DNA from: Anaerolineales bacterium
GTDB lineage: Bacteria > Chloroflexota > Anaerolineae > Anaerolineales > UBA11579
Reading direction: 5' to 3'
Assembly (NCBI GenBank): GCA_019637805.1
Contig: JAHBVB010000001.1
Coordinates: forward strand, 447,875 to 511,874
Length of the DNA: 64,000 bases
The position numbers and the translations under genes are program-made. Positions 1-64,000 of the stretch are shown here, one piece after another. Positions within the stretch are counted from its first letter, which is position 1, and the number at the start of each line of letters is the position of its first letter. Below the pieces are notes generated by a model. That model had not been told where the DNA came from and ran no database searches. It worked only from the letters and a program-made list of their open reading frames with translations.

Positions 1-1127
1 CGAGCATTACCACCCCCGGCTACAGCATCGTTTCCGGCTTGCCAATAGACGACCTGACCACGATTGGAGGCTCGGCGACCATCACCGTGCAATGCGATAG
101 TGTGCCGCAATCGTCGGGCACGCTGGTGCTCAGCACCAACGACCCGGCCAACCCCACCGTGACCTACAACCTGACCTGTACCGCTCCTGCATCGGGCGGC
201 GACTCTGGCTCGTCGTCCGACGGTGTCGGCGCCGTTTCTTCCGCCAGCAAGCCCATAGCCCCTAGTGGGGTCACCACCCTGCAGCTGGGCCGTCTGCTCG
301 TCTCGCTGCCGGCCTCCGCCATTCCGCCCGGCCAGACCGGCTGTGAGATCGCCGTCAAAGAACAGGGCAGTTCCGGCGAATATGGCTTCTCGCTGGACGA
401 TCTGGTCTACGACGTCAAAGTCTTCTGCGACAGCGGCGAACTCAACATCTTCCTGGACGCGCTGACCGTCTGCATCCGCCCCTCAGATGGCGTGCCGGGC
501 GACAAGAACGTCTACCACCGCCATGCGGGCCAGGACTTCCGGGCCATCAATGGTGGCTCCGGGCCTGCAGGCTACGTCTGCGGGCAAACCCGCACGCTCT
601 CGCTGTTCACCCTCGGCCAATTGGCCCTGCCCGCCACCGGCTTCGCGCCGGGCGTGGTCACCGACTTGGGCGCGCCTTCTGTAGCCTACGCCGCGTCTGA
701 CTTGACCCTGAGCATCCCCAAGCTGGGCCTCAACCCGGACATCCTCGGCGTGCCGCAAGGACCCAACGGCTGGGATGTAAGCTGGCTTTCATCGGGGCAA
801 GCCGGTTATCTCTACGGCACGGCCTTCCCCACCTGGGCAGGCAACTCGGTTTTGACCGCCCATGTCTGGAACGCCGACAATACGCCGGGGCCGTTCCATG
901 CTCTCAAGACCCTCCAGCACGGCGACCGCTTCACCATAGCCTATGGTGGCAACACCTATACTTACGAGGTGCGCAGTAATCAGCTAGTGCTGCCCAGTAG
1001 CCAGCGCCCGCTGGCGGAGAGCGAGTACAGCCAAATCACCCTGGTCACCTGCGAGAGTTTCGACCCCGCCACCGGCGACTACCGCTACCGCCGCGCCGTG
1101 CAGGCCGTACTGGTGGACGTGTACTAG
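1..1127 (+). CDS. Surface protein with LPATG motif and C-terminal sortase domain (5' partial)
   Basis: The frame is open to the left edge, so the N-terminus lies outside the window; 374 codons remain. The visible order is the end of an Ig-like repeat of the choice-of-anchor-D kind (GTLVLSTNDPANPTVTYNL, nt 117-173), a Ser/Gly linker, a beta-rich stretch, LPATG (nt 627-641), then a sortase-type domain. The domain shows TAHVWNADNTPGPF with the presumed catalytic His (codon at 861), TLVTC with the Cys (codon at 1050) and an RRAVQAVLV strand with the Arg (codon at 1092). The protein ends VLVDVY with no membrane segment after the domain. Sortases normally cut LPxTG in other proteins; having the motif and the enzyme in one chain suggests self-processing or anchoring in cis, which is inference. 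Confidence 0.75.
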   Translation, partial: SITTPGYSIVSGLPIDDLTTIGGSATITVQCDSVPQSSGTLVLSTNDPANPTVTYNLTCTAPASGGDSGSSSDGVGAVSSASKPIAPSGVTTLQLGRLLVSLPASAIPPGQTGCEIAVKEQGSSGEYGFSLDDLVYDVKVFCDSGELNIFLDALTVCIRPSDGVPGDKNVYHRHAGQDFRAINGGSGPAGYVCGQTRTLSLFTLGQLALPATGFAPGVVTDLGAPSVAYAASDLTLSIPKLGLNPDILGVPQGPNGWDVSWLSSGQAGYLYGTAFPTWAGNSVLTAHVWNADNTPGPFHALKTLQHGDRFTIAYGGNTYTYEVRSNQLVLPSSQRPLAESEYSQITLVTCESFDPATGDYRYRRAVQAVLVDVY

Positions 1128-1168
1128 CATTTGTTTACTGCGGCATTGTCAGTTGGCGTACAAGGCGT

Positions 1169-1196
1169 TTGACGTAGGCATCAAATTCCTTATACT
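1169..1196 (+). promoter_or_regulatory. Sigma-70 type promoter of the repeat lipoprotein
   Basis: TTGACG (1169-1174), 16-nt spacer, TATACT (1191-1196). The ATG at 1209 lies 12 nt below the -10 box and has no Shine-Dalgarno sequence, so the message is probably leaderless or nearly so. Confidence 0.6.
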
Positions 1197-1208
1197 TACC
1201 GAAACTGG

Positions 1209-2510
1209 ATGCACGTCATTTCAGCACCGTCTCGCTCCGCTTGTTTCACATTGCTTGCCGTCTTCACGCTGGTGGTCGCCGCCTGCGGTGGCGGCAGCAG
1301 CAACATCAGCGAAGACGATATTCTCGCCACCCACACCGCGCTGCGGACCGAGCAGGCGGCTGGCTGGAATATCACCCCAACGCCACTTCCCACGGCTGTG
1401 CCCACCGCTGGCACCGCAGCCACCGCGCTAGCTCCCTGGCTAGATGTGTTGCAGGCGGTGGATAGCCCCCGCAGCGTCGGCCGCTACAGCTCGTTGGCGC
1501 TGGATGCGGCGGGCAACCCGGTCATTAGCTACTACGATGCCTCCAATATGGATCTCAAGCTGGCCTACTGCCGGGATGCAAACTGCAGCTCCGCCGTGCT
1601 CAGCACCGTGGCCAGCAGCGGCAGGGTGGGCGAATACACCTCGCTGGTGTTGGATGCAACCGGCAAGCCGGTTATCAGCTATTACGACGATGCCGAACGA
1701 GACCTCAAGTTGGCGCATTGCAACGACCCTAACTGCGTGACGGCTGTGCTCAACACCGTGGATAGCGAAGGGGAAGTGGGCCAGCACACTTCGCTGGCGC
1801 TGGACGCAGCTGGCAACCCGGTCATCAGCTACTATGACGGCACAAACTACGCGCTCAAACTGGCCCATTGCACAGACCCAGTATGCAGCTCGGTGATCAT
1901 CACTGTCGTTGATGGTGAGGCCAGGGTGGGTGAATACAGCTCGCTGGCCCTGGATGCAGCGGGCAACCCAGTGATCAGCTACCATGACTCAAGCAATCAG
2001 GATCTGAAGTTGGCGCGTTGCCATGACCCCAACTGCGTCTCGGCTACCCTTAGTATCCTGGACGGCGAGGCGGTTATCACTGGCGCCTTCGGCCGTTACA
2101 GCTCGCTGGTGCTGGACGCGGTGGGCAACCCGGTGGTGAGCTATTACGATGATGTCTTGGACGACCTGAAGCTGGCTCGTTGCCGCCAACCCAATTGTGC
2201 TACCGTGGACATTATTGTGGTGGACAGCGAAGGCGAAGTGGGCTGGTTCACTTCGCTGGCCTTGGACGCGACGGGTAACCCGGTGATCAGCTATTACGAC
2301 CGGACAAATCTCTCACTGAAGCTGGCCCAGTGCCATGACCCCAACTGCGCCAGTGCAGATATCGCCACTGTGGACGATGATGGCGACGTAGGATGGCACA
2401 CTTCGTTGGCGCTGGATTGCGCTGGCAGCCCGGTGATTGCCTACTACGACTTCGCCAATCAATCGCTAAAAGTGGCCAGCTTCAGTGGCTCGCCAGACTG
2501 CCAGCCCTAA
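1209..2510 (+). CDS. Secreted lipoprotein with seven ~50-residue repeats
   Basis: 433 aa. A hydrophobic signal with lipobox VVAAC (Cys26) marks a membrane-anchored lipoprotein. A short Thr/Pro linker ([11 protein letters not shown]) leads into seven tandem repeats from about residue 89 to the end. Each repeat holds a core like [18 protein letters not shown] followed by LKLAHCxDPNC, so there is a conserved pair of Cys residues near each repeat end; the last repeat departs from this. The pattern suggests a beta-propeller whose blades are each closed by a disulphide. The role is unknown; outer-surface binding or scaffolding is a guess. It has its own promoter and faces a convergent methylase gene. 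Confidence 0.75.
1473..2483 (+). repeat. Seven tandem ~150-nt coding repeats
   Basis: Each unit encodes about 50 aa around [15 protein letters not shown] and LKLA-C-DPNC. The fourth unit is longer by a few residues (insert VITGA). Units are similar but not identical at DNA level, so the array is old rather than freshly amplified. Confidence 0.8.
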
Positions 2511-2525
2511 ATCCCTGCCCCATCC

Positions 2526-3260
2526 TCAGCCCTGCCTCTGGCGCATGACCTCGAAGGCCAGCGCCGCAGTGGACGAAGTCACATCCAGCTCACCCGCAAA
2601 GCCGCGCCCGTAAGGGATCGTGATCTGCAGGTCGCACAGGGCTTGCGCCGCGGCGCCTAGCCCGCGGCGCTCGCCGCCGATCAGCAGGAACAGCGGCCCG
2701 CGCAGGTCGGCCGCGTACAGGGGCGTGGCCGTGCGCGCCTTGGCCGTGGCCGCCACCAGGCAGCCTTGCGCCTTGAAATGCTGGATGGCGGTTTCCGGCG
2801 CCGCCTGCGCGGTAGGCATGTACTCCGTGGCCCCGGCCGACGCGCGTGCCACTACGTTCAGCGCCGTGTCCCAGTTGCGCTGCGGCACCACCAGGCCGTC
2901 GGCCCCGGCGGCGTACAGGGCGCGCACCGCCTGGCCGTAGTTGTAGGGGTCTTCCACGCCGTACAACATGGCGAAAAAGCCCTGCGGTGCGGCAGCGGTC
3001 AGCTCCTCCAAGGTCTGGAAGCTGCGCTCGCCCGCCTGGGCCAGCACACCGCCGTGGCTGCGCCCCTGCGCCAGCGCATCCAGCTGCTCGGCGGGGATGG
3101 ACTGTACTTGCAGACCGCGCTGGCGTGCGGCGGCCGTGATCTGCCCAGCCTGGCGCACCGGTTTGCCGGCTTGCAGGTAGACCGCCTGCACCGGGCGGCG
3201 GCCGGCCTGCAGCGCGGCCAGCACGGAGACCCAGCCTTCCAAAATCTGCGGCGTACTCAT
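2526..3260 (-). CDS. TrmH/SpoU-family RNA 2'-O-methyltransferase
   Basis: 244 aa, SPOUT-fold enzyme that would put a methyl group from S-adenosylmethionine on a ribose of rRNA or tRNA in the cytoplasm. Residues 1 to about 80 look like the substrate-binding domain of RlmB-type enzymes. The catalytic half shows motif 1 EDPYNYGQAVR (103-113, with the expected Asn and Arg), motif 2 LLIGGERRGLG and a motif-3 region GELDVTSSTAALA. A clearer RlmB orthologue lies at 48893-49630, so this is a second member whose target is unknown. Divergent from rnd, sharing the short region 3261-3288. Confidence 0.8.
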   Translation of the reverse strand: MSTPQILEGWVSVLAALQAGRRPVQAVYLQAGKPVRQAGQITAAARQRGLQVQSIPAEQLDALAQGRSHGGVLAQAGERSFQTLEELTAAAPQGFFAMLYGVEDPYNYGQAVRALYAAGADGLVVPQRNWDTALNVVARASAGATEYMPTAQAAPETAIQHFKAQGCLVAATAKARTATPLYAADLRGPLFLLIGGERRGLGAAAQALCDLQITIPYGRGFAGELDVTSSTAALAFEVMRQRQG

Positions 3261-3269
3261 ATTCGGCAG

Positions 3270-3275
3270 TATACT
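3270..3275 (+). promoter_or_regulatory. -10 box (TATACT) of rnd
   Basis: TATACT lies 13 nt before the ATG at 3289. There is no ribosome-binding site in between, which suggests an almost leaderless message. Confidence 0.45.
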
Positions 3276-3288
3276 CTTGCCTAGCTAC

Positions 3289-4419
3289 ATGATGCCTGAC
3301 CAAGTCTCTTTCACTGTTGCCAACACGCATGAACAATTGCAAGCGCTCAGCCAGGAGCTGAGCCGGGAAGCTCTGATCGGCGTCGATAGCGAGGCCAACA
3401 GCCTGCACGCCTACCGCGAGCGGCTGTGCCTGCTGCAATTCTCCACCCCCACCCAAGACGCCGTAGTGGACCCGCTGCTGCTGCCAGATCTGTCCAGCCT
3501 GGCTTCGGTCTTCTCCAATCCACAGATCGAAAAGATCTTTCACGCCGCGGAATACGACCTGATCGTGCTATACCGCGATCTGGGCTTCACGCTCAGCAAC
3601 CTGTTCGACACGATGGTGGCGGCCCGCATTTTGGGGCGCAAAAAGGTGGGCCTGGGCAATTTGCTGGAAGAAGAATTCGGCATTCACTTGGAAAAGCGCT
3701 TCCAGCGCGCCGACTGGGGCCAGCGGCCCCTGCGGCCTGAGATGCTGGAATATGCCCGCATGGACACCCACCACCTGATCGAGCTGCGCCACAAGCTGAA
3801 AGACGAGTTACAGGCCCGCGAGCGCTGGGAGATCGCCCGTGAGGACTTTGCCCGCCAGCCGAGCCTGATCCCCACCCTGGCCGAGCCGCCCCAACAGGAC
3901 ATCTGGCGCATCAAAGGCGCCCGGGACCTGACGCCGCGCCAGGCGGCCATCCTGCAAGAGCTGGCCGTCTACCGGGAGAGCCGGGCGGCCCAGGCCGACC
4001 AGCCGCTGTTCAAGATCATCAGCGACACAACGCTGAGCGCCATTGCCGCCAGCCAACCGCAAAGCGCGAAGGATCTGGAGAGCCTGGAGGGCATGACGCC
4101 CGGCCAGGTGCGCCGGCACGCCAAGGGACTGCTGGCGGCGGTGCGCAGGGGCGAGCAAAGCCCGCCGCTGCGCCGGCCGCGGCGGGAGCCGTATGACGAA
4201 GCCTATGTGGAACGCCTGGACAAGCTGCGCGCCTGGCGTAAAGCAGCCGCCCTGGAGATGGATGTCGAATCGGACGTGGTGCTGCCCAAGGACCTGATGC
4301 AGGCGGTGGCCAAAGCCAACCCCAACTCGCCCGAGGCCCTGGCAGGGCTGCTGAGCCAGGTGCCCTGGCGCCTGGCGCGCTTTGGGGCAGAGATTCTCTC
4401 CGCGCTGAAACCCAGCTAA
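3289..4419 (+). CDS. rnd: Ribonuclease D
   Basis: 376 aa from the ATG at 3289; a TTG at 3277 and an ATG at 3292 are alternatives. It is a 3'-5' exoribonuclease of tRNA and small-RNA maturation. The DEDDy exonuclease domain shows VDSEA (Asp/Glu near residue 33), HAAEYDL (Asp near 90) and YARMD (Tyr and Asp near 155-159). A downstream HRDC domain runs from about residue 205 (LTPRQAAILQELAVYRE) through GMTPGQVRRH. Stop and next start are 9 nt apart, so it is co-transcribed with the beta-CASP nuclease gene, giving a two-gene RNA-processing unit. Confidence 0.9.
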   Translation: MMPDQVSFTVANTHEQLQALSQELSREALIGVDSEANSLHAYRERLCLLQFSTPTQDAVVDPLLLPDLSSLASVFSNPQIEKIFHAAEYDLIVLYRDLGFTLSNLFDTMVAARILGRKKVGLGNLLEEEFGIHLEKRFQRADWGQRPLRPEMLEYARMDTHHLIELRHKLKDELQARERWEIAREDFARQPSLIPTLAEPPQQDIWRIKGARDLTPRQAAILQELAVYRESRAAQADQPLFKIISDTTLSAIAASQPQSAKDLESLEGMTPGQVRRHAKGLLAAVRRGEQSPPLRRPRREPYDEAYVERLDKLRAWRKAAALEMDVESDVVLPKDLMQAVAKANPNSPEALAGLLSQVPWRLARFGAEILSALKPS

Positions 4420-4428
4420 AGGAGCTTC

Positions 4429-5829
4429 ATGCAGCTACATTTCCTCGGCGCTGCCCAAACGGTTACCGGTTCCCAGCACCTGCTCGAAGTCAACGGCCAT
4501 CAAATCCTGCTGGACTGCGGCCTGTATCAAGGCCCGCGCAAAGAGTCGATCGAACGCAACAAAACCTTTCGCTTTGAGCCCGGCAAACTCTCGGCCGTGC
4601 TGCTCTCGCATGCGCACATTGACCACAGCGGTAACCTGCCCAACCTGGTGAAGAGCGGCTACGCCGGGCCAATCTATGCACAGCGCGCCTCGGCCCACCT
4701 GAGCCGGTTGATGCTGGAAGACTCCGCCCGCATCCAGGAAAGTGACGCCATGCACCTCAACCGGCGTTTGGCCAAGCGCGGCCAGCCGCTGGTGGAGCCG
4801 CTGTACACCACGGATGACGTGGCCCGCACCAACGTCCAGTTCCGCGAGCGGGATTACGACAAGGCCTTTGAAGTTGCCCCCGGCGTCCAGGTCACCTTCG
4901 TGGAAGCGGGGCATATCCTCGGCTCCACCGCCATCGTGTTGGACATTGACGAGGGCGGCGGCCGCCAGCAGCGCCTGTGGTTCTCCGGGGATATTGGCCG
5001 CCCCGAGCTGCCGCTGCTGCGCGACCCGGTGCTGCCCAAGGCGCCCGACAATATCCTGATGGAATGCACCTACGGCGACCGCCCGCACCCCTCCCCAGCG
5101 CAGGCCTACGAAGGTTTGCAAGAAGCCGTCAACGAAACCCTGGCGCGCGGCGGCAAGGTGCTGATCCCCGCCTTCGCCGTGGGGCGCACCCAGGAACTGG
5201 TCTTCAACCTGAACCGCATGATGAGCGCCGGGGATATCCCGCGCGTGCCGGTGTACGTGGACAGCCCGTTGGCGGTGAATGTCACCGATGTATTCCGCGC
5301 CCATCTGGAATGCTTCGACCAGGAGACCATAGAATTCATCGAGTCCGGCAAAGATCGCCAGGCCCTGGGCTTCGAAATGCTGACCTATATCCGCAGCGTG
5401 GATGAATCCAAGGACCTCAATGAGCGCAAAGACCCGATGATCATCATCTCCGCCTCGGGGATGATGGAAGCCGGGCGCATTCTGCACCACCTGGAGCACA
5501 ATGTGGATGATGAGCGCAGCGTGGTGCTGATCGTCTCCTGGATGGCGCCGCATACGCTGGGCCGCCGCCTGCTGGAAGGCGAGGAGCAGATCAAGATCTT
5601 CGGCGAAGTCTTTGAACGCAAGATCCGCGTGGCGCGCGTGCAGGGTTTCTCTGCCCATGCCGGGCAGGAAGGCCTGCGCGAGTATGTGCGCGCCGCCGAC
5701 GGCCGTCCGCGCAACATCTTCCTGGTGCATGGCGAAGCCGGGCCGGCCGCCGCGCTAAGCGAACTGCTGGCCGCAGATGGCGCCGCCAACGTGCACTACC
5801 CCGAGTGGGGCAGCCGGGTGGAGTTGTAG
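4429..5829 (+). CDS. Beta-CASP metallo-beta-lactamase RNase (COG1236 type)
   Basis: 466 aa. An AAAGGAG site sits 6 nt before the ATG. The metallo-beta-lactamase motif HAHIDHSG (61-68) supplies the zinc ligands, with EAGHILGSTA and FSGDIG further on. A beta-CASP domain follows (IPAFAVGRTQEL, PVYVDSPLA, ISASGMMEAGRI), then a C-terminal RMMBL segment (VQGFSAHAGQEGL, IFLVHGE). This is the architecture of CPSF73-like RNA nucleases, cytoplasmic in bacteria. The substrate cannot be told from sequence. Confidence 0.88.
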   Translation: MQLHFLGAAQTVTGSQHLLEVNGHQILLDCGLYQGPRKESIERNKTFRFEPGKLSAVLLSHAHIDHSGNLPNLVKSGYAGPIYAQRASAHLSRLMLEDSARIQESDAMHLNRRLAKRGQPLVEPLYTTDDVARTNVQFRERDYDKAFEVAPGVQVTFVEAGHILGSTAIVLDIDEGGGRQQRLWFSGDIGRPELPLLRDPVLPKAPDNILMECTYGDRPHPSPAQAYEGLQEAVNETLARGGKVLIPAFAVGRTQELVFNLNRMMSAGDIPRVPVYVDSPLAVNVTDVFRAHLECFDQETIEFIESGKDRQALGFEMLTYIRSVDESKDLNERKDPMIIISASGMMEAGRILHHLEHNVDDERSVVLIVSWMAPHTLGRRLLEGEEQIKIFGEVFERKIRVARVQGFSAHAGQEGLREYVRAADGRPRNIFLVHGEAGPAAALSELLAADGAANVHYPEWGSRVEL

Positions 5830-5838
5830 AAGAGTTTT

Positions 5839-6567
5839 CTAGCTAGGAACTTGGCTGGCGCTGACCAGTGAACGAAACAGGTTCTGCATGCGCGGGTCGT
5901 CCGGCAGGCATTCCGGGTGCCACTGCACGCAGACCGCAAAGGGATGCTCGGGCAGTTCCACCGCTTCGATCAAGCCATCCGGCGCGCTGGCCGTGGCCCG
6001 CAGGGCAGTCGCCAGCTCTTTGATCCCCTGGTGATGCAGGCTGTTGACCTGCACGATCGGCTCGCCCAAGATCCCAGCCAAGCGACTGCCCTCGCCCACC
6101 TGCACCGGATGGGCCAGGTAATCCCAGGGGTGGTCCGGGAAATTGCTGTGCTGCAGCGCACCCGGCAGCTGGTCAGGGATGTGGGTGTACAAGCTACCGC
6201 CAAAAGCCACATTGACGATCTGCAACCCGCGACAAATACCCAGGAAGGGCGTGCCGTCCTCGGCCACCTGCTGGGCCAGCTGAATCTCGATCTCGTCGCG
6301 CTCTGGGTCTACGTCATAGATCTTGTCGTGCGGCGCGCCGCCGAAACGGGCAGTCTCGATGTCGCCGCCGCCGGTGAAGACCACCCCATCCAGGCGGGCC
6401 AGCAGTTCCTGCAGCCTGTCCGGCGGCAGATTGAGCGGGATGAGCACCGGGATGGCCCCGGCGCGCACCAGCGCCTCGCTGTACGGCCGCGGCGTTTGAA
6501 TGACATCGATCTGGTACAACTCGGAACGGGCATTGCGGGTGGTGACGCCAATCAGGGGAGCAGACAT
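5839..6567 (-). CDS. Class-I glutamine amidotransferase-like hydrolase (peptidase C26, PuuD-type)
   Basis: 242 aa from the ATG at 6567; the frame stays open further upstream only because it runs antisense through tRNA-Ser. The nucleophile elbow is FLGICRGLQ (Cys112), with QWHPE near the C-terminus for the His/Glu pair. GVVFTGGGDI is the usual oxyanion-loop region. The family includes gamma-glutamyl-GABA hydrolase, but no polyamine or GABA genes are nearby, so the substrate is open. Convergent with the beta-CASP gene, 9 nt apart. Confidence 0.8.
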   Translation of the reverse strand: MSAPLIGVTTRNARSELYQIDVIQTPRPYSEALVRAGAIPVLIPLNLPPDRLQELLARLDGVVFTGGGDIETARFGGAPHDKIYDVDPERDEIEIQLAQQVAEDGTPFLGICRGLQIVNVAFGGSLYTHIPDQLPGALQHSNFPDHPWDYLAHPVQVGEGSRLAGILGEPIVQVNSLHHQGIKELATALRATASAPDGLIEAVELPEHPFAVCVQWHPECLPDDPRMQNLFRSLVSASQVPS

Positions 6568-6615
6568 GCCGGCTATTCTAATGGAACAAAGGCCCAAGCG
6601 GTTATAATCGGCGGC

Positions 6616-6703
6616 GGAGAGATGCCAGAGTGGATGAATGGGGCGGTCTCGAAAACCGTTGTGGTCCTCTGGGCCACCGAGGGTTCGAATCCCTCTCTCT
6701 CCG
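6616..6703 (+). tRNA. tRNA-Ser (anticodon CGA)
   Basis: 88 nt with a long variable arm. Acceptor GGAGAGA (6616-6622) pairs with TCTCTCC (6696-6702); the anticodon loop CTCGAAA gives CGA; the T arm is GAGGG-TTCGAAT-CCCTC. CCA is not encoded. A TATAAT box at 6603-6608 sits 7 nt upstream. Confidence 0.95.
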
Positions 6704-6758
6704 CCTGACTGTGAATGCCCAGATTTCTGGGCGTTCTTCGTCTTAACCCTTTGCCCGC

Positions 6759-7205
6759 ATGAAAGCACCAACGCCCTCCCCGCACGCCAACTCTGCCAAC
6801 TGCCCCGAATGCGGCGGCCCCCAAGCCGACGGCTTCAGCTGCTGGGGGCTGCTGGGCGCCGTTATCGCCTGGGAAATGTACGACGCCGATCTGCAAGCGG
6901 AGCATTTCAAGATCGTGGCTTCCTACAACCTGCAGCACCCGGCGCAGTTCCATGCAGACCCCCTGGCCGACCTGCAAGCCGCCTATATCGAGCAGATCGA
7001 CCTAGGTCTGCCGGCCAGCCAGATCCGCAAGCGGATGGGCGGCGCCTTTGAAGGCGAGCGGCGCGTGCTGAAAGACCCGGCGGAGCGCCAGCCCGTGCTG
7101 CGCACGTGGAAGATGACCATCGCCGACGTCTATGCGCACGGCCAAGCAGAAGGGGCCGCCCAGCGCGTCCGCCAGTGGGCAGCCAGCCTGCGCGCCGAGC
7201 TGTAG
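6759..7205 (+). CDS. Small Cys-rich protein, DUF5946-like
   Basis: 148 aa. An N-terminal NCPECGGP motif (Cys15, Cys18) and a nearby FSCW suggest a small metal-binding head, followed by an alpha-helical body with conserved-looking SYNLQHPAQF and WKMTIADVYAH. This matches my memory of the DUF5946 family; the function is unknown. No strong ribosome-binding site is visible. It may follow tRNA-Ser in the same transcript. Confidence 0.6.
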   Translation: MKAPTPSPHANSANCPECGGPQADGFSCWGLLGAVIAWEMYDADLQAEHFKIVASYNLQHPAQFHADPLADLQAAYIEQIDLGLPASQIRKRMGGAFEGERRVLKDPAERQPVLRTWKMTIADVYAHGQAEGAAQRVRQWAASLRAEL

Positions 7206-7260
7206 TTGACAACCAACCCTTTCAGCGCCATAATCTAATTCGACAGTCGTCGAATTAGAT
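7206..7260 (+). promoter_or_regulatory. arsR promoter with 28-bp perfect palindromic operator
   Basis: TTGACA (7206-7211), 17-nt spacer, CATAAT (7229-7234). A perfect inverted repeat with arms ATCTAATTCGAC (7233-7244) and GTCGAATTAGAT (7249-7260) and 4-nt centre AGTC covers the end of the -10 box and the expected start site. Binding of the encoded ArsR-type repressor here would block its own promoter. Confidence 0.8.
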
Positions 7261-7263
7261 TCC

Positions 7264-7824
7264 ATGAGCGCACAGGCCCAAACTGACCAACTGCTGCAGT
7301 TCTTCAAGATCATTGGCAACGAAAGTCGCCTGAAAGTACTGGGCCTGCTGGCCAGCGATGAGCGCAGCGTGGGTGAGCTGGCGATCCTGCTGGGTCTGAG
7401 CGAACCGACCATCTCGCATCACCTGGCCGTGCTGCGCGAGCTGGACCTGGTGGCGATGCGCGTGGACGGCAACAATCACATCTATTGGCTCAACACCACC
7501 GCTCTTGAAACGCTCAACCGAAACATCTTTTCCCAGGAGCAACTGGCCAGCCTGGCGCCTGAAGAAAGCGGCCGCGCCTGGGAAGCCAAAGTGCTGCGGT
7601 ATTATTTGGTCGATGGCCGGCTGCGCGCCATCCCCGCCACGCAGAAAAAACGCCAGATCGTGCTGCGCTGGCTGGCAGACCAGTTCGAAAAAGGCCAAGA
7701 CCTGCCTGAGGTCGAACTGAACAAGAGGCTCAAAGCCTTTCACCCCGACGTGGCTGCCCTGCGCCGGCATTTAGTGGAATTCAAACTAATGGAACGCAAA
7801 AGCAACCTCTATCGCCGCTTATAA
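7264..7824 (+). CDS. ArsR-family regulator with C-terminal DUF2087 domain
   Basis: 186 aa. An N-terminal winged helix (ESRLKVLGLLASDERSVGEL, recognition helix region SEPTISHHLAVLRELDLV) is joined to a DUF2087 domain (RAIPATQKKRQIVLRWL ... HPDVAALRRHLVEFKLMER). No Cys-based metal site of the ArsR/SmtB type is visible in the DNA-binding half, so the inducer is probably not a metal. It is the first gene of a run of small enzyme genes ending at the terminator at 10181, and probably represses that run through the palindrome upstream. Confidence 0.85.
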   Translation: MSAQAQTDQLLQFFKIIGNESRLKVLGLLASDERSVGELAILLGLSEPTISHHLAVLRELDLVAMRVDGNNHIYWLNTTALETLNRNIFSQEQLASLAPEESGRAWEAKVLRYYLVDGRLRAIPATQKKRQIVLRWLADQFEKGQDLPEVELNKRLKAFHPDVAALRRHLVEFKLMERKSNLYRRL

Positions 7825-7836
7825 AGGAGAGCGCTG

Positions 7837-8220
7837 ATGACCTACAAACCGCAGAGCTACAATGATCTGTCACCGTATTTGATCGTGGACGATGCGCGTG
7901 GCCTGATCACTTTTCTAAAAGACGCCTTGGACGGCAAAGAACTGCGCGTCTTTGAGCACGAGGGACGCGTGGTGCACGCCGAGATCATGGTTGGCGACTC
8001 GGTGTTGATGCTCTCCGACGCCAATGAACAGTACCCGGCGATCAAGAGCGTGCTGCACCTCTACGTGCCGAACGTGGATGCCAGCTTCCAGAAGGCCCTG
8101 GGGGCCGGGGCAGGCGAAGTGCAGGCTCCCAAAAAAGGGAATGACCCCGACAAGCGCGGTACCTTCAGCGACCCCTTTGGCAACCTGTGGTCGCTGGGCA
8201 CCCAAGTGGACGCGGGCTAA
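7837..8220 (+). CDS. VOC-superfamily (PhnB/glyoxalase-like) protein
   Basis: 127 aa with an AAGGAG site 7 nt before the ATG. It has the paired beta-alpha-beta-beta-beta modules of VOC proteins: SPYLIVDDARGLITFLKDAL, a central HAEIMVGDSVLMLSDA and the C-terminal FSDPFGNLWSLGT. These proteins act as small-molecule enzymes or as resistance/binding proteins; the substrate is unknown. Second gene of the arsR-led run. Confidence 0.8.
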   Translation: MTYKPQSYNDLSPYLIVDDARGLITFLKDALDGKELRVFEHEGRVVHAEIMVGDSVLMLSDANEQYPAIKSVLHLYVPNVDASFQKALGAGAGEVQAPKKGNDPDKRGTFSDPFGNLWSLGTQVDAG

Positions 8221-8223
8221 CCA

Positions 8224-8766
8224 ATGCCGGAGTACGCCGCATTCCTGCGCGGCATCAACCTGGGCAAGCGCAGCATCAAAATGGCCGACCTGCGCCAGGC
8301 GCTGAGCACGGCCGGCTATGCCGATGTGCGCACCCTGCTGGCCAGCGGCAACGTGCTGCTGGCCAGCCCGCAAGCCAATGCCGCCGTGCTGGGCGCGGAG
8401 TTGGAAGCCGTGATGCGGGCCGCCTTCGGCTTTGAGGTGCCGGTGCTACTGCGCAGTGCCGCAGAGATCGCCGCGCTGGTGGAAGCGGCCCCGTTCGAGA
8501 ATGTGGCCGTGGATAAAGATACCCGGCTGTACATCAGCTTTCTGGCCCAGCCCGCGCAAGGACTACCGCAAGCCTTCCAGGATGGGGACGAGAACTTCCG
8601 CATCCTGCAGGTGCAGCCCGGCTATATCGCCAGCGTAGTGCAAGTAGATGCCAGCAGGGGCACGCTCAATTTGATGGATGCCCTGGACAAGCACTTTGGC
8701 GCCGGCATCACCACGCGCAACTGGAACACGGTGCTGAAGGTGCACGCCGCACTGCAGGGAACATGA
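8224..8766 (+). CDS. DUF1697 protein
   Basis: 180 aa. The N-terminal signature YAAFLRGINLGKRSIKMADL and RTLLASGNVLL are typical of DUF1697, as is the C-terminal ITTRNWNTVLKV. The family is small, cytoplasmic and of unknown function. Starts 3 nt after the VOC gene and overlaps the next gene by 4 nt (ATGA), so translation is probably coupled. Confidence 0.85.
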   Translation: MPEYAAFLRGINLGKRSIKMADLRQALSTAGYADVRTLLASGNVLLASPQANAAVLGAELEAVMRAAFGFEVPVLLRSAAEIAALVEAAPFENVAVDKDTRLYISFLAQPAQGLPQAFQDGDENFRILQVQPGYIASVVQVDASRGTLNLMDALDKHFGAGITTRNWNTVLKVHAALQGT

Positions 8767-9344
8767 ACCCGATCTTCTTCGGCTCCCCAGCAGAATTTCG
8801 TGACTGGCTGCAGGTCAACCACGCCAGTACGGGCGAAGTCTTCGTGGGGTATTACAAAGCCGGCAGCAGCCAGAGAGGCATCACCCACTCGCAGGCGATT
8901 GAAGAAGCCTTGTGCTACGGCTGGATAGACAGCGTAGGCAAAAGCATTGATGGTGAACGTTATGCGGTGCGCTTCAGCCCGCGCCGGCCCGATAGTGTGT
9001 GGAGCCAGCGCAACTTGGGCATTGTGGAAGCGCTGATCGCAAGCGGACGGATGCAGTCGGCCGGCCTTGCCGCCTATCAAGCCAGGCGAGCCGACAAGAC
9101 CGGCACCTACTCGTTTGAACAAGCTGAGATAACGCTGGACCCACAACTAGAGAAACGTTTCAAAGCCAACCGGGCCGCCTGGGAATTCTTCACCACGCAG
9201 CCGCCCGGCTACCAGAAAGCCATGCGGCACTGGGTCAACAGCGCCAAGCGCGAGGAAACCCAGCTGAAACGCCTGGCACGCCTGATTGAAGTCTCAGCGC
9301 AGGCCCAGCGCATCGATGACCGCCATCCGTTCGGCAAAAAGTAG
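8763..9344 (+). CDS. YdeI/OmdA-family protein, copy 1
   Basis: 193 aa. N-terminal FGSPAEFRDWLQVNHAS and VGYYKAGS lead to EALCYGWIDSVGKSIDGERY and RFSPRRPDSVWSQRN; the C-terminus ends with a helical WVNSAKREETQLKRLARLIE tail. This is the 'bacteriocin-protection, YdeI/OmpD-associated' family; the biochemical role is not established. The next gene is a close paralogue. Confidence 0.8.
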   Translation: MNPIFFGSPAEFRDWLQVNHASTGEVFVGYYKAGSSQRGITHSQAIEEALCYGWIDSVGKSIDGERYAVRFSPRRPDSVWSQRNLGIVEALIASGRMQSAGLAAYQARRADKTGTYSFEQAEITLDPQLEKRFKANRAAWEFFTTQPPGYQKAMRHWVNSAKREETQLKRLARLIEVSAQAQRIDDRHPFGKK

Positions 9345-9349
9345 GCAGC

Positions 9350-9931
9350 ATGGATCCGATCTTCTTTGCCTCTCCAGCGGAATTTGGTGACTGGCTGTGG
9401 GCCAACCACGCCAAGGCCAGGGAGGTTTTGGTGGGCTATTACAAAGTCGGCACGGGCAAACCCAGCCTGACCTGGGAACAGTCCGTGGACGAGGCTTTGT
9501 GCTACGGCTGGATTGACGGCGTGCGCAAAAGTCTGGGCGCAGAGAGCTACACCATCCGCTTTACGCCGCGTAAGGCCGGCAGCATTTGGAGCAACAAAAA
9601 CATTGCCAGCGCCGAGCGCTTAATCAGCACGGGGCGCATGCAGCCTCCCGGGCTGGCTGCCTACCAGGCGCGCCGCGCGGAGCGCTCTGGGATCTATTCG
9701 TTTGAGCAGGTGGAAACGGGCTGGGGGACCAAGCTGGAAGCGGAGTTCCAAGCGCACCCGACAGCCTGGGAATTCTTCAACCAGCAGCCCGCAGGCTACC
9801 AAAGAACCATGCAGCACTGGGTCACCAGCGCCAAGCGCGAAGAAACCCAACTGAAACGCCTGGCACGGTTAATAGAGCTTTCCGTCGAGGGCCGGCGCGT
9901 GGATTTCATGAAACCGTTTGGAGGGGCATGA
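9350..9931 (+). CDS. YdeI/OmdA-family protein, copy 2
   Basis: 193 aa, the same length as copy 1 and alignable throughout (FASPAEFGDWLWANHAKA, EALCYGWIDGVRK, WVTSAKREETQLKRLARLIE). The two copies start 6 nt after one another and clearly arose by tandem duplication, but they differ across the whole length, including the middle (GSIWSNKN versus DSVWSQRN), so the event is not recent. Overlaps the next gene by 4 nt. Confidence 0.8.
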   Translation: MDPIFFASPAEFGDWLWANHAKAREVLVGYYKVGTGKPSLTWEQSVDEALCYGWIDGVRKSLGAESYTIRFTPRKAGSIWSNKNIASAERLISTGRMQPPGLAAYQARRAERSGIYSFEQVETGWGTKLEAEFQAHPTAWEFFNQQPAGYQRTMQHWVTSAKREETQLKRLARLIELSVEGRRVDFMKPFGGA

Positions 9932-10179
9932 TGAGCGAACAAGATTGGAGCCGGCTGAGCCGGCCGCGCTATGCGATGCCCGAAGACCTGGCCAAGGCTT
10001 TGAAGAGCCACCAGCTCAGCCAAGCCTACCAGGCACGGCCGCCCTATCAGCAGAACGACTACATCGGCTGGCTGAACCGCGCCAAGCGACCAGAAACCCG
10101 CCAGAAGCGGTTGGACCAGATCGTGGATGAGTTGCGCCGCGGCGATGTATACATGAACATGAAATGGCAGGCCAAATAG
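9928..10179 (+). CDS. Short YdeI-like C-terminal domain protein
   Basis: 83 aa. It corresponds to the helical tail module of the YdeI family: LAKALKSHQLSQAYQARPPY, then YIGWLNRAKRPETRQKRLDQI. It stands alone, without the N-terminal module of its two upstream neighbours. An ATGATG start gives two options 3 nt apart. Last gene before a strong terminator. Confidence 0.7.
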   Translation: MMSEQDWSRLSRPRYAMPEDLAKALKSHQLSQAYQARPPYQQNDYIGWLNRAKRPETRQKRLDQIVDELRRGDVYMNMKWQAK

Positions 10180-10180
10180 A

Positions 10181-10210
10181 AAAAGGCCCCGGCGTGTCCG
10201 GGGCCTTTTA
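10181..10210 (+). terminator. Rho-independent terminator of the arsR-led run
   Basis: AAAAGGCCCCGG / CCGGGGCCTTTT stem with a short CGTGT loop just after the stop at 10179. Confidence 0.9.
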
Positions 10211-10224
10211 GCGTTTGGTGCGGG

Positions 10225-10461
10225 CTAAACCGGTTGTGGCAACATCCCGGTCAACACCATGTCCAGCGCCATGGTGTGGCTGCATTCGTTGCGGCCCACG
10301 AAGAATTCACAGTCACAGTGCCAGGAGCCGTCACGATACTCGACGCGATGCGGGTTGTTCACGCCGCTGAAGTGCACCACCATCGACTCAACGGTCATGC
10401 GGGAGCGTTCTTCGGCATAGGTTTTGGCTTTTTCAAACTTACGCAGCAGTCCTGTGTCCAT
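10225..10461 (-). CDS. Small SWIM zinc-finger-like protein
   Basis: 78 aa from the ATG at 10461, chosen because GGAG lies 7 nt upstream; the longer frame has no such site. Its second half is a compact SWIM-type finger: C49-x-C51-x8-C60-x-H62 (DCEFFVGRNECSH), preceded by WHCDC. SWIM fingers bind DNA or protein partners and usually sit inside larger proteins, so a 78-aa stand-alone version is unusual. The N-terminal half is helical and charged. Confidence 0.7.
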   Translation of the reverse strand: MDTGLLRKFEKAKTYAEERSRMTVESMVVHFSGVNNPHRVEYRDGSWHCDCEFFVGRNECSHTMALDMVLTGMLPQPV

Positions 10462-10485
10462 AGCATTCTCCTTGACTAGTGGGAA

Positions 10486-10514
10486 ACAAAAAAGCACGCG
10501 CGGATTGCGCGTGC
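10486..10514 (-). terminator. Minus-strand terminator downstream of 10623-10964
   Basis: Stem GCACGCGC (10494-10501) / GCGCGTGC (10507-10514), followed on the minus strand by a run of T (the A run at 10486-10493). It also separates the SWIM gene from upstream transcription. Confidence 0.7.
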
Positions 10515-10622
10515 CTTTGGGCAACGAAGTAAAAGATTAACTTGAAAGCCGTTAATCGCATCTTAGGCTTTCTCCTTACTGGTAGTCTACTGCCAAGTAG
10601 CCCTGCGAGTCAACTACGTTTG

Positions 10623-10964
10623 CTATACGACCGGGATGTGTTCCAGGCTGTCCTGGCGCGGCTTGCCGCGCCCGGTGACCAGCGCTTCCCCGCGATAAAA
10701 CTCCACGCGGCGCAGGGGCACGGTCAGGTCGAACTCGCTGGCCCAAAATTCACGACGGGTGCCCACGTAAAAACGCTTGCCCTGGCGCAGGCGCTCCAAC
10801 AGCGTGGCGCGGTCCAACAGCACGATGTCCGACCAGGTGGGGCCGCGGCGCTCGTAGGCGCGCACCCAGGCCAGCTGGCCATCGGCTGTGAAGTGGGCCG
10901 CCTCGACCACGCCGTCCAGCTTACGCACACGCTTTGAGGGTAGGGTTTTGGTTTTTGTTTGCAT
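10623..10964 (-). CDS. Hypothetical 113-aa protein
   Basis: Read from the ATG at 10964, because the upstream part of the frame is antisense to tRNA-Pro. There is a Lys/Thr-rich N-terminus (QTKTKTLPSKRVRKLDGVV), then a beta-rich body (AAHFTADGQLAWVRAYERRGPTW cut by D/V/L strands, GKRFYVGTRREFW). I do not recognise the family. It begins 2 nt from the tRNA-Pro gene on the same strand and is probably transcribed with it. Confidence 0.6.
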   Translation of the reverse strand: MQTKTKTLPSKRVRKLDGVVEAAHFTADGQLAWVRAYERRGPTWSDIVLLDRATLLERLRQGKRFYVGTRREFWASEFDLTVPLRRVEFYRGEALVTGRGKPRQDSLEHIPVV

Positions 10965-10966
10965 AG

Positions 10967-11040
10967 TCGGGGTGGGCGGATTCGAACCGCCGACCACCGC
11001 GTCCCAAACGCGGTGCGCTGCCAGGCTGCGCTACACCCCG
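10967..11040 (-). tRNA. tRNA-Pro (anticodon TGG)
   Basis: 74 nt. Acceptor CGGGGTG/CACCCCG, anticodon stem CCGCG with loop TTTGGGA, T arm GGCGG-TTCGAAT-CCGCC. No encoded CCA. Confidence 0.95.
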
Positions 11041-11136
11041 GGCTTGGTGAGTATACTCGCTGCCGGCGGAGCCAGTCAAGAAAGGCCAAAAACGGCCAAT
11101 TCCGTTGCTCGCCAGAATGCACTATACTGATTGCCT

Positions 11137-11808
11137 ATGTTCCCCATTCGAGACAGCAACCGCACCAGCCGCTTCCCGATCATGAATTGGCTGCTAATCT
11201 TGGCCAATGCCCTGGTATTTTTCTATGAGATCAGCCTGGGCGATGGGCAGCTCAACGAATTCATCTATGAATTCGCCATGATGCCGGCCAAACTGCAGAG
11301 CGACCCGCAAACCTTTGCCTTCACGGTATTGACCAGCATGTTCATGCACGCCGGCTGGTTCCACTTCCTGAGCAATGTGTGGATCTTGCACATCTTTGGC
11401 GACAATGTGGAAGACCGCATGGGCCCCATCCGCTACCTGATCTTTTACCTGCTGGGCGGCGTGGCCGCCGCGCTGCTGGAAACGTATGTTTCACCGGGCA
11501 GTCAGATCCCAGTGCTGGGCGCCAGCGGGGCGATTGCCGGTGTACTGGGAGCTTATGTGCTGCTCTTCCCCGGCGCACGGGTGCGCACGGCTGTCTTCCT
11601 GATCTTCATCTCGATCATGGACCTGCCAGCAGTGATCTTCATCGGCTTCTGGTTTGTCTCGCAGCTTTTCTCCGGCCTGGCCTCCATCGGCGCCACCGCC
11701 ACAACCGGCGTGGCCTGGTGGGCGCACATCGGCGGCTTCGCCATGGGATTGCTGCTGTGCGGACTGTTTGCCAGGCGCCAGCGCCCTGCGCAGATCGACT
11801 ATTTGTAA
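11137..11808 (+). CDS. Rhomboid-family intramembrane serine protease
   Basis: 223 aa from the ATG at 11137, which lies 8 nt below a TATACT box (11123-11128), so the message is probably leaderless. Six or seven membrane segments. The family landmarks are HAGWFHFLSNVWIL (first loop and TM2), GASGAIAG with the catalytic Ser130 and WWAHIGGFAMG with the partner His197. Rhomboids cut membrane proteins within the bilayer. It leads a run with two small membrane proteins and a PfkB-like gene. Confidence 0.9.
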   Translation: MFPIRDSNRTSRFPIMNWLLILANALVFFYEISLGDGQLNEFIYEFAMMPAKLQSDPQTFAFTVLTSMFMHAGWFHFLSNVWILHIFGDNVEDRMGPIRYLIFYLLGGVAAALLETYVSPGSQIPVLGASGAIAGVLGAYVLLFPGARVRTAVFLIFISIMDLPAVIFIGFWFVSQLFSGLASIGATATTGVAWWAHIGGFAMGLLLCGLFARRQRPAQIDYL

Positions 11809-11831
11809 AGCCCGCGTGTTAAAATCCGTAC

Positions 11832-12260
11832 ATGAACGACGCTCTGCCCAAGAGTAAAACCGCCCTGGTGCGCACTGAGCGCGCCCGGCGTGCCTATCGC
11901 AAAGAGAGCTTCTGGCAGATCGTTCTGCCTTTGCTGCTGGGTGTGGGGCTGGTGGCCTATCTGGTGTACCAGCTGCTGAGCACTCAGGCCGCCAGCAGTG
12001 AACAGGCGGCCCAGGTGGCAGTCATCCTGCTGGCCCTGCCTCTGCTGGTGCTGGGGATCACCCTGTTGGTGGTGCTGGTCATGCTCATAATCGGGGTCAA
12101 CAAACTCAGCGAGTGGCTGCCGCAGCTGACCGTGCGAATTTTGGATCTGGTGGAAACTATGAATGCCGGCGCCCACCGCAGCGCTCACTGGGCTGCGCGC
12201 CCATTTCTGGCCATCGAAAGCTGGACCGCCGCGCTGGGCCGCCTGTTCAAACGAGGATAA
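11832..12260 (+). CDS. Two-TM membrane protein of unknown function
   Basis: 142 aa. A basic N-terminus (RTERARRAYRKE) is followed by two strong hydrophobic segments (about 28-50 and 60-88) and an amphipathic C-terminal helix. A TAAAAT box (11820-11825) lies only 6 nt before the ATG, so it can be transcribed separately as a leaderless message. No family recognised. Confidence 0.65.
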   Translation: MNDALPKSKTALVRTERARRAYRKESFWQIVLPLLLGVGLVAYLVYQLLSTQAASSEQAAQVAVILLALPLLVLGITLLVVLVMLIIGVNKLSEWLPQLTVRILDLVETMNAGAHRSAHWAARPFLAIESWTAALGRLFKRG

Positions 12261-12263
12261 CCA

Positions 12264-12458
12264 ATGAAGACAAACCGCAATATTGTTTTGGTCTTGGGGG
12301 GTTTGCTGGGCGCCCTGGTGGGCGTGGCCGCCGGCCACAGCTTGCTGAAACGCGCTGAGCAGGGTGACCGGCCCATGCTGACTGCCGCTGAAGGCATCAG
12401 CCTGGGAACGCTTGTGGTTGGCTTGTTGCGTCAAATCTCGACCCTCGGCGACGAATAA
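12264..12458 (+). CDS. Small membrane protein (64 aa)
   Basis: Single hydrophobic segment with Gly-rich packing motif (LVLGGLLGALVGVAAGHSLL), then LTAAEGISLGTLVVGLLRQI. The spacing of 3 nt after the previous gene suggests co-translation. The shape resembles small YtxH/Gly-zipper-type proteins; the function is unknown. Confidence 0.6.
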   Translation: MKTNRNIVLVLGGLLGALVGVAAGHSLLKRAEQGDRPMLTAAEGISLGTLVVGLLRQISTLGDE

Positions 12459-12467
12459 CCTTCCCGC

Positions 12468-13475
12468 GTGGCTTCGCCCGACTGTGTGCTGCTGGGGCGC
12501 CTGCAGCGCGATATCATCCTGACAGCTGACGGCCAGGCAAGGCTGGACGAGCTGGGCGGCAACCTGCCCTATGCGGCGGCCGCCTGCCAATTGGTGGGCG
12601 GCAGGCCGGGGCTGGTGGCCCGCGTGGGCAGTGATTACCCCGGCGAGTGGCTGGATGCAATGGACAGCCGAGGGCTGGACACCCACGGCATCTGCCGGCT
12701 GGCCGACCCGGCCGATCAGCTGCGCTTCATTGCTTACCCCGAACTGTACCGCGCCAATAGCGAACACCCGGTCAGGCACTTCGCCCGCTGGGGGCTGCCC
12801 CTGCCCAAGCCGCTGCTGCATTACCAGAACCCAGACGGAGCGCTGGATTCAAAACAACAGCGCACTCCACTCACGTTGCGTCCCGAAGACCTGCCTGAGG
12901 CTTATTGGGAAGCCAAGTGTGCCCACTTGTGCCCATTGGACTACTTTAGCCATGCGATCATGCCGGTAGCCTTGCGAGAAGCGGGCATTCGGCTGATCAC
13001 CCTGGAAGCCGGCCCGGGGTACATGCACCCTGACTTTTGGAAGGAGTTTCCAGACCTGGTGAACGGCATCAGCGTGTTTGTCACCAGTGCCGAAGACCTG
13101 GGAAGCCTCTTTCGCCGGCAAAGCGCCGAAATATGGGAAATGGCTGAAGCAGTCTGTTCATTCAACTGCGCCGCGGTCATCGTGCGCAACCCGGCACGCG
13201 GCGACCAATTGTATGACGCCGCCAGCCAAAAGCGATTTCACCTGCCGCCCTTCCCGGCCCGCGTCTATGACATCACCGACAACGCCAGCAGCTTCTGCGG
13301 AGCGCTGCTGGCGCAACTGGCCCAGGGCATTGGCCTGCCCGAGGCAATGGTCACCGCCAGCGCCGCCGCCTCGCTGGCCACAGAAGGCAACGGCGCTTTC
13401 CACGTCACCGAAACTTTCCCGGGCTTGCTGGAAGCCCGCCGCGAAGCGCTGCAGCAAGCCTTAAAACCTATCTAG
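12468..13475 (+). CDS. PfkB-fold protein lacking the catalytic Asp
   Basis: 335 aa from GTG. The N-terminal half has the ribokinase-fold glycine motif (GGNLPYAAAAC) and the GLVARVGSDYPGEW strand used for sugar or nucleoside binding. At the position of the second PfkB signature (D-T-x-G-A-G-D-x-F) the protein reads DITDNASSF (268-276): both glycines and the catalytic base Asp are replaced, the latter by Ser274. The family normally phosphorylates sugars or nucleosides, but this copy should be inactive or use another mechanism. Located at the end of the rhomboid-led run, before a terminator. Confidence 0.75.
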   Translation: MASPDCVLLGRLQRDIILTADGQARLDELGGNLPYAAAACQLVGGRPGLVARVGSDYPGEWLDAMDSRGLDTHGICRLADPADQLRFIAYPELYRANSEHPVRHFARWGLPLPKPLLHYQNPDGALDSKQQRTPLTLRPEDLPEAYWEAKCAHLCPLDYFSHAIMPVALREAGIRLITLEAGPGYMHPDFWKEFPDLVNGISVFVTSAEDLGSLFRRQSAEIWEMAEAVCSFNCAAVIVRNPARGDQLYDAASQKRFHLPPFPARVYDITDNASSFCGALLAQLAQGIGLPEAMVTASAAASLATEGNGAFHVTETFPGLLEARREALQQALKPI

Positions 13476-13499
13476 AAGCCGTATAAAACCGCCAATGCC

Positions 13500-13525
13500 A
13501 GAGCGCCTGCTTAGGCGCTCTTTTT
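13500..13525 (+). terminator. Rho-independent terminator
   Basis: AGAGCGCC (13500-13507) / GGCGCTCT (13514-13521) followed by TTTTT, 25 nt after the stop of the PfkB-like gene. Confidence 0.9.
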
Positions 13526-13635
13526 GCTTCTCCTTACAGGCCTGTTAGCAGTACCACAATACTATATCTTTATTACCAAATACTAACTAAAATCTTACCA
13601 GATACGAGCTCCTCACTCGTGGAAAGGTAAGACAC

Positions 13636-14469
13636 ATGAAATCGCTCAGCTTGACCATTTTCCTCGGAACCCTGTTAGCCCTCACCATCGGCGGCGTGTT
13701 TTTTGTTTCCCCCGCAGCTGCCGAAACCACCGAGATGCCCTTCATCTCGGCCGATCCCCAAGCCATTCTGCGTGACCCGGTAACTCCCCTGACGGGCGAT
13801 GCCCCGATGGCCGCCGCGGCGCCGGCCGACTTGAATGCCGACCTCGCTGCGGCGGCCCTGGCCGGCAGCTTTACCATGGAGCTGAGCAAGGCCGCTCCGG
13901 CAGCCCCCAGCCAGGAGCTGGCGGCCAGCCGCCCGAACAGCGACGTGCAAGCCCCGGCCGCCCCGGCCCTGAGCCTGGAGCATTTTGCGGCCAGCCTGTC
14001 GGCCGGCAACGCCAACCAGGTCACCGGACTGTTTGTGAAAGATGTGCTGGCCTTCCCCGTGGGCAGCCAGCCCGCCGGTAACGCCGCCTATGTGACCAGC
14101 AAGCCCAACGAAGTCACCAAATTCGGTATGGCCGCCAGCTACGGCAGCCAGGCCTTCCTAGCCCACAATTATTTGGCCGGCGCCGCTTTCTTTGAGCTGA
14201 GCGTGGGGCAGACGATCACCCTGGTGCAGGGTGACGGCAGCACTCGCGAGTATCGCGTCGAGAGCATCCGCCGCTTCCAGGCGCTCTCCCCAGACTCGAC
14301 CCAGTCGCGCTTCGTGGACCTGGACAACGGCAAAGAACTCTCGGCGGCCAACCTGTTCGCCCAGATCTACAACAGCAACAATCCGGTGGTGCTGCAAACC
14401 TGCATCGAGAACAACGGCATCAGCACCTGGGGGCGCATGTTCATCATCGCCGTGCCGGTGAACGGCTAA
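13636..14469 (+). CDS. Secreted protein with sortase-like C-terminal domain
   Basis: 277 aa with a GGAAAGG site 9 nt before the ATG. A signal peptide (about 1-29, ending SPAAA) is followed by a long Ala/Pro-rich low-complexity region (about 35-115). The final third has the sortase landmarks: FLAHNYL (His177), a strand pair around VGQTITLVQGDGSTREYRV, VVLQTC (Cys256) and WGRMFIIAVPV (Arg267). Unlike usual class E/F enzymes it lacks a clear membrane anchor, so it would be released or bound through the Ala/Pro region. It is one of three sortase-fold proteins in the window. Confidence 0.7.
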   Translation: MKSLSLTIFLGTLLALTIGGVFFVSPAAAETTEMPFISADPQAILRDPVTPLTGDAPMAAAAPADLNADLAAAALAGSFTMELSKAAPAAPSQELAASRPNSDVQAPAAPALSLEHFAASLSAGNANQVTGLFVKDVLAFPVGSQPAGNAAYVTSKPNEVTKFGMAASYGSQAFLAHNYLAGAAFFELSVGQTITLVQGDGSTREYRVESIRRFQALSPDSTQSRFVDLDNGKELSAANLFAQIYNSNNPVVLQTCIENNGISTWGRMFIIAVPVNG

Positions 14470-14491
14470 AAAGCTTTCAATGACATTTTCC

Positions 14492-14541
14492 GCAGTCCTT
14501 GGGCGCTGAGCTGAGCGAGCCGAGGAAAGCCAAAGGACTGC
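14492..14541. other. Inverted repeat GCAGTCCTT...AAGGACTGC
   Basis: Nine-bp arms at 14492-14500 and 14533-14541 with a structured 32-nt interior (GCGCTGAGCTGAGCG). It sits just before the bidirectional terminator and may be a second terminator stem or a small repeat element. Confidence 0.4.
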
Positions 14542-14544
14542 ATA

Positions 14545-14577
14545 AAAAATCCCCGTTTGAGGAAGCGGGGATTTTTC
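14545..14577. terminator. Bidirectional terminator
   Basis: AAAAATCCCCG / CGGGGATTTTT with loop TTTGAGGAAG, between two converging sortase-family genes; the A and T flanks work for both strands. Confidence 0.9.
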
Positions 14578-14603
14578 TTTAACTCAATGCTGTTCTTTTT
14601 TCG

Positions 14604-15365
14604 CTAACCGGAACTTCCGCGGATAGGCACCGCCACCACAACCACCCGGTGCGTGTTGCTTTCGTACGGCCAACAAGTGATGATAGTGACGCGCTCATCT
14701 TCGGTGCTCTGGATCCACTCGGAGTTGGCCAGACGCACGTCCAGCGGCTGGTTGCGCTCCGGCAGGACCCCGGTGTAGACGACCACATAGCGAAACTCCT
14801 GCCCCTCCGCCATAATGCGGATCTCTTCACCCACTTGAACTCGATACAGGTCGCGGAAGACCTCTCCATAGATGTTGTGATGTCCGTTGAGCACGGTATT
14901 GCCCGGCACGGTCAAGCCGGCCGAGGTTTCATGCCAACCCACCGCCCGGTAATCCGGCGCCAGCCACTGGTCGTAGACTACACCTTCAAACTGCAGCTTT
15001 TCATAGCTGATCGGGGTGATGGTGGCATCCAGATCAATCACAGGGATCAGGATGCGCTCGGGCACCAGGCCCGGGTCACGGAACACATCGCCAGCCTCAA
15101 CCAGCGGCGTAGGGAATGCCTGCTGCTCGCCAGCCTGCACCGCCACCAGCCCCGGGTCCGCATTGGCGCCTTCCAGGGAATAGACCGGCAGGAAGCCGGC
15201 CTCTATTTGGTCATCCACCGCCAGGTCAATCGTGCGCGGCGGCAGGATAAACAGATCCACCAGGCTTTTGCCGAAGGCGAAAAAGATGACCAGAAAGCCC
15301 AGAAAGATAAGGGCGATGACGGGCAAATTGGCGTCTCGTTTGGGCTGCTGTGTGCTGGTTTGCAT
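14604..15365 (-). CDS. Sortase (membrane-anchored, class D/E-like)
   Basis: 253 aa. An N-terminal membrane segment (about 14-33) is followed by an extracellular region and the catalytic domain: TVLNGHHNIYGEVF (His162), VTIITCWPYE (Cys231) and NTHRVVVVAVP (Arg240). ILIPVIDLDATITPI is the usual first strand. Such enzymes join surface proteins to a wall component or process them at an LPxTG-like site. The next gene upstream on this strand encodes a protein with an LIPVTG sorting-like C-terminus, its most likely substrate. Confidence 0.88.
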   Translation of the reverse strand: MQTSTQQPKRDANLPVIALIFLGFLVIFFAFGKSLVDLFILPPRTIDLAVDDQIEAGFLPVYSLEGANADPGLVAVQAGEQQAFPTPLVEAGDVFRDPGLVPERILIPVIDLDATITPISYEKLQFEGVVYDQWLAPDYRAVGWHETSAGLTVPGNTVLNGHHNIYGEVFRDLYRVQVGEEIRIMAEGQEFRYVVVYTGVLPERNQPLDVRLANSEWIQSTEDERVTIITCWPYESNTHRVVVVAVPIRGSSG

Positions 15366-15401
15366 AACGCTCAGATTTTACCTTGCTGCCGCAGGCAATA
15401 A

Positions 15402-15431
15402 AAAGCGGGGCATCCGCAGATGCCCCGCTTT
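15402..15431 (-). terminator. Terminator of the Thr/Pro-repeat protein operon
   Basis: AAAGCGGGGCAT / ATGCCCCGCTTT stem (15402-15413, 15420-15431) with T run on the minus strand, 20 nt after the stop at 15452. Confidence 0.85.
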
Positions 15432-15451
15432 GATGCTATGCCCGGGAACGA

Positions 15452-17212
15452 TTACTCCTCGTCCTCATAGTAGTACTCGTACTCATCATCCTCGTCGTCC
15501 TGAGGCTGGCTGCCATCCCGGTCCATCTTCAAGCCGATGCCCAGCAGGATCAGAGCGAAACCAAACACGCCCAGGCCCAGGTTGAGGAACATGCTGTCCC
15601 GGAAGATGGCCGGCAGTTCAATGCCGGTGACCGGGATGAGCACGCCGGGCGTGGCCGTGGCGGTGGGGGTGGCCGTGGGAGGCTCGCCATCGCAGAGCGT
15701 GCCACTGTTCGAAGTGGTCAGCGTGCGGGCGGTGCCGTCATTCGGGTCCTGCCACATGATGGCGACCGTGTTGGGCAGGCTGCCCTCCACCGCCGAGCCA
15801 AAGGTCATGCTGCCATTGGCCGGGATGTTCTCCGGACCGCCAGAGTTGGTGCCGCCCACCACCCACCAGGTGAAGGTCAGGTTGGTGGGGTGCGAATTGC
15901 TGACTTCCCAGCGCAGGGTGCCCTCTTGCTGGACGCACAGGCCGACCAGGGTAAGCCCGTCACCCGTGACAGGCACGAACGGCGTCACAGTAAAGGTGGA
16001 CGTCAGGCTGGGGGTGTCCGTGGGGGTGACCGGCGTGTTGGTTGGCGTATCCGGCAACGTACCCGTGGGCGTGTTGGTCGGGGTATCGGTGGGCGTGTTG
16101 GTCGGCGTATCCGTCGGCGTGTCAGAAGCCGTGGGGGTATCCGACGGGGTCGGAGTCAGCGTGTCCGTCGGCGTATTGCTGGGCGTGAAGGTGAGTGACG
16201 CGGTCGGCGTGTTGGTCAAAGTGCCGGTGGGCGTCTCGCTGGGCGTCAGCGTGATGCTGGGCGTCAGCGTCGGTGTGTCTGTCGGGGTGTTCGACGGCGT
16301 CAGGGTCGGTGTATCCGTGGGCGTATTGCTGGGCGTGAAGGTCGCCGTTTCCGTCGGGGTATTGGACGGGGTCAGGGTTGGCGTATCGCTCGGGGTGAGC
16401 GTGGCCGTAAAGGTCGGGGTATTGCTGGGCGTGTAGGTCACCGTGAACGTCGGCGTATTGCTGGGCGTAAACGTCGGCGTAATGGTTGGCGTGTTGCTGG
16501 GGGTAAAGGTCGGCGTGATGCTAGGCGTCAGCGTAAAGGTCGGGGTATTGCTCGGCGTAAAGGTCGGCGTGATGCTGGGCGTCAGCGTAAAGGTCGGCGT
16601 GAATGTGGGTGTAAAGGTCGGGGTGATGCTGGGCGTCAACGTAAACGTTGACGTGAAGGTCGGCGTAAATGTGGGCGTAATGCTGGGGGTTAAAGTAAAG
16701 GTCGCCGTGGGCGTATTGCTCGGCGTGGGGGTTTTGGTCGGTGTCCTGGTCGGCGTGTTGGTGGCCGTATTGCTGGGCGTCAGGGTCTTGGTAGGCGTGT
16801 TGGTGGGTGTATTGGTTGGCGTCTTGGAAGGCGTTACAGTCGGGGTTGGAGTCTTGATCTTGTATTCGCCCTTGTCCTCACAGTCAACAGTGCCATCCAC
16901 CCACCACTCCCAGCTCACAGTCGGCGGGGTGATGGTGCCAATAGTCTGCCAACCCGTGTTGCGCGGCATAAAGGGCACATTAAAGCGGGCGACCCGCGTC
17001 CCCCAACTGCCCCCTGTACGAATATACACATCAGCTTGCTGGGCGGCCTCGTCCACTCCGGAGCGGTTTTCCACCTGCACCGTGCCGTTTTCCTGCACGC
17101 GGAAATTGTAGGCAGTGCAGTCCCAGGCCTGGGCCACAGTAATGGTGGCCGCCGCCAGAACGGCCATGATCAGGCCTGCAAAAACGAAGCGTCTCAATAT
17201 ATTCGCCAGCAT
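15452..17212 (-). CDS. Thr/Pro-repeat surface protein with LIPVTG C-terminal sorting signal
   Basis: 586 aa. Signal peptide 1-29 (TVAQA), then a beta-domain with paired Cys and several Trp (about 30-118), a long stalk of TPTxTPS-type repeats (about 121-410), a second beta-domain (about 415-505) and the C-terminus. The end reads LIPVTG (525-530), a hydrophobic helix (about 542-561), KMDRDG, then an extreme acidic/Tyr tail. Motif plus hydrophobic span plus charged residues is the layout of a sortase sorting signal, although the tail is acidic rather than basic. The ATG overlaps the stop of the response-regulator gene (TAATG), so the two are translated together. Confidence 0.8.
15985..16852 (-). 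repeat. Thr/Pro stalk repeat
   Basis: Degenerate 12-30-nt units encoding [16 protein letters not shown]-like sequence over about 290 residues. Long antisense frames across it are by-products of its biased composition. Such tracts slip easily, so length may vary between strains or be misassembled. Confidence 0.85.
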
Positions 17213-17997
17213 TAGTCCACCGCCAATTGATACCCCAAACGGGTCTTGTTCAAGATCAGCTCCGGCTGGCTCGGGTCGCTTTCAAGCTTCTGGCGCAGCA
17301 GGTACACGATCCATTTGATTCTTTCACGGATCTTTTCGCTATCCTCGCCCCACACACCCTCAGCGATCATTTCATAGGAAACCGGCTTGGGGTGCTGCTT
17401 GGCCAGCAGAGCCAACACGGCAAATTCACGCGGGGTGAGGTCGATCATTTGGTCGCGCAAACTCACCTGGCGAGTTTGCAGATCCAGCGAAAGCTGGTGC
17501 GAAGGGAACGCCAGCTTGGAGACAGGCTCTTTCGGGCCGGCGCGGCGCAGGGCGGCTTCCACCCGGGCGACCACCTCGTCCCCCAGGAAGGGCTTGGGCA
17601 CATAATCGTCTGCGCCTTCACGCAGGCCGCGCACAACATTCTCTTTCTGGCTCATGGCGGAGAGGATGATGATGGGCACATCGGTGATGCCGCGTAAGTG
17701 ACTGAGGGTTTCCCAGCCATCCATTTCCGGCATCATCAGATCCAGCAGCACAATGTTGGGGTTGGTCTCCATCCACTTGCGAATGGCTTGCTTGCCATCC
17801 GTGGCGCCCACCACATTCATGCCGGCCCGGCGCAGGGTGAGCTTAAGCAGGTCCAGGGTATCCGGATCATCCTCCACCACCAACACCACGCGCTGGTCAC
17901 CGAGCTGCTGGACCGCGTCCAGATCCAGCCCAGGGGCCTGCAAGGCGTTATTGGCCTGCTCTTTTTGCACCAAGTCTTCCGTCACAACAATATCCAA
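17212..17997 (-). CDS. OmpR-family response regulator
   Basis: 261 aa. A 35-residue N-terminal extension precedes the receiver (VVLVVEDDP, phosphoacceptor Asp86 in [21 protein letters not shown] with the Lys). A winged-helix output domain follows ([20 protein letters not shown] ... [17 protein letters not shown] ... RLGYQL). The start used is TTG with AAGGGA upstream; a GTG four codons in is possible. No kinase gene adjoins. Its stop overlaps the start of the Thr/Pro-repeat protein, which suggests that it controls surface-protein expression and its own operon. Confidence 0.85.
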
Positions 17998-18019
17998 AAT
18001 ATTCCCTTACAGGCAAACA

Positions 18020-18140
18020 CCCCATATATGGGGTATTTGCATCATATTCCACCCCATAAGCGGGTGGTTTTCTATGATTTACAAACCGTTTTCCAACAAA
18101 TTACAACCAATAGCATACCACAGGCTTGCAAATTTGCAAG
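18020..18140 (-). promoter_or_regulatory. Promoter region with two perfect palindromes
   Basis: The 184-nt gap above the response-regulator gene is A+T-rich. It holds CCCCATATATGGGG (18020-18033), 23 nt above the start codon, and CTTGCAAATTTGCAAG (18125-18140), which overlaps a possible minus-strand -35 (TTGCAA) with TATGCT 16 nt on. Both are plausible operator sites, the first placed to act downstream of the start of transcription. Confidence 0.5.
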
Positions 18141-18181
18141 GGGCAGCTTTGGTTGCACAAATCACTATAAAAATTAGCGCC

Positions 18182-19714
18182 TTATTCAGAAAATTCGATC
18201 ATGGAACTGCCCCCTGATCCGCCACTAAACACTACATCATCATCGTAATTGATGACCAATCGACCGCCGCCAGTTACGTAGAAGCGATTGGCGATCATTT
18301 GCCCGTTGACGGTTTTGTTGCTGCCAGAGCCGGTTGAGGCAATGCGGCCATTCGGCGCATAAATAGTGCCGGTCATGGAAAGCACACCCGCGCCAGTGAC
18401 GGTCAGATCATTGGCGTTGGCACGCCCCATAAAGAAACCCAACCCGGCATAGGGTCCGGAAGTGGGCGCAGTCGTGGTCAGGGCGGAACTGCCATCAATC
18501 GTAATCGGGCCGCTCCTGACATAAATCAACCCCGCAAGTGTTCTTGTAGAGCTGCTGCCACCTACAGTGAAATTGCCACTCTCTACATGGAACAAGACCC
18601 CGGAGCTGCCGGAAGACAAATTGACCTGTGAACTGCTGGTAATGCTGACATTGCCAGCGGCCACATAAATTGACACACCACTGCCAGAAGGCCGGTTGGT
18701 GGAAGGGCCGGCCAGGGTGAAGTCACCATGCGTGACATAGTACAAACCGGGCTGGAAAGTCACCGGGACATCGCTGGAAATGTTCATACTGCGGTAGGTT
18801 CCCGGGTAGATAGTGACGCCTGTGGAGCACCACGACATTCCCGTAGGGATATTCAAGTTGCCGCCGCTATACAAACTGGTCGTGCAGCTGCCGCTGATCG
18901 TGGGCGCAAGCGCATTTGCCGGCTGCGCAGGTATCGCAGGCGTTGCCAACGTAGCCATCGGGTCGCCGCGCGGGGCTTGACCGGTCTGGGGAGGCCAGGG
19001 CTTGATCCACAACGAAGGGTTGCCGTACGGAATGACCCAGGAAGGCAGGTTGACGCCGCCAACAAGCTGAACCCAATCTGCCACGATACGAGCGCCGCCC
19101 GGGCAGCCGCTTCCATCGCCGCCATCCAAATACATGGCGCTGGCGTTCGAAGAGTCGACGAATACGCCGCCGCCAATCACTTGCAGACAACCACTACTGG
19201 GGCCATAAACCACATTGTCATTGCTGGGATTAAGGGCGATGACTCCATTGCCCCAACCCACCGGGCCGCCAGCACTGGGGATGCAGCGCGCTACGGCGCG
19301 GGCGGCCGAGGTGATCGGCCCGGAATCGCCGGACAGCACCTGCAGGAACCCAGGCTGCCATTGCCCGCTAATCACCACTTCCACATATTCGGCATTGCCG
19401 GAATTGGGGCCGCTCAGCGGCGGCTGGTTGACAACCACGGTGACACCGCTGGCTGAATTATCAAAGCCGTTCTGGGCAGCCGAGGCCCGGCCAGCGGCAG
19501 TCACGTCGCTGCTCTGGCAAAGCGCCAGGGCGCCGGCCAGGGCGGCGTTGTCCGCCGCGTTCTGCACCGAACGGCGCTCGCTATAGGCGCGGCCGCCATC
19601 CACCACCAGGGCGGCGGCGCCAATCAGGCCGACCAGCAACAAGGCCATCAAGACGATGACCTGGCCGCTCTCACTGCTCCGAGACCGCTGGATAAACCCC
19701 AAACGCTTTTTCAT
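18182..19714 (-). CDS. TadG-like pilus-assembly family protein
   Basis: 510 aa. The N-terminus is the TadE/TadG-type signature: basic start, ESGQVIVLMALLLVGLIG membrane helix, then DGGRAYSERRSVQNAADNAALAGALAL. The remaining 430 residues are Gly/Ser-rich beta-structure (repeated SSS-V-LSSGSSGVLFHVE-like strands) exposed outside. No other tad/flp pilus genes are in the window, so it may be an isolated surface adhesin built on a TadG anchor. Confidence 0.75.
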   Translation of the reverse strand: MKKRLGFIQRSRSSESGQVIVLMALLLVGLIGAAALVVDGGRAYSERRSVQNAADNAALAGALALCQSSDVTAAGRASAAQNGFDNSASGVTVVVNQPPLSGPNSGNAEYVEVVISGQWQPGFLQVLSGDSGPITSAARAVARCIPSAGGPVGWGNGVIALNPSNDNVVYGPSSGCLQVIGGGVFVDSSNASAMYLDGGDGSGCPGGARIVADWVQLVGGVNLPSWVIPYGNPSLWIKPWPPQTGQAPRGDPMATLATPAIPAQPANALAPTISGSCTTSLYSGGNLNIPTGMSWCSTGVTIYPGTYRSMNISSDVPVTFQPGLYYVTHGDFTLAGPSTNRPSGSGVSIYVAAGNVSITSSSQVNLSSGSSGVLFHVESGNFTVGGSSSTRTLAGLIYVRSGPITIDGSSALTTTAPTSGPYAGLGFFMGRANANDLTVTGAGVLSMTGTIYAPNGRIASTGSGSNKTVNGQMIANRFYVTGGGRLVINYDDDVVFSGGSGGSSMIEFSE

Positions 19715-19783
19715 CGCTATCAGTGTATCCCAGGCCTAAAGACGGGACAACGGGACTTTATTCCTATCAGAATAGTTAGCCGT

Positions 19784-21175
19784 CTAATCAGCCGCATCGT
19801 ATATTGCAGCGCCAAAACCGGCGGCATCAATGAACTCCACGGCGCCATCGGTTGTCCACAGGAACAGCTGGGCGCTGGGGCCTAACAGGCTGACCAACAC
19901 GGCATCCTCGTTCAACCATTCCACAGTCACGCCCGGGGCTTCTGCCAAGCCGGGCAGATCCAGGGGGGTTGCCAGGGCGCCAGTCGCATCGCTGATTATC
20001 AAGCGCAAATCGCCATCTCGAAATGAGTAAATGAAGCGTTCATTGTCTGGCGACCAATCGCCAAAGAGCACATCCGCCTCATTGAACCAGGCGCTTTCAT
20101 GGCTGCCGTTGCTCAGGGCGATCACCAGTTCGCGTTCACCGCTGGCGGCTTGGGGGCGCAAATAAGCGATCCGCCCGCCATCGGGGGAGAAAGCGACTTC
20201 CTGCTGCAGAAACTCCACAGCCTGGATGGCGCCTGCCTCAAAAGCCGCCGAGCCATCCAGAGGCACGAACCACAAGACAGTTTCAGGATAGAGGCCATCG
20301 ACCGGCGGAGCGAACATATCCTCGGGCGGCAAGGCGAAGATCAGGTCACCGGCCTGCGTCCAGAAGAGCGGCGGCTCATATTGGTATTCACTGTACGTGA
20401 TGACCGCCGGGAAATGCACCAAGCCGGGACGCAAATCGCCGCCGTCCGTGCGCACCACGCCTACCCGGTTGGCGCTGGCAAAAGCGATCTGCCGGCCATC
20501 CGGCGAGAAGACAAAGCGGCCGGCCTGGCCCGCGGGCAGCAGCAGACTGGGGACGGGAACATCGGCATCCACCAGGTGAATGTCGCCACTGGTGAGCAGG
20601 CCGGGACCGGAGAAGGACTGGCGGGTGCTAAAGGCCAGCAGGCGAGAGCCTGGCTGCCACTCGAACTGGTGCAGGCCGGTAACAGCCCCGCTGGGGGCGG
20701 CCAGGGCGGCGGCAAACACCTCCTGCCCGGCCAGCTTCTGCTGGCCGGCGCCATCACTGGCCACAACCCACAGCTCGCTGTACGTTTCAGGTTGGGGGAA
20801 ATCCTCTGCCGGGTCATGGCCCGGGTTGGCCACGGCACGTGCATAGGCGATGCGGCAGGCATCGCCTGAAATCCGCAGATCGTGGGCATCGCCCTCATGC
20901 GTGAGCTGCCGGGGCGCCGCACCGCGCACCCACAGCCAGACGTTACCGTCTTTGAGGTAAGCCACACTGATCTGCCCCGAATTGGCGCAGTCGCCAAAAA
21001 CGCTCTGGGGCTGGATCTCGCCGTCGATCGGCTCGCCTGTGTCGGTGGGCGAAACCTGCGCCTGCAGGGTGGCCGCCACCATGGTGGCCATGACAGTTTC
21101 CTGGTCAAGGGTGGCTGAAGAACAAGCAGCCAGCAAGCCCAGCAACAACCCTACGCGCAACAGTGCAGTTCGCAT
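19784..21175 (-). CDS. Lipoprotein with TolB-like beta-propeller
   Basis: 463 aa from the ATG at 21175 (GGAG 7 nt upstream; a GTG lies one codon earlier). Signal with lipobox LLAACSS. The body has WD40-like/PD40 signatures (VFSPDGRQIAFASANRVGVV, FSPDGGRIAYLRPQ, GDWSPDNERFIYSFRDGDL) expected of a six- or seven-bladed propeller. The role is unknown; proteins of this kind bind peptides or glycans at the cell surface. Confidence 0.75.
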   Translation of the reverse strand: MRTALLRVGLLLGLLAACSSATLDQETVMATMVAATLQAQVSPTDTGEPIDGEIQPQSVFGDCANSGQISVAYLKDGNVWLWVRGAAPRQLTHEGDAHDLRISGDACRIAYARAVANPGHDPAEDFPQPETYSELWVVASDGAGQQKLAGQEVFAAALAAPSGAVTGLHQFEWQPGSRLLAFSTRQSFSGPGLLTSGDIHLVDADVPVPSLLLPAGQAGRFVFSPDGRQIAFASANRVGVVRTDGGDLRPGLVHFPAVITYSEYQYEPPLFWTQAGDLIFALPPEDMFAPPVDGLYPETVLWFVPLDGSAAFEAGAIQAVEFLQQEVAFSPDGGRIAYLRPQAASGERELVIALSNGSHESAWFNEADVLFGDWSPDNERFIYSFRDGDLRLIISDATGALATPLDLPGLAEAPGVTVEWLNEDAVLVSLLGPSAQLFLWTTDGAVEFIDAAGFGAAIYDAAD

Positions 21176-21236
21176 CACGAGGCTCCAAAAACAGATTCGA
21201 AAGAGAGCTTACCACAACTCGTTCTTCGGCCAGCGC

Positions 21237-21271
21237 TTGACAGTTTGACACAAAACAGTTATATATCAAAC
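21237..21271 (+). promoter_or_regulatory. marR promoter and likely operator
   Basis: TTGACA (21237-21242), 17-nt spacer, TATATA (21260-21265), ATG at 21273. An inverted repeat GTTTGA (21243-21248) / TCAAAC (21266-21271) frames the -10 box and would let the MarR dimer repress its own operon; the message would be nearly leaderless. Confidence 0.7.
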
Positions 21272-21272
21272 A

Positions 21273-21719
21273 ATGACAGAGATGGAGCTTACCTCCTGGA
21301 TCAGCCTGGCGTTGATGCGTATCGGCACCGGCATGGCCACCGCCTTCGACCGGTTCTTCGCCGACCTGGGCGTAAACCAGGCCCAGTTCCGTATGCTGCT
21401 GGCCGTATGGGAACACGGCGGGCAAGAAGGGATCGCACCCTCCCAACTGGCCCATCACCTGCTGGTGGAGCGCGGCACGGTCAGTGTGATGAGCCAACGC
21501 ATGGTCAAACTGGGCTGGCTGCAACGTTTGTCCGGCCCAGACCGGCGCAGCCATCGTCTGGTGCTGACCGCGGCGGGCGGCGAAGTTCTGGAAAGAGTAG
21601 CCGAGCGCGCCACGCGGCTAGGCTCAGATACTTTCGCCAACATTGGCGAAGAAGAGCTGCGCCAAACCAAGCGCCTGCTGCAACTTATCGAAGAAAGACT
21701 GCACGAGGCTAAACCATGA
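21273..21719 (+). CDS. MarR-family transcriptional regulator
   Basis: 148 aa winged helix: dimer helices at both ends, HTH around SQLAHHLLVERGTVSVMSQR, wing LSGPDRRSHRLVLTAAGG. It overlaps the ABC ATPase gene by 4 nt, so it is the first gene of the exporter operon. It probably represses the operon and lets go on binding an exported small molecule. Confidence 0.88.
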   Translation: MTEMELTSWISLALMRIGTGMATAFDRFFADLGVNQAQFRMLLAVWEHGGQEGIAPSQLAHHLLVERGTVSVMSQRMVKLGWLQRLSGPDRRSHRLVLTAAGGEVLERVAERATRLGSDTFANIGEEELRQTKRLLQLIEERLHEAKP

Positions 21720-22666
21720 CCCAACCGATCCTGCAAGCCCAAAGCTTGCACAAAAGCTACGGAAAAACCGAAGCGGTGCGCGGCATCAGCTTTGATATTC
21801 AACCAGGCGAGATCTTCAGTTTGTTGGGGCCGAACGGCGCCGGCAAGACCACCACGATTTCCATGCTCAGCTGCTTGCTGGAGCCGACACAGGGTGATGC
21901 CCTGATCGATGGTCACTCGATCCGCAGCCAGGCCAGCCAGGTCAAAGCAGTCATCGGCATGGTGCCGCAAGAGATCGCCCTCTACCCAGACATGGGCGCC
22001 ATGGAAAACTTGCGCTTCTGGGGGCGCATGTATGGCCTGGGTGGCGCCTTGCTGCGCCAACGTTGTGAAGAACTGTTGGATACGGTTGGCTTGGCGGACC
22101 GCGCCAAAGATAAGGTGGAAACCTTCTCAGGCGGCATGAAACGCCGCCTGAATATTGCGGTTGGCCTGCTGCATAAGCCCAAGGTGCTGTACATGGATGA
22201 GCCCACGGTGGGCATTGACCCACAAAGCCGCCGCCGCATTTTGGACACGGTGCTCGAGCTCAACCGCCAGGGTCTAACAGTGCTGTACACGACCCATTAC
22301 ATGGAAGAGGCCGCCGAGCTCAGCAACCGCATCGGCATCGTGGACCACGGCCAGCTGATCGCTTTGGGCTCGCAAGTTGAGCTGACCAAGCTGGTCGGCC
22401 AAGTGGACACCCTGCGCATCGGCCTGGATCCGGAAGGACTGGAGCAAACCCAGCTATTGGACGCAGTGCACAAGGTGAAGCGCGTGCAGCGCGCCAGCCT
22501 TGAAAATGGACAGCTGCTGGTGCAGGCAGAGGGCGGCCACGCCGCCTTGGGCGATATCGTAGCCTGCATCAACCAAGCCCAGGCTCGCCTGCTGGATTTG
22601 CGGGTGGATGAGCCCAACCTGGAAGCCGTATTTCTGCACCTGACCGGGCGCGCCCTGCGCGACTAG
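21716..22666 (+). CDS. ABC-2 exporter ATPase
   Basis: 316 aa. Walker A GPNGAGKTT (about 39-47), Q-loop VPQEIALYPDM, signature FSGGMKRRL, Walker B VLYMDEPTVGID and H-loop TTHYMEE. The C-terminal extension of about 90 residues is the DrrA-type regulatory region. It drives export through the two permeases encoded downstream. Confidence 0.92.
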   Translation: MTQPILQAQSLHKSYGKTEAVRGISFDIQPGEIFSLLGPNGAGKTTTISMLSCLLEPTQGDALIDGHSIRSQASQVKAVIGMVPQEIALYPDMGAMENLRFWGRMYGLGGALLRQRCEELLDTVGLADRAKDKVETFSGGMKRRLNIAVGLLHKPKVLYMDEPTVGIDPQSRRRILDTVLELNRQGLTVLYTTHYMEEAAELSNRIGIVDHGQLIALGSQVELTKLVGQVDTLRIGLDPEGLEQTQLLDAVHKVKRVQRASLENGQLLVQAEGGHAALGDIVACINQAQARLLDLRVDEPNLEAVFLHLTGRALRD

Positions 22667-22675
22667 GAAGCCACC

Positions 22676-23929
22676 GTGAGAGCTCTTTACATCGGCTGGA
22701 AGGATACTTTGCGGCGCTTCCGTGACTGGAAAGCGCTGGCCGGCATGCTGGCCGCCCCGCTGCTGATCTCTGCCCTGATTGGCCTGGCCTTTGGCAACCT
22801 GGACGACGCAGAAACGCCGATCAGTGATATTGCCGTGGCGGTGGTTAATCACGACCAGGGTGAACTGGGTCAGATCTATGTAGATGTGCTGCACTCCGAA
22901 GACTTGGCAGACCTGCTTGCTCCTGAAACGATGGATGACCTGGTAGCGGCGCAGCAGCGCATCCGCGAGGGTGAATTGCGCGCCGTGGTCTCCATCCCTG
23001 CCGGGTTTAGTGACAGTCTACTGGAGGGAGCGCAAGGGAGCGATTTTGGCCCACTGGCTGAGGTTAAAATCTTCACTGATCCGACGGCCAACATCAGCCC
23101 GTTCATTATTCAAAGCATCGTGGAACAGATCTCTACTGGATTGAACAGCGTCCTGCTTTCCGGCCAGATCAGCGCGCTGCAAGCCAGCGAATATGCCGCC
23201 CTGTTGGGCGAGCGTATGGCCGGCATCGGTCAGGCCATCTCCGCCCAACTCACCGAGCAAAACCTTAACATACGCCAGTCACGCCTGGGCTTGGATGTGA
23301 CCCAGACCGGCGAAGCTGGCCCTGCTTTTGACCCGTACGCCTTCTTTATTCCCGGCATGGCGGTCTTTTTCCTGATGTTCAGCGTCTTTGACGGCTCACG
23401 TTCGATCCTGCAAGAACAAACTCGCGGCACGCTGCCGCGTCTGATGACCACACCCACCCCGCACAGCCAAATCATCTTGGGCAAAATGCTGGGCACCTTC
23501 TTCACCGGTTTGCTGCAATTTGCCCTGTTGGTTCTGGCTTCCAGCCTGTTGTTCGGCATCAACTGGGGCAGCTCACCCGCGGGAGTGCTGTTGATCATGG
23601 TGCTGACCGTGTTCGCCGCCAGCGGCTTGGGCGCCTTACTAACCAGCGCAGCCCGCAACGAAAGCCAGGCCGGCATCGTCGTCTCTGCTGTTTCGCTCAT
23701 TTTTGGCGCTCTGGGCGGCAGCTTCTTCCCCGCCTCGAACCTCAGCGGCATCGTAGACCTGGCCAGCCGGCTGACCATCAATCGCTGGGCGATGGAGGGC
23801 TTCACTAAGCTGACCATCGGGCAGGCAGGCTTCTACGACATCCTGCCAGAAGCGGGGGTGCTGGGCGCAATCGGCCTGGTGACCTTTGTTCTGGCCCTCT
23901 ACGGCTTTCGCCGTCGCTTTGTGAGATAA
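22676..23929 (+). CDS. ABC-2 family permease 1
   Basis: 417 aa, GTG start. One N-terminal membrane helix (about 22-40), a large extracytoplasmic domain (about 45-215) and five C-terminal helices; PHSQIILGKMLGTFFTGLLQ is the usual ABC-2 amphipathic signature. The layout fits the YhaP/LinM-type drug or lipid exporters. Forms a pair with the next gene. Confidence 0.85.
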   Translation: MRALYIGWKDTLRRFRDWKALAGMLAAPLLISALIGLAFGNLDDAETPISDIAVAVVNHDQGELGQIYVDVLHSEDLADLLAPETMDDLVAAQQRIREGELRAVVSIPAGFSDSLLEGAQGSDFGPLAEVKIFTDPTANISPFIIQSIVEQISTGLNSVLLSGQISALQASEYAALLGERMAGIGQAISAQLTEQNLNIRQSRLGLDVTQTGEAGPAFDPYAFFIPGMAVFFLMFSVFDGSRSILQEQTRGTLPRLMTTPTPHSQIILGKMLGTFFTGLLQFALLVLASSLLFGINWGSSPAGVLLIMVLTVFAASGLGALLTSAARNESQAGIVVSAVSLIFGALGGSFFPASNLSGIVDLASRLTINRWAMEGFTKLTIGQAGFYDILPEAGVLGAIGLVTFVLALYGFRRRFVR

Positions 23930-23931
23930 CC

Positions 23932-25158
23932 ATGCGCAAAATATGGGATATAGCCTGGCAGTACCTGTACACCACCTACAAGGATCGCAGCAGCTTTGTG
24001 TATGGCTTCGCCATGCCGCTGATTTTCACCACGGTGATCGGCTTTGGCATCGCCGGCTTTGGCGGCGGTGAGCCGCAGACCACTTGGCGGCTGGACTTGG
24101 TGGACAATGACCGCAGCGCCATCAGCCAGAGCCTGGCAGACCACCTGGCCAGCGACCCAGTGCTGGACGTGCACCCTACCGATACCACCAGCGCCGCCGC
24201 GGCCTTAGCGGCGGCCGAAACCTCGGCGGTGCTGACCCTGCCGGCTGGGCTCGGCGAACAATTGCTGATGGGCGAGCGCATCAACCTGGACTTCCAGATG
24301 AATGTAGAGGAGCCGGTTACCGCACAAGTGGTCGAGCAAGCCGTATTGGCCGCCCTGAGTCAAGTGAGCAGCGCGGTCAATATTGCGGAAACCAGCCTGC
24401 GTGTAGCAGAGGACCTGCAACTCTTCAGCCTGGACGGGGCGCCTCTCCCACGGGACTACTTCAACCAATCGTTGGATGCGACCGACACGGCCTGGGCGGC
24501 CGGCGCGCCGGTAACGGTGCTGAGCCGACAGGTGACCGGGCGCACACAAACCGAGCCGCAAATCCCGCTAGGCTTCCAGCAGACTTCGCCGGGCGTGGGG
24601 GTGATGTTCACCATGTTCTTCATCACCTACGGTGGCGCCAGCTTGCTGCTGGAGCGCGAACAGGGCACTCTGCGCCGGCTGTTGGTGACGCCCACACCCA
24701 AGTGGATGATCCTAAGCGGCAAGATCCTGGGCATCTTTCTGGCTGGCCTGGTGCAGTTCGGCATCCTGGTGCTGTTTGGACAGTTCGTCTTCGGAGTGGA
24801 TTGGGGCGCGCAACCCGCCGCCCTGGCGTTAATGATGGTTGCCTTTGTCTTCTGCATCACCTGTTTCAGTATTTTGCTGGCCGCTCTGGTGCGCACCTTT
24901 GCCCAGCTGGACGCGCTGAGCATGCTGATCATCCTGCCGCTCTCCGGCCTGGGTGGAGCGATGTGGCCGATCGAAATCACTCCGACCTGGATGCAGCAGT
25001 TGGCTTTATTCCTGCCGACTGGCTGGGCGATGCGCGGTTTTCACGATATCGTCACGCGCGGCTTGGGCTTCAGTGACGTCCTGCAGGAGGCCGGTATGCT
25101 CTTTGGTTTTGCACTGGCCTTCCTTCTGATTGGTATCTGGCGTTTTCGCTACGAATAA
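23932..25158 (+). CDS. ABC-2 family permease 2
   Basis: 408 aa, starting 2 nt after permease 1 and built the same way (N-terminal helix about 22-45, extracellular domain, C-terminal helix bundle; TPKWMILSGKILGIFLAGLVQ). It probably forms a heterodimer with permease 1. The substrate is unknown, though a MarR-led operon favours toxic amphiphiles or antibiotics. Confidence 0.85.
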   Translation: MRKIWDIAWQYLYTTYKDRSSFVYGFAMPLIFTTVIGFGIAGFGGGEPQTTWRLDLVDNDRSAISQSLADHLASDPVLDVHPTDTTSAAAALAAAETSAVLTLPAGLGEQLLMGERINLDFQMNVEEPVTAQVVEQAVLAALSQVSSAVNIAETSLRVAEDLQLFSLDGAPLPRDYFNQSLDATDTAWAAGAPVTVLSRQVTGRTQTEPQIPLGFQQTSPGVGVMFTMFFITYGGASLLLEREQGTLRRLLVTPTPKWMILSGKILGIFLAGLVQFGILVLFGQFVFGVDWGAQPAALALMMVAFVFCITCFSILLAALVRTFAQLDALSMLIILPLSGLGGAMWPIEITPTWMQQLALFLPTGWAMRGFHDIVTRGLGFSDVLQEAGMLFGFALAFLLIGIWRFRYE

Positions 25159-25173
25159 CCAGGAGTAAAAAGT

Positions 25174-25587
25174 ATGAGCCCCGAAAGCCTACGTACAGCC
25201 GGCATCTTGCTGATTATCTTGCCGACGGTCATCTTTGGCGGGGTAAGCGTGCTGACCCTGCTTATCCGTGACCCGCGCTACCGCCAAAATCCACTGCGCC
25301 AGCAGTTGTGGCGGGCGGGGCATGCTCACGCCGGCGTTCTGCTGATCTTATCCCTGGTAGCCTTGTTCTATGTGGACCAGACCGCCCTGGCGCCTGCTTG
25401 GAAAACTTTTGTACGCAACGCTATCCCAAGCTCAGCCATCTTTCTGCCTGTGGCCTTCTTCCTTTCGGTGTTGAAGCCGGACGCGCAAAAACCCAACCGA
25501 CTGATCAACCTGGCGTATGTCGGCGCGGTGGTGCTGGCGGCGGGCTTATTGGTATTGGGAGTCGGGCTGGTGCAGGCGACCGGTTAG
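25174..25587 (+). CDS. Four-TM membrane protein in the exporter operon
   Basis: 137 aa, with an AGGAG site 8 nt before the ATG. Four hydrophobic segments (about 8-29, 50-66, 84-101, 112-133) and a basic first loop (RDPRYRQNPLRQQLWRAGHA). No family recognised. It converges on the next gene with a 4-nt overlap of stop codons (TTAG). Confidence 0.65.
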   Translation: MSPESLRTAGILLIILPTVIFGGVSVLTLLIRDPRYRQNPLRQQLWRAGHAHAGVLLILSLVALFYVDQTALAPAWKTFVRNAIPSSAIFLPVAFFLSVLKPDAQKPNRLINLAYVGAVVLAAGLLVLGVGLVQATG

Positions 25588-25988
25588 TCCAGGTCTCGGC
25601 GGAACAGATGGCTGACGCCGGTCCACAGCACGACAGCGGCAGCGATGCACGTGTACGGCCAGGGCGGCACAATACTGGACAAGCTGGGAATGCTTGGAAT
25701 GGCCGCAAAGTGGAAGCCGACAAAAGGAACAAAGACGATGGCGCCCAGGCCAATACACACCCAGAACAACCAACGGTCTGGCCTCAGGTGGACCAACACG
25801 GTCTGAAAGGCGACCAGCAAGAGCCCGAACAGCAAAACCAGGCCCAACTGCCCGGCGATAGCCGTGCGAAAATCAAAACTCCGGCCGCTATATTCACGCA
25901 ATGCATTCAGCCCCAGATCAACCGCATAGGCGAGCAGTAAAACCATGACTGAGCTTGCCACGCCAACCAGATTGGATCGGGTTTTCAT
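25584..25988 (-). CDS. Four-TM membrane protein
   Basis: 134 aa from the ATG at 25988; the frame is open further upstream only over the end of asnB. Four hydrophobic segments (about 6-24, 38-58, 70-90, 105-124). Overlaps the asnB stop by 4 nt (ATGA), so it is the last gene of the asnB operon. Unrecognised. Confidence 0.6.
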   Translation of the reverse strand: MKTRSNLVGVASSVMVLLLAYAVDLGLNALREYSGRSFDFRTAIAGQLGLVLLFGLLLVAFQTVLVHLRPDRWLFWVCIGLGAIVFVPFVGFHFAAIPSIPSLSSIVPPWPYTCIAAAVVLWTGVSHLFRRDLD

Positions 25989-27913
25989 GCTGGCTCCTGT
26001 GCGCTGGCCATCTGCCGCATCCAAGTCTCCAGCACCAGGGCCTTGAACGAAATGGGAGTGACCGCGAATTTCGGGAAAGGACCCTGCGCCAGCTGCTTGG
26101 CGCCAGCCGGGCTGAGGATGCCCTGCTGCACCAGCTGACCATCGATCAGCCAATTGCCATAGCGCTCAAAAAGCATTTGGTGCCAGCGGCGCACCGGCGG
26201 CTCAAAGCCGCGCTTGGGCTTGTCCAGGAAACGGCGCGGGATGCGCCCAGCCGCGGCTTGTTTCAACCACTCCTTGGGCTCCAAAACGTCGTCGCGCTGC
26301 GCCTTGCGCAGCCCCACGACCGTCTCAATCAGCTTGTGATCCAATAAAGGCAGGCGCAGCTCCACCCCAGAGGCCATGCCCAGCCGATCGCCCTGCGCCA
26401 CACCGTTCTCCATTAAATACGTATGCGCAATCGCTTTAGTTATTTGCACTTCCAATGGCGCATCGAATCCGTTCATCTCAAAGGGCCAAACCATGGCTTT
26501 CCCATAAGAGCCGAGAGCCATTTTTCGATCCAGGTATGGGTGCAGGCTTTTGCGCGCCAATTGAAAATCGCGACTGAGCTCATAGAGAATGATCTGGCTG
26601 TCAGGCGTGGTGGCCAACCGCTGCTGCTTCTCCCAGCTGGTGCGCAGGCCCCCGGCGCTGCGCAGGAACGGCCCCAGGCCGGCGCGACTTAAGCCTGTGG
26701 GCCAAACCGGCTCCCAATTGTTGAGGTAACTACGCAAATCACGATTGCGTACGGTCCGTTCACGGTTCTCCGCCAGAGCGCGACGCACCCAGTCGTAGCC
26801 CCAGAAGAGCTCATCGCCACCCTGACCCTGCAGCATGACACGTACTCCCTGCTGGCTGGCCGCTTTCATCACGGCATAATAGCCCTGACCCGAAATATCG
26901 GCGATGGGGTCGTCACGCCAGTAGACCAGCTGCGGAAAGAAGTCAACCATCTCCTGATCGTTGATCTCAATGTTGGTGAAGGGCACCTTGAGGTAGTCGG
27001 CTACAGCCCGGGCGTCCTCGCGTTCATCGGAAGCCGCTCCACCCGCATAGCCCACACTGAAGGTTTGCAGCACACCAGGGTATTTGTGCGCGGCAAAAGC
27101 CGCCACTATCGCCGAATCGACCCCGCCGCTCAGCGCCAGCCCCACGGGAACATCGGAGCGCACCACCAGCTCACTGGCGCGATCCAGTTCCGCCTCCAAC
27201 GTTGTCGCCGGATCAGCGTCGATCGGGTCAGCCTCCTCAAAATGCCAATACTGGATCAGCTGGCTCTGCCAGGGATGGGCAGTCATTACAAGCATATGCG
27301 CGGCAGGCAGCTTCTCGACCCCAAGGACCATAGTGGCCGGGTCTGGGACGTATTGAAAATGGAAATATTGGTAAGCTGAAGCGGGGTTTAACTCCAATGC
27401 CGCCAGTCCGGTTCGCAAAATCGCCTTCAGCTCAGAAGCGAAATAGAGGCCATCCGACTTTTCCAGGTAATAAAGCGGCTTCTCCCCCATCCGGTCTCGA
27501 GCCAAGATCAGCTTGCTGTTATTCTCGTCCCAGAGGGCAATGGCGAACATGCCACGCAGGTACCTCACGAAGTCAAGCCCATGTTCCTCATACAGGTGGA
27601 CTATGGTCTCTACATCGCTATTGGTATAAAAGCGGTGGCCGCGCGTCTCAAGCTCGGCTCGCAGTTCCACATAATTGTAGATTTCGCCGTTGCAGACCAC
27701 GGCCAGGCTTTTGTCTTCGTTGTAGATGGGCTGCCAACCGCCGTCCAGGTCGATGATGCTCAAGCGGCGCATGGCCAACTCAGCATGCGAGGCCGAATGC
27801 GCCCCGGCCCCATCCGGACCGCGATGCACCATACAAGCCAGCAAGCGGCTTACCTGCTCACGTTGCCTGGATGTTAGTTCCTCCGATGAAACACAGCCAG
27901 CAATGCCACACAT
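25985..27913 (-). CDS. asnB: Asparagine synthetase (glutamine-hydrolysing)
   Basis: 642 aa. The N-terminal Ntn glutaminase starts MCGIAGC with nucleophile Cys2 and has IYNYVELRAELETRGH. The synthetase half shows the PP-loop LALSGGVDSAIVAAF, and further on YYAVMKAASQQG and QGQGGDELFWGYDW. It makes Asn from Asp, Gln and ATP; members beside glycosyltransferases often modify cell-surface or secondary products instead. Here it follows a GT4 gene 9 nt away, so a surface-glycan role is possible (inference). Confidence 0.9.
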   Translation of the reverse strand: MCGIAGCVSSEELTSRQREQVSRLLACMVHRGPDGAGAHSASHAELAMRRLSIIDLDGGWQPIYNEDKSLAVVCNGEIYNYVELRAELETRGHRFYTNSDVETIVHLYEEHGLDFVRYLRGMFAIALWDENNSKLILARDRMGEKPLYYLEKSDGLYFASELKAILRTGLAALELNPASAYQYFHFQYVPDPATMVLGVEKLPAAHMLVMTAHPWQSQLIQYWHFEEADPIDADPATTLEAELDRASELVVRSDVPVGLALSGGVDSAIVAAFAAHKYPGVLQTFSVGYAGGAASDEREDARAVADYLKVPFTNIEINDQEMVDFFPQLVYWRDDPIADISGQGYYAVMKAASQQGVRVMLQGQGGDELFWGYDWVRRALAENRERTVRNRDLRSYLNNWEPVWPTGLSRAGLGPFLRSAGGLRTSWEKQQRLATTPDSQIILYELSRDFQLARKSLHPYLDRKMALGSYGKAMVWPFEMNGFDAPLEVQITKAIAHTYLMENGVAQGDRLGMASGVELRLPLLDHKLIETVVGLRKAQRDDVLEPKEWLKQAAAGRIPRRFLDKPKRGFEPPVRRWHQMLFERYGNWLIDGQLVQQGILSPAGAKQLAQGPFPKFAVTPISFKALVLETWMRQMASAQEPA

Positions 27914-27922
27914 GCTCGGACC

Positions 27923-29149
27923 TCAATCCTCAATAAAGCGCAGATACTCCTTCACGATCTTCTGGCTATCAAAGCGCTCGCTCGCGTCTGCAAGGCACTT
28001 ATTGCGCAGAGCTTCAAGCTTTTCGGGCGCGTCTGCCAACTCGGCAACTGCATCAGTCAGTTTTGCGATATCCACTTCATCGAACAGTAATCCGTTGACG
28101 CCGTGGCTAACAATATCTGCGTTCCCTCCAGCATCAAAAGCAACCATTGGTACGCCGCAATGGGTCGCCTCCACCAAAGACATGCTGTAGTTATCCCGCA
28201 GGGACAAGAACATGCCTAGCGAGCAACTCTTAAGCAGTCCAATGTACTCCTGCCAAGTCAACCTGCCCGGAGTATAAAGGCGAACTACTTCCGGCAGGAA
28301 GGGCAGCTTTTTCTCGAATTCCGCATCCAATTCACCTGGAATGAAAACCCCGAACGGCCGTCGCAATTTTTCTGCCAATCCGGTCAGGATATCCGGCAGT
28401 AAGCGCGTCCCTTTCACCACAGCCTGTGCTGAGGGAACACAGATGACAAAGGCGTTATCCGGCAAGCCCAGGCGAGAGCGCAAGCCGCTTGCAAGCGGTA
28501 CTGCTTGCAGGTCTTCCGCAATCACCAAGTTGGGGATAACCGCCTGTTCTCCCTCAAAGTCATAGGTGCTCAAAAACCACTCCTGCATGTGTCGGGATGG
28601 AGAGATCACCTTGCTGACTTTGCGCAGAGAGCGCTGCTCCAGCGTAACAGCCCAGCGCGCATCCAATTCCGAATAGACTTCCAGGTTCATATCTGCCAAA
28701 CGCATCGGATTATGGTGAGCGATCAGAATAACTTCTGCATTTTTGGGTTTACGTAGCCAAAGGGCGGGTGCCCCATGGTCGGGAATAACGATCACATCAG
28801 GGGCAAATTTTGCCAGCGCTTTGTTCACCTTTAACATGCCAGGCCAGGTGCCGAAAATATCCACTACATTCCAGGCGGCTCTGCCCGGAGACAGGCGTCC
28901 AAACAAGCGACCATTTGCAATGCGCAACAGCTTCAACAAGCGCTTGCTGGTTCCAAAGCGATGCACCAGCCCGGTCAACTCGCCTTCGTCCTCGATGAGG
29001 TCGCCGCCATCAAAAAACAGAAAAAGCTGTACGGGATAACCTTCTCTGTGCAGGGCGCGCACCAGGTTATAGTGCGCCACGCCCACGCCGCCGCCACTGG
29101 TGGGCGGCGCCGTATCAGAGATCACAGCAATGCGCGGCCGGGATGCCAT
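27923..29149 (-). CDS. GT4-family glycosyltransferase
   Basis: 408 aa, GT-B fold. The N-terminal acceptor domain opens with IAVISDTAPPTSGGGVGVAHYN. The donor domain contains FVICVPSAQAVVKGTRLLPDIL, the loop YIGLLKSCSLGMFLSLRDNY and the nucleotide-sugar motif SLVEATHCGVPMVAFDAGG (Glu of the EX7E pair). The sugar and acceptor are unknown. Starts directly against the stop of the upstream gene, with asnB downstream. Confidence 0.88.
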   Translation of the reverse strand: MASRPRIAVISDTAPPTSGGGVGVAHYNLVRALHREGYPVQLFLFFDGGDLIEDEGELTGLVHRFGTSKRLLKLLRIANGRLFGRLSPGRAAWNVVDIFGTWPGMLKVNKALAKFAPDVIVIPDHGAPALWLRKPKNAEVILIAHHNPMRLADMNLEVYSELDARWAVTLEQRSLRKVSKVISPSRHMQEWFLSTYDFEGEQAVIPNLVIAEDLQAVPLASGLRSRLGLPDNAFVICVPSAQAVVKGTRLLPDILTGLAEKLRRPFGVFIPGELDAEFEKKLPFLPEVVRLYTPGRLTWQEYIGLLKSCSLGMFLSLRDNYSMSLVEATHCGVPMVAFDAGGNADIVSHGVNGLLFDEVDIAKLTDAVAELADAPEKLEALRNKCLADASERFDSQKIVKEYLRFIED

Positions 29150-29671
29150 TCAGTCTTGGTCAGCGGGTTTGGGGCGGCGATAGAGGAACCAGTACGCCTG
29201 CGCGGGGAAGGCGGCCGCGGCAGTTGGTTCCCAGACGAAGTCCCCGGGCACCGTCAGGCCGCGCAGCAACGCATCAGGGCCGGCCAATTGCTGGCGCTGC
29301 TCCGGCGTTTCCGCCAGCAGTTCCAGCAAAGCGCGCAGACGCACCTCCGTCGCATAATAGTCAGCATAGCGCTGGGGTTGGTCAGCCCACTCGGTTAGGA
29401 CGTGTTCCCACTGGCGCAGCCGTGAATCGAACTCGCGGGCGGTTTTCTTCTGCCAGGCTTGGCGCCACTCTGTTTGCAGGGCGGCCAGTTGCTGTGCCTC
29501 ATTGGCCAGTGATTGGCCTGTTCCTTCAAGGTAGGCTATGGCGAACAGCAGGTTACCCGGCGTAAGCTGTTGGCTGCCCCCCATGGGCCAAAATAACTCG
29601 TCTGAAAGCAAATAGTCTTTGAGGCCAGCCAGGCCGTCTCGCAGGAATTTCAATTGGTCTTGAGCTTGCAT
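29150..29671 (-). CDS. Helical protein of unknown function
   Basis: 173 aa from the ATG at 29671. A TATACT box (minus strand, at 29679-29684) lies 7 nt upstream, so this ATG is probably the leaderless start of the whole operon. Predominantly helical and Trp/Gln-rich (LQTEWRQAWQKKTAREFD, RQWEHVLTEWADQPQRYADY). It looks like a DinB-type helical bundle only in composition. Its stop TGA touches the ATG of the glycosyltransferase gene. Confidence 0.6.
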   Translation of the reverse strand: MQAQDQLKFLRDGLAGLKDYLLSDELFWPMGGSQQLTPGNLLFAIAYLEGTGQSLANEAQQLAALQTEWRQAWQKKTAREFDSRLRQWEHVLTEWADQPQRYADYYATEVRLRALLELLAETPEQRQQLAGPDALLRGLTVPGDFVWEPTAAAAFPAQAYWFLYRRPKPADQD

Positions 29672-29705
29672 GCTATGAGTATAACAAGCCCGGACAGCCG
29701 AAAGC

Positions 29706-29735
29706 AAAGCCGCCTCTGTGCACAGAGGCGGCTTT
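29706..29735 (-). terminator. 30-bp perfect palindromic terminator
   Basis: AAAGCCGCCTCTGTG / CACAGAGGCGGCTTT, 26 nt after the E2 stop on the minus strand; the symmetrical ends could also work on the plus strand. Confidence 0.85.
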
Positions 29736-29760
29736 CACAATCCATTCGATTTATTCGAAC

Positions 29761-31035
29761 TTACAGCAGCAGGGCCACTGGGTTCTCGATGTAAGTCGCC
29801 AGGGCCTGCATGTACTGGGCCGCTTCGGCGCCGTCACTGACGCGGTGGTCCACCGAGATGGTGGCGCGCATGCGCCAGCCAACCGTGATCTGTCCGTTCT
29901 TGACCACGGCCTGTTCCTGAGCGGAGCCCAGGGCCAGGATGGCTGCCTCCGGAGGGTTGATGATGGCGGTGAAGTCGTAGACGTCAAACATACCCAGGTT
30001 GCTTAGCGAGAAGGTGGAGCCTTCGATATCCTCCGGGCTGACCTTGCCAGAGCGCACCCGCCCGGCCATCTCGCGCACTTCTTGCGAGATCTGGCGCAGC
30101 GGCTTGCGGTCCGCATCGCGGCAGACGATGACCAGCAGGCCATTTTCCACCGCCACGGCCACGCCAATGTTGACCTGGCCGAACTGCACCACCGCGTCAT
30201 CATCCAACTTGGCGTTCAGGTTGGGGAACTGGCGCAAGGCCAGCGCAGCGGCTTTGACGATGAAGTCATTGACCGAGAGCTTTTCGCCACTGCCTTCCAG
30301 GGCGCGGTTGGCCTGGGCGCGGGCGTCCATGATCGGTCCCATGTCGTACTCGTGGGTGACGTAGAAGTGCGGCACTTGCTGGCGAGACTGCACCATGCGG
30401 CGGCCAATGGCCGAGCGCAGCCGGCTGAGCGGGATGCGCTTGTCAGCCGGGGCCGGCCCCAGCTGGGTGAACTGCAAAGCCGGAAGGCCCGCGCCACCGG
30501 GCTGGGCACCTTCCACATCACGCTTGATGATACGGCCTTGCGGGCCGGAGCCGCGCACAGCCTGCAGATTGACGCCACGCTCTTCGGCGATGCGCCGGGC
30601 CAGAGGCGAGGCGCGCACGCCGCCGGGCAGCTGGCCGTTGCTATCTGCCGGGGTTTCCGGAGCGGGCGCGAGAGCCCCAGTCTGCGCCGGGGCTGGTGCT
30701 GCGGCAGCCGGTTCGGCAGCAGGTGTGCTGGGCGCCGGAGCAGGCGGCTCTTCCGCAGGCGCGCTGCCACCGATGGCGGCGACGTCCACGGTTTCGCCGG
30801 CTTCGCCGACGGCGGCGATGGGCTGGCTGACCGGCACGCTGGTTCCTTCGGCGACCAGGTGTTTGAGCACCACGCCGGAATATTGCGATTCGACTTCTAC
30901 CGTGGCCTTATCGGTTTCGATCTCGGCGAGCAACTCGCCCTTCTCCACCTTGTCGCCTTCCTTCTTAACCCAGCGAACCAGGGTGCCTTCGGCCATGTCA
31001 AAGCCCAGCTTGGGCATGGAGATGATTTCAGCCAA
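29761..31035 (-). CDS. pdhC: 2-oxoacid dehydrogenase E2 (dihydrolipoyl acyltransferase)
   Basis: 424 aa. The start is the TTG at 31035: GGAGG lies 5 nt upstream and it yields the family's usual (M)AEIISMPKLG; the earlier TTG at 31062 has no such site. One lipoyl domain (TDKATVEVES, lipoyl Lys43), an Ala/Pro linker, the E1/E3-binding domain (RASPLARRIAEERGVNL) and the catalytic domain ending SVDHRVSDG (His397). It transfers the acyl group from E1 to CoA in the pyruvate-type complex. Last of the three genes; no E3 gene is in the window. Confidence 0.9.
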   Translation of the reverse strand: MAEIISMPKLGFDMAEGTLVRWVKKEGDKVEKGELLAEIETDKATVEVESQYSGVVLKHLVAEGTSVPVSQPIAAVGEAGETVDVAAIGGSAPAEEPPAPAPSTPAAEPAAAAPAPAQTGALAPAPETPADSNGQLPGGVRASPLARRIAEERGVNLQAVRGSGPQGRIIKRDVEGAQPGGAGLPALQFTQLGPAPADKRIPLSRLRSAIGRRMVQSRQQVPHFYVTHEYDMGPIMDARAQANRALEGSGEKLSVNDFIVKAAALALRQFPNLNAKLDDDAVVQFGQVNIGVAVAVENGLLVIVCRDADRKPLRQISQEVREMAGRVRSGKVSPEDIEGSTFSLSNLGMFDVYDFTAIINPPEAAILALGSAQEQAVVKNGQITVGWRMRATISVDHRVSDGAEAAQYMQALATYIENPVALLL

Positions 31036-31110
31036 AGTGGCCTCCAGAAGTGCATTCGTCAATCACGATCATTTCGCATGTCAATTGTAGCAAGCAGATG
31101 CGCTGGTCCA

Positions 31111-32082
31111 CTACATAACCTCCTTCACCGCGGCAACCACATCGGCCACCTGCGGCAGGGCAGATTGTTCCAACGCCTGGTTGTACGGCAGGGGCACTTC
31201 TTTTTGGGCCACGCGCTTGATCGGCGCATCGGCATAGTCAAAGGCTTCTTCATATAGGCGGGTGACCACTTCAGAACCGACGCCGTAACTGGGCCAACCC
31301 TCTTCCACCACCACGGCGCGGTTGGTCTTCTTGAACGATTCGATCACTGGGCCCATGTCCAAGGGGCGCAGGCTGCGCAAATCGACCACTTCGGCGCTGA
31401 TGCCTTCAGCTTCTAATTGCTGGGCAGCCTGCATGGAAAGCTGCAGGCCGCGGCAGTAGCTCACCACGGTCACATCGCTGCCCTCGCGCTGCACTTTGGA
31501 GACGCCAATGGGCACGGTGTAGTCGCCCTCCGGCACTTCGCCGCGCACTTGGTACATGGCAGCATGCTCGATGAAGAGCACCGGATTGTCGTCGCGGATG
31601 GCCGCCTTCAACAGGCCTTTGGCGTCCGCCGGGGTACCGGGCGAAACCACCTTGAGGCCAGGGAAATGCGCAAAAATAGCGTCGGGCGTCTGGGAGTGCG
31701 TTGCGCCCAGCTGGCGGCCGCCGCCACCCGCAGTGCGAATGACCAACGGTACGCGCATCTGCCCACCGAACATGGTGTGCATCTTGGGCGCCTCATTCAC
31801 GATATAGTCCATCGCCACGAAGGCGAAGTTGATCGTCATGATCTCGGTTACCGGACGCAGGCCGGCCAGGGCGGCGCCAATGCCGCCGCCGACAATTGCC
31901 GACTCGGCGATGGGTGTGTCACGCACGCGCTTCTCGCCAAAGTGGTCATAGAAGCCCTTGGTCACGGCGTAGGTACCGCCCCACACGCCCACTTCCTGGC
32001 CCATGATGAAGACACGCTCGTCTTTTTCCATCTCCTCCCACAGCGCGTCGGAGATGGCCTGCCGCATTGTAATTTCTGCCAT
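31111..32082 (-). CDS. pdhB: 2-oxoacid dehydrogenase E1 component, beta subunit
   Basis: 323 aa from the ATG at 32082, 1 nt after the alpha-subunit stop; the longer frame upstream is a shadow of the alpha gene. MRQAISDALWEEMEKD and GQEVGVWGGTYAVTKGFYDHFGEKRV (read in two parts), then RDTPIAESAIVGGGIGAAL, and VEEGWPSYGVGSEVV near the C-terminus are typical of the transketolase-like beta chain. With the alpha subunit it forms the thiamine diphosphate-dependent decarboxylase. Confidence 0.92.
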   Translation of the reverse strand: MAEITMRQAISDALWEEMEKDERVFIMGQEVGVWGGTYAVTKGFYDHFGEKRVRDTPIAESAIVGGGIGAALAGLRPVTEIMTINFAFVAMDYIVNEAPKMHTMFGGQMRVPLVIRTAGGGGRQLGATHSQTPDAIFAHFPGLKVVSPGTPADAKGLLKAAIRDDNPVLFIEHAAMYQVRGEVPEGDYTVPIGVSKVQREGSDVTVVSYCRGLQLSMQAAQQLEAEGISAEVVDLRSLRPLDMGPVIESFKKTNRAVVVEEGWPSYGVGSEVVTRLYEEAFDYADAPIKRVAQKEVPLPYNQALEQSALPQVADVVAAVKEVM

Positions 32083-32083
32083 G

Positions 32084-33055
32084 TTAGTTGCCCTCCGCGT
32101 AGACGAAGTCAAACAAAGTGTCCATCGCCGGGTCTGGGCTGCTTTCGGCAAATTCCACGGCCTCCTGCGTCTCAGTTTCCACGGCCGCCTCGATCTTGTC
32201 CAGGTCGGCCTTGCTGGCAATCTTCTCATCCACCAAATAGCGGTGGTAAATGCCGATCGGGTCGGTCTTCTCCCACTGGGTGACTTCTTCCTTGTCGCGG
32301 TAACGCTGCGGGTCACCCATCGAGTGGCCCTCAAAACGATAGGTCATGATCTCCAGAAAGTACGGCCCATTGCCGGCACGGATGAAATCGAGCGCTTCGG
32401 CCACTTTGGCGCGCACCTTCATCACGTCCATGCCGTCGTCCAGGCGGGAGTGCGGGATGCCGTAGCCTTCAGCCTTCATGTGGATCTCTTCCACTGCCGA
32501 AGCACGGTCTACCGCGGTACCCATGCCGTACTGGTTATTCTCGCAGATCCACAGCACAGGCAGGTTCCAAACCTTGGAAAGGTTTACGCCCTCGTGGAAG
32601 AAGCCGATGTTGGTGGCGCCATCGCCAAACATGCAGATGGTAACGCCCTTGTTGCCCAAGTACTGGTCGCCCAGGGCCATGCCGGAGGCGATGGGCAGGT
32701 GGGCGCCAACAATGGCGTGACCGCCCCAATAGTTGTTCTCCACAGAGGCCATGTGCATGGAACCGCCACGGCCCTTGGAGATGCCAGTTTCCTTGCCGAG
32801 CAGCTCCGCCAGCACCTGCTTGGCGCTGATACCACAGTTGATCGCCACGCCGTGGTCACGGTAAGCGGTGATCACGCGATCCTCAGGGATGCGGGCGGAA
32901 ACAATGCCGGTACTGACCGCCTCCTGGCCAATGTAGAGGTGGAGAAAACCGCCAATTTTGCCTTCCTGATACAGCTCCGCGGCGCGCTCTTCCACGCGGC
33001 GAATCAGCACCATTTGGCGGTACAGCTCCAGATGATCCTTCTTCTTCAATGTCAT
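32084..33055 (-). CDS. pdhA: 2-oxoacid dehydrogenase E1 component, alpha subunit
   Basis: 323 aa from the ATG at 33055, chosen for GGGAG 8 nt upstream; in-frame starts at 33112 and 33070 would lie inside a leader hairpin. The thiamine diphosphate motif runs GDGATNIGFFHEG to ICENN. YRDHGVAINCG and KGRGGSMHM are further family marks. The likely substrate is pyruvate; acetoin or branched-chain oxoacids cannot be excluded. Confidence 0.92.
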   Translation of the reverse strand: MTLKKKDHLELYRQMVLIRRVEERAAELYQEGKIGGFLHLYIGQEAVSTGIVSARIPEDRVITAYRDHGVAINCGISAKQVLAELLGKETGISKGRGGSMHMASVENNYWGGHAIVGAHLPIASGMALGDQYLGNKGVTICMFGDGATNIGFFHEGVNLSKVWNLPVLWICENNQYGMGTAVDRASAVEEIHMKAEGYGIPHSRLDDGMDVMKVRAKVAEALDFIRAGNGPYFLEIMTYRFEGHSMGDPQRYRDKEEVTQWEKTDPIGIYHRYLVDEKIASKADLDKIEAAVETETQEAVEFAESSPDPAMDTLFDFVYAEGN

Positions 33056-33075
33056 GTAGGGTGCTCCCATTAAAA

Positions 33076-33158
33076 ACAACCCCCGCATCGCTGCGGATGT
33101 TGTGGTGATCATGAAACCAAAGGTGGATTATACCAAGGCAGGTACAATCCACCTTTGG
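33076..33158. promoter_or_regulatory. Divergent promoter with large inverted repeat and leader hairpin
   Basis: Arms CCAAAGGTGGATT (33117-33129) and AATCCACCTTTGG (33146-33158) are perfect and extend inwards with one mismatch to 18 bp around a 6-nt centre. The repeat contains the minus-strand -10 TATAAT (33127-33132) of pdhA and, on the plus strand, TACAAT before the VOC gene. Below it in the pdhA leader, ACAACATCCGCA/TGCGGGGGTTGT (33076-33103) forms a stem followed by TTTTT, like an attenuator. Confidence 0.65.
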
Positions 33159-33177
33159 CATTCCTCAGGAGCAGATC

Positions 33178-33516
33178 ATGATCCTCAACCACATCAATTT
33201 GGCGGTCAGCGATGTGCCGGCCGCGGCGGATTTTCTGGTCAAGTACTTCCAGATGACTTCGCAGGGAGGCAACCAGGGCATGGCCTTCCTGATGGACAAG
33301 AACGGCCTGGTGCTCTCGCTGATGAAGACCAAGGGGTCTGTGCAGTATCCGGGAACTTTCCATATCGGCTTCAGCCAAGTGGACCGCGCCATGGTGGATA
33401 CGCTCAACCAACAGTTAAAAGAAGATGGGTTTAATGTCGAGCCGCCTGTAGATTCACACGCCTACACCTTTTACGTAGCCGCGCCCGGCGGGTTCACGGT
33501 AGAGGTGATGGCCTGA
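33178..33516 (+). CDS. VOC-superfamily (glyoxalase-like) protein
   Basis: 112 aa with a CAGGAG site 6 nt upstream. LNHINLAVSDVPAAADFLVKYF and the C-terminal YTFYVAAPGGFTVEVM are the paired VOC modules with a metal-type Glu near the end. Divergent from the dehydrogenase operon across the inverted repeat, so the two are likely co-regulated. Overlaps the thioesterase gene (TGATG). Confidence 0.8.
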   Translation: MILNHINLAVSDVPAAADFLVKYFQMTSQGGNQGMAFLMDKNGLVLSLMKTKGSVQYPGTFHIGFSQVDRAMVDTLNQQLKEDGFNVEPPVDSHAYTFYVAAPGGFTVEVMA

Positions 33517-33998
33517 TGACGATCGATCTCAATCTGCTGCCGCGCTGGCTGGAAGCCGAAGTGGAGCCGAAACACCTGGACCATATGAACCACATGAACG
33601 TGATGTGGTACACGCATTTTTTTGACAAGGCCATCTGGCACTGGTACGAGAGCTTTGACTTTGGCGCCTCCTATCACACGCAAAGCGGCTGGGGCAGCTT
33701 CGCCCTGGAGACGCACACCCGCTACCTGTCCGAGCTGCGCGTAGGCGACCGGCTGGGTGTGCACATCCGCATGCTGGCACGCAACGCCAAGCTGTTCCAC
33801 TACATCATGTACATGCAGCGCCTGAGCGATGGCGCGCTATCGGCGACCAGCGAGCTGCTGGGCATCCACATCGACATGTCCACCCGGCGCAGCGCCCCGC
33901 TGCCGGAGCATATCGTCGCTTATTTTGACGGCCTCATCGCCGAGCATGCCGCGCTGGCTTGGGATGCTGGGGCGAGCGGGGTGATCAAGATCGCTTAG
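33516..33998 (+). CDS. 4HBT-type acyl-CoA thioesterase
   Basis: 160 aa hot-dog fold: DHMNHMNVMWYTHFFDKA near the N-terminus is the 4-hydroxybenzoyl-CoA thioesterase/YbgC-type signature, followed by THTRYLSELRVGDRLGVHIR strands. It hydrolyses acyl-CoA or acyl-carrier thioesters. Its place beside an acyl-CoA-forming dehydrogenase is suggestive. The last codons overlap the convergent gene by 4 nt. Confidence 0.8.
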   Translation: MTIDLNLLPRWLEAEVEPKHLDHMNHMNVMWYTHFFDKAIWHWYESFDFGASYHTQSGWGSFALETHTRYLSELRVGDRLGVHIRMLARNAKLFHYIMYMQRLSDGALSATSELLGIHIDMSTRRSAPLPEHIVAYFDGLIAEHAALAWDAGASGVIKIA

Positions 33999-34513
33999 GC
34001 GGACTGCCTCTCCAGCCGCACTACCTTATCCGGCACCCAGCGGCCCTCGTCGTTCTGGCGTTTGCTGTAGTGCGCCAGCCAGGCGCCCCGCGGGCGGTTG
34101 TCCTTCAGCGGGTCCAGGCCGCGGAGGCCGGCGGCCTCCAGCGTCTCCGGCCAGCAGGTTACGCCAAATTTCTTGAAGCTGCCGCCCTTTATCACCCAAC
34201 GCGGGTGCTCGCCGCCCGCGGCCAGCTTGATGCTGTCGACTTCGAAGGATTTTGTCGGCGGGGTGGCCTCGCTGCCAGTGGCAGCCGGGCTGCCGTTGCC
34301 ATGGATTGCGGGCGTAGTGTTGCTACGCAACACATCAGAATTTGCTTCGCAAACTCTATTCCAGCCGCGCTCGGCCAGCAGAGCCACGAAAGCCTCGACG
34401 CGCTGGATGAACTCCAGGTCGCTTTGTTCTTCAGTTTGGCGTAAGGTGAACTGGTCTTTGCCCCCGCTCGGGCCGTAAAAATAGCCATTGAATGACGCGC
34501 GTGCTTCGTGCAT
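33995..34513 (-). CDS. Hypothetical protein with inserted hairpin-coded segment
   Basis: 172 aa. The N-terminal part (FNGYFYGPSGGKDQFTLRQ, then FIQRVEAFVALLAERGWNRV) and the C-terminal part (GGSFKKFGVTCWPETLEAAG ... RGAWLAHYSKRQNDEGRW) look folded and conserved. Between them a low-complexity stretch of about 35 residues (SNTTPAIHGNGSPAATGSE) is encoded by four tight hairpins. No family is recognised. Possibly a nucleic-acid-associated protein, given its basic C-terminus, but this is only a guess. Confidence 0.6.
   Translation of the reverse strand: MHEARASFNGYFYGPSGGKDQFTLRQTEEQSDLEFIQRVEAFVALLAERGWNRVCEANSDVLRSNTTPAIHGNGSPAATGSEATPPTKSFEVDSIKLAAGGEHPRWVIKGGSFKKFGVTCWPETLEAAGLRGLDPLKDNRPRGAWLAHYSKRQNDEGRWVPDKVVRLERQSA
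34271..34353. repeat. Cluster of four short hairpins inside a coding region
   Basis: GCTGCC-AGT-GGCAGC (34271-34285), GGCAGC-CGG-GCTGCC (34280-34294), GTGTTGC-TAC-GCAACAC (34317-34333), TTTGC-TTC-GCAAA (34341-34353). All have 3-nt loops and the first two overlap. The frame stays open through them. Confidence 0.7.
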
Positions 34514-34653
34514 CGTTGCTCCTCACACTTGTTGCCGGTTTTAGTTTCCCCTGCCGATTACAATACATTTGCAGCAGGGTTTTGCGTTACAATAAAACAA
34601 GTGTTCTATGCGCCATAATGCCATGCCCGCACACCCTTGTCAAGCTTTAGACT

Positions 34654-35838
34654 ATGCCAATTAATTACCTCGATCTGCGCCAGCAAGCCAAAGCCGAAGC
34701 GCTCAAGGCCAGGACCGCCCTAAAGCAGGTCGAGGAGCGCCGCGCCGTGGCGGCGGCCCTGCTGCAACAGCGAGCCAGCGACCTGGAGGCCATCCGCCAG
34801 AGCGTGGCCGACGCAGCGCACCTGGACCCCCGGCTGCGCTGTGCCCTGCCCAGCAGCGAGCCGCTGACCCATGCCGGCGGACTGCCTGCCGCCCCCGCTG
34901 CCTATACATTGATCGCTGCCGACGGCTCGCAGATCAACCCCAATGCCCACGCTCCGGTGCACTATTTCCTGGTCAACCTGGGCGCCATCCGCCTGCAGGG
35001 CGGGGGCGACCAGGCTCCCGATGTGTTCACTCACAGCGACCTGCACGTGGCCGAATACACACGCAGCGGCGGCTATTCTGAAGAGATGGTCAGCCTGGAA
35101 CGCGACAAAGGCGAACGCAAACTGGTCGCCGAGCTGGCCGAAAGCGCGGCCCAGCAGCCGATCATCACGTTGACCGACGGACCGCTGGAGCTGTGGGGCG
35201 AAAAAGCCGCCGGCTACGGGGATGACAAGGCCTTTAGCGAACACCTCAGCGAATACCTGGCGGCGCTGGAGCAGCTGCACCAGCGCGGGGCAGCCACGGC
35301 GGGCTATGTGGACAAGCCGCGCGCCGACCTGCTGGTGCGCATGCTGGAGGTGCTGCAGCTGCCCGAAGGTTCTGATGCGCAGGCCCTGCGGGCGCGCCCG
35401 CTGCGCGGCGTGACCGACGCGCACCTGCTGCGCGACCTGCTGCAGCCCGGTGAGCGCTCGGCCGTCTTCGGCATCCAGTCCCAATCCGCCGGGCGCTACT
35501 TTGGCCATCTGGCCTTGCATTTCTTCTATCTCAACGTGGGCAAGCCCGGCGCGCCCTGGCTGGCCCGGGTGGAGATCCCCGGCTGGGTGGCGGGCAACCC
35601 GGCGCTGCTCGACGCATTGCACGCCGTGCTGGTCGCCCAAAACAACATTCTGGGCTCCTACACCTATCCCTATGTACTGCACCGGGCGCACGAGATCGCT
35701 CTGGTGAAGTACGAAGAGCACGAGCAGGTGGCTCAGCTGATCATCAACGAATTACGCGCCATGGGTGTGGAGCCCGGCGAGCTCTCGCAAAAACAGGCGG
35801 CCAAAAACCTGCCCGGCCGCAGGAGGTTTACTCTGTGA
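34654..35838 (+). CDS. nurA: NurA-domain 5'-3' nuclease
   Basis: 394 aa. A coiled-coil N-terminus (about 10-55) leads to the NurA domain with its first acidic motif in YTLIAADGSQINPN (Asp near 90), IITLTDGPLELWG with a second acidic residue and VGKPGAPWLARVEIPGW. Near the end come VLVAQNNILGSYTYPYVLHRAHE. NurA works with HerA in end resection of DNA breaks, and the herA gene is three genes downstream in the same run. Overlaps the next gene by 4 nt. Confidence 0.85.
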   Translation: MPINYLDLRQQAKAEALKARTALKQVEERRAVAAALLQQRASDLEAIRQSVADAAHLDPRLRCALPSSEPLTHAGGLPAAPAAYTLIAADGSQINPNAHAPVHYFLVNLGAIRLQGGGDQAPDVFTHSDLHVAEYTRSGGYSEEMVSLERDKGERKLVAELAESAAQQPIITLTDGPLELWGEKAAGYGDDKAFSEHLSEYLAALEQLHQRGAATAGYVDKPRADLLVRMLEVLQLPEGSDAQALRARPLRGVTDAHLLRDLLQPGERSAVFGIQSQSAGRYFGHLALHFFYLNVGKPGAPWLARVEIPGWVAGNPALLDALHAVLVAQNNILGSYTYPYVLHRAHEIALVKYEEHEQVAQLIINELRAMGVEPGELSQKQAAKNLPGRRRFTL

Positions 35839-36437
35839 ACGATGCTCAAGCTTACAAGGTCGGCTATTTGCTGCGCTCGGCCATCACCGGTTTTGTGGCC
35901 GGCACGCGGGTCAGCGAGCAGGATGCGCCGCAGTTCGGCGCGCTGGTCAAAGCCCCGCTCAACCCCGGCATGTGGATCTATGGCCTGATCTACGCCATGA
36001 ACATTGACGACGACGGCACCGTGCGCCAGATCGCCACCAGCGACAATGTGGATGAGGTGGTGGTGGCGGATAACCGCAAGAACCGCACGGTGCCGCTGGA
36101 GATCAGCGTGCTCACCGTGGGCCACCGCCGCGAAGAGGCCGTCTCGCACCTGCTGCCGCCGCGCGCCCCGCTGAGCCTGGACATCGTCTGGCAGTGCCAG
36201 CCCGCCGAAGTGGCCGAGTTCACCGAGCGGCTGGGGTATTTCCGCCACATCCTGCGCAATACGGCCAACCCGGAACTGCCAGCCGCCGAACTGCTGGCGG
36301 CGCACATCCACCAGGCCGCCGCCGACCACCCAGACGGCACCTGGCGCCAGCGCGCCTCGCAAGAGATCATTACCCTGCTGCGCGACGACTACGAAACGCT
36401 GATGCAGGTGATGAGCGCGCTGGCTGACGCCAGCTGA
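35835..36437 (+). CDS. Possible stand-alone HAS-barrel protein between nurA and herA
   Basis: 200 aa with AGGAGG 9 nt before the GTG start at 35835. The first ~100 residues (YKVGYLLRSAITGFVAGTRV, FGALVKAP, MWIYGLIYAMNIDDDG) follow the strand order of the N-terminal HAS barrel of the HerA encoded downstream (RRVGFVVGGSLKTHLLARL, GAFVVIES, WLFHGLVTDL). The rest is helical. It may dock on HerA or NurA. The resemblance is by eye only. Confidence 0.6.
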   Translation: MNDAQAYKVGYLLRSAITGFVAGTRVSEQDAPQFGALVKAPLNPGMWIYGLIYAMNIDDDGTVRQIATSDNVDEVVVADNRKNRTVPLEISVLTVGHRREEAVSHLLPPRAPLSLDIVWQCQPAEVAEFTERLGYFRHILRNTANPELPAAELLAAHIHQAAADHPDGTWRQRASQEIITLLRDDYETLMQVMSALADAS

Positions 36438-36477
36438 TTGTCAAATTTTGGAATGCTGATCGCTGATTGAGGGAAAG

Positions 36478-36848
36478 ATGGACCAGGTTGAACTAAAGGC
36501 CAGAACGAAACGCTTTGGATTGGACGTGATCAAGTTCGTCCAAATCCTTCCCCGAAACGAAACTAGCTTCGTCATTCGGCGCCAATTGCTTCGTTCCGCC
36601 ACTTCGGTGGGAGCGAATTATCGCGCGGCTTGCCGAGGGCGTTCCAAAGCTGAATTTATCGCCAAGCTAGGGATTTCAATAGGGAGGCGGACGAAAGCGT
36701 CTACTGGCTGGAAATGCTGTTGGAAGCTCAGATCGTATCCGCTGAACAAGCAGCCATGCTGCTCGACGAGGCTAACCAAATTACCGCCATCCTCACAGCT
36801 TCCCACAAAACTGCGTCAAGCAATCTGAAGAGGCAGGTTCTTTCATGA
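36478..36848 (+). pseudogene. Four-helix-bundle (23S rRNA IVS family) gene with a frameshift
   Basis: The first frame gives a good start of the family (MDQVELKARTKRFGLDVIKF, LLRSATSVGANYRAACRGR, SKAEFIAKLGI). From about nt 36681 the family sequence moves to another frame: EADESVYWLEMLLEAQIVSA and then AAMLLDEANQITAIL, ending TGA at 36846-36848. ATAGGGAGGCGG in place of an expected ATAGAGGAGGCGG points to one lost A. The restored frame would overlap the herA start (TCATGA), so the gene was once coupled to herA. Real decay and a sequencing error are both possible. Confidence 0.75.
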
Positions 36849-38503
36849 CAGATCAGAACTCAGCAATCAGCAATCAGCAATCCAGCGGCCGCCGCCGGGT
36901 GGGCTTCGTCGTGGGTGGCAGCCTGAAAACCCACCTGCTGGCCCGCCTGCAAGTGCCCCCCCAGCAAGTGCAGGAGGGCGCTTTTGTGGTCATCGAGAGC
37001 AATGACTGGCTCTTCCACGGCCTGGTGACCGACTTGCAGCTCGGCGCCACCAACCCGCGCTTTGCCGACGAGCAGACCACCAACCGCCTGCCCGGCGAAT
37101 TGGCCGGCCTGCTGCAAGGCCAAACGCTGTACACCAACCTCGAGATCCTGCCCGCCCTGATGTTCACCGGCGGCGAAGAACGCCAGGGACCATTGCCAGT
37201 CAAGACTGTGCCCTCGCACCAGGCGGATGTGTTCCTGGCCAGCGAGGGTGACGTGGCCGAAGTGTTCCAAGGCGACTTTGTGCTGGGCCACACCCGCGAG
37301 CAAAACCACCCGGTGGCGATCGACCTGGACAAACTGGTCAAGCGCTCTTCCGGCATCTTCGGCGCCACCGGCACCGGTAAGAGCTTTCTGACCCGGCTGA
37401 TGCTGGCCGGGCTGATCCAGCACAATGCCGCTTCAGTGCTGGTGCTGGACATGCACAACGAGTACGCCTACAACGATCAGGACGAGAACGGCAACCCGGT
37501 CAGCGGCCTGCGCGACAAGTTTCCCGCCAAGGTGCGCGTGGCCGGTCTGGGGGCTGGGGCAACCATCCGCGGCAAAACGCCCGACTTCAACCTGGAAATC
37601 GCCATGAGCGACATCCAGCCCGGCGATATCGAACTGCTCACCCGAGAGCTCAACCTAAAAGAAACCACGTCTGCCACTCTGGACGCCCTGCTGGCCAGCT
37701 TCGGACCTACCCAGTGGTTTAAAGCGTTCAAAGAGATGTCGCGAGCCAAGGTGGAAGGCGATGACGGGAAAAGGACAGACGCCCCAGGCAGCGTAGCGGC
37801 CTGGGCCAGAGAGAACAACGTCAATGAAATGGCGGCCGAGGGTTTGCACAACAAACTGGGCAAGGTGTTCCGCCTGGCCTACCTGGCAGAAAAACCGGCA
37901 GTGGACACGGTGGGCGAGATCGTCAAATCGCTGGAGGCGGGCCAGCACGTGATCCTCTCCTTTGGCAAGCACGAGAGCGATTTGGATTATCTGCTGGTCA
38001 GCAACTTGCTCACCCGCCGCATCCGTGAACGCTGGGAGCAGACCACCAACGAGCTGCGCAGTAACAACAAAGGCGAACCGCGCCCGCTGGTCATCGCCGT
38101 AGAGGAGGCACACAAGCTGCTCAACCGTGAGATGGCCGTGCAGACCACCTTCAGCACCATCGCCCGCGAGCTGCGCAAGTATTACGTGACCTTGCTGATC
38201 ATCGACCAGCGCCCCAGCCAGATCTACGACGAGGTCATGTCGCAGTTGGGCACGCGCATCTCCGGCTGGCTGGGCGACGACGACGACATCCGCGCCGTGC
38301 TCAGCGGCCTGGCCGGCCGCGAGGCGCTGCGCGGCATGCTGGCGCGCCTGCAGCCGAAGGAGGAGGTGCTGCTGCTGGGCTGGGGCGTGCCGATGCCGCT
38401 GCCTATAAAATCAAGAAGATATGACGATATGTTCTGGGATGAATTGCAAGGCAAAGGCAAGAGAAAAGGCGCAAAGGAAGTTGACGAAGAGCTTGGCTTC
38501 TAA
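36845..38503 (+). CDS. herA: HerA-type DNA translocase
   Basis: 552 aa. N-terminal HAS barrel (about 17-105), then the FtsK/HerA ATPase: Walker A GATGTGKS (173-180), VLDMHNEYAY, Walker B PLVIAVEEAHK and an Arg-finger region around IIDQRPSQIYDEV. It forms a hexameric ring that pumps DNA for NurA. The last ~30 codons, from PIKSRRYDDMFW, use A+T-rich codons unlike the body, and a second, diverged copy of this tail lies just downstream. Confidence 0.9.
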   Translation: MTDQNSAISNQQSSGRRRVGFVVGGSLKTHLLARLQVPPQQVQEGAFVVIESNDWLFHGLVTDLQLGATNPRFADEQTTNRLPGELAGLLQGQTLYTNLEILPALMFTGGEERQGPLPVKTVPSHQADVFLASEGDVAEVFQGDFVLGHTREQNHPVAIDLDKLVKRSSGIFGATGTGKSFLTRLMLAGLIQHNAASVLVLDMHNEYAYNDQDENGNPVSGLRDKFPAKVRVAGLGAGATIRGKTPDFNLEIAMSDIQPGDIELLTRELNLKETTSATLDALLASFGPTQWFKAFKEMSRAKVEGDDGKRTDAPGSVAAWARENNVNEMAAEGLHNKLGKVFRLAYLAEKPAVDTVGEIVKSLEAGQHVILSFGKHESDLDYLLVSNLLTRRIRERWEQTTNELRSNNKGEPRPLVIAVEEAHKLLNREMAVQTTFSTIARELRKYYVTLLIIDQRPSQIYDEVMSQLGTRISGWLGDDDDIRAVLSGLAGREALRGMLARLQPKEEVLLLGWGVPMPLPIKSRRYDDMFWDELQGKGKRKGAKEVDEELGF

Positions 38504-38520
38504 CATGGAGAAGCGACGCA

Positions 38521-38616
38521 AGCCGCCGCTACGACGACACGTTCTGGGACGAACTGCAAGGCAGCAAGGGTAGCGGCAAGGACAAAAAGCAGCTCAAGGA
38601 AGAGATGGGGTATTGA
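38521..38616 (+). pseudogene. Orphan second copy of the herA 3' end
   Basis: Reads SRRYDDTFWDELQGSKGSG then KDKKQLKEEMGY and a stop, matching the herA C-terminus (SRRYDDMFWDELQG ... EVDEELGF) but with the GC-rich codons typical of the herA body (CGC CGC, GAC GAC). It has no start or upstream frame. It looks like the original herA tail, displaced when a foreign tail was joined to the gene at about 38400. Confidence 0.75.
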
Positions 38617-38628
38617 ACTGAGTCAGTG

Positions 38629-39426
38629 ATGAACTTTGACGAAGCAATTTTTTACAAGGATTTTCAGCATTTGTGGGCTCAAGCGTTTCAAAAAGCGCGC
38701 CAATGCCTTCATGTAACACAAGCCATAGAAATGTCTTTCTCTGTCTCGCTTATGACTTTAAGTTCTCATTACAATTTAAAGGGTAGTGAAATGGAGCTAA
38801 GAGTCGTGCGCGAAGCACTTATGAAGATGCTCGATCCTGGCAACATCCCGGATTTCGATGACTGGGTTGTTGGACTGGAAGTGGCAAAAGAGAATTACTT
38901 GAGACAAGTATATTTTCAGGGCGTTACTTTGCTATGGACAATATTGGAAGTCTTTGTACGAGATCTTGTTTCACTGATACTCGAATTTGACCGCACGACA
39001 TTCGCTTCGGAAGAATTCAAGAAAATTAGAGTTTCCTTACTGGACTATCATAGGATGACCAAGGATCAGCAAATAGATCACACAGCCAATTTGTTACTAA
39101 ACGCTACTTATTGCAATAGATTCCTAGGGGCTGAGCGCTTTGATTGCATACTAAGGCATGTTGGTTTAGCTGGTGCCACGGGAAAGCGGCTGCACAAAAA
39201 GATTGCGGAAGTCCAACAAATCCGGAATTCGTTTATCCATAACAATGCGGTCGCAGATAGAAAGTTCATTGATAGTTGTCCATGGTTAGGATATCGAGAG
39301 GGTGAAAACATCAGAATCAGCTTTGAGGATTTTCTAAAATTACATAAGTACGTCCTAGACTATATTTTTGAAGTAGCACGGAGATTCGATCAGCGATACC
39401 CTGATGCAAAGGTAATTGCACCGTAA
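38629..39426 (+). CDS. A+T-rich gene with HEPN-type RNxxxHN motif
   Basis: 265 aa from the ATG at 38629 (GTG one codon earlier). All-helical. QQIRNSFIHNNAVAD (Arg200, His205) fits the R-x4-H catalytic motif of HEPN ribonucleases, in the form seen in RiboL-PSP-HEPN/MAE_28990-like proteins. Codon and base use are clearly more A+T-rich than in the neighbours, so it is probably acquired. HEPN proteins of this sort are commonly toxins or abortive-infection effectors; that role is inferred. Follows the displaced herA tail by 12 nt. Confidence 0.6.
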   Translation: MNFDEAIFYKDFQHLWAQAFQKARQCLHVTQAIEMSFSVSLMTLSSHYNLKGSEMELRVVREALMKMLDPGNIPDFDDWVVGLEVAKENYLRQVYFQGVTLLWTILEVFVRDLVSLILEFDRTTFASEEFKKIRVSLLDYHRMTKDQQIDHTANLLLNATYCNRFLGAERFDCILRHVGLAGATGKRLHKKIAEVQQIRNSFIHNNAVADRKFIDSCPWLGYREGENIRISFEDFLKLHKYVLDYIFEVARRFDQRYPDAKVIAP

Positions 39427-39438
39427 ATAGCAAATATG

Positions 39439-39691
39439 AACCCCGTGTCTTGTCCTCGTCCAGTTCGCCGCCCTCATCAGCATCCTGGCCATCGGGCCGC
39501 TGCTGCCAAGCCGCTGGCCAGCAGGCAGGGCTTCCGTCGCGCTGGCGCCGCCTGCGAGCAAGTCCAGGCCCTGCGGGCCGAAGGCGACATTGGCTACGAC
39601 TGCGTGGCCACCGCGCCCAGGCCACGATAGCACCGACGGCGAGCCGGTGGGGCTGCACCACCATGCCGACTGCTTACTCTGCGGGTCATAA
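39439..39691 (+). pseudogene. Decayed gene remnant, DUF2946-like end
   Basis: This GC-rich stretch has an open frame without a start: FAALISILAIGPLLPSRW, then EPVGLHHHADCLLCGS and TAA at 39689-39691. A hydrophobic leader and a His-rich ADCLLCG end recall DUF2946 proteins, but the middle does not, suggesting internal frameshifts or deletion. With the surrounding DNA it fills the 445-nt gap between the HEPN-like gene and the next promoter. Confidence 0.3.
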
Positions 39692-39787
39692 GCCACGATG
39701 AAACAAGTCATCGCCAAGTATACAGGCAAGCAGCCGACTCCACCCACACAAGCAGGTGGCACCGCTACGTGCCCCCATATACAGCGC

Positions 39788-39817
39788 TTGACTCTATTAG
39801 CCCATCCGTTCTATACT
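39788..39817 (+). promoter_or_regulatory. Sigma-70 type promoter
   Basis: TTGACT (39788-39793), 18-nt spacer, TATACT (39812-39817), 54 nt before the ATG at 39872, with AAGGAGAA as ribosome-binding site at 39859-39866. Confidence 0.75.
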
Positions 39818-39871
39818 TTGGCCATCACATAGAACATTTGTTTCTAGGCCGCGAGGCCAAAGGAGAACAAG

Positions 39872-40507
39872 ATGGTCAATCGAGGTTTGCTTCAACAGTT
39901 TGAATGGGCGGGCCGCCTGCCCCGCAACCTGGTCTGGGGGTTGCTGACCGGCGCCGCGCTGGTCGCTTTCGAGGTCTTCAACTTCAGCACCACCGAATTC
40001 GCCATGCGCGACTTGCTGGGAGACCTGCGCTTCGGCGAGTTCGCCTGGGCCACCCTGCTGGCGCTCGCCATCTGCGTGATGGACTTTGCTGGAATCGCCC
40101 ACCTGTTCAGCAACAGCAGCGATCTGCGCAACAAACAGGCCCTGGAGATCTGGTACCTGTTCGGCGCCTGGCTGCTGGCTGCCACCATGAACGCCGTGCT
40201 GACCTGGTGGGGCATCACCGTGGCGATCGCCGGCCACGTCAGCCTGGGCACGAGCCTGATGGGTCGCGAGGTCATGCTGCAGACCGTGCCCGCCTTCGTG
40301 GCCGTGCTGGTCTGGCTGATCCGCATGCTGGTCATCGGCGCCTTCATCACCACGGGCGGCAAGATGTTCACCCGCTCCAGCGTGGAGCGCAACAACCCGC
40401 CCACCCTGCGCCGGGCCAATCCCGCGCCGGCCGTCCGCCAGGGCCAGGCGCAGCCCGCCATGTACCACGGCCTGGTACCCCAGGGCCGCGACGAGAACGA
40501 CTTCTAA
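39872..40507 (+). CDS. Four-TM membrane protein
   Basis: 211 aa with AAGGAG 8 nt before ATG. Hydrophobic segments at about 20-37, 55-75, 90-118 and 135-160; a soluble Arg/Pro/Gln-rich C-terminal tail of about 45 residues (RRANPAPAVRQGQAQPAMYH) probably faces the cytoplasm. No family recognised. It has its own strong promoter and a strong terminator, so it is a separate, probably well-expressed unit. Confidence 0.7.
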   Translation: MVNRGLLQQFEWAGRLPRNLVWGLLTGAALVAFEVFNFSTTEFAMRDLLGDLRFGEFAWATLLALAICVMDFAGIAHLFSNSSDLRNKQALEIWYLFGAWLLAATMNAVLTWWGITVAIAGHVSLGTSLMGREVMLQTVPAFVAVLVWLIRMLVIGAFITTGGKMFTRSSVERNNPPTLRRANPAPAVRQGQAQPAMYHGLVPQGRDENDF

Positions 40508-40510
40508 ATC

Positions 40511-41206
40511 GTGGGCATGCCGCACAGCGCACCCTACGCAGAAAGAGAGGCAACCGGAAGCGGCTGCCTCTCTTTCTTGCTTTTTCCGCCGATCAGTGTC
40601 GCCCTGGCCGGTGCGCTGATTTTTCACCTGCTGACCAACATCAGTCTGCCCTTTTTCGCTGTCGCTCCAGCCAAGATGAACGCAGAGCAGCAGCCCGCCG
40701 CCTACAGCGGCCGCCTGGCGGCCCTGTTCACGCCGCAAGTTCTGCGCTGGGAAACTGAGATCCTGCGCTGGGCAGACGACGCTGGCCTGGATCCCAACCT
40801 GGTGGCCACGGTCATGCAAATCGAATCCTGTGGATACGCGCAGGCGGTTTCCCGCGCCGGCGCCATGGGCTTGTTCCAGGTAATGCCCTACCATTTTGCG
40901 GACGGCGAAAACAGCTTCGACCCGGACACCAACGCCCACCGCGGGCTGGCCTACTTACGCAAATCACTCGACAATTTTGGGTCGCCGCCCATGGCGATGG
41001 CGGGATACAACGGCGGCATCAACGGCGCCAGCCGCCCCGCGGCCGCCTGGGCGCAAGAAACCCGAGATTATGTCTATTGGGGAGAAAACATCTACGCCGA
41101 CGCAGCCACAGGCCGCGAGAGTAGTCCCGTGCTGCAGGAATGGCTGGCGGCGGGCGGCGCTAGCCTATGCGCTCAGGCTCAGCAACTGGCAGAGGCTGGC
41201 CGCTGA
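40511..41206 (+). CDS. SLT-type lytic transglycosylase
   Basis: Up to 231 aa. The catalytic domain shows VATVMQIESCGYAQAVSRAGAMGLFQVMP (read in parts; catalytic Glu in QIES), then LAYLRKSLDNFG and MAMAGYNGG. It cuts the glycan strands of peptidoglycan. A hydrophobic span (about 28-52) would anchor or export it. The start is uncertain: GTG 40511 and ATG 40517 lie before a strong terminator-like hairpin at 40541-40576, so a TTG at 40577 or the ATG at 40676 are alternatives. Its 3' end overlaps the convergent kinase gene by 47 nt. Confidence 0.8.
   Translation: MGMPHSAPYAEREATGSGCLSFLLFPPISVALAGALIFHLLTNISLPFFAVAPAKMNAEQQPAAYSGRLAALFTPQVLRWETEILRWADDAGLDPNLVATVMQIESCGYAQAVSRAGAMGLFQVMPYHFADGENSFDPDTNAHRGLAYLRKSLDNFGSPPMAMAGYNGGINGASRPAAAWAQETRDYVYWGENIYADAATGRESSPVLQEWLAAGGASLCAQAQQLAEAGR
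40541..40585 (+). terminator. Strong terminator after the 39872-40507 gene
   Basis: Stem GAAAGAGAGGCA (40541-40552) / TGCCTCTCTTTC (40565-40576), loop ACCGGAAGCGGC, then TTGCTTTTT. It overlaps the possible 5' end of the transglycosylase frame. Confidence 0.85.
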
Positions 41207-42605
41207 GATCAGTGGTCGTATCGGCGCAGTCCGGGCCGGCCAAAGGCAAGCGCACGGTGAAGGTGCTGCCGCGATTCACACGGGATTTCACGTCGATCTC
41301 GCCAGAATGATTGCGTACGATCCAGTAAGCGATTGACAAGCCCAGACCGAACCCGGTACCATCCTTGGCCCGCGAGCGGGAACGGTCGGCCCGGTAAAAA
41401 CGCTCAAACACATGCGGCAAATCTTCCGCCGGAATACCAATACCGCTGTCCTTGATCGCCAGGAACGCCTGCCCCTGATTCTTCGACAGATTGACAATTA
41501 CTTTGCCGCCATCCTTGGAATACTTGATCGCATTCGCCAGCAAGTTGAGCACAACCTGCTTCAGCCGATCCCGATCACCACAAACAATGACCTGGTCAAT
41601 CGTGTCGATTTCCAGGCTGACGCGCTCGCCCGCCAGCACATGCGCCTGATTGAAGACCTCCAGCAACAGCGTATCCAGCTCCACTCGGCGCTGATCCAAG
41701 GGCAGCCTGCCGGACTCAGCCTGGGCCAGCAGCAGCAGATCGGCCACCATCCTCGCCAGGCGGTCCACCTCCAGACCCATGCTATGCAGGGCCTGTTCGT
41801 CGTACTCGCCAATGCGGCGCATCAGGTCCAGATTGCCGCGGATCACGGTCAGCGGTGTGCGCAGCTCATGGCCAATATCCGCCAGAAAACGGCGCTGGGT
41901 GGCAAACAATTTCTCCAAGCGGGCCAGGGTGTCATTAAAGGCCACGATCAGCTTGCCGACCTCATCGTCCACAATGCCTTCGGTGGGAATGCGCCGCGAC
42001 AGGTCGTCCGCCCGGGTGATCTGCAATGCCGTCTCGGTCATCTGCGAAAGCGGCTCCAGCGCCCGGCTGCCCGTGACCAGGCCGATCAAGCTGACCAGCA
42101 GGATGGCCAGAGCGCTCAGCACCACCAGGTAGCGCACAATATCGGTGCGCAGCGCATCGATCACGGTCAGCGAGGTGGCCGCCTGCATCACGCCGATCGG
42201 TGTACCGCCGGTGTGCAGCGGCACGCTGAGCACGCGGAAATGCACCCCGCCCAGATCAGCGCTGCTGTATATGGGCAGGCTAGTCTGCATGGCAGAAGGA
42301 TCAAAGGGCGCCCGCAGCGGGCTGTCCGGCTCCACGGCCAGGGTCATACCAACCAGGTTGCCATCCAAGTCCCAAATTTGCACAATCACACTGGAATCGA
42401 GCGAGACGCGCTCGGAGAGCACAAACTGGCCGCGTTCGTCCACGCGGGTCACATCGATCAGATCACGGGCGGTGCGGTCAAGGGTCGCATCCACTTGTCG
42501 CAGTTGCACCACAGACACCAGACCGTAGACGCTTAGCCCAAAAAAGACCAAGACGACGCCCAAGCCTATGGTATAGAAAAGCGTCAGCCGTGAACGAAGC
42601 GACAT
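41160..42605 (-). CDS. Sensor histidine kinase
   Basis: 481 aa. TM1 (about 8-32), an extracytoplasmic sensor domain (33-157), TM2 (158-180), HAMP (about 181-235), HisKA with ADIGHELRTPLTVIRG (His246), then the ATPase with N box NLLANAIKYS, G1 DSGIGIPAEDLPHVFERFYR and G2 TGFGLGLSIAYW. It is the partner of the response regulator 6 nt upstream. Its signal is unknown. The convergent murein hydrolase suggests an envelope connection. Confidence 0.92.
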   Translation of the reverse strand: MSLRSRLTLFYTIGLGVVLVFFGLSVYGLVSVVQLRQVDATLDRTARDLIDVTRVDERGQFVLSERVSLDSSVIVQIWDLDGNLVGMTLAVEPDSPLRAPFDPSAMQTSLPIYSSADLGGVHFRVLSVPLHTGGTPIGVMQAATSLTVIDALRTDIVRYLVVLSALAILLVSLIGLVTGSRALEPLSQMTETALQITRADDLSRRIPTEGIVDDEVGKLIVAFNDTLARLEKLFATQRRFLADIGHELRTPLTVIRGNLDLMRRIGEYDEQALHSMGLEVDRLARMVADLLLLAQAESGRLPLDQRRVELDTLLLEVFNQAHVLAGERVSLEIDTIDQVIVCGDRDRLKQVVLNLLANAIKYSKDGGKVIVNLSKNQGQAFLAIKDSGIGIPAEDLPHVFERFYRADRSRSRAKDGTGFGLGLSIAYWIVRNHSGEIDVKSRVNRGSTFTVRLPLAGPDCADTTTDLSGQPLPVAEPERIG

Positions 42606-42611
42606 GCAGGC

Positions 42612-43289
42612 TTATTCGTCTTCGCGCAGCACATACCCCATACCGCGCACGGTGTGCAGCAGGCGGGGCTCGCTGCCTTCTTCAATCTTCTGGCGCAAAT
42701 AACGAATATAGACCTCAATAATGTTGCTCTCCCCACCGAAATCGTAGCCCCACACCTCGTCATAGATCATCTCACGCGTCAGCACTTGGCGCGGGTTGCG
42801 CATAAACAGCTCCAACAGTTCGTACTCCTTGGCCGTCAGGTCAATCACCCGCTCGCCGCGCTGCGCCCGGCGTGTGCCGGTATCCAGCTCCAAGTCGCCA
42901 AAGGTGTAGGTTTTCTGTTTGGGGGCTTGCGTGCGCCGCAGCAAGGCGCGCACCCGGGCCAGAAGCTCATCCAGATTGAAGGGCTTGACCATGTAGTCAT
43001 CCGCCCCGGCGTCCAGCCCCAGCACCCGGTCGCTGACCGAGTCCTTGGCGGTGAGCATCAAGATCGGCACTTTGCCCATGGTGCGCAAGCGCTTGCACAC
43101 CTCCAAACCATCCATGCCTGGCAGCATCCAGTCCAAGACCACCAAATCGGGGCGGTTGCCGGCAGCCAGTGCCAGACCCTTCTGCCCGTTTTCAGCAGTT
43201 TCGACTTCATAGCCCTCATAACCCAATCCGCGGCGCAGAAAGGCCAAAATTGCTTCGTCATCTTCAATCACTAATATGCGAGTAGGCAT
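42612..43289 (-). CDS. OmpR-family response regulator
   Basis: 225 aa from the ATG at 43289 (the usual [12 protein letters not shown]; earlier in-frame starts give an unlikely extension). Receiver with VIEDD, phosphoacceptor Asp53 ([14 protein letters not shown]) and YMVKPF; winged-helix output domain with [20 protein letters not shown] and [19 protein letters not shown]. First gene of the two-component operon. Confidence 0.92.
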
Positions 43290-43362
43290 GTGCAGTGTCT
43301 CCAAGTTTCTGGATTTGCTTAATAATAGCGTCAAAGATTAATAATTGCGTGAAATTAACAAC

Positions 43363-43388
43363 AAAGGCCGCCCGGATGGGCGGCCTTT
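43363..43388 (-). terminator. Terminator after rplL
   Basis: AAAGGCCGCCC / GGGCGGCCTTT stem with a 4-nt loop, 18 nt after the rplL stop; the T tract on the minus strand is broken (TTTGTTGTT). Confidence 0.75.
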
Positions 43389-43406
43389 GACAGGGACTGG
43401 TAAAAC

Positions 43407-43784
43407 TTAGGCCAGTTCCACCACAGCGCCAGCAGCTTCCAGCTTCGCCTTGGCGTCGGTGGCCGCTTCCTTGGTGGCGCCTTCCAGCACCTTGGTGTTG
43501 CCGGCTTCCACCTGCTGCTTGGCATCCGCCAAGCCCACATTGGTCAGCTGGCGCAAGACCTTAATGACCTCGATCTTCTTGGGACCTGCGTCCTTGATGA
43601 TCACGTCAAACTCGGTCTTTTCCTCAGCCGGGGCGGCAGCCGCGCCGCCAGCGGGGGCAGCCGCCACAGCCACAGGGGCCGCAGCAGTCACACCCCAAGC
43701 CTCTTCCAGCTTGGACACCAATTCAGCAGCTTCCACAACGGAAAGCTTGCCGAGTTCTTCTACCAATTTATCCAAATCAGCCAT
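43407..43784 (-). CDS. rplL: 50S ribosomal protein L7/L12
   Basis: 125 aa with AAGGAG 6 nt before the ATG. N-terminal dimerisation domain ([20 protein letters not shown]), an Ala/Pro/Gly-rich hinge (about 35-53) and the factor-binding C-terminal domain ([30 protein letters not shown]). It forms the ribosomal stalk with L10. Confidence 0.97.
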
Positions 43785-43816
43785 TTCTTACTCCTTATAG
43801 GTTCAAAAATTCAAAG

Positions 43817-44344
43817 TTATGCCGATGCAGGTTTGTCTGCATAGGCCTTGACAACCTGAGCCACACGGCGGCCAGGTTCTGCCAGCAAGCGAGCCAACTG
43901 AGTGGCCGGGGTGTTGAGCAGAGCCAGGAACTGGCTGCGCACCACCGGCAGCGAGGGCAGCGTAGCCAAGCGCGTGACCGAATCCTTGGAAAGAAGTTCC
44001 TTACCGAGGAAACCGCCTTTGATCTTGACTGCCTCTTTCTCCTTGGAGAAATCGGCGATCGCTTTGGCCACACCGGGCGCATCACTGAACGCCAGGCCGA
44101 CGGCTGAGCTGCCCGTCAAGAATTCGGCGGGCACATCATAGCCCGCATTCTTGAAAGCCAACTGTCCCAACGTGTTTTTGACCACGTGGAATTCGCCGCC
44201 AGCTTCGCGGACGCGCTTGCGCAGTTCATTGAAGTCTGGCATCGTCAGGCCGGTGTACTCAGTCAAGTACACGGCCTCAGACTTGCTCAGCCAGTCTTCA
44301 TATTCAGCCAGGATGGCTTGCTTCTTGTCTTTCGAAAGCGCCAA
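43817..44344 (-). CDS. rplJ: 50S ribosomal protein L10
   Basis: 175 aa. The start is TTG with GGAGG 7 nt upstream. N-terminal rRNA-binding part with LTMPDFNELRKRVREAGGEF and VVKNTLGQLA, C-terminal helix for L12 dimers. It is also the likely regulator of its own mRNA through the leader hairpin upstream. Confidence 0.96.
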   Translation of the reverse strand: MALSKDKKQAILAEYEDWLSKSEAVYLTEYTGLTMPDFNELRKRVREAGGEFHVVKNTLGQLAFKNAGYDVPAEFLTGSSAVGLAFSDAPGVAKAIADFSKEKEAVKIKGGFLGKELLSKDSVTRLATLPSLPVVRSQFLALLNTPATQLARLLAEPGRRVAQVVKAYADKPASA

Positions 44345-44518
44345 GTCTTTACCTCCTAAACAAAAAGTCTTTGCTCCAGTGACGAAGCAAAGACTTATAA
44401 GCAGGCAAAAGCTGCAAAGTCCTTACCTCGGCAGGGAATTAAGTAGCGTGCTTTACGCTACACCTGCTGTCACTGGCAGGGCGCCCATCTAGGGCGAGCA
44501 AGATTTTACTACATAATC
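44345..44518 (-). promoter_or_regulatory. L10-type leader with attenuator hairpin
   Basis: The 174-nt rplA-rplJ gap ends with the stem AAGTCTTTGC/GCAAAGACTT (44365-44374, 44387-44396) followed on the minus strand by TTTTT (44362-44366), a rho-independent terminator just before the rplJ ribosome-binding site. Upstream pairing segments (CCCTGCCAGTGACAGCAGG, GTAGCGTAAAGCACGCTAC) fit the known L10 leader plan, in which L10-L12 binding favours termination. Confidence 0.75.
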
Positions 44519-45238
44519 CTAAGCGGCAGCGCCGATGTTCTGAGCTTGCAGCGGATCCACACTAATCGCCGGCCCCATGGTGGCGCACAGGGTCAGGCTG
44601 CGAATGTAAGCGCCCTTGGATGAGGCCGGTTTGGCTTTGATGATCGCGTCCAGTAGGGTGGAGAAATTCTCCTGCAGCTTTTCGGGCTCAAAGGACACCT
44701 TGCCAATCGCCACATGCACATTGCCGGTCTTGTCCAAACGGAACTCTACGCGGCCGGCCTTGGCTTGCTCAATGGCGCGGACCAGGTCCTTCTCATTGAC
44801 CACGGTGCCGCCTTTGGGGTTCGGCATCAGGCCGCGCGGGCCGAGTACACGGCCAATGCGGCCTACGGCACCCATCATGTCCGGGGTGGCGATCGCCACG
44901 TCAAAGTCCAGCCAGCCATCGCCGATCTTCTTCAGCGTGGCATCGTCATCGGCCACGCCGTCAGCGCCGGCCTCGCGGGCAGCGCGGGCAGCGTCACCCT
45001 GGGCGAACACCAAGACACGCACGTCTTTGCCCAAGCCGTGCGGCAGAACCACCACATCGCGCACTTGCTGGTCAGCATGGCGCGGGTCCACACCCAGGCG
45101 GATGTGCACTTCCACGCTGGCGTCGAACTTGGTGTAGGAGGTTTCCCTCACCAAGGAAAGCGCTTCCTGCGGGGAATACTGGCGGCCGTGTTCGACCTTG
45201 GATGCTGCTTCTTTGTACTTCTTGCCTCGTTTAGCCAT
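44519..45238 (-). CDS. rplA: 50S ribosomal protein L1
   Basis: 239 aa with AAGGAG 6 nt before ATG. Family sequences: [36 protein letters not shown] and [17 protein letters not shown]. Binds 23S rRNA at the L1 stalk. Confidence 0.97.
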
Positions 45239-45296
45239 TCTTGCTCCTTTGTGGTCTGCCGACGAAACCCGTCAACTTGGCGAGCCGCTCAATGGC

Positions 45297-45337
45297 AGTC
45301 AAAACCTTTGGCTTTGACTCGCGGTGCGAAGCACCGC
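45297..45337 (-). other. Intergenic hairpins between rplK and rplA
   Basis: GCGGTGC-GAA-GCACCGC (45321-45337) and AGTCAAA/TTTGACT (45297-45303, 45313-45319) in the 124-nt gap. They may be mRNA processing or L1-binding structures; no T run follows. Confidence 0.4.
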
Positions 45338-45362
45338 AGCTCTCCCACGTATTTATGTGTAG

Positions 45363-45788
45363 TTAGTCGCGTACGGTGATGCCCATGTTGCGGGCGGTGC
45401 CTTCGATCTGCTTCATCGCGGCTTCAATATCGTTGGCGTTCAAGTCCACCATCTTGACTTCGGCGATCTCACGCACTTGGGCGCGCGTCACCTCGCCAAC
45501 CTTCTGGCGGTTGGGCTCACCAGAACCCTTGGCCGCGCCAGCGGCTTTGGCCAACAGCACCGAAGCGGGCGGGGTCTTGAGGATGAAGGTGAACGAGCCA
45601 TCGGTGTAGATGGTGACCTGAGCGGGGATCACATCGCCCATACGGTTGGCCGTACGCGCGTTGTATTCCTTACAAAAACCCATCAGGTTGATGCCGTGGC
45701 CGGCCAGAGCCGGACCAATCGGCGGTGCGGGGCTGGCTTTGCCGGCCTCAATGCGCACGGTAACTACTGCTTTTAACTTCTTTGCCAT
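45363..45788 (-). CDS. rplK: 50S ribosomal protein L11
   Basis: 141 aa, full length. [21 protein letters not shown] is the N-terminal domain signature; the C-terminal RNA-binding domain ends [10 protein letters not shown]. Part of the GTPase-associated centre. Confidence 0.97.
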
Positions 45789-45851
45789 TTTCTCTCCTTG
45801 GCGGTATTAGCGGCGCGCAGCCCTGAGCTGTGCAAGCCTCCCGCCTGATTG

Positions 45852-46565
45852 CTACGCTTTCTCGACCTGCAAAAAGTCCAGTTCAACCGGCGTTTCACGA
45901 CCGAAGAAATTCACCATTACGCGCACCTTGGCGCGCTCCATGTCGATCTCCGAGACTGTGCCGCGGAAATCGTTGAAAGGGCCATCCACAATGCGTACAC
46001 GTTCGCCCTGGCGGAAAGTGACCTTGATGCGCGGCGCTTCAGCTTCCATGCGCTTGACGATCTGAGCCACTTCTTCCGGACGCAGGGGCAGGGGCGTGTT
46101 GCCCTGGCCCACAAAGCTGGTCACGCCGGGGGTGTTGCGCACCACGTACCAAGACTCTTCGGTCATGACCATATTCACCAGGATGTACCCAGGGAACACG
46201 CGGCGCTCTACCGTGCGGCGCTTGCCTTCTTTGACTTCGATTTCCTCTTCGGTGGGCACCACCACATCAAAGATCATGTCTTTCATGCCCATCGACTCAA
46301 TGCGCTGTTCCAGGTTGTGGCGCACTTTATTCTCGTAACCCGAGTAGCAGTGCACCACATACCAAGCGCGGTCATCGCCTTCGGCGTCAGCCGCGGGCGC
46401 CGTGGCTGCAGGCGCGTCTTCGTCTTCGGCAGCCGGCTCCTGAGCGGAAACCTCGCCAATAGCAATCGTTTCAGCTTCAGGAGGTGTTTCTTCTGCAGGC
46501 GCGGCCAAGTCGGCCTCTTGGCCGTCTTGTTCCTCTGCTACGAAGTCCTTCTCGTCCTCAACCAT
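45852..46565 (-). CDS. nusG: Transcription elongation/antitermination factor NusG
   Basis: 237 aa. It carries an acidic Ala/Glu-rich N-terminal extension of about 60 residues before the NGN domain (WYVVHCYSGYENKVRHNLEQ, VFPGYILVNM, TPGVTSFVG); the KOW domain is GERVRIVDGPFNDFRGTV. It binds RNA polymerase and couples it to the ribosome or Rho. The extension is longer than in Escherichia coli NusG and may be disordered. Confidence 0.96.
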   Translation of the reverse strand: MVEDEKDFVAEEQDGQEADLAAPAEETPPEAETIAIGEVSAQEPAAEDEDAPAATAPAADAEGDDRAWYVVHCYSGYENKVRHNLEQRIESMGMKDMIFDVVVPTEEEIEVKEGKRRTVERRVFPGYILVNMVMTEESWYVVRNTPGVTSFVGQGNTPLPLRPEEVAQIVKRMEAEAPRIKVTFRQGERVRIVDGPFNDFRGTVSEIDMERAKVRVMVNFFGRETPVELDFLQVEKA

Positions 46566-46583
46566 GCAAACTCACCAACTATT

Positions 46584-46796
46584 CTATCGCCCCAGCAACA
46601 CAACAAACAGACGTTCAAACAAGAAGTCCAGGCTGCCCAAAATGGCGCCTGCCACCAGCATGACTATCAACACCACAATGGTCAGGTGAACGGCCTGCTC
46701 ACGCGTCGGCCACGAGACCCGGCGAAGTTCGGTCACCGTCTCACGCGCCCAGCGCTGCAGGGCATTGGGTTCTCGCTTTACTGATTTGAGGCTCAT
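46584..46796 (-). CDS. secE: Preprotein translocase subunit SecE
   Basis: 70 aa from the ATG at 46796, with AAGGTG 5 nt upstream; a GTG two codons earlier is less likely. Amphipathic helix with TVTELRRVSWPTREQ and one membrane helix (about 38-60). Essential part of SecYEG. Confidence 0.93.
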   Translation of the reverse strand: MSLKSVKREPNALQRWARETVTELRRVSWPTREQAVHLTIVVLIVMLVAGAILGSLDFLFERLFVVLLGR

Positions 46797-46874
46797 ATGC
46801 ACACCTTATTCTGTGGGCAAAGCCGCTGTACAGCGGCTTTGCTTCAGTTTCTGTTTGATTGTCGGCAATTTAGG

Positions 46875-46947
46875 CAGGCGAGGCAGGAATCGAACCCGCA
46901 ACCCCCGGTTTTGGAGACCGGTGCTCTGCCAATTGAGCTACTCGCCT
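46875..46947 (-). tRNA. tRNA-Trp (anticodon CCA)
   Basis: 73 nt. Acceptor AGGCGAG/CTCGCCT, anticodon stem CCGGT with loop CTCCAAA, T arm GCGGG-TTCGATT-CCTGC. No encoded CCA. Confidence 0.95.
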
Positions 46948-46975
46948 ATGTATTGCCAACCACTGGGACGCAGGG

Positions 46976-47143
46976 TTACTTCGTCTCGCGGTGCAACCGG
47001 TGAACACGGCAGCGCGGGCAGAACTTCTTCATTTCCAAGCGGTTCTGGTCGTTGCGCCGGCTTTTCTCGGAAGTGTAGTTGCGCTCATGGCACTCCGTAC
47101 ACTCCAAAGTGATCACCACTCGTATACCTTTTTTTCCAGCCAT
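46976..47143 (-). CDS. rpmG: 50S ribosomal protein L33
   Basis: 55 aa ([18 protein letters not shown]...). Two Cys pairs, CTEC and CPRC, make this the zinc-binding form. [16 protein letters not shown] is the family signature. Lies between tuf and tRNA-Trp, as in many bacteria. Confidence 0.95.
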
Positions 47144-47170
47144 CTCTACGTCCTAGCTTACTGCCTGGTC

Positions 47171-48373
<1,203 letters not shown>

Positions 48374-48421
48374 AATTGCCTTCTCCTTCAAATTTTGCGT
48401 AATTCGTTTTTCTGGCTACAG

Positions 48422-48493
48422 AGCCCTCAATGGGATTTGAACCCATGACCTCATTCTTACCAAGAATGCGCTCTACCCCTGAGCTATGAGGGC
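48422..48493 (-). tRNA. tRNA-Thr (anticodon GGT)
   Basis: 72 nt. Acceptor GCCCTCA/TGAGGGC, anticodon loop TTGGTAA, T arm ATGGG-TTCAAAT-CCCAT. Confidence 0.95.
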
Positions 48494-48588
48494 TAACAAT
48501 TGCTTGCGGCAATTGTTTTGCCTTGCGTGTTCCAGCGGCCGCTTCGCGGCTCACACGGTTGTTCGCGCCGCCTTCTCAGGCAGGCTTG

Positions 48589-48670
48589 TGGGCAGGGAGG
48601 GATTCGAACCCCCGAAGGCGATGCCATCTGATTTACAGTCAGACCCCGTTGTCCACTTGGGTACCTGCCC
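48589..48670 (-). tRNA. tRNA-Tyr (anticodon GTA)
   Basis: 82 nt with long variable arm. Acceptor GGGCAGG/CCTGCCC, anticodon stem TCTGA with loop CTGTAAA. Confidence 0.95.
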
Positions 48671-48699
48671 CAGCCGCAACGCGGTTGGCCGCGTGCGGA

Positions 48700-48771
48700 A
48701 GCCGACGATGGGAATCGAACCCATAACCTACCGCTTACAAGGCGGTTGCTCTGCCGTTGAGCTACGTCGGC
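48700..48771 (-). tRNA. tRNA-Thr (anticodon TGT)
   Basis: 72 nt. Acceptor GCCGACG/CGTCGGC, anticodon loop CTTGTAA, T arm ATGGG-TTCGATT-CCCAT. First gene of the tRNA-tuf transcript. Confidence 0.95.
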
Positions 48772-48810
48772 GTATTCACATGTTAAAGAAGCCCGCACAA
48801 GGCGCGCCGC

Positions 48811-48839
48811 ATTATACCAAGCCAGCCTTAGGCTTTCAA
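48811..48839 (-). promoter_or_regulatory. Promoter of the tRNA-tuf-secE-nusG-rpl run
   Basis: Minus strand TTGAAA (48834-48839), 17-nt spacer, TATAAT (48811-48816); a near-consensus promoter as expected for stable RNA and translation genes. The first tRNA starts 39 nt downstream. Confidence 0.85.
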
Positions 48840-48892
48840 GGCAACTGGGCGAAGGCGAAGTGTATCCGCGGACAGGTAGGGAGTCAATAGAC

Positions 48893-49630
48893 TCAGGAAA
48901 AGTTACGCGCTTGCCAAGCCATATATAGTGCCACAGAGCCGGCCACAGCCGCATTTAGCGACTCGATTTGGCCTTTCATCGGCAGGCTCAGCAAGCCATC
49001 ACAGGATTCACGCACCAGGCGGCGCAAGCCCTCACCCTCACTGCCCACCACCAGGGCAATGGCGCCATCCAAACGCAGCCGGCCGAGCGGTTGGGCGCCG
49101 GGGCCGCCCTCCAGACCGATGACCCACACGTTCTCGCGTTTAAGTTCCTCGATCACCTGGGCCAGGTTGGCCTGCACCACCAGCAAGTGCTCGCTGGCGC
49201 CCGAGGAAGAGTTGACCACGGCCGGGGTGATGCTGGCGGTGCGCCGCTGCGGCAGCACGACTCCATGCACTCCGACCGCCTCTGCAGAGCGCAGCAACGT
49301 ACCCAGGTTTTGCGGGTCTTGCAAAGAATCAAGGATCAAAAAGAAAGGGGGCTCGCCGGAAGATTTGGCCTTGGCCAGCAGCTCCCCCAAATGACTGTAG
49401 CGGAATTCATCAGCTTGCAGTGCCAGGCCCTGATGGTTGTCACCCAAGCCGTCCAGCTCATTGCGGCGCACTTGCTCGACGGGCACTTTGAGCTTTTGGG
49501 CCAGGTCTAGCGCGGCCTGCAAGACTGCACTGGTCTGTAAGCCTTGGGCCAGCTTCAAGCGATGGACTTTGCGACGGCCGGCCCGCAGGGTTTCATAGAC
49601 TGCATGACGGCCATAGATCCATTCTTTCAA
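48893..49630 (-). CDS. rlmB: 23S rRNA 2'-O-methyltransferase RlmB
   Basis: 245 aa, TTG start. WIYGRHAVYETL is the RlmB N-terminus (substrate-binding domain, about 1-75). SPOUT motifs are DSLQDPQNLGTLLRSAEAVG, ALVVGSEGEGLR and LPMKGQIESLNAAVAGSVAL. It should methylate G2251 (E. coli numbering) of 23S rRNA. Starts 2 nt after cysS, as in many genomes. Confidence 0.92.
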   Translation of the reverse strand: MKEWIYGRHAVYETLRAGRRKVHRLKLAQGLQTSAVLQAALDLAQKLKVPVEQVRRNELDGLGDNHQGLALQADEFRYSHLGELLAKAKSSGEPPFFLILDSLQDPQNLGTLLRSAEAVGVHGVVLPQRRTASITPAVVNSSSGASEHLLVVQANLAQVIEELKRENVWVIGLEGGPGAQPLGRLRLDGAIALVVGSEGEGLRRLVRESCDGLLSLPMKGQIESLNAAVAGSVALYMAWQARNFS

Positions 49631-49632
49631 GT

Positions 49633-51120
49633 TTAGCCCCAGCGCCAGGAACTGCCGCCGGCGCTGTCTTCGACCAGGATGCCTTGCTCAGCCAGGCGGT
49701 CGCGGATCTTGTCCGAAAGCGCCCACAGCTTTTGGGCGCGGATCGCCTTGCGCAGCTCCAGCAATGTATCCATCAGAGCTGCACCGTTCTCTGCCGAGCG
49801 GGCGGCCTCCAGTAGGTCTGCCTGGCCCTCCAGCTCGGCAGCGATCTCATCGATCAGGCCATGCAGTGGGGCGACATCCGGCTGGCGCTCTACCGCTTTG
49901 AGACGCAGGCCCAGCACGCCGGAGAGCTCCAGGAGGACGTTCTGGGCTGCGGCCAGCTGGGCATCCGTAGCGCCGGCATCCCGCGCCTGGTTGATCTGGC
50001 GCACCAGCTCAAACATGACCGCCAAAGCCGCCGCGCTATTGAAGTCGTCATCCATCGCCTCAACGAAGGCCGGCGGAGCGGCTTCAGCACGGGCGTTCAG
50101 CGCCTCTATCGCCTCGGGGCTGGCGCCGCTGACACCCGGCAGGGCCGGACGCAGGCCGCTGCGCAAGCGGTCCAGGCCGCGCTCGGCTTGCTCCACGATC
50201 TCGGTGCTGTAAGTCAGCGGGTGGCGATAGCTGGTGTTCAGCACCATCATGCGCAGCGCATCCGCCGAGTGTGCATCCAAAAATTGCTGAATAGTGATCA
50301 GGTTGCCCAGCGACTTGGACATCTTCTCGCCCGAGAGCTGCATCATCCCATTGTGCATCCACACCTGGGCAAATGGCTTGCCGCTCAGGCTCTCGCTCTG
50401 GGCAATTTCGTTCTCATGATGGGGGAAGATCAGGTCATTGCCGCCGCCATGAATATCGATCTGCTCGCCCAAATGATGGAAGACCATGGCGGAGCACTCG
50501 ATGTGCCAGCCGGGGCGGCCCGGCCCCCAGGGGCTGTCCCAGGCGGGTTCGCCCGGCTTGGCCGTCTTCCACACAGCGAAGTCCATGGGGTGTTCTTTGC
50601 GCTCATCGACATCGATGCGCGCTCCGGCGTTCATGTCCTCCAACCGGCGGCCGGAGAGCTTGCCATAATCCTCGTCTCGTTCAACCCGGTAGTAGACATC
50701 GCCGCCGGCCTCATAGGCCGCGCCCCCCGCCACCATGCCAGAAACCATATCGATGATGTAATCGATCTCCTGTGTGGCGCGCGGGTAGATCGTGGCAGGC
50801 AAGACATTCAATTCTCTGAGGTGCTTGGCGTATTCCTCAATGTAGCGTTCGGCCACGCTCAGCGAATCGCTGCCCTCGCTGTTGGCCTTTTGGATGATCT
50901 TGTCATCCACATCCGTGTAGTTCATGGCGTGCCGCACCTTATAACCGCGGTATTCCAAATAGCGCCGCACGACGTCAAAGATCAAAGATGACATGGCGTG
51001 CCCGATGTGCGCCGATGCGTACACGGTGGGGCCGCAGACATACATGGAGACTTCCCCAGGCACCAGCGGCTTGAATTCGTCGGTGCTGCGGGTGAGGGTG
51101 TTGTAGATACGCAATGCCAT
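49633..51120 (-). CDS. cysS: Cysteinyl-tRNA synthetase
   Basis: 495 aa class-I synthetase. Zinc and HIGH region [16 protein letters not shown], further zinc ligands in WHIECSAMV and [13 protein letters not shown] loop [10 protein letters not shown] and a C-terminal DALR/anticodon region. Middle gene of the yacL-like, cysS, rlmB operon. Confidence 0.97.
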
Positions 51121-51128
51121 TGAGCTGC

Positions 51129-52235
51129 CTAACGTTTGCGTCCGCCGTTGCGGGTCGGACGTGGGGAATTTTTGGGTTTTTCTTCGGGCTTGGCAAAGAC
51201 CATGCGCCCGGCTGCCGTCTGCAGCACCTTGGTCACCGAAGTGCGCACTTCTGCCCCCATAAAGTCCACCCCATCTTGCACCACGACCATGGTGCCGTCT
51301 TCGAGGTAACCGACGCCCTGGCGGTGCTCCCGCCCTTCCTGGATCACGCGCACGGTGAGTTCCTCGCCCGGCAAAAAGACCGATTTGACCGCGTTGGCCA
51401 GGTCATTGATGTTCAAGATCAGCACACCTTGCAGGTCGGCCACGCGGTTCAGGTTGAAATCGTTGGTCAGGATCGGCGCATGCATTTGGCGGGCCAGAAC
51501 CACCAGCTTGTCATCCACCTCACGCATGCCTTCCACATCAATATCGCTGATCTGCACAGTGATATGCGGGTCCTTTTGCAGGGCCGCCAGCACTTCCAGG
51601 CCGCGACGGCCGCGCTGGCGGCGCAGCTTATCGGACGAATCGGCGATGTGCTGCAGTTCGTTCAGAACAAAACGCGGGATGAGCAAGGTGCCTGAAAGGA
51701 AGCCGGTACGCGCAATATCGGTGATGCGGCCATCAATGATCACGCTGGTGTCAGTCAGGATGGTGCGGCCGGCCGCCGGGGTGGCCTTGCTGCGGCCTTC
51801 GGCTGCGGCGCGGTTGCCGAAATTGCTGAAGATCGAAAATATCTCACCCTGGCGGTTGACGCTGGTCACCACACCCAGGTAGCTGAGAGCCACGGCAACC
51901 ACGATCGGCAAAATTTGGCTGAGGGGCTGGGGCAGCAGGGACAGCGGCACAGCCAGCAAGCCCGAGACGATCAAGCCCAAGATCAGGCCCAGCAACCCGG
52001 CCATCAGCGAGCGCAGGGAAAGCTGGGAAAGAAACGTATAGGTGGCGCGCAGCGGGCGTAAAGCCAACCAGGGGGTCAGCAGCAGACCCACCAGGGCGCC
52101 CAGGGCGCTACCGGCTTGTGACCAAAGGGTGATGTCTTGTGAACCGACCAATGGGGCCAGGGCGCCCCCCAGATACCAGCCGGCAATGCCGAAAACCAGC
52201 ATGCCGACCAAGCGCGAGAAAAACGCAATGCTCAT
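51129..52235 (-). CDS. PIN/TRAM-domain membrane protein (YacL-type)
   Basis: 368 aa. Four N-terminal membrane helices (about 8-28, 38-58, 75-105, 108-128) are followed by a PIN nuclease domain with acidic residues in [23 protein letters not shown] and [10 protein letters not shown], then a TRAM RNA-binding domain ([20 protein letters not shown]) and a basic tail. Probable membrane-tethered RNase. First gene of its operon. Confidence 0.9.
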
Positions 52236-52412
52236 TCATCTCCTAGTCTCTCACGCCCGCAATAGCGAAAAGCGCAGTCCCCTGCGCCAACCCTGTGTCT
52301 TTTAGATCATGAACCAGTTTGCTGGCAATGTCACTTCGCCAAAATAAGTCCGTGCTAACCCAAGGGTTAAGCGTGAGTCAAATAAGTGCAATAAACTGCA
52401 AGAACTGCGGCT

Positions 52413-52441
52413 ATCTTAGCATGTGGGCCAAGCAGCGTCAA
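52413..52441 (-). promoter_or_regulatory. Promoter of the yacL-like/cysS/rlmB operon
   Basis: Minus strand TTGACG (52436-52441), 17-nt spacer, TAAGAT (52413-52418), implying a leader of about 170 nt. The gap 52236-52497 also holds the palindrome TAACCCAAGGGTTA (52356-52369), inside that leader. A weak TACGAT box before 52498 may serve the thioredoxin gene. Confidence 0.6.
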
Positions 52442-52497
52442 TCAAAAGCGGATTTTAAATATGGTTAAAACAAACATCTGGTACGATTCATCAATCC

Positions 52498-53331
52498 ATG
52501 AACGCTTCAAGCCACATTATTGAGGTAAACCAGGCTGATTTTCACACCGAAGTGCTGCTGCATTCCAGCCAGCGCCCAGTAGTGGTGGATTTTTGGGCCG
52601 AGTGGTGCGCGCCGTGCAAAGTGATCGCCCCCATTTTGGAAAAGCTGGCCCACGAGGAAGGCGGCGCCTTTCGCCTGGCCAAGGTAGATGTAGATGCCAA
52701 CCCGGGGCTGGCCGAGCAATTTGGCGTGCGCGGCATCCCCGCCATCAAGGCTTTCCGCAATGGTCAGGTCGTGGCCGAATTCAGCGGTGTGCGTTCCGAA
52801 ACAGAAATCCGCCAGTTTCTGAAAGCGCTACAGCCGCCCCTGGGTGACATGGCCACTGGCAAAGCTGATGCGCTGCTGGCAGAAGAAGCCTGGGAAGAAG
52901 CAGAAGATCTCTACCGCCAGGCACTGGATGACAACCCAGACCATCCGGCAGCCTTACTGGGCCTGGCGCGCAGCCTGCTGGCCCAGGGTCTGGCCGCCGC
53001 GGCACTGCCCATCCTGCGCGAGTTCCCAGTAAGCAAGCTCTACGCCACTGCAGAGCAGCTTATCCCGCTGGCGGAAACAATGGCCGCCGCAAACGACAGC
53101 CCGCCCGATGAGGCGGAGGAGCTGGACGCCCTGGCGGCCAACGCTATGCGCCTGGCCGGGCGCGGCCAATTGCTGGCGGCGATGGATGGCCTGCTGGACG
53201 TGCTGCGCGAGAACAAGCAGCACGCCGCCGGCCGCACCCGGCAAGTCTTCCTGGGCTGCCTGGCCGTGCTGGGCGATGAGAACCCGAACACGCGTGCCTA
53301 CCGCGCTGACCTGGCGGCCCTGCTCTTCTAA
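52498..53331 (+). CDS. Thioredoxin-TPR protein (CnoX/YbbN-like)
   Basis: 277 aa. The thioredoxin domain (about 1-110) has the active site FWAEWCAPCK (Cys37, Cys40) and the cis-Pro in VRGIPAIKAF. Two or three degenerate TPR helices pairs follow (EEAWEEAEDLYRQALDDN). In E. coli the YbbN/CnoX protein is a redox-regulated chaperone; there the active-site Cys differ, whereas here the redox pair is intact. It precedes the protease gene by 9 nt. Confidence 0.85.
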   Translation: MNASSHIIEVNQADFHTEVLLHSSQRPVVVDFWAEWCAPCKVIAPILEKLAHEEGGAFRLAKVDVDANPGLAEQFGVRGIPAIKAFRNGQVVAEFSGVRSETEIRQFLKALQPPLGDMATGKADALLAEEAWEEAEDLYRQALDDNPDHPAALLGLARSLLAQGLAAAALPILREFPVSKLYATAEQLIPLAETMAAANDSPPDEAEELDALAANAMRLAGRGQLLAAMDGLLDVLRENKQHAAGRTRQVFLGCLAVLGDENPNTRAYRADLAALLF

Positions 53332-53340
53332 AGAGACGAC

Positions 53341-54567
53341 ATGAGTGAACCCACCGAAGCCTTTGAGCCACAAGAAATGCTTACCCCGCACATAGCGCGG
53401 GTATTCGACATCCAACAGATCATCCCCGGGGGCGGCCGCTTCCCCTTCATCACCAAGTATGTGGGCCGCCTGACCCAGGATTCGGAAACAGCCTATGCCG
53501 CACTGAGCCACAGCTTGGACAAGATGGGCATCACCCCGCTCTTTTTGGAGGAGAAGGGTCAGCACATCATCCAGCTGATGCCCTCACCTCCCAAGCCGAA
53601 AGGTTCCAATCCGCTGGTCAATTTGGTCATGTTCATCCTGACTGTGGTCAGCATGCTGATGGCCGGCACCCTGTACAGCTATGACGGGCCGGCTGTGGAA
53701 GACAGCATGCTGCTGATCCAGCAAGTATTCGCCCGCTTGGGCGATGGTGTGCCCTTCGCCGCCAGCTTATTGGCGATCTTGCTGGCGCATGAATTTGGCC
53801 ATTACCTGGCGGCGCGTTACCACAAGACCGCAGTGACCCTGCCCTATTTTCTGCCTTTCCCGCTCAGCATATTTGGCACATTGGGGGCGTTCATTCAGCT
53901 CAAGGAGCCGCCGCGCAACAAGCGCGTGCTGCTGGATATTGGCCTGGCAGGGCCGCTGGCTGGGCTGCTGGTGGCCATCCCTGTGTTGCTGTTGGGCCTG
54001 TCGCTCTCAGAGATCACGCAGCTGCCCAACTTTGTGCGCGCCGGCGATGCTTACAGTTTGGAGGGCAATTCCATCCTCTATCTGCTGGCCAAGTACGCCG
54101 TGCATGGCCAGTGGCTTCCCCAGCCCGCCAGCTATGAGTTGTCCCCTCTGCTGCATTGGGTGCGCTTCCTGTTCACCGGCCAGCCCATCCCACTGGGCGG
54201 CGCGGATGTCTTTTTGCATCCCATCGCCTGGGCAGGCTGGGCGGGTCTCTTGGTGACGGCCCTCAATCTCATTCCGGCGGGCCAACTGGACGGCGGGCAC
54301 CTGCTCTACAGCTTGCTGGGGAAATTGAGCAGCTTTGCGCTGCCCGTCATTTTGGGCGTGCTGGCTGTGTTGGGCTTCTTCTGGTCTGGTTGGTGGCTGT
54401 GGGTCTTCTTGATCTTAATGATGGGCGGCAGGCACGCCCAACCCCTGGACCAGATCACGCAGCTCGACCGGCCGCGCATCCTGCTGGCCATTTTTGGGCT
54501 GATCATTTTCCTGCTGGTGTTTATCCCCGTGCCGCTGCAGATCATCGAAGGCCCCTTCGGCGGCTAA
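53341..54567 (+). CDS. Site-2 protease family (M50) metalloprotease
   Basis: 408 aa. A soluble N-terminal domain (1-90) leads to a membrane part with LLAHEFGHYLAARY (His150, Glu151, His154) and the second zinc site NLIPAGQLDGGH. It cuts membrane proteins inside the bilayer. The loop ITQLPNF to about residue 300 is an insertion between the helices, as in plant EGY-type members. Ends with 4-nt overlap against the convergent LysM gene. Confidence 0.88.
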   Translation: MSEPTEAFEPQEMLTPHIARVFDIQQIIPGGGRFPFITKYVGRLTQDSETAYAALSHSLDKMGITPLFLEEKGQHIIQLMPSPPKPKGSNPLVNLVMFILTVVSMLMAGTLYSYDGPAVEDSMLLIQQVFARLGDGVPFAASLLAILLAHEFGHYLAARYHKTAVTLPYFLPFPLSIFGTLGAFIQLKEPPRNKRVLLDIGLAGPLAGLLVAIPVLLLGLSLSEITQLPNFVRAGDAYSLEGNSILYLLAKYAVHGQWLPQPASYELSPLLHWVRFLFTGQPIPLGGADVFLHPIAWAGWAGLLVTALNLIPAGQLDGGHLLYSLLGKLSSFALPVILGVLAVLGFFWSGWWLWVFLILMMGGRHAQPLDQITQLDRPRILLAIFGLIIFLLVFIPVPLQIIEGPFGG

Positions 54568-55490
54568 GGCTGCACCTCCAGCAAAAGCTCCACGCGGTCA
54601 ATCGGCCGGCCCAGGCTGTAGACCCACACATCGAACTGCACAGTCTGCGGGTCAGGGCTTGAGCTCAGGTCGCCGCTTTCCCAGCGCCGGATGCCAACTA
54701 CATCGCCGCGGCTGTCATAGGCCACGGCCAACACCCACACCATGCTGGGTGGCGCCGACACCTTTACCCCACCAGTCACCTGTGCGGAAAGACCATCTGT
54801 CGAGACTTGAATACGCTCCTCGTAGGGTTGCGCCGCCAAATAATAGTCATCCACCGTCAGCGGGTAGGCAGCGCTCAGCTGCCCGCGAGCCGTGTGCCAA
54901 CCCTCGGGCGCTTCAGGCAAATAGGCCACCAGGGGCATTGCATCTCCAGGGGGCAAGATATTCAAAGGCGGATTGGCCACAAGATTGATGATGGCCTTGC
55001 CCTGGGCATCAAGCAATTGAATTAAGCCGCCAAGGTTCTCGACAATTACTTCATTGATATTGCGCACCAGGAGAAAGCACCACAGCTCGTTAGCCGCAGT
55101 GGTGTAGCAGGCGGCCGGGCTGACATCAGCCGCGGCGGCGGTGGGGTTCGGCAGTGCCTGAGCAGCTTCATCACTGGAAGGGATGAACAGCTGCATCCCC
55201 GGTGAAATAAAAGTGGAGTTCACATCCGGGTTGGCCAACTGCAGGGCCTGCAGGCTGATGCCGTGCCGGGCGGCGATCGAAAAGAAAGTGTCCCCAGACA
55301 CTACGGTATACAGAGAGGGTGTGGCGGTGGGCAGCACAACCGGCTCCGTGGGGGCTGGCGGGCTGGCCGTGGGGGTGGCGGTTTGATAAACCTGCACGGG
55401 CTGGTTCGGCGCCGGGGTCAAGCCGGCCTCAGCGCCCGGTGCGCAGGCCGCCAAACCCACAAAGAGCAGAAGCCATTTAGTTGCTTGCAC
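54564..55490 (-). CDS. LysM lipoprotein
   Basis: 308 aa from GTG 55490, which lies 6 nt below TATAAT (minus strand, 55497-55502), so it is leaderless; the longer frame is antisense to the TPR gene start. Lipobox GLAACAPG, Thr/Pro linker, one LysM domain (YTVVSGDTFFSIAARHGISL ... NPDVNSTFISPGMQLFIP) that binds peptidoglycan, then a beta-rich domain of about 180 residues with a Cys pair. Confidence 0.82.
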   Translation of the reverse strand: MQATKWLLLFVGLAACAPGAEAGLTPAPNQPVQVYQTATPTASPPAPTEPVVLPTATPSLYTVVSGDTFFSIAARHGISLQALQLANPDVNSTFISPGMQLFIPSSDEAAQALPNPTAAAADVSPAACYTTAANELWCFLLVRNINEVIVENLGGLIQLLDAQGKAIINLVANPPLNILPPGDAMPLVAYLPEAPEGWHTARGQLSAAYPLTVDDYYLAAQPYEERIQVSTDGLSAQVTGGVKVSAPPSMVWVLAVAYDSRGDVVGIRRWESGDLSSSPDPQTVQFDVWVYSLGRPIDRVELLLEVQP

Positions 55491-55567
55491 CGGCAAATTA
55501 TACCGAGCGGCCTGCCAATGCCGGCCTGGCTTGTTGGCCCATATACGCTGTGCTACACTCACCGCAT

Positions 55568-57277
55568 ATGAGCGCCAACTCCTCCAAAGATGCCTTATTG
55601 GAGAAAGCCGTTGAGGCCAGCAAGCAAGGCAACCCGGCACTTGCGCGCCAGCTTTTATTAAAGCTGCTCAAAAGAGACAACCGAGAGCCGCTGTATTGGC
55701 TGCTGATGAGCACCACAGTGGAATCTCGCGAAGAACGCATTTATTGTCTGCAAAATGTGCTCTTTCTGGACCCCGAAAACAGTGCCGCCCGGCATGACCT
55801 AAAACTGCTGGATGCGGATGCGCCGCTGCCCCACGTGCCCGCTTTCCTGCCCGAAGAAACCGAGGAATGGCACACCAAAGAGATCGCCGCGCCCAAGATC
55901 CGCAAACGCAGGCGCAAAACGCGCGAGAAACCCTGGTCGTTGCGCGGCATTTTGGCGGCCCTGGGCGTGGGCGTCGCATTAATTCTATTGGCCTATTACG
56001 CCGCGGAAAACAATCTACTGGACGAGTGGATGGACAGTCTGGGCAGCGGCAGTCCCCAAGCCCAAGCCAGTCCTGGCGATGGCAGCACCGCGCCGCCCAG
56101 CCGCGCCACGGCTACCCTGCCAGTGTTGGTGCCCAGCAACCCGCAAGAGTTGCTGCAAGCCACCTACACCCCCACGCCGGTTTATGTGGACACGCCCCAC
56201 CCAGAAAGCCCAAGTTACACGGAAGGACTGCAGGCGCTGGGAGCACAAAACTGGGCGGCCGCCGCCAATGCCTTTGAAGCGCTGCTGACCAGCAACCCAC
56301 AAGCAGCAGACGTGGCGTACTACCTGGGCGAAGCCTACCTGGGCGCCGGCAACCTGACGGCGGCCAACGCGGCCTTTGACCGCGCCATTCAAACCCTGCC
56401 CAGCTTTGCCCCGGCTTACCTGGGGCGGGCGCGGGCCAGCCTGGCCGGCAGCAACGGCGATGTGATCACCGATCTGAACACCGCCGTGCTGCTGGACGCC
56501 AATTATGTCGATGCCTATTTGCAGCGAGCCGCCTTCAACCTGGGGCGGAACAACCTGGATGCCGCCGGCGAAGACATTGCCAGCGCGGCCAGCCTGGCTC
56601 CCAACTCGCCGCTGGTGCTGTACTATCAGGCCCGCCTGTCCCTGGCGCGCGGCGACTACGCAGCCGCCTTGCAGAGCAGCCAACTGGCGCACGACCTGGA
56701 CCTGACCCTGTTGCCCAACTATCTGGCCAAAGCGGAGGCGGAACAGGGTTCCGGCGACTACCCGGCCTCGATCGTGACCATGCAACGCTATCTCAGTTTC
56801 AATGGCCGCGACCCGCTGGGCTGGCAACTGCTCGGCCTGGGCTTTGAACACACCGGCAAAAGCGCAGACGCATTGAATGCCTTCGACCACGGCCTGACGC
56901 TGGACCCCAACCTGCCCTACGCCTCGTACTATCACGGCCTTCAAGACCTGGAAGAAGGCCGCCCCTCCAGCGCGCTGGGATACATGCAAATCGCCGTCAA
57001 CGGCTTGCCCGATTGGTTCGAAGCCCGCATTGGTTTGGCTCGCGCCCACCTGTTCACCGGCAACCCCAGCCTGGCCTTTTTTGAAATCAACACCAGCAGC
57101 CCGCGTGTGGAGACAGACCAGCAGCGTGCCATGTTCTTTTACTGGCGGGCCATGTCCCTGGAAGCGCTGGGCCAAAACCAGAACGCACTGGCGGATTGGC
57201 GCAGCCTGCTGGAGCTACCCGCCAGCGCCAGCCCCGAGGATTGGCGCCAGACGGCCCAAGGCCGGGTGGACGGTTAA
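55568..57277 (+). CDS. Membrane-anchored TPR protein
   Basis: 569 aa from ATG 55568; TTGTTG (55531-55536), 17 nt and TACACT (55554-55559) lie upstream, so the message starts almost at the ATG. An N-terminal TPR-like part (1-100), a basic stretch (KIRKRRRKTREK), one membrane helix (about 127-145), a Pro/Thr linker and some eight TPR units outside (NWAAAANAFEALLTSNPQ and onwards). Probably an extracytoplasmic scaffold; partners unknown. Confidence 0.75.
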   Translation: MSANSSKDALLEKAVEASKQGNPALARQLLLKLLKRDNREPLYWLLMSTTVESREERIYCLQNVLFLDPENSAARHDLKLLDADAPLPHVPAFLPEETEEWHTKEIAAPKIRKRRRKTREKPWSLRGILAALGVGVALILLAYYAAENNLLDEWMDSLGSGSPQAQASPGDGSTAPPSRATATLPVLVPSNPQELLQATYTPTPVYVDTPHPESPSYTEGLQALGAQNWAAAANAFEALLTSNPQAADVAYYLGEAYLGAGNLTAANAAFDRAIQTLPSFAPAYLGRARASLAGSNGDVITDLNTAVLLDANYVDAYLQRAAFNLGRNNLDAAGEDIASAASLAPNSPLVLYYQARLSLARGDYAAALQSSQLAHDLDLTLLPNYLAKAEAEQGSGDYPASIVTMQRYLSFNGRDPLGWQLLGLGFEHTGKSADALNAFDHGLTLDPNLPYASYYHGLQDLEEGRPSSALGYMQIAVNGLPDWFEARIGLARAHLFTGNPSLAFFEINTSSPRVETDQQRAMFFYWRAMSLEALGQNQNALADWRSLLELPASASPEDWRQTAQGRVDG

Positions 57278-57347
57278 GCCGCCGGCTATTGCCAAGCCCA
57301 TGGGGCAGGGCTATAATGCCGCCCGTTCGTTATATACGTAAATAAAC

Positions 57348-57677
57348 ATGCCGATCTACACTTACCACTGCGCCAATTGCGGCCACGAGTTTGACGTGCG
57401 CCAAGGTTTTGAAGACAACCCGCTGAAGATCTGCCCGGAATGCCGCAAGCATTCCCTGCAAAAGGTCTACAAACCGGCTGCCGTAGCCTTTAAGGGTTCC
57501 GGCTTCTACGTAACTGACAAAAAGAAACCCTCCGCCCTGCCGGCCACCAAGCCCAGCGCGCCGGCGGCCACGGAGAGCAAACCCAGCAGCGGGGATACCA
57601 GCAGCGCGCCAGCTAAAGAAACCACCGCAAAAGAGAAGACCGCTGGCGAAAGCAAACCAGCGGCCAAAACCGAATAA
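57348..57677 (+). CDS. FmdB-type zinc-ribbon protein
   Basis: 109 aa. Zinc ribbon with two knuckles (YHCANCGHEF, ICPECRK), then FKGSGFYVTD, the family mark, and a Lys/Ala/Pro/Ser-rich disordered tail. The family is named for a regulator of amidase/formamidase genes, but its function is unclear. TATAAT at 57312-57317. Confidence 0.88.
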   Translation: MPIYTYHCANCGHEFDVRQGFEDNPLKICPECRKHSLQKVYKPAAVAFKGSGFYVTDKKKPSALPATKPSAPAATESKPSSGDTSSAPAKETTAKEKTAGESKPAAKTE

Positions 57678-57687
57678 CCTTGTCAAA

Positions 57688-57713
57688 AAAAACTCGCCGG
57701 CCGGCGAGTTTTT
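57688..57713. terminator. Bidirectional terminator
   Basis: AAAAACTCGCCGG / CCGGCGAGTTTTT, a perfect 26-bp palindrome between convergent genes. Confidence 0.9.
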
Positions 57714-57722
57714 GTCAGTAGA

Positions 57723-58100
57723 TCAACCTTCTTCCAACATGCGCATGGCTTCTTCGGAGGTGATTTTGCCCTTGTCCAGGTCCTCCAGAATACGGCGACG
57801 CTCTTCTTCGGTGAGCTTGGCGACGGCATCTTTGCCCGGCTCATAACCCAAAGCCCGAATGACCTCGTGCAGGCGGCTGCGAATGGTGGGGTAAGAGAGG
57901 CCGAAGTCCTCTTCCATACGGGTGATCTTGCCCTCGTTGCGCACAAAGGCTTCTACGAAATGCAGCTGTTCTTCGCTCAGGCGGGAAAAGGCGCCGGCCA
58001 GAAAGCGACCTTCGATCGCCGTGTCACACTCGCGGCAAACCAGGCGGGTGATGTGCAGTTCGCCGTGGCAAACGGGGCATTCGTGGGGAATCGGGTACAT
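57723..58100 (-). CDS. DUF2089 protein
   Basis: 125 aa from ATG 58100; TATAAT (minus strand, 58107-58112) ends 6 nt upstream, so the start is leaderless. N-terminal zinc ribbon (CPVCHGELHITRLVCREC) and a sigma-like helix-turn-helix region (LSEEQLHFVEAFVRNEGKIT, LSYPTIRSRLHEVI), then an acidic helical tail with EEGKITSEEAMRML-like end. Probable regulator. Confidence 0.88.
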   Translation of the reverse strand: MYPIPHECPVCHGELHITRLVCRECDTAIEGRFLAGAFSRLSEEQLHFVEAFVRNEGKITRMEEDFGLSYPTIRSRLHEVIRALGYEPGKDAVAKLTEEERRRILEDLDKGKITSEEAMRMLEEG

Positions 58101-58148
58101 ACGCGCATTATACACGCCAGCTTGGCGGCGTGCGGCGGGCCGCGCCGG

Positions 58149-58991
58149 TCAATCCTGCGCGCCGCGCTGGGCCGCAGCTTGCGCCAGCACTTCGAGCATT
58201 TCCCCATGAATGCGGCCGTTATTGGCCACTACGGCCAGTATTTCCTGCATCTGGATGGGCTGGCCATCTGGCTGGGTAAGCACACCGCCGGCTTCCTCCA
58301 CGATCAGCCGGGCGGCCGCCATATCCCAGGCGCGCAACTTGAACTCCCAGTAGCCATCCAAGCGCCCAGCCGCCACGTAGGCCATGTCCAACGCCGCCGA
58401 GCCCGCCCGGCGAATGCCCTGCGCCCGGCGCAGAAATGCGCCCAATTCGGTGATGTTGTTGTGCTGGCTGGTATGGCTGTCGTACGGGAAACCGGTGGCG
58501 ATCAGCCCTGCGGTCAGCGAAGCCACATGGCTGACCTGCAGGCGCTGCTTTGTCCCGGCGCGGGTCAGGAAAGCTCCCCATCCCTGTACCGCCGTGAAAA
58601 GCTCATCACGCAAAGGGTCAAAGACCACCCCCACCAGAGGGACGTCGTCTTTGTATAGCGCGATCGAGACCGAAAACACGGGGAAATTGTGCGCATAGTT
58701 GCTGGTGCCATCCAGGGGATCGATATACCAGGCATGGCCATCCTGGCTTTCTCGACGGCTGCCTTCTTCGCCGACGATGCCGTGGCCGGGGTAGGCTGCT
58801 GTCAGTCGCCCGACGATCAACTCCTCTGAGGCGCGGTCATACTCGGTGACCCAATCCACAGCAGAGCTTTTGTGCTCCACCCGCTTTTCTTTTTCATAGC
58901 CTTGCTCCAGCAAAGCCCCGGCCTGGCGAGCGCAGTCCACCGCCAGGGTCAAATAGTGCTCCAGGTCTGCTGGAATTTCATGCTTGGTCAA
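58149..58991 (-). CDS. suhB: Inositol monophosphatase family protein
   Basis: 280 aa, TTG start with GAGG 6 nt upstream. Metal and phosphate motifs: GEEGS (Glu), WYIDPLDGTSNYAHNFP and RAWDMAAARLIVEEAGG. Dephosphorylates inositol-phosphate-like substrates with magnesium. Starts 15 nt below the PTS enzyme I gene and is co-transcribed. Confidence 0.88.
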   Translation of the reverse strand: MTKHEIPADLEHYLTLAVDCARQAGALLEQGYEKEKRVEHKSSAVDWVTEYDRASEELIVGRLTAAYPGHGIVGEEGSRRESQDGHAWYIDPLDGTSNYAHNFPVFSVSIALYKDDVPLVGVVFDPLRDELFTAVQGWGAFLTRAGTKQRLQVSHVASLTAGLIATGFPYDSHTSQHNNITELGAFLRRAQGIRRAGSAALDMAYVAAGRLDGYWEFKLRAWDMAAARLIVEEAGGVLTQPDGQPIQMQEILAVVANNGRIHGEMLEVLAQAAAQRGAQD

Positions 58992-59006
58992 ACAAGCCTC
59001 TATTCT

Positions 59007-60746
59007 TTAGAGTTTATGCTCATAGACCGACTTGAGGTAGGCTTCCACCGCAGCAGCCTTAGGCAGGCTCAGCGCATGGCGGGCGATCTCGCGGCACTCG
59101 TCCATCGACCAGCCACGGACCAGATCCTTGATATTGGGGATGTGGACCGGAGACATGCTGAACTCATCCAAACCCAGGCCCAGCAACAAAGGGACTGCCG
59201 CCGGGTTGGAGGCGAATTCGCCGCACAGGCCCACCCATTTTCCGTGGTGATGAGCGGCTTCAATCGTGATTTGGATCAGCCGCAATACGCCGGGATGGAA
59301 AGTGCTGGCAATGTGGACCACACGTTCATTGGTGCGGTCGACGGCCATGGTGTACTGAGTAAGGTCATTGGTGCCGATGCTAAAAAAGTCCACCACGGGG
59401 GCGATGTGCTCTGCCACCAAAGCAGCCGAGGGCACCTCAACCATGATGCCGAACTGGGGGGTTTGGCAAGCGGGCAGGCCTTCATTTTGCAGCTGCTCCT
59501 GTGCCAGCTGCAGCAGGCTGCGGGCCTGCTCCACCTCTGTCAGGCGCGAGACCATCGGCACCATAATGCGCAGGTCTGCATCCACCCCGGCGCGCAGCAG
59601 AGCGCGCAACTGGGAAAGCAGCACGTCTGAGCGGCCATCCATCATGCGGATGGCGCGCCAGCCGAGGAAGGGGTTGGCCTCGTCCTTGAACCCCAGGTAA
59701 GGCACAGCTTTGTCGCCGCCAATGTCCAGAGTCCGCACGACGACCGGCTTGCCGCGCAGCACCTCAAAAATCTGCCGGTAGGCCTGGGTTTGTTCCTCCT
59801 CGGTGGGCATCTGCTCACGGTCGAGGAAAAGAAACTCCGTACGGAACAGCCCCACCCCTTCGGCGCCATGCTGCAGAGCCTTCTGGGCGCCCTCCAGATT
59901 GCCAATATTGGCCACAATTTCTACGACGTGGCCGTCCAGCGTGATGGCGGCTTCGTGGCTGCGCGCTTCGGCCGCGCTGTGTTTGGCATGCAGTTGGGCC
60001 TGCTCAGCTTGTTTGGCAGCCAACAGATCCGGATGCGGGTCAAGGATCAGTTGGCCGGTGCTGCCATCCACGATCACCTGAGGGCTGCGCTCCGCAGCGG
60101 CCAAGTCCACCGGCACGCTCACCAGGGCGGGGATGCCCATGCTGCCCGCCAGGATGGCGGTGTGCGATGTGGGGCCGCCCTGCACGGTCACCAAAGCCAA
60201 CAGCTTGGACTTCTCAAACTGCATGGTGTCGGAGGGCGTTAGATCCTCGGCCAGCACAACCACCGGGTAGGCCGGAAAATCTCGCAAGCCCGTGTCCACG
60301 CCCAGCAGCAGGTTCACCAGCCGGCGGCCCACATCCCGCAAATCAATCGCCCGCGCCTGAAAATAGTCGTCCTCCAAAGCGCTGAGCTGGGCCGCAGCAG
60401 CAGCGATCGCCGCGTCCACAGCCGCCTCGGCACAGATCTTCTCGCTCTGTACGGTGTGGGTAATGACCTTGATCAGTTCATCGTCTTCCAGAAAAAGCTG
60501 GTGTGCCTCGAAAATCTCGGCCTCAGCCTGGCCGATCTCGGCGCGGGTTTTAGTGGCCAGATCGCCTAGCTGCTGCAGCGCTTCCTGCCGGGCGGCTTCG
60601 AAGCGTTCCAGTTCCTGGTCCACATCCGCAATGCTGCGTCGTTTCACGGCCGCTTGCGCTGGCCGGTAGATCCAGGGTTTGCCGATGGCGATCCCAGCCG
60701 AGGCTGGGACCCCTTTGATGGTGAGATTGGCTACAGCAGTATCCAT
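59007..60746 (-). CDS. ptsI: Phosphoenolpyruvate-protein phosphotransferase (PTS enzyme I)
   Basis: 579 aa, full length. Swivelling His domain GGPTSHTAILAGSMGIP (His195), then the PEP-binding barrel with RTEFLFLDREQMPTEEEQ, KAVPYLGFKDEANPFLG and LCGEFASNP (catalytic Cys). It passes phosphate from PEP to HPr. No HPr or sugar permease gene is in the window, so it may serve a regulatory or dihydroxyacetone system elsewhere. Confidence 0.93.
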   Translation of the reverse strand: MDTAVANLTIKGVPASAGIAIGKPWIYRPAQAAVKRRSIADVDQELERFEAARQEALQQLGDLATKTRAEIGQAEAEIFEAHQLFLEDDELIKVITHTVQSEKICAEAAVDAAIAAAAAQLSALEDDYFQARAIDLRDVGRRLVNLLLGVDTGLRDFPAYPVVVLAEDLTPSDTMQFEKSKLLALVTVQGGPTSHTAILAGSMGIPALVSVPVDLAAAERSPQVIVDGSTGQLILDPHPDLLAAKQAEQAQLHAKHSAAEARSHEAAITLDGHVVEIVANIGNLEGAQKALQHGAEGVGLFRTEFLFLDREQMPTEEEQTQAYRQIFEVLRGKPVVVRTLDIGGDKAVPYLGFKDEANPFLGWRAIRMMDGRSDVLLSQLRALLRAGVDADLRIMVPMVSRLTEVEQARSLLQLAQEQLQNEGLPACQTPQFGIMVEVPSAALVAEHIAPVVDFFSIGTNDLTQYTMAVDRTNERVVHIASTFHPGVLRLIQITIEAAHHHGKWVGLCGEFASNPAAVPLLLGLGLDEFSMSPVHIPNIKDLVRGWSMDECREIARHALSLPKAAAVEAYLKSVYEHKL

Positions 60747-60885
60747 TGTGTTCCGTGCAAGACGAATAAGTGCAGCTTCTTAAGCCCGTGCGCCTTGCTA
60801 TCCTTCGGCTTTGAGCTTACCACTTCGAGCACAGCGTGCCAAGTAATGCACCTTGAATCCAGTGAGGCTGTGGACAGCGCATCGG

Positions 60886-60921
60886 ATTAAAAAGAGACGG
60901 CCCGAAAACCGGGCCGTCTCT
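60886..60921 (-). terminator. Terminator of tRNA-Asn
   Basis: AGAGACGGCCCG / CGGGCCGTCTCT with TTTTT on the minus strand, 5 nt after the tRNA 3' end. Confidence 0.9.
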
Positions 60922-60925
60922 TCAG

Positions 60926-60997
60926 CTCCTCGGGTAGGATTCGAACCTACAGCCTAGCGGTTAACAGCCGCCCGCTCTGCCATTGAGCTACCGAGGA
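60926..60997 (-). tRNA. tRNA-Asn (anticodon GTT)
   Basis: 72 nt. Acceptor TCCTCGG/CCGAGGA, anticodon loop CTGTTAA, T arm GTAGG-TTCGAAT-CCTAC. No encoded CCA. Confidence 0.95.
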
Positions 60998-61110
60998 AGG
61001 CGGCTGGATTATATTCGGGGTAACTGGGGGTGTCAACCACCGCATTCACGGAGGGCCGCTCGCCACCCCTGCGAACATGTATAATCGCCTATCAAGGCAG
61101 ACAGCATCCT

Positions 61111-61944
61111 ATGGCTCTCCAAGGCAATTTGCAAGACTTCAGTACTACCCAGCTGCTCAACCTGGTCAACCTGGCCAGCAAAAGCGGCGCGCTGCTGGTG
61201 GACGTGCCCAGCGAAGGCGCCCGGCTAATCTTCCGCCAGGGCAAGCTGGCTTACGCGCAGCTGGCCAGCGATGCGGACGGCGCCCAAAGCAGCCTGCCTG
61301 AAGTATTGCACCGCTCTGAAAAGATCAACGACGCCCAATTGGCCACGCTGCGCACACGCGCCGGCAGCATGAGCGACAAAGAGTTGGGCCTGCTGCTGAT
61401 CAACTCCGGGTATGTCACCCGCAGCGATATTCTGGAAAGTCTGCAGGACTATTATGTAGGCATCATTCAACAGCTCTTCACTTGGGTCGAAGGCCACTTC
61501 AAGTTCGAGACCAGCCAGGACGTGCCTGAGGGCAAGATCCCCTTGCGCATCCCATTGGAGAATTTGATCATTGAGGGCGCCCGCCAGGTATCCGAGTGGG
61601 AGCAACTCAACTTGGAAGTGCCCACGCTGGATATGGCGCTGGCCTTCACTGACCGCCCTGGGGTCAATCTCAAGAAGGTCAACCTCAATGTTGAAGAATG
61701 GCGGGTCGTCTCTTATATCAATCCCAAGAACAGCATCCGCCAGATCGCCAAAGCCAGCAAAATGAATGATCTGGAGATCCGCCGCATCGTGTACGGCTTG
61801 CTGCAGGCCGGGCTGGTGAAGCTGGTGCGCGCCGAAGGGGCGTCCACCCAGTTGGACGGTCTGAAAGCCGCCTTCCCCGGCATGGAAGCCCAGGAGCAAA
61901 AGAACCTGATCACCCGACTGATGGATCGCATTCGCTCAATTTAG
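61111..61944 (+). CDS. DUF4388-domain protein
   Basis: 277 aa from ATG 61111, with TATAAT at 61080-61085; the longer frame upstream has no promoter space. The N-terminal DUF4388 (ALQGNLQDFSTTQLLNLVNL, GARLIFRQGKLAYA) is followed by a second helical region (LLINSGYVTRSDILESLQDY) and a winged-helix-like C-terminus (NSIRQIAKASKMNDLEIRRI). Such proteins are encoded with small GTPases in gliding and polarity modules. Starts a four-gene run; the next gene begins 10 nt on. Confidence 0.82.
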   Translation: MALQGNLQDFSTTQLLNLVNLASKSGALLVDVPSEGARLIFRQGKLAYAQLASDADGAQSSLPEVLHRSEKINDAQLATLRTRAGSMSDKELGLLLINSGYVTRSDILESLQDYYVGIIQQLFTWVEGHFKFETSQDVPEGKIPLRIPLENLIIEGARQVSEWEQLNLEVPTLDMALAFTDRPGVNLKKVNLNVEEWRVVSYINPKNSIRQIAKASKMNDLEIRRIVYGLLQAGLVKLVRAEGASTQLDGLKAAFPGMEAQEQKNLITRLMDRIRSI

Positions 61945-61954
61945 GGAGCCCGCC

Positions 61955-62485
61955 ATGCTTACCGTAAAAATGGTCGTCACCGGCCCCTTCAGTGCAGGCA
62001 AAACAGAATTCATCCAAACCGTCAGTGAAATCGATGTAGTTTCCACCGAACGCAAGATCAGCAGCGCCGAAGAGCGCATTAAAGAGACCACCACGGTGGC
62101 CATGGACTTCGGCCGCATCACCGTGGATGACAACCTGGTGCTGTATCTGTTTGGCACGCCAGGGCAAAAACGCTTCGACTTTATGTGGGAGATCTTGTCT
62201 GAGGGCATGCTGGGTTTCATTGTCATGGTGGACAGCACCCGGCCCGAAACCTTCCGTGAAGCGCGCGGCATCCTCGAAGCGTTCCGGGCCTTCTCCCCCA
62301 CTCCTTATGTAGTGGCCGCCAGCAAGCAAGACCTGCCAGACGCCTGGGATCTGGACGACATGCGCGTGGCCTTGCGTCTGGAAGAAGGCGTCAAAATGCT
62401 GCCCTGCGTCTCCATGAACAAAGACAACGTCAAAACCGTGCTGCTGGAACTCCTCGAGAACATCCTCAACGAGCTGGACGCTTAG
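61955..62485 (+). CDS. Small Ras/Arf-like GTPase (COG2229/MglA type)
   Basis: 176 aa with GGGAG 7 nt before ATG. P-loop TGPFSAGKTEF (Lys16, Thr17), switch-I Thr in KETTTVAMD, switch-II FGTPGQKRF in the Arf-like form and the base-recognition motif ASKQD. Cycles between GTP and GDP as a cytoplasmic switch; DUF4388 upstream may be its partner or regulator. Confidence 0.88.
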   Translation: MLTVKMVVTGPFSAGKTEFIQTVSEIDVVSTERKISSAEERIKETTTVAMDFGRITVDDNLVLYLFGTPGQKRFDFMWEILSEGMLGFIVMVDSTRPETFREARGILEAFRAFSPTPYVVAASKQDLPDAWDLDDMRVALRLEEGVKMLPCVSMNKDNVKTVLLELLENILNELDA

Positions 62486-62550
62486 CCACACCGACCAAAT
62501 AGTACCAATGGGCCATGAGGGCATGGGGGCGGGCTACGTTCTCTGTCTAG

Positions 62551-62931
62551 ATGGACGCCAGTACGTTGCGTGCCTATCCACGCATTCCAATTCTTTTGCT
62601 GATCGAACAGGCAGACCTGCGCCAGATGCTGGTGGCTGGCCTGAGCCTGCAAGGTTACCTGCCTGGCACCAAGCCCACCACAGAAACGCAACTGGTCATC
62701 CTGCACAGCGGGCCAGACGACCCACCCGGCGCCCTGGCCAGCCAGTTGGCCGCATGGCAGGCTAAGGGAGTGCCGGTAATGGTGATATCCAGCGAAAGGG
62801 AAGCTGGATATGGAGAAGCCTGCTTGGAAATGGGCGCCAGCGAATACCTAAGCATGCCGTTTGAGCTGGAAGACCTGCTGGAGCGCATCCGGCTGTGCCT
62901 CTCCCTGCCCGCACAAACGCAAACGTTTTAG
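62551..62931 (+). CDS. Degenerate receiver-domain protein
   Basis: 126 aa, CheY-like fold by pattern (IPILLLIEQADLRQMLVAGL, VPVMVISSERE, MGASEYLSMPFELEDLLERI). The acidic pair is E19-Q20, the phosphoacceptor strand reads QLVILHSGPDD with no Asp at the right place, and the conserved Lys is Met102. It cannot be phosphorylated in the usual way, so it is probably a protein-binding pseudo-receiver in the GTPase module. Confidence 0.7.
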   Translation: MDASTLRAYPRIPILLLIEQADLRQMLVAGLSLQGYLPGTKPTTETQLVILHSGPDDPPGALASQLAAWQAKGVPVMVISSEREAGYGEACLEMGASEYLSMPFELEDLLERIRLCLSLPAQTQTF

Positions 62932-62969
62932 GCTAGAATCCAAGAAATTGGCATAGGAGTTTGAATCAT

Positions 62970-64000
62970 ATGAAAAAAGGGACATTCCTCGCCCTTGGTG
63001 TGGTCTTGTTGCTGGCGCTCGGCGCCTGCAATATGCCGGGCGGCAACTCTGCCGCTCAGGTGCAGACCGCCGCGGCAGAAACCGTAAGCGCTAACCTGAC
63101 CCAGAGCGCGCTGCTAACCCCTAGTGCCACCAACACTCCGGAACCCAGCCCCACGCCAGAGCCGAGCAACACACCGGACGTAACCAACACGCCACCGCCC
63201 ACCACCTCCAGCGGCGGCGGCACGGGCGGCAACAGCTGCGACAACATTCAATTCGTGTCTGATGTGACCATCCCGGATGGGCAGCAGGTGGCCGCCGGCA
63301 CGGAATTCACCAAGACCTGGCGCCTGCGCAATGCGGGCACCTGCACCTGGACCACAGGCTATGCCGTGGTATTTGTCAGCGGCAATTCGATGAGCGGCCC
63401 GGCCAGCCAGCCGTTGAGCGCCAACGTAGTGCCTGGCAGCACAGTGGACATTTCCGTAAAACTGATCGCGCCCACCAGCAGCGGTGAGCACACCGGCTAT
63501 TGGGCGCTGCGCAACACCAGCAACCAGAACTTCGGCAGTTTCTACGTGGTGATCAACTCGGGCAGTGGCGGCAGCAGTGGGGGCGGAAGCGGCAGCGGCA
63601 GCAACTTTAACGCCGTCAGCGTCGGCCAGATCGACGCCAACGGCGCCTTTGGTTCCGCCGCCCATGTCGGCGCCAACAACGACGTGGGCGTGCGCGGTTT
63701 TGTGGCCTTTGACATCTCAAAGATCCCCAGCAACGCCACCATCACGGAAGTCAAAGTGGACTTTAGCAGCTACGACACCATGGGCAACCCCTTTGACAGC
63801 CTGGGCTGTCTGCAGGGCTATGCCGGCAGTTTCTTCCCGTTGGACGCCGGCGACTACAACGCCAGCGGCGCCGGGCCGGACATGCAGTGGTGCAACAAGA
63901 CCGAGCTATCCACAGTGTTCATCAATGACGCCGTCAAGAGCCGCCTGCAGGCTGCCCTGGGCTCCTCCACGCTCGAGTACCAACTGCGCTTCACCGGTAC
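62970..64000 (+). CDS. Lipoprotein with NBR1-like Ig domain (3' partial)
   Basis: Runs off the right edge; 343 codons visible. AGGAG 10 nt before the ATG, and TAGAAT at 62934-62939. Lipobox ALGACN, Thr/Pro linker, then an NBR1-type Ig domain (about 90-190: AAGTEFTKTWRLRNAGTCTW, GEHTGYWALRN), a Gly/Ser linker and a further beta-domain (VGVRGFVAFDISKIPSNATI). A surface-binding role is likely; the ligand is unknown. Confidence 0.82.
   Translation, partial: MKKGTFLALGVVLLLALGACNMPGGNSAAQVQTAAAETVSANLTQSALLTPSATNTPEPSPTPEPSNTPDVTNTPPPTTSSGGGTGGNSCDNIQFVSDVTIPDGQQVAAGTEFTKTWRLRNAGTCTWTTGYAVVFVSGNSMSGPASQPLSANVVPGSTVDISVKLIAPTSSGEHTGYWALRNTSNQNFGSFYVVINSGSGGSSGGGSGSGSNFNAVSVGQIDANGAFGSAAHVGANNDVGVRGFVAFDISKIPSNATITEVKVDFSSYDTMGNPFDSLGCLQGYAGSFFPLDAGDYNASGAGPDMQWCNKTELSTVFINDAVKSRLQAALGSSTLEYQLRFTG

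Follow-up and report, generated by a model that had tools for sequence, protein, structure and literature searches.

The first gene of the window, by which we mean the whole stretch of 64,000 nucleotides that was analysed, raises the question of whether a surface protein can carry the very enzyme that anchors it. Sortases are known as separate enzymes, each processing many substrates, and here an LPATG motif and a sortase domain are encoded in one polypeptide. The initial annotation had proposed that such a protein could cleave and attach itself and, as far as sequence comparison can tell, this reading fits the data best.

Architecture of the window protein

The open frame at 3..1127 (forward strand, as are all the features of this gene) enters from outside the window and encodes the C-terminal 374 aa of an exported protein 912 aa long, whose full gene (L008 2264-5002) starts ∼1.6 kb upstream of the window and specifies a Sec-type signal peptide with no lipobox. 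Immediately before the motif stands a beta-rich domain (237..626; modelled, with pLDDT mostly 75–95), which is common to other family members (a cluster of 19 among the sampled modules). LPATG occupies nucleotides 627..641, exactly where it had been reported; self-cleavage is proposed to fall between its Thr and its Gly. The motif is extended by FAPG at 642..653 (sequence-weighted conservation F 97%, A 72%, P 81% and G 65%). A variable linker (654..707), mostly of low confidence in the model, leads to the C-terminal sortase domain PF04203 (708..1124, residues 236–371 of the 374-aa fragment), recognised by profile match and fold comparison. The catalytic codons, read from the sequence and the alignment, lie at 861..863 (His), 1050..1052 (Cys) and 1089..1091 (Arg), which confirms the sortase order claimed for them; His and Cys are invariant, and Arg is 97% by weight, the remainder being gaps. 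The domain had been placed 220 nt after the motif, a figure which holds as the distance to the catalytic His, whereas the domain itself begins at about nt 708, 66 nt past the motif. Neither a hydrophobic span nor a charged tail follows LPATG, so that a standard sorting signal at this point is ruled out, as the initial annotation had also held.

The assignment of the C-terminal domain to the sortases is solid, judged by profile, triad and predicted fold, and transpeptidase activity is predicted. A profile search of the C-terminus against PF04203 (C60) returned 63.3 bits, for a cut-off of 26.6. Two AlphaFold models made from 13 sequences have mean pLDDT values of 72 and 64 and, whilst this confidence is modest, the predicted structure matches solved sortases, the best VIA match being SrtA of L. 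rhamnosus (Z 14.6, rmsd 2.2, 127 residues); the longer model gave a Foldseek E of 3e-8. Structure prediction thus yields a sortase by fold comparison, but one in which the motif has a pLDDT of about 30, and in which confidence is low for a large part of the sortase's N-terminal half as well. None of the NCBIfam sortase classes reaches its curated cut-off with the window module: class C comes nearest, its 44 bits falling short of a cut-off of 160, with D at 34 (165), E at 34 (160), F at 31 (166) and GN at 30 (158).

The module is like the class C sortases, such as GBS SrtC1 and SrtC2 (PMC3493515), in its fold, its triad, its spacing and the presence of a segment 71–77 residues before the His. 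In GBS SrtC this segment is a DPF or DPY lid, whose Pro superimposes on that of SrtA-bound LPAT; there are 71–72 residues from the lid Pro to the His and 62 from His to Cys (PMC3493515). The corresponding distances in the module are 77 residues from the Pro of LPxTG to the His and 63 from His to Cys. Fold alignment with the SrtC structures 4g1j and 4g1h starts at model residue 14/15, the T or G of LPATG, and the aligned SrtC start (residue 89 in 4g1j, 84 in 4g1h) is at or beside the respective lids, D90–Y92 and D84–F86. Given the low pLDDT of the motif, the alignment shows that the motif is compatible with the lid position of class C sortases, and not that it contacts the Cys. Unlike in class C, the segment is LPxTG and not DPF/Y/W: the DPx-aromatic lid is missing from the module, and LPxTGF occupies the corresponding position in the chain. 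The C-terminal membrane span of class C is also missing, the proteins mostly stopping 0–3 aa past the domain, and the module terminates a large exported protein.

Distribution and conservation of the module

Profile searching found seven PF04203 proteins in this genome. In four of them LPATGFAPG lies directly upstream of the sortase domain; these range from 577 to 2744 codons, and the C-terminal part of each consists of LPATGFAPG, then a variable linker, then the sortase domain. The remaining three (L012, L013 and L014) are stand-alone sortases without the motif. One paralogue (L009 2880-6390, at G000:C1:425847) is apparently broken, its signal peptide and first part lying in one frame, with a change of frame and a stop codon separating these from the rest. 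By DNA pattern, from which all the genome-wide LPxTG counts derive, LPxTGF has six sites in the genome, four of them within the motif-bearing sortase genes; the other two are in frames of 23 and 152 codons with no exported-protein features.

The window itself contains further sortase-like genes. A stand-alone membrane sortase (14604-15365, reverse strand) adjoins a gene for a Thr/Pro-repeat protein (15452-17212, reverse strand) whose final part comprises IPVTG, a membrane span and a tail. The two are a probable ordinary sortase–substrate pair, and ordinary in-trans sorting therefore probably also takes place in this cell. The third sortase-like gene (13636-14469, forward strand) encodes an exported protein which scores 227 bits with NCBIfam sortase_YLP (putative sortase) but matches Pfam Sortase weakly. 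In the stand-alone sortases (L001, L048-L051, L141 and L142), the membrane span is followed by a conserved LPSGHTPP-like segment and this in turn by the domain.

Among relatives, the module profile matches 23 of the 24 family genomes and, at E<=1e-12, 206 of the 251 genomes of the order, sortase-only matches being included in both counts. In a phylum sample of 400 genomes, strong motif-including matches occurred only in the order, among the matches listed, and matches outside it mostly cover the sortase part alone. The named records are Anaerolineales, Anaerolineae and Chloroflexi MAGs. The form xPxTG[F/Y/M] precedes the sortase in 131 of 132 distinct strong modules from relatives, nearly always 23–29 residues before the domain, and 15 residue types are found at the x of xPxTG in this set. 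Tandem duplication of an LPSTGF motif with its linker before the sortase is seen in L070, and about seven consecutive sortase genes lie within 16 kb in one genome (G031, contig C134, 11072-27247).

Homologues which keep the sortase triad do not vary freely at LPATG. Across 130 aligned modules P, T and G are 100% kept, and the weighted entropy is 0 at P, T, G, H and C and 0.19 at F, compared with 3.27 bits at x, 3.21 bits over the 20 upstream residues, 2.46 in the linker and 1.63 on average in the sortase. H, C and R are kept in all 130 modules covering these columns. This pattern, in which P, T and G are invariant and x is free, is what marks a sortase substrate. Each of P, T and G is found with all four of its synonymous codons, which points to purifying selection and not to recent copying. 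A chance motif is ruled out by this conservation and codon spread, as is recent duplication alone, since modules are found across most of the order.

When 183 sortase domains were placed in a tree, a single split (support 0.81) holds all 136 motif-bearing sortases together with two others, and no motif-bearing sortase falls outside it. One of the two exceptions (L112) is a broken frame. The other (L111), from a different family of the class, lacks LPxTG upstream and counts against self-sorting. A separate clade of C-terminally fused sortases (L120, L121, L124-L127, L211-L221), from family f14 of the order, is without LPxTG; about 35 residues before the domain it conserves a segment of the form LPx[YF]x[IV]P[TS]P, for example LPxYPIPTP.

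The module is portable, being joined to varied ectodomains. The 150 residues preceding the motif fall into 17 clusters, seven of which contain more than one member, and at least seven unrelated kinds of ectodomain carry the module; Chlam_PMP, DUF11, DUF7507, Big_9 and GramPos_pilinBB are among the Pfam domains recognised in different members. Most of the proteins with a known start begin with a Sec-type signal peptide that lacks a lipobox, as called by a simple hydrophobicity rule and by eye rather than by a trained predictor, and at the other end the chain mostly finishes within the 0–3 residues past the sortase mentioned above. Once the signal peptide has been removed, the module is the sole remaining anchor predicted for these proteins. 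The gene following that of the window protein (1209..2510, forward strand) encodes an ISYYD-type repeat protein with a lipobox-like N-terminus (LVVAAC, by eye), the repeats of which resemble those in the L011 and L025 proteins; the LPxTG–sortase module is absent from it. Related repeats with a lipobox-like start and no module suggest that the module replaces another anchor, and module and lipobox may be interchangeable as anchors.

Proposed self-sorting and its alternatives

With LPxTG and a sortase in one chain, each of these proteins probably performs its own cleavage and anchoring. We give somewhat better than even odds to the proposal that the last ∼170 residues form a portable self-sorting module, which would cut its own LPxT|G and transfer the ectodomain to the envelope. 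As we infer the steps, cleavage, cis action, nucleophile and sortase release included, the protein would be exported by Sec and lose its signal peptide, and the C-terminal sortase domain would fold outside the membrane. LPxTG, 77 residues ahead of the His and borne on a flexible linker, would enter the groove of its own chain or of a second copy, taking the place held there by the pseudo-substrate lid in class C. Sequence accommodates action in cis and from copy to copy equally. The Cys would then cut the Thr–Gly bond and form a thioester with the ectodomain, to be accepted by an envelope amine, for which a peptidoglycan stem peptide, lipid II or a protein Lys are candidates. The sortase would remain as a by-product bearing an N-terminal Gly-Phe, so that every molecule would work a single time, upon itself. 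As the C-terminal part that is cut away, the enzyme would stand in for the hydrophobic span and charged tail of an ordinary sorting signal, and the lid position would have become, or may always have been, a true substrate.

The main rival to self-sorting is a purely autoinhibitory lid: LPxTG would be an uncut pseudo-substrate, and the fused sortase would act on other proteins once the lid moves. The chain position of the motif is near that of the DPF/DPY lid, with which the fold alignment agrees; a segment that only blocks would yield similar conservation; and the Pro-rich LPxYPIPTP of the related clade lies somewhat further upstream of its fused sortases. Class C lids, however, are DPx-aromatic and non-cleavable, whereas the invariant T-G and free x seen here are those of true substrates. 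That x is free favours recognition as a substrate, and that T-G is invariant favours cleavage over a mere plug.

PF00746 (Gram_pos_anchor) had no match in any of the 24 family genomes, that of the window included, in searches whose controls worked, and it is present in 3 of 121 genomes of the order. The LPxTGFxP pattern gave 50 matches in the 24 family genomes, 39 of them at modules and 11 elsewhere, the latter to be compared with seven for a reversed-pattern control; seven of the 11 were inspected, and none is placed C-terminally in a long ORF for an exported protein. Separate LPxTGF(xP) substrates in trans were thus not found in the 24 family genomes. In addition, an enzyme of its own on each ectodomain would be superfluous for a sortase acting in trans. 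It is unlikely, in our view, that the motif is a lid and nothing else.

A second possibility is that LPxTG is a genuine sorting signal cut by a stand-alone membrane sortase of the cell, and that the fused domain serves for binding or retention or has a later role. The genome does have candidates in L012, L013 and L014, one of which adjoins the IPVTG protein with span and tail, but IPVTG with a membrane span is a different kind of signal from that of the module, the motif occurs only with the fused sortase clade, and the fused domain has H, C and R fully conserved. We regard this division of labour as improbable. Head-to-tail polymerisation, in which the Thr of one copy would be linked to a Lys of another in a covalent fibre as in pilins, is very improbable: class C is the nearest NCBIfam class (44 bits, below cut-off) and one ectodomain from this genome, with DUF11 repeats, matches GramPos_pilinBB, but the ectodomains differ widely and have no pilin part in common.

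Relation to known systems

Like the PF00746 signals used by class A and E sortases, the module has LPxTG with a free x at the C-terminal side of an exported ectodomain; unlike them, it has a sortase domain after the motif, so that substrate and enzyme share one chain. Fusions of LPXTG and SrtA have been engineered for protein purification and are self-cleaving in cis, but these are man-made and use added glycine as the nucleophile, whereas the module is natural and order-wide. Inteins and Hedgehog-type domains are single-turnover C-terminal domains which pass the N-terminal part on by way of a thioester. The module would work alike, although its fold and residues are unrelated to theirs and the reaction would be that of a sortase.

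The sortase fold and triad are known, and we found no description of LPxTG and a sortase together in one natural protein in the open-access full-text literature, subscription journals being outside the scope of the search. Some surveys seek LPxTG within the last 50 residues (PMC8286594, PMC12617251); the motif here is about 166 residues from the end, so such surveys would miss these proteins.

The surface display without a separate enzyme envisaged in the initial annotation is plausible, in a genome that also encodes three stand-alone sortases. Whether we are dealing with natural self-sorting, in which a single-use sortase of the protein's own would serve as anchor in an order where ordinary LPXTG signals are nearly absent, we put at an even chance. 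If true, these proteins would provide ready-made self-cleaving ligation modules for protein engineering, and would show a route to the surface for proteins of these poorly known Chloroflexota.

Follow-up and report, generated by a model that had tools for sequence, protein, structure and literature searches.

A 45-bp segment of a protein-coding gene in an Anaerolineales bacterium belongs, with a probability that we put at about 85%, to a family of small palindromic repeats that is non-autonomous and dispersed in this genus of uncultured Chloroflexota. The segment occupies positions 34316-34360 of the window, the 64,000-nucleotide stretch of DNA analyzed here. It forms two hairpins and is read in frame, and the orthologous site of a close relative is empty. 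The genome carrying the window is designated G000, and related genomes are G001-G010 and G012. The features concerned are as follows.

33995-34513, minus strand: host gene for a conserved 172-residue protein, function unassigned, in which a variable linker joins two conserved parts
34259-34348, minus strand: predicted disordered linker, codons 56-85 (pLDDT below 50), enclosing the overlapping hairpins together with the larger part of the insert
34316-34360, minus strand: 45-bp in-frame insert (NRVCEANSDVLRSNT), a double-hairpin palindromic element found in G000 and G010 but not G003, matched by model R1 (below)
34337-34357, minus strand: element hairpin 1, AGAGTTTGC-GAA-GCAAATTCT, 9 bp with one G.T and a GNA loop
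34317-34333, minus strand: element hairpin 2, GTGTTGC-GTA-GCAACAC, 7 bp with a GNA loop
34271-34285, no strand assigned: perfect hairpin GCTGCC-AGT-GGCAGC in a Gly/Ser/Pro/Ala stretch, where G003 keeps the protein but not the palindrome
34280-34294, no strand assigned: perfect hairpin GGCAGC-CGG-GCTGCC overlapping the previous one, a stem-6 pair of this kind arising in 0.6% of recodings

The insert, its empty site and the neighboring hairpins

Orthologues of the host gene were found in 12 of 61 searched genomes, G000 included. The protein belongs to no family in Pfam or NCBIfam, the gene has no match in a phage collection, leaving a phage origin unsupported, and a fold search returned nothing at E<=0.001. 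Several single-stranded DNA-binding proteins (DdrB, Rim1, SSB and PriB) were among its non-significant structural hits, which are weak and were not used. The linker runs from GW (51) to SFEVDS (89). An AlphaFold2 model from 11 sequences had a mean pLDDT of 78.6 with residues 56-85 below 50, and the greater part of the insert thus lies in a linker predicted to be disordered. The orthologue in G004 (L013) has a 60-residue linker whose DNA resembles another repeat, with CTTCGCTCGGG and GGCTCGCTCGGGACAGGC.

Comparison of 13 host-gene sequences from 12 genomes identified 15 codons, immediately following GW, that are common to G000 and G010 and missing from the other 11 sequences; the first-pass annotation had proposed an insert of about 35 residues, which is too long. 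In G000 the 45 bp stand between GGCTGG and ACGCCC, whereas in G003, which has approximately 84% DNA identity, GGTTGG is joined directly to ACGCCG, an empty orthologous site with clean flanks. The segment is likewise absent from ten sequences of nine other genomes. No target-site duplication is visible at 34316-34360. Hairpin 1 in G010 is AGGGTTTGC-GAA-GCAAACTCT, again with one G.T but at another pair than in G000, as expected of decay after one insertion, and hairpin 2 has decayed in G010. Pairwise identities of three genes disagree as to whether G000 is nearer to G010 or to G003, so that the segment may have been lost from G003. Folded as RNA or as DNA, the 45 nt gave two neighboring hairpins, with a z-score of about -4.2.

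The first-pass annotation had reported four hairpins with 3-nt loops in the host gene, and this description is exact, with perfect stems at 34271-34353. The hairpins at 34271-34285 and 34280-34294 overlap and each have a stem of 6, that at 34317-34333 has a stem of 7, and that at 34341-34353 has a perfect stem of 5, which extends to the 9-bp stem at 34337-34357 when one G.T is allowed. The 464 kb of G000 examined, which comprised the window and 20 stretches of 20 kb from the 2.34 Mb genome, contained no further group of four hairpins like these (stem of at least 5, within 95 nt); 20 dinucleotide shuffles of this sample gave five such groups altogether. Direct copies of the 116-bp segment were sought in G000 and none but the segment itself was found. 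The four hairpins are two different things, the pair in the insert and the overlapping pair.

That all four are a chance product of codon usage in a Gly/Ala/Ser-rich linker is extremely improbable. When the linker was recoded for the same protein with genome codon usage, four such hairpins appeared in 0 of 20,000 sequences. At least two stem-6 hairpins arose in 0.005% of recodings of the insert part, a test that counted stem-6 pairs, the insert itself having one stem-7 and one stem-5 hairpin. The insert is also matched by the independently built model R1, and chance is refuted for 34317-34353. For 34271-34294 alone chance is plausible, as recoding the Gly/Ser/Pro/Ala part produced at least two stem-6 hairpins in 0.6% of cases. 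This pair consists of mutually complementary codons (GGC AGC and GCT GCC) within GNGSPAATGS, downstream of the insert, and G003 encodes the corresponding GSGSPAASGE with different codons. At this spot G003 has an unlike 9-bp hairpin and G010 has neither. The earlier annotation held that conservation of the protein without that of the DNA would speak against an insertion, and this is the pattern seen at 34271-34294, with GSPAA(T/S)G retained by G003 in other codons. Its proposal of an in-frame palindromic insertion, not explained by protein constraint, is therefore well supported for 34317-34333 and 34341-34353, given the empty site in G003 and the dispersed repeat family, but not for 34271-34294, a pair that may be an old remnant or a chance product.

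A dispersed double-hairpin family and its coding copies

The hairpin core TTGCGWAGCAA, counted in 12 genomes from the genus and family, has 113 occurrences against 27 for a mirrored control; its arms often vary and it is often paired. A covariance model, R1, was built from eight double-hairpin copies at other loci of G001, G002, G005, G008 and G009, with G000 and G010 held out. The insert tops the 17 R1 matches in G000 (37.6 bits, E 1.1e-7), scores E 3e-9 on the window alone, and its orthologous segment in G010 is matched at E 3.2e-4, all R1 E-values being rough. At E<=0.5 among 28 genomes, each of the 11 genus genomes gave 10-66 matches, 13 other genomes of the family gave 0-25, and four genomes of other families gave 5, 1, 0 and 3. 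At E<=1e-3 there were 97 matches in the 11 genus genomes, eight of them training copies, versus six in the other 17. Six genomes are richer, with 10-17 each (G001, G002, G005, G007, G008 and G009, five of which supplied training copies), and five are sparse (G000, two; G010, two; G003, three; G004, two; G006, one). The repeat is therefore found at many unlinked places, though with only two such matches in G000 itself. A scan of 80 genomes of the class at E<=1e-3 with stricter filters returned two matches in G000 and one each in two of the 79 others. The narrow pattern TTGCGNAGCAA..TGCGNAGCA was found in 8 of 298 class genomes, G000 included, versus 4 for a mirrored control, and alone is thus no evidence for a class-wide family. 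One further hairpin lies in the window.

45320-45337, plus strand: lone hairpin with the family's core, GCGGTGC-GAA-GCACCGC, R1 E 0.0073, outside open reading frames of at least 90 codons

This hairpin recurs in a stretch of G010 (L082).

Copies of the repeat have hairpin 1, ..GGAGTTTGC-GNA-GCAAACTCC.., and hairpin 2, CGCGCTGC-GNA-GCAGCGC, either directly joined or separated by C or AA, with an A after hairpin 2; variants occur. Flanks and frames were analyzed in 33 of 53 matches, chosen by eye; twins at orthologous or neighboring sites were left out, as were shortened matches and all but two of the training copies. The base 3' of hairpin 2 is A in 31 of the 33, and C stands at +7 in 27 and at +8 in 22. 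Stem bases are steadier than tips, and in several copies nested hairpins replace the tip. All six frames are open in 21 of the 33 copies; in 200 base shuffles this number averaged 5.4 and never exceeded 11.

Intrinsic terminators were considered and rejected, as none of the elements examined has a T run at its end; among the strong intergenic hairpins of G000, many are A/T-flanked and terminator-shaped, with other loops. An Rfam scan of eight loci gave no match to the element, the only hits above the gathering score being SAM riboswitches elsewhere in two loci. These riboswitches lie near intergenic copies in two genomes (L122, 633-735; L118, 2265-2365). The genus has another dispersed palindrome, CGTCATTGCGAG...GTAC-TTGCGNAGCAA-GT.GCGACGAAGCAATC (L016, L020, L050 and L062, around position 1500), with the same GNA core hairpin and a CGTC start. 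One locus of G008 (L188, G008:C1:544197-544504) contains several TTGCGAAGCAA hairpins approximately 52 bp apart in an apparent array, and copies in L165, L170, L172, L198 and L200 have a longer common tail, ..CCCCCACACCC..AACGAACAACATCT, and may ride in larger repeats.

In-frame copies are present in at least three unrelated genes that have orthologues lacking the copy, namely the host gene, a 2-oxoacid dehydrogenase E2 acyltransferase gene and a radical SAM gene. The copies in G005, G007, G009 and G012 described here were outside the R1 training set. In G007 the linker of E2 (Biotin_lipoyl, E3_binding and 2-oxoacid_dh domains) carries a copy at E 9.2e-10, and the E2 linker of G005 carries one with a nested tip at E 1.1e-4. 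In G009 a radical SAM/PqqD-domain protein contains a copy (E 3.1e-7) in which about 12 residues are replaced by 14, rather than simply added to; the G008 protein, 97% identical, lacks it. The same place in the radical SAM gene of G012, a member of another genus, holds an unlike double hairpin (E 3.6e-4), and 10 of 12 aligned orthologues have no copy. The G005 orthologue of the host gene likewise has a different double hairpin in its linker (E 4.8e-5; chance 0.0008 given the protein). The linkers of the three genes have thus been struck in at least two lineages each. Coding copies were checked through orthologues in these three genes, and no overall count is given as labels from crude open reading frames include long spurious ones.

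Origin of the repeat and candidate mobilizers

The reading that we prefer, a dispersed non-autonomous repeat, would take the following course. The repeat comprises two hairpins in fixed order, each typically GC-closed around a GNA triloop. In an ancestor common to G000 and G010, one copy would have inserted into the host protein's linker, between its conserved parts. Tolerance of the insertion would be due to the lack of stop codons in most frames, a length of 45 bp that is a multiple of three and the disordered linker, with point changes since then producing the observed decay. Movement of copies would probably involve folded single-stranded DNA and an enzyme acting in trans.

An origin in place, without any mobile repeat, is unlikely. 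The d(GCGAAGC) mini-hairpin is extraordinarily stable, and nascent DNA might fold on such a d(GCGNAGC) hairpin, prime itself and copy the preceding bases. Such fold-back copying is consistent with arms that vary by locus, with nested hairpins that replace tips while the bases stay, and with an excess of long stems at GCGNAGC cores over those at the mirror core CGANGCG (20 of 810 versus 2 of 474 at stems of at least 6 in the G000 sample; 12 of 688 versus 1 of 415 at stems of at least 8 in a sample of relatives). However, the arms GGAGTTTGC and CGCGCTGC recur, in one order, in many copies at unlinked sites, as do the 3' A and the CC at +7/+8; local copying would not produce this sharing, and the empty site of G003 has neither hairpin arm. 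A further reading is unlikely: the repeat may be a self-renewing palindrome whose stem bases and GNA triloop are kept while its arms are rewritten or nested, the linker copies being a recurrent source of in-frame linkers at fixed gene positions.

It is very unlikely that the segment is a GTAG-type REP mobilized by a RAYT of this genus. Size, hairpin pairing and occasional location in open reading frames do agree with REPs, and a Y1_Tnp (PF01797) gene is present in 11 of the 13 genomes searched, among them all 8 of good quality, and is single-copy in 10 of the 11. GTAG or its complement CTAC, however, lies within 10 nt on the 5' side of only 2 of the 33 copies and on the 3' side of none. The Y1 gene also codes for a fused receiver-like domain, and in seven aligned proteins of the genus, as judged by eye, there is no HUH pair and Phe stands for the expected Tyr. 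In 11 regions, each 5 kb around a Y1_Tnp gene, R1 scored no better than E 0.0076, and no active HUH-Tyr transposase gene flanked by repeat copies was found in these regions. RAYT mobilization is thus mostly refuted by the absent GTAG foot, the dead-looking Y1 gene and the lack of strong copies nearby; judged from its sequence, the conserved Y1_Tnp gene looks catalytically dead and is unlikely to be the mobilizer. Its product (L205, 1486-2836, with orthologues L206-L213) is a conserved protein of about 450 residues whose N-terminus is receiver-like and whose Y1_Tnp domain has seemingly lost its catalytic residues; Response_reg scores below the cut-off in G012. The gene lies just upstream of what we take to be DNA polymerase I in G001, G002, G005, G007, G008 and G012.

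Relation to known palindromic elements

Two consecutive hairpins are also the structure of mitochondrial double-hairpin elements, which are thought to be mobile, although those belong to organelle genomes and are likened here by description only. Rickettsia palindromic elements (RPEs) are short palindromes found in frame in unrelated genes and also outside genes (PMC10969869, PMC3733652), and the present family shares both habits. The likeness to Rickettsia elements drawn in the first-pass annotation accordingly holds for behavior and does not by itself make the family an RPE. RPEs are described as about 150 bp long with a conserved encoded peptide (PMC10969869), whereas this family measures approximately 40-45 bp, has two hairpins and, unlike RPEs, is read in different frames (VCEANS in G000, QFAQQT in G007 and EFAEQT in G009).

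REPs of the GTAG and CGTC super-families are dispersed hairpins of 20-40 bp, often paired and mostly intergenic. Some lie in open reading frames, and a given gene sometimes carries an intragenic REP at roughly matching positions in different species (PMC3733652, which also names a GTAG-23 family of T. roseum). The present family resembles them in its short dispersed hairpins, often in pairs and some inside open reading frames, but lacks a GTAG/CGTC foot (CGTC/GACG in 1 of 33 copies 5' and 0 of 33 3') and differs in its two unlike hairpins arranged head-to-tail, its conserved stem bases with swapped tips and its 3' A-N5-CC tail. With RAYT/REPtron systems (PMC6006769) it shares a Y1-transposase-domain gene conserved in the genus, but here that gene looks catalytically dead and copies do not clearly flank it.

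In-frame intragenic palindromic repeats are thus already known, and a literature search found no description of this repeat family in Anaerolineae, so that it is apparently undescribed. Rickettsia and some REP-rich bacteria are the best-known sources of in-frame palindromic insertions. Here such insertions occur in free-living Chloroflexota, where full and empty sites in related genomes make it possible to follow directly how copies insert, decay and have their tips replaced. In three genes, with at least two lineages per gene, small palindromes seed the disordered linkers of conserved proteins.
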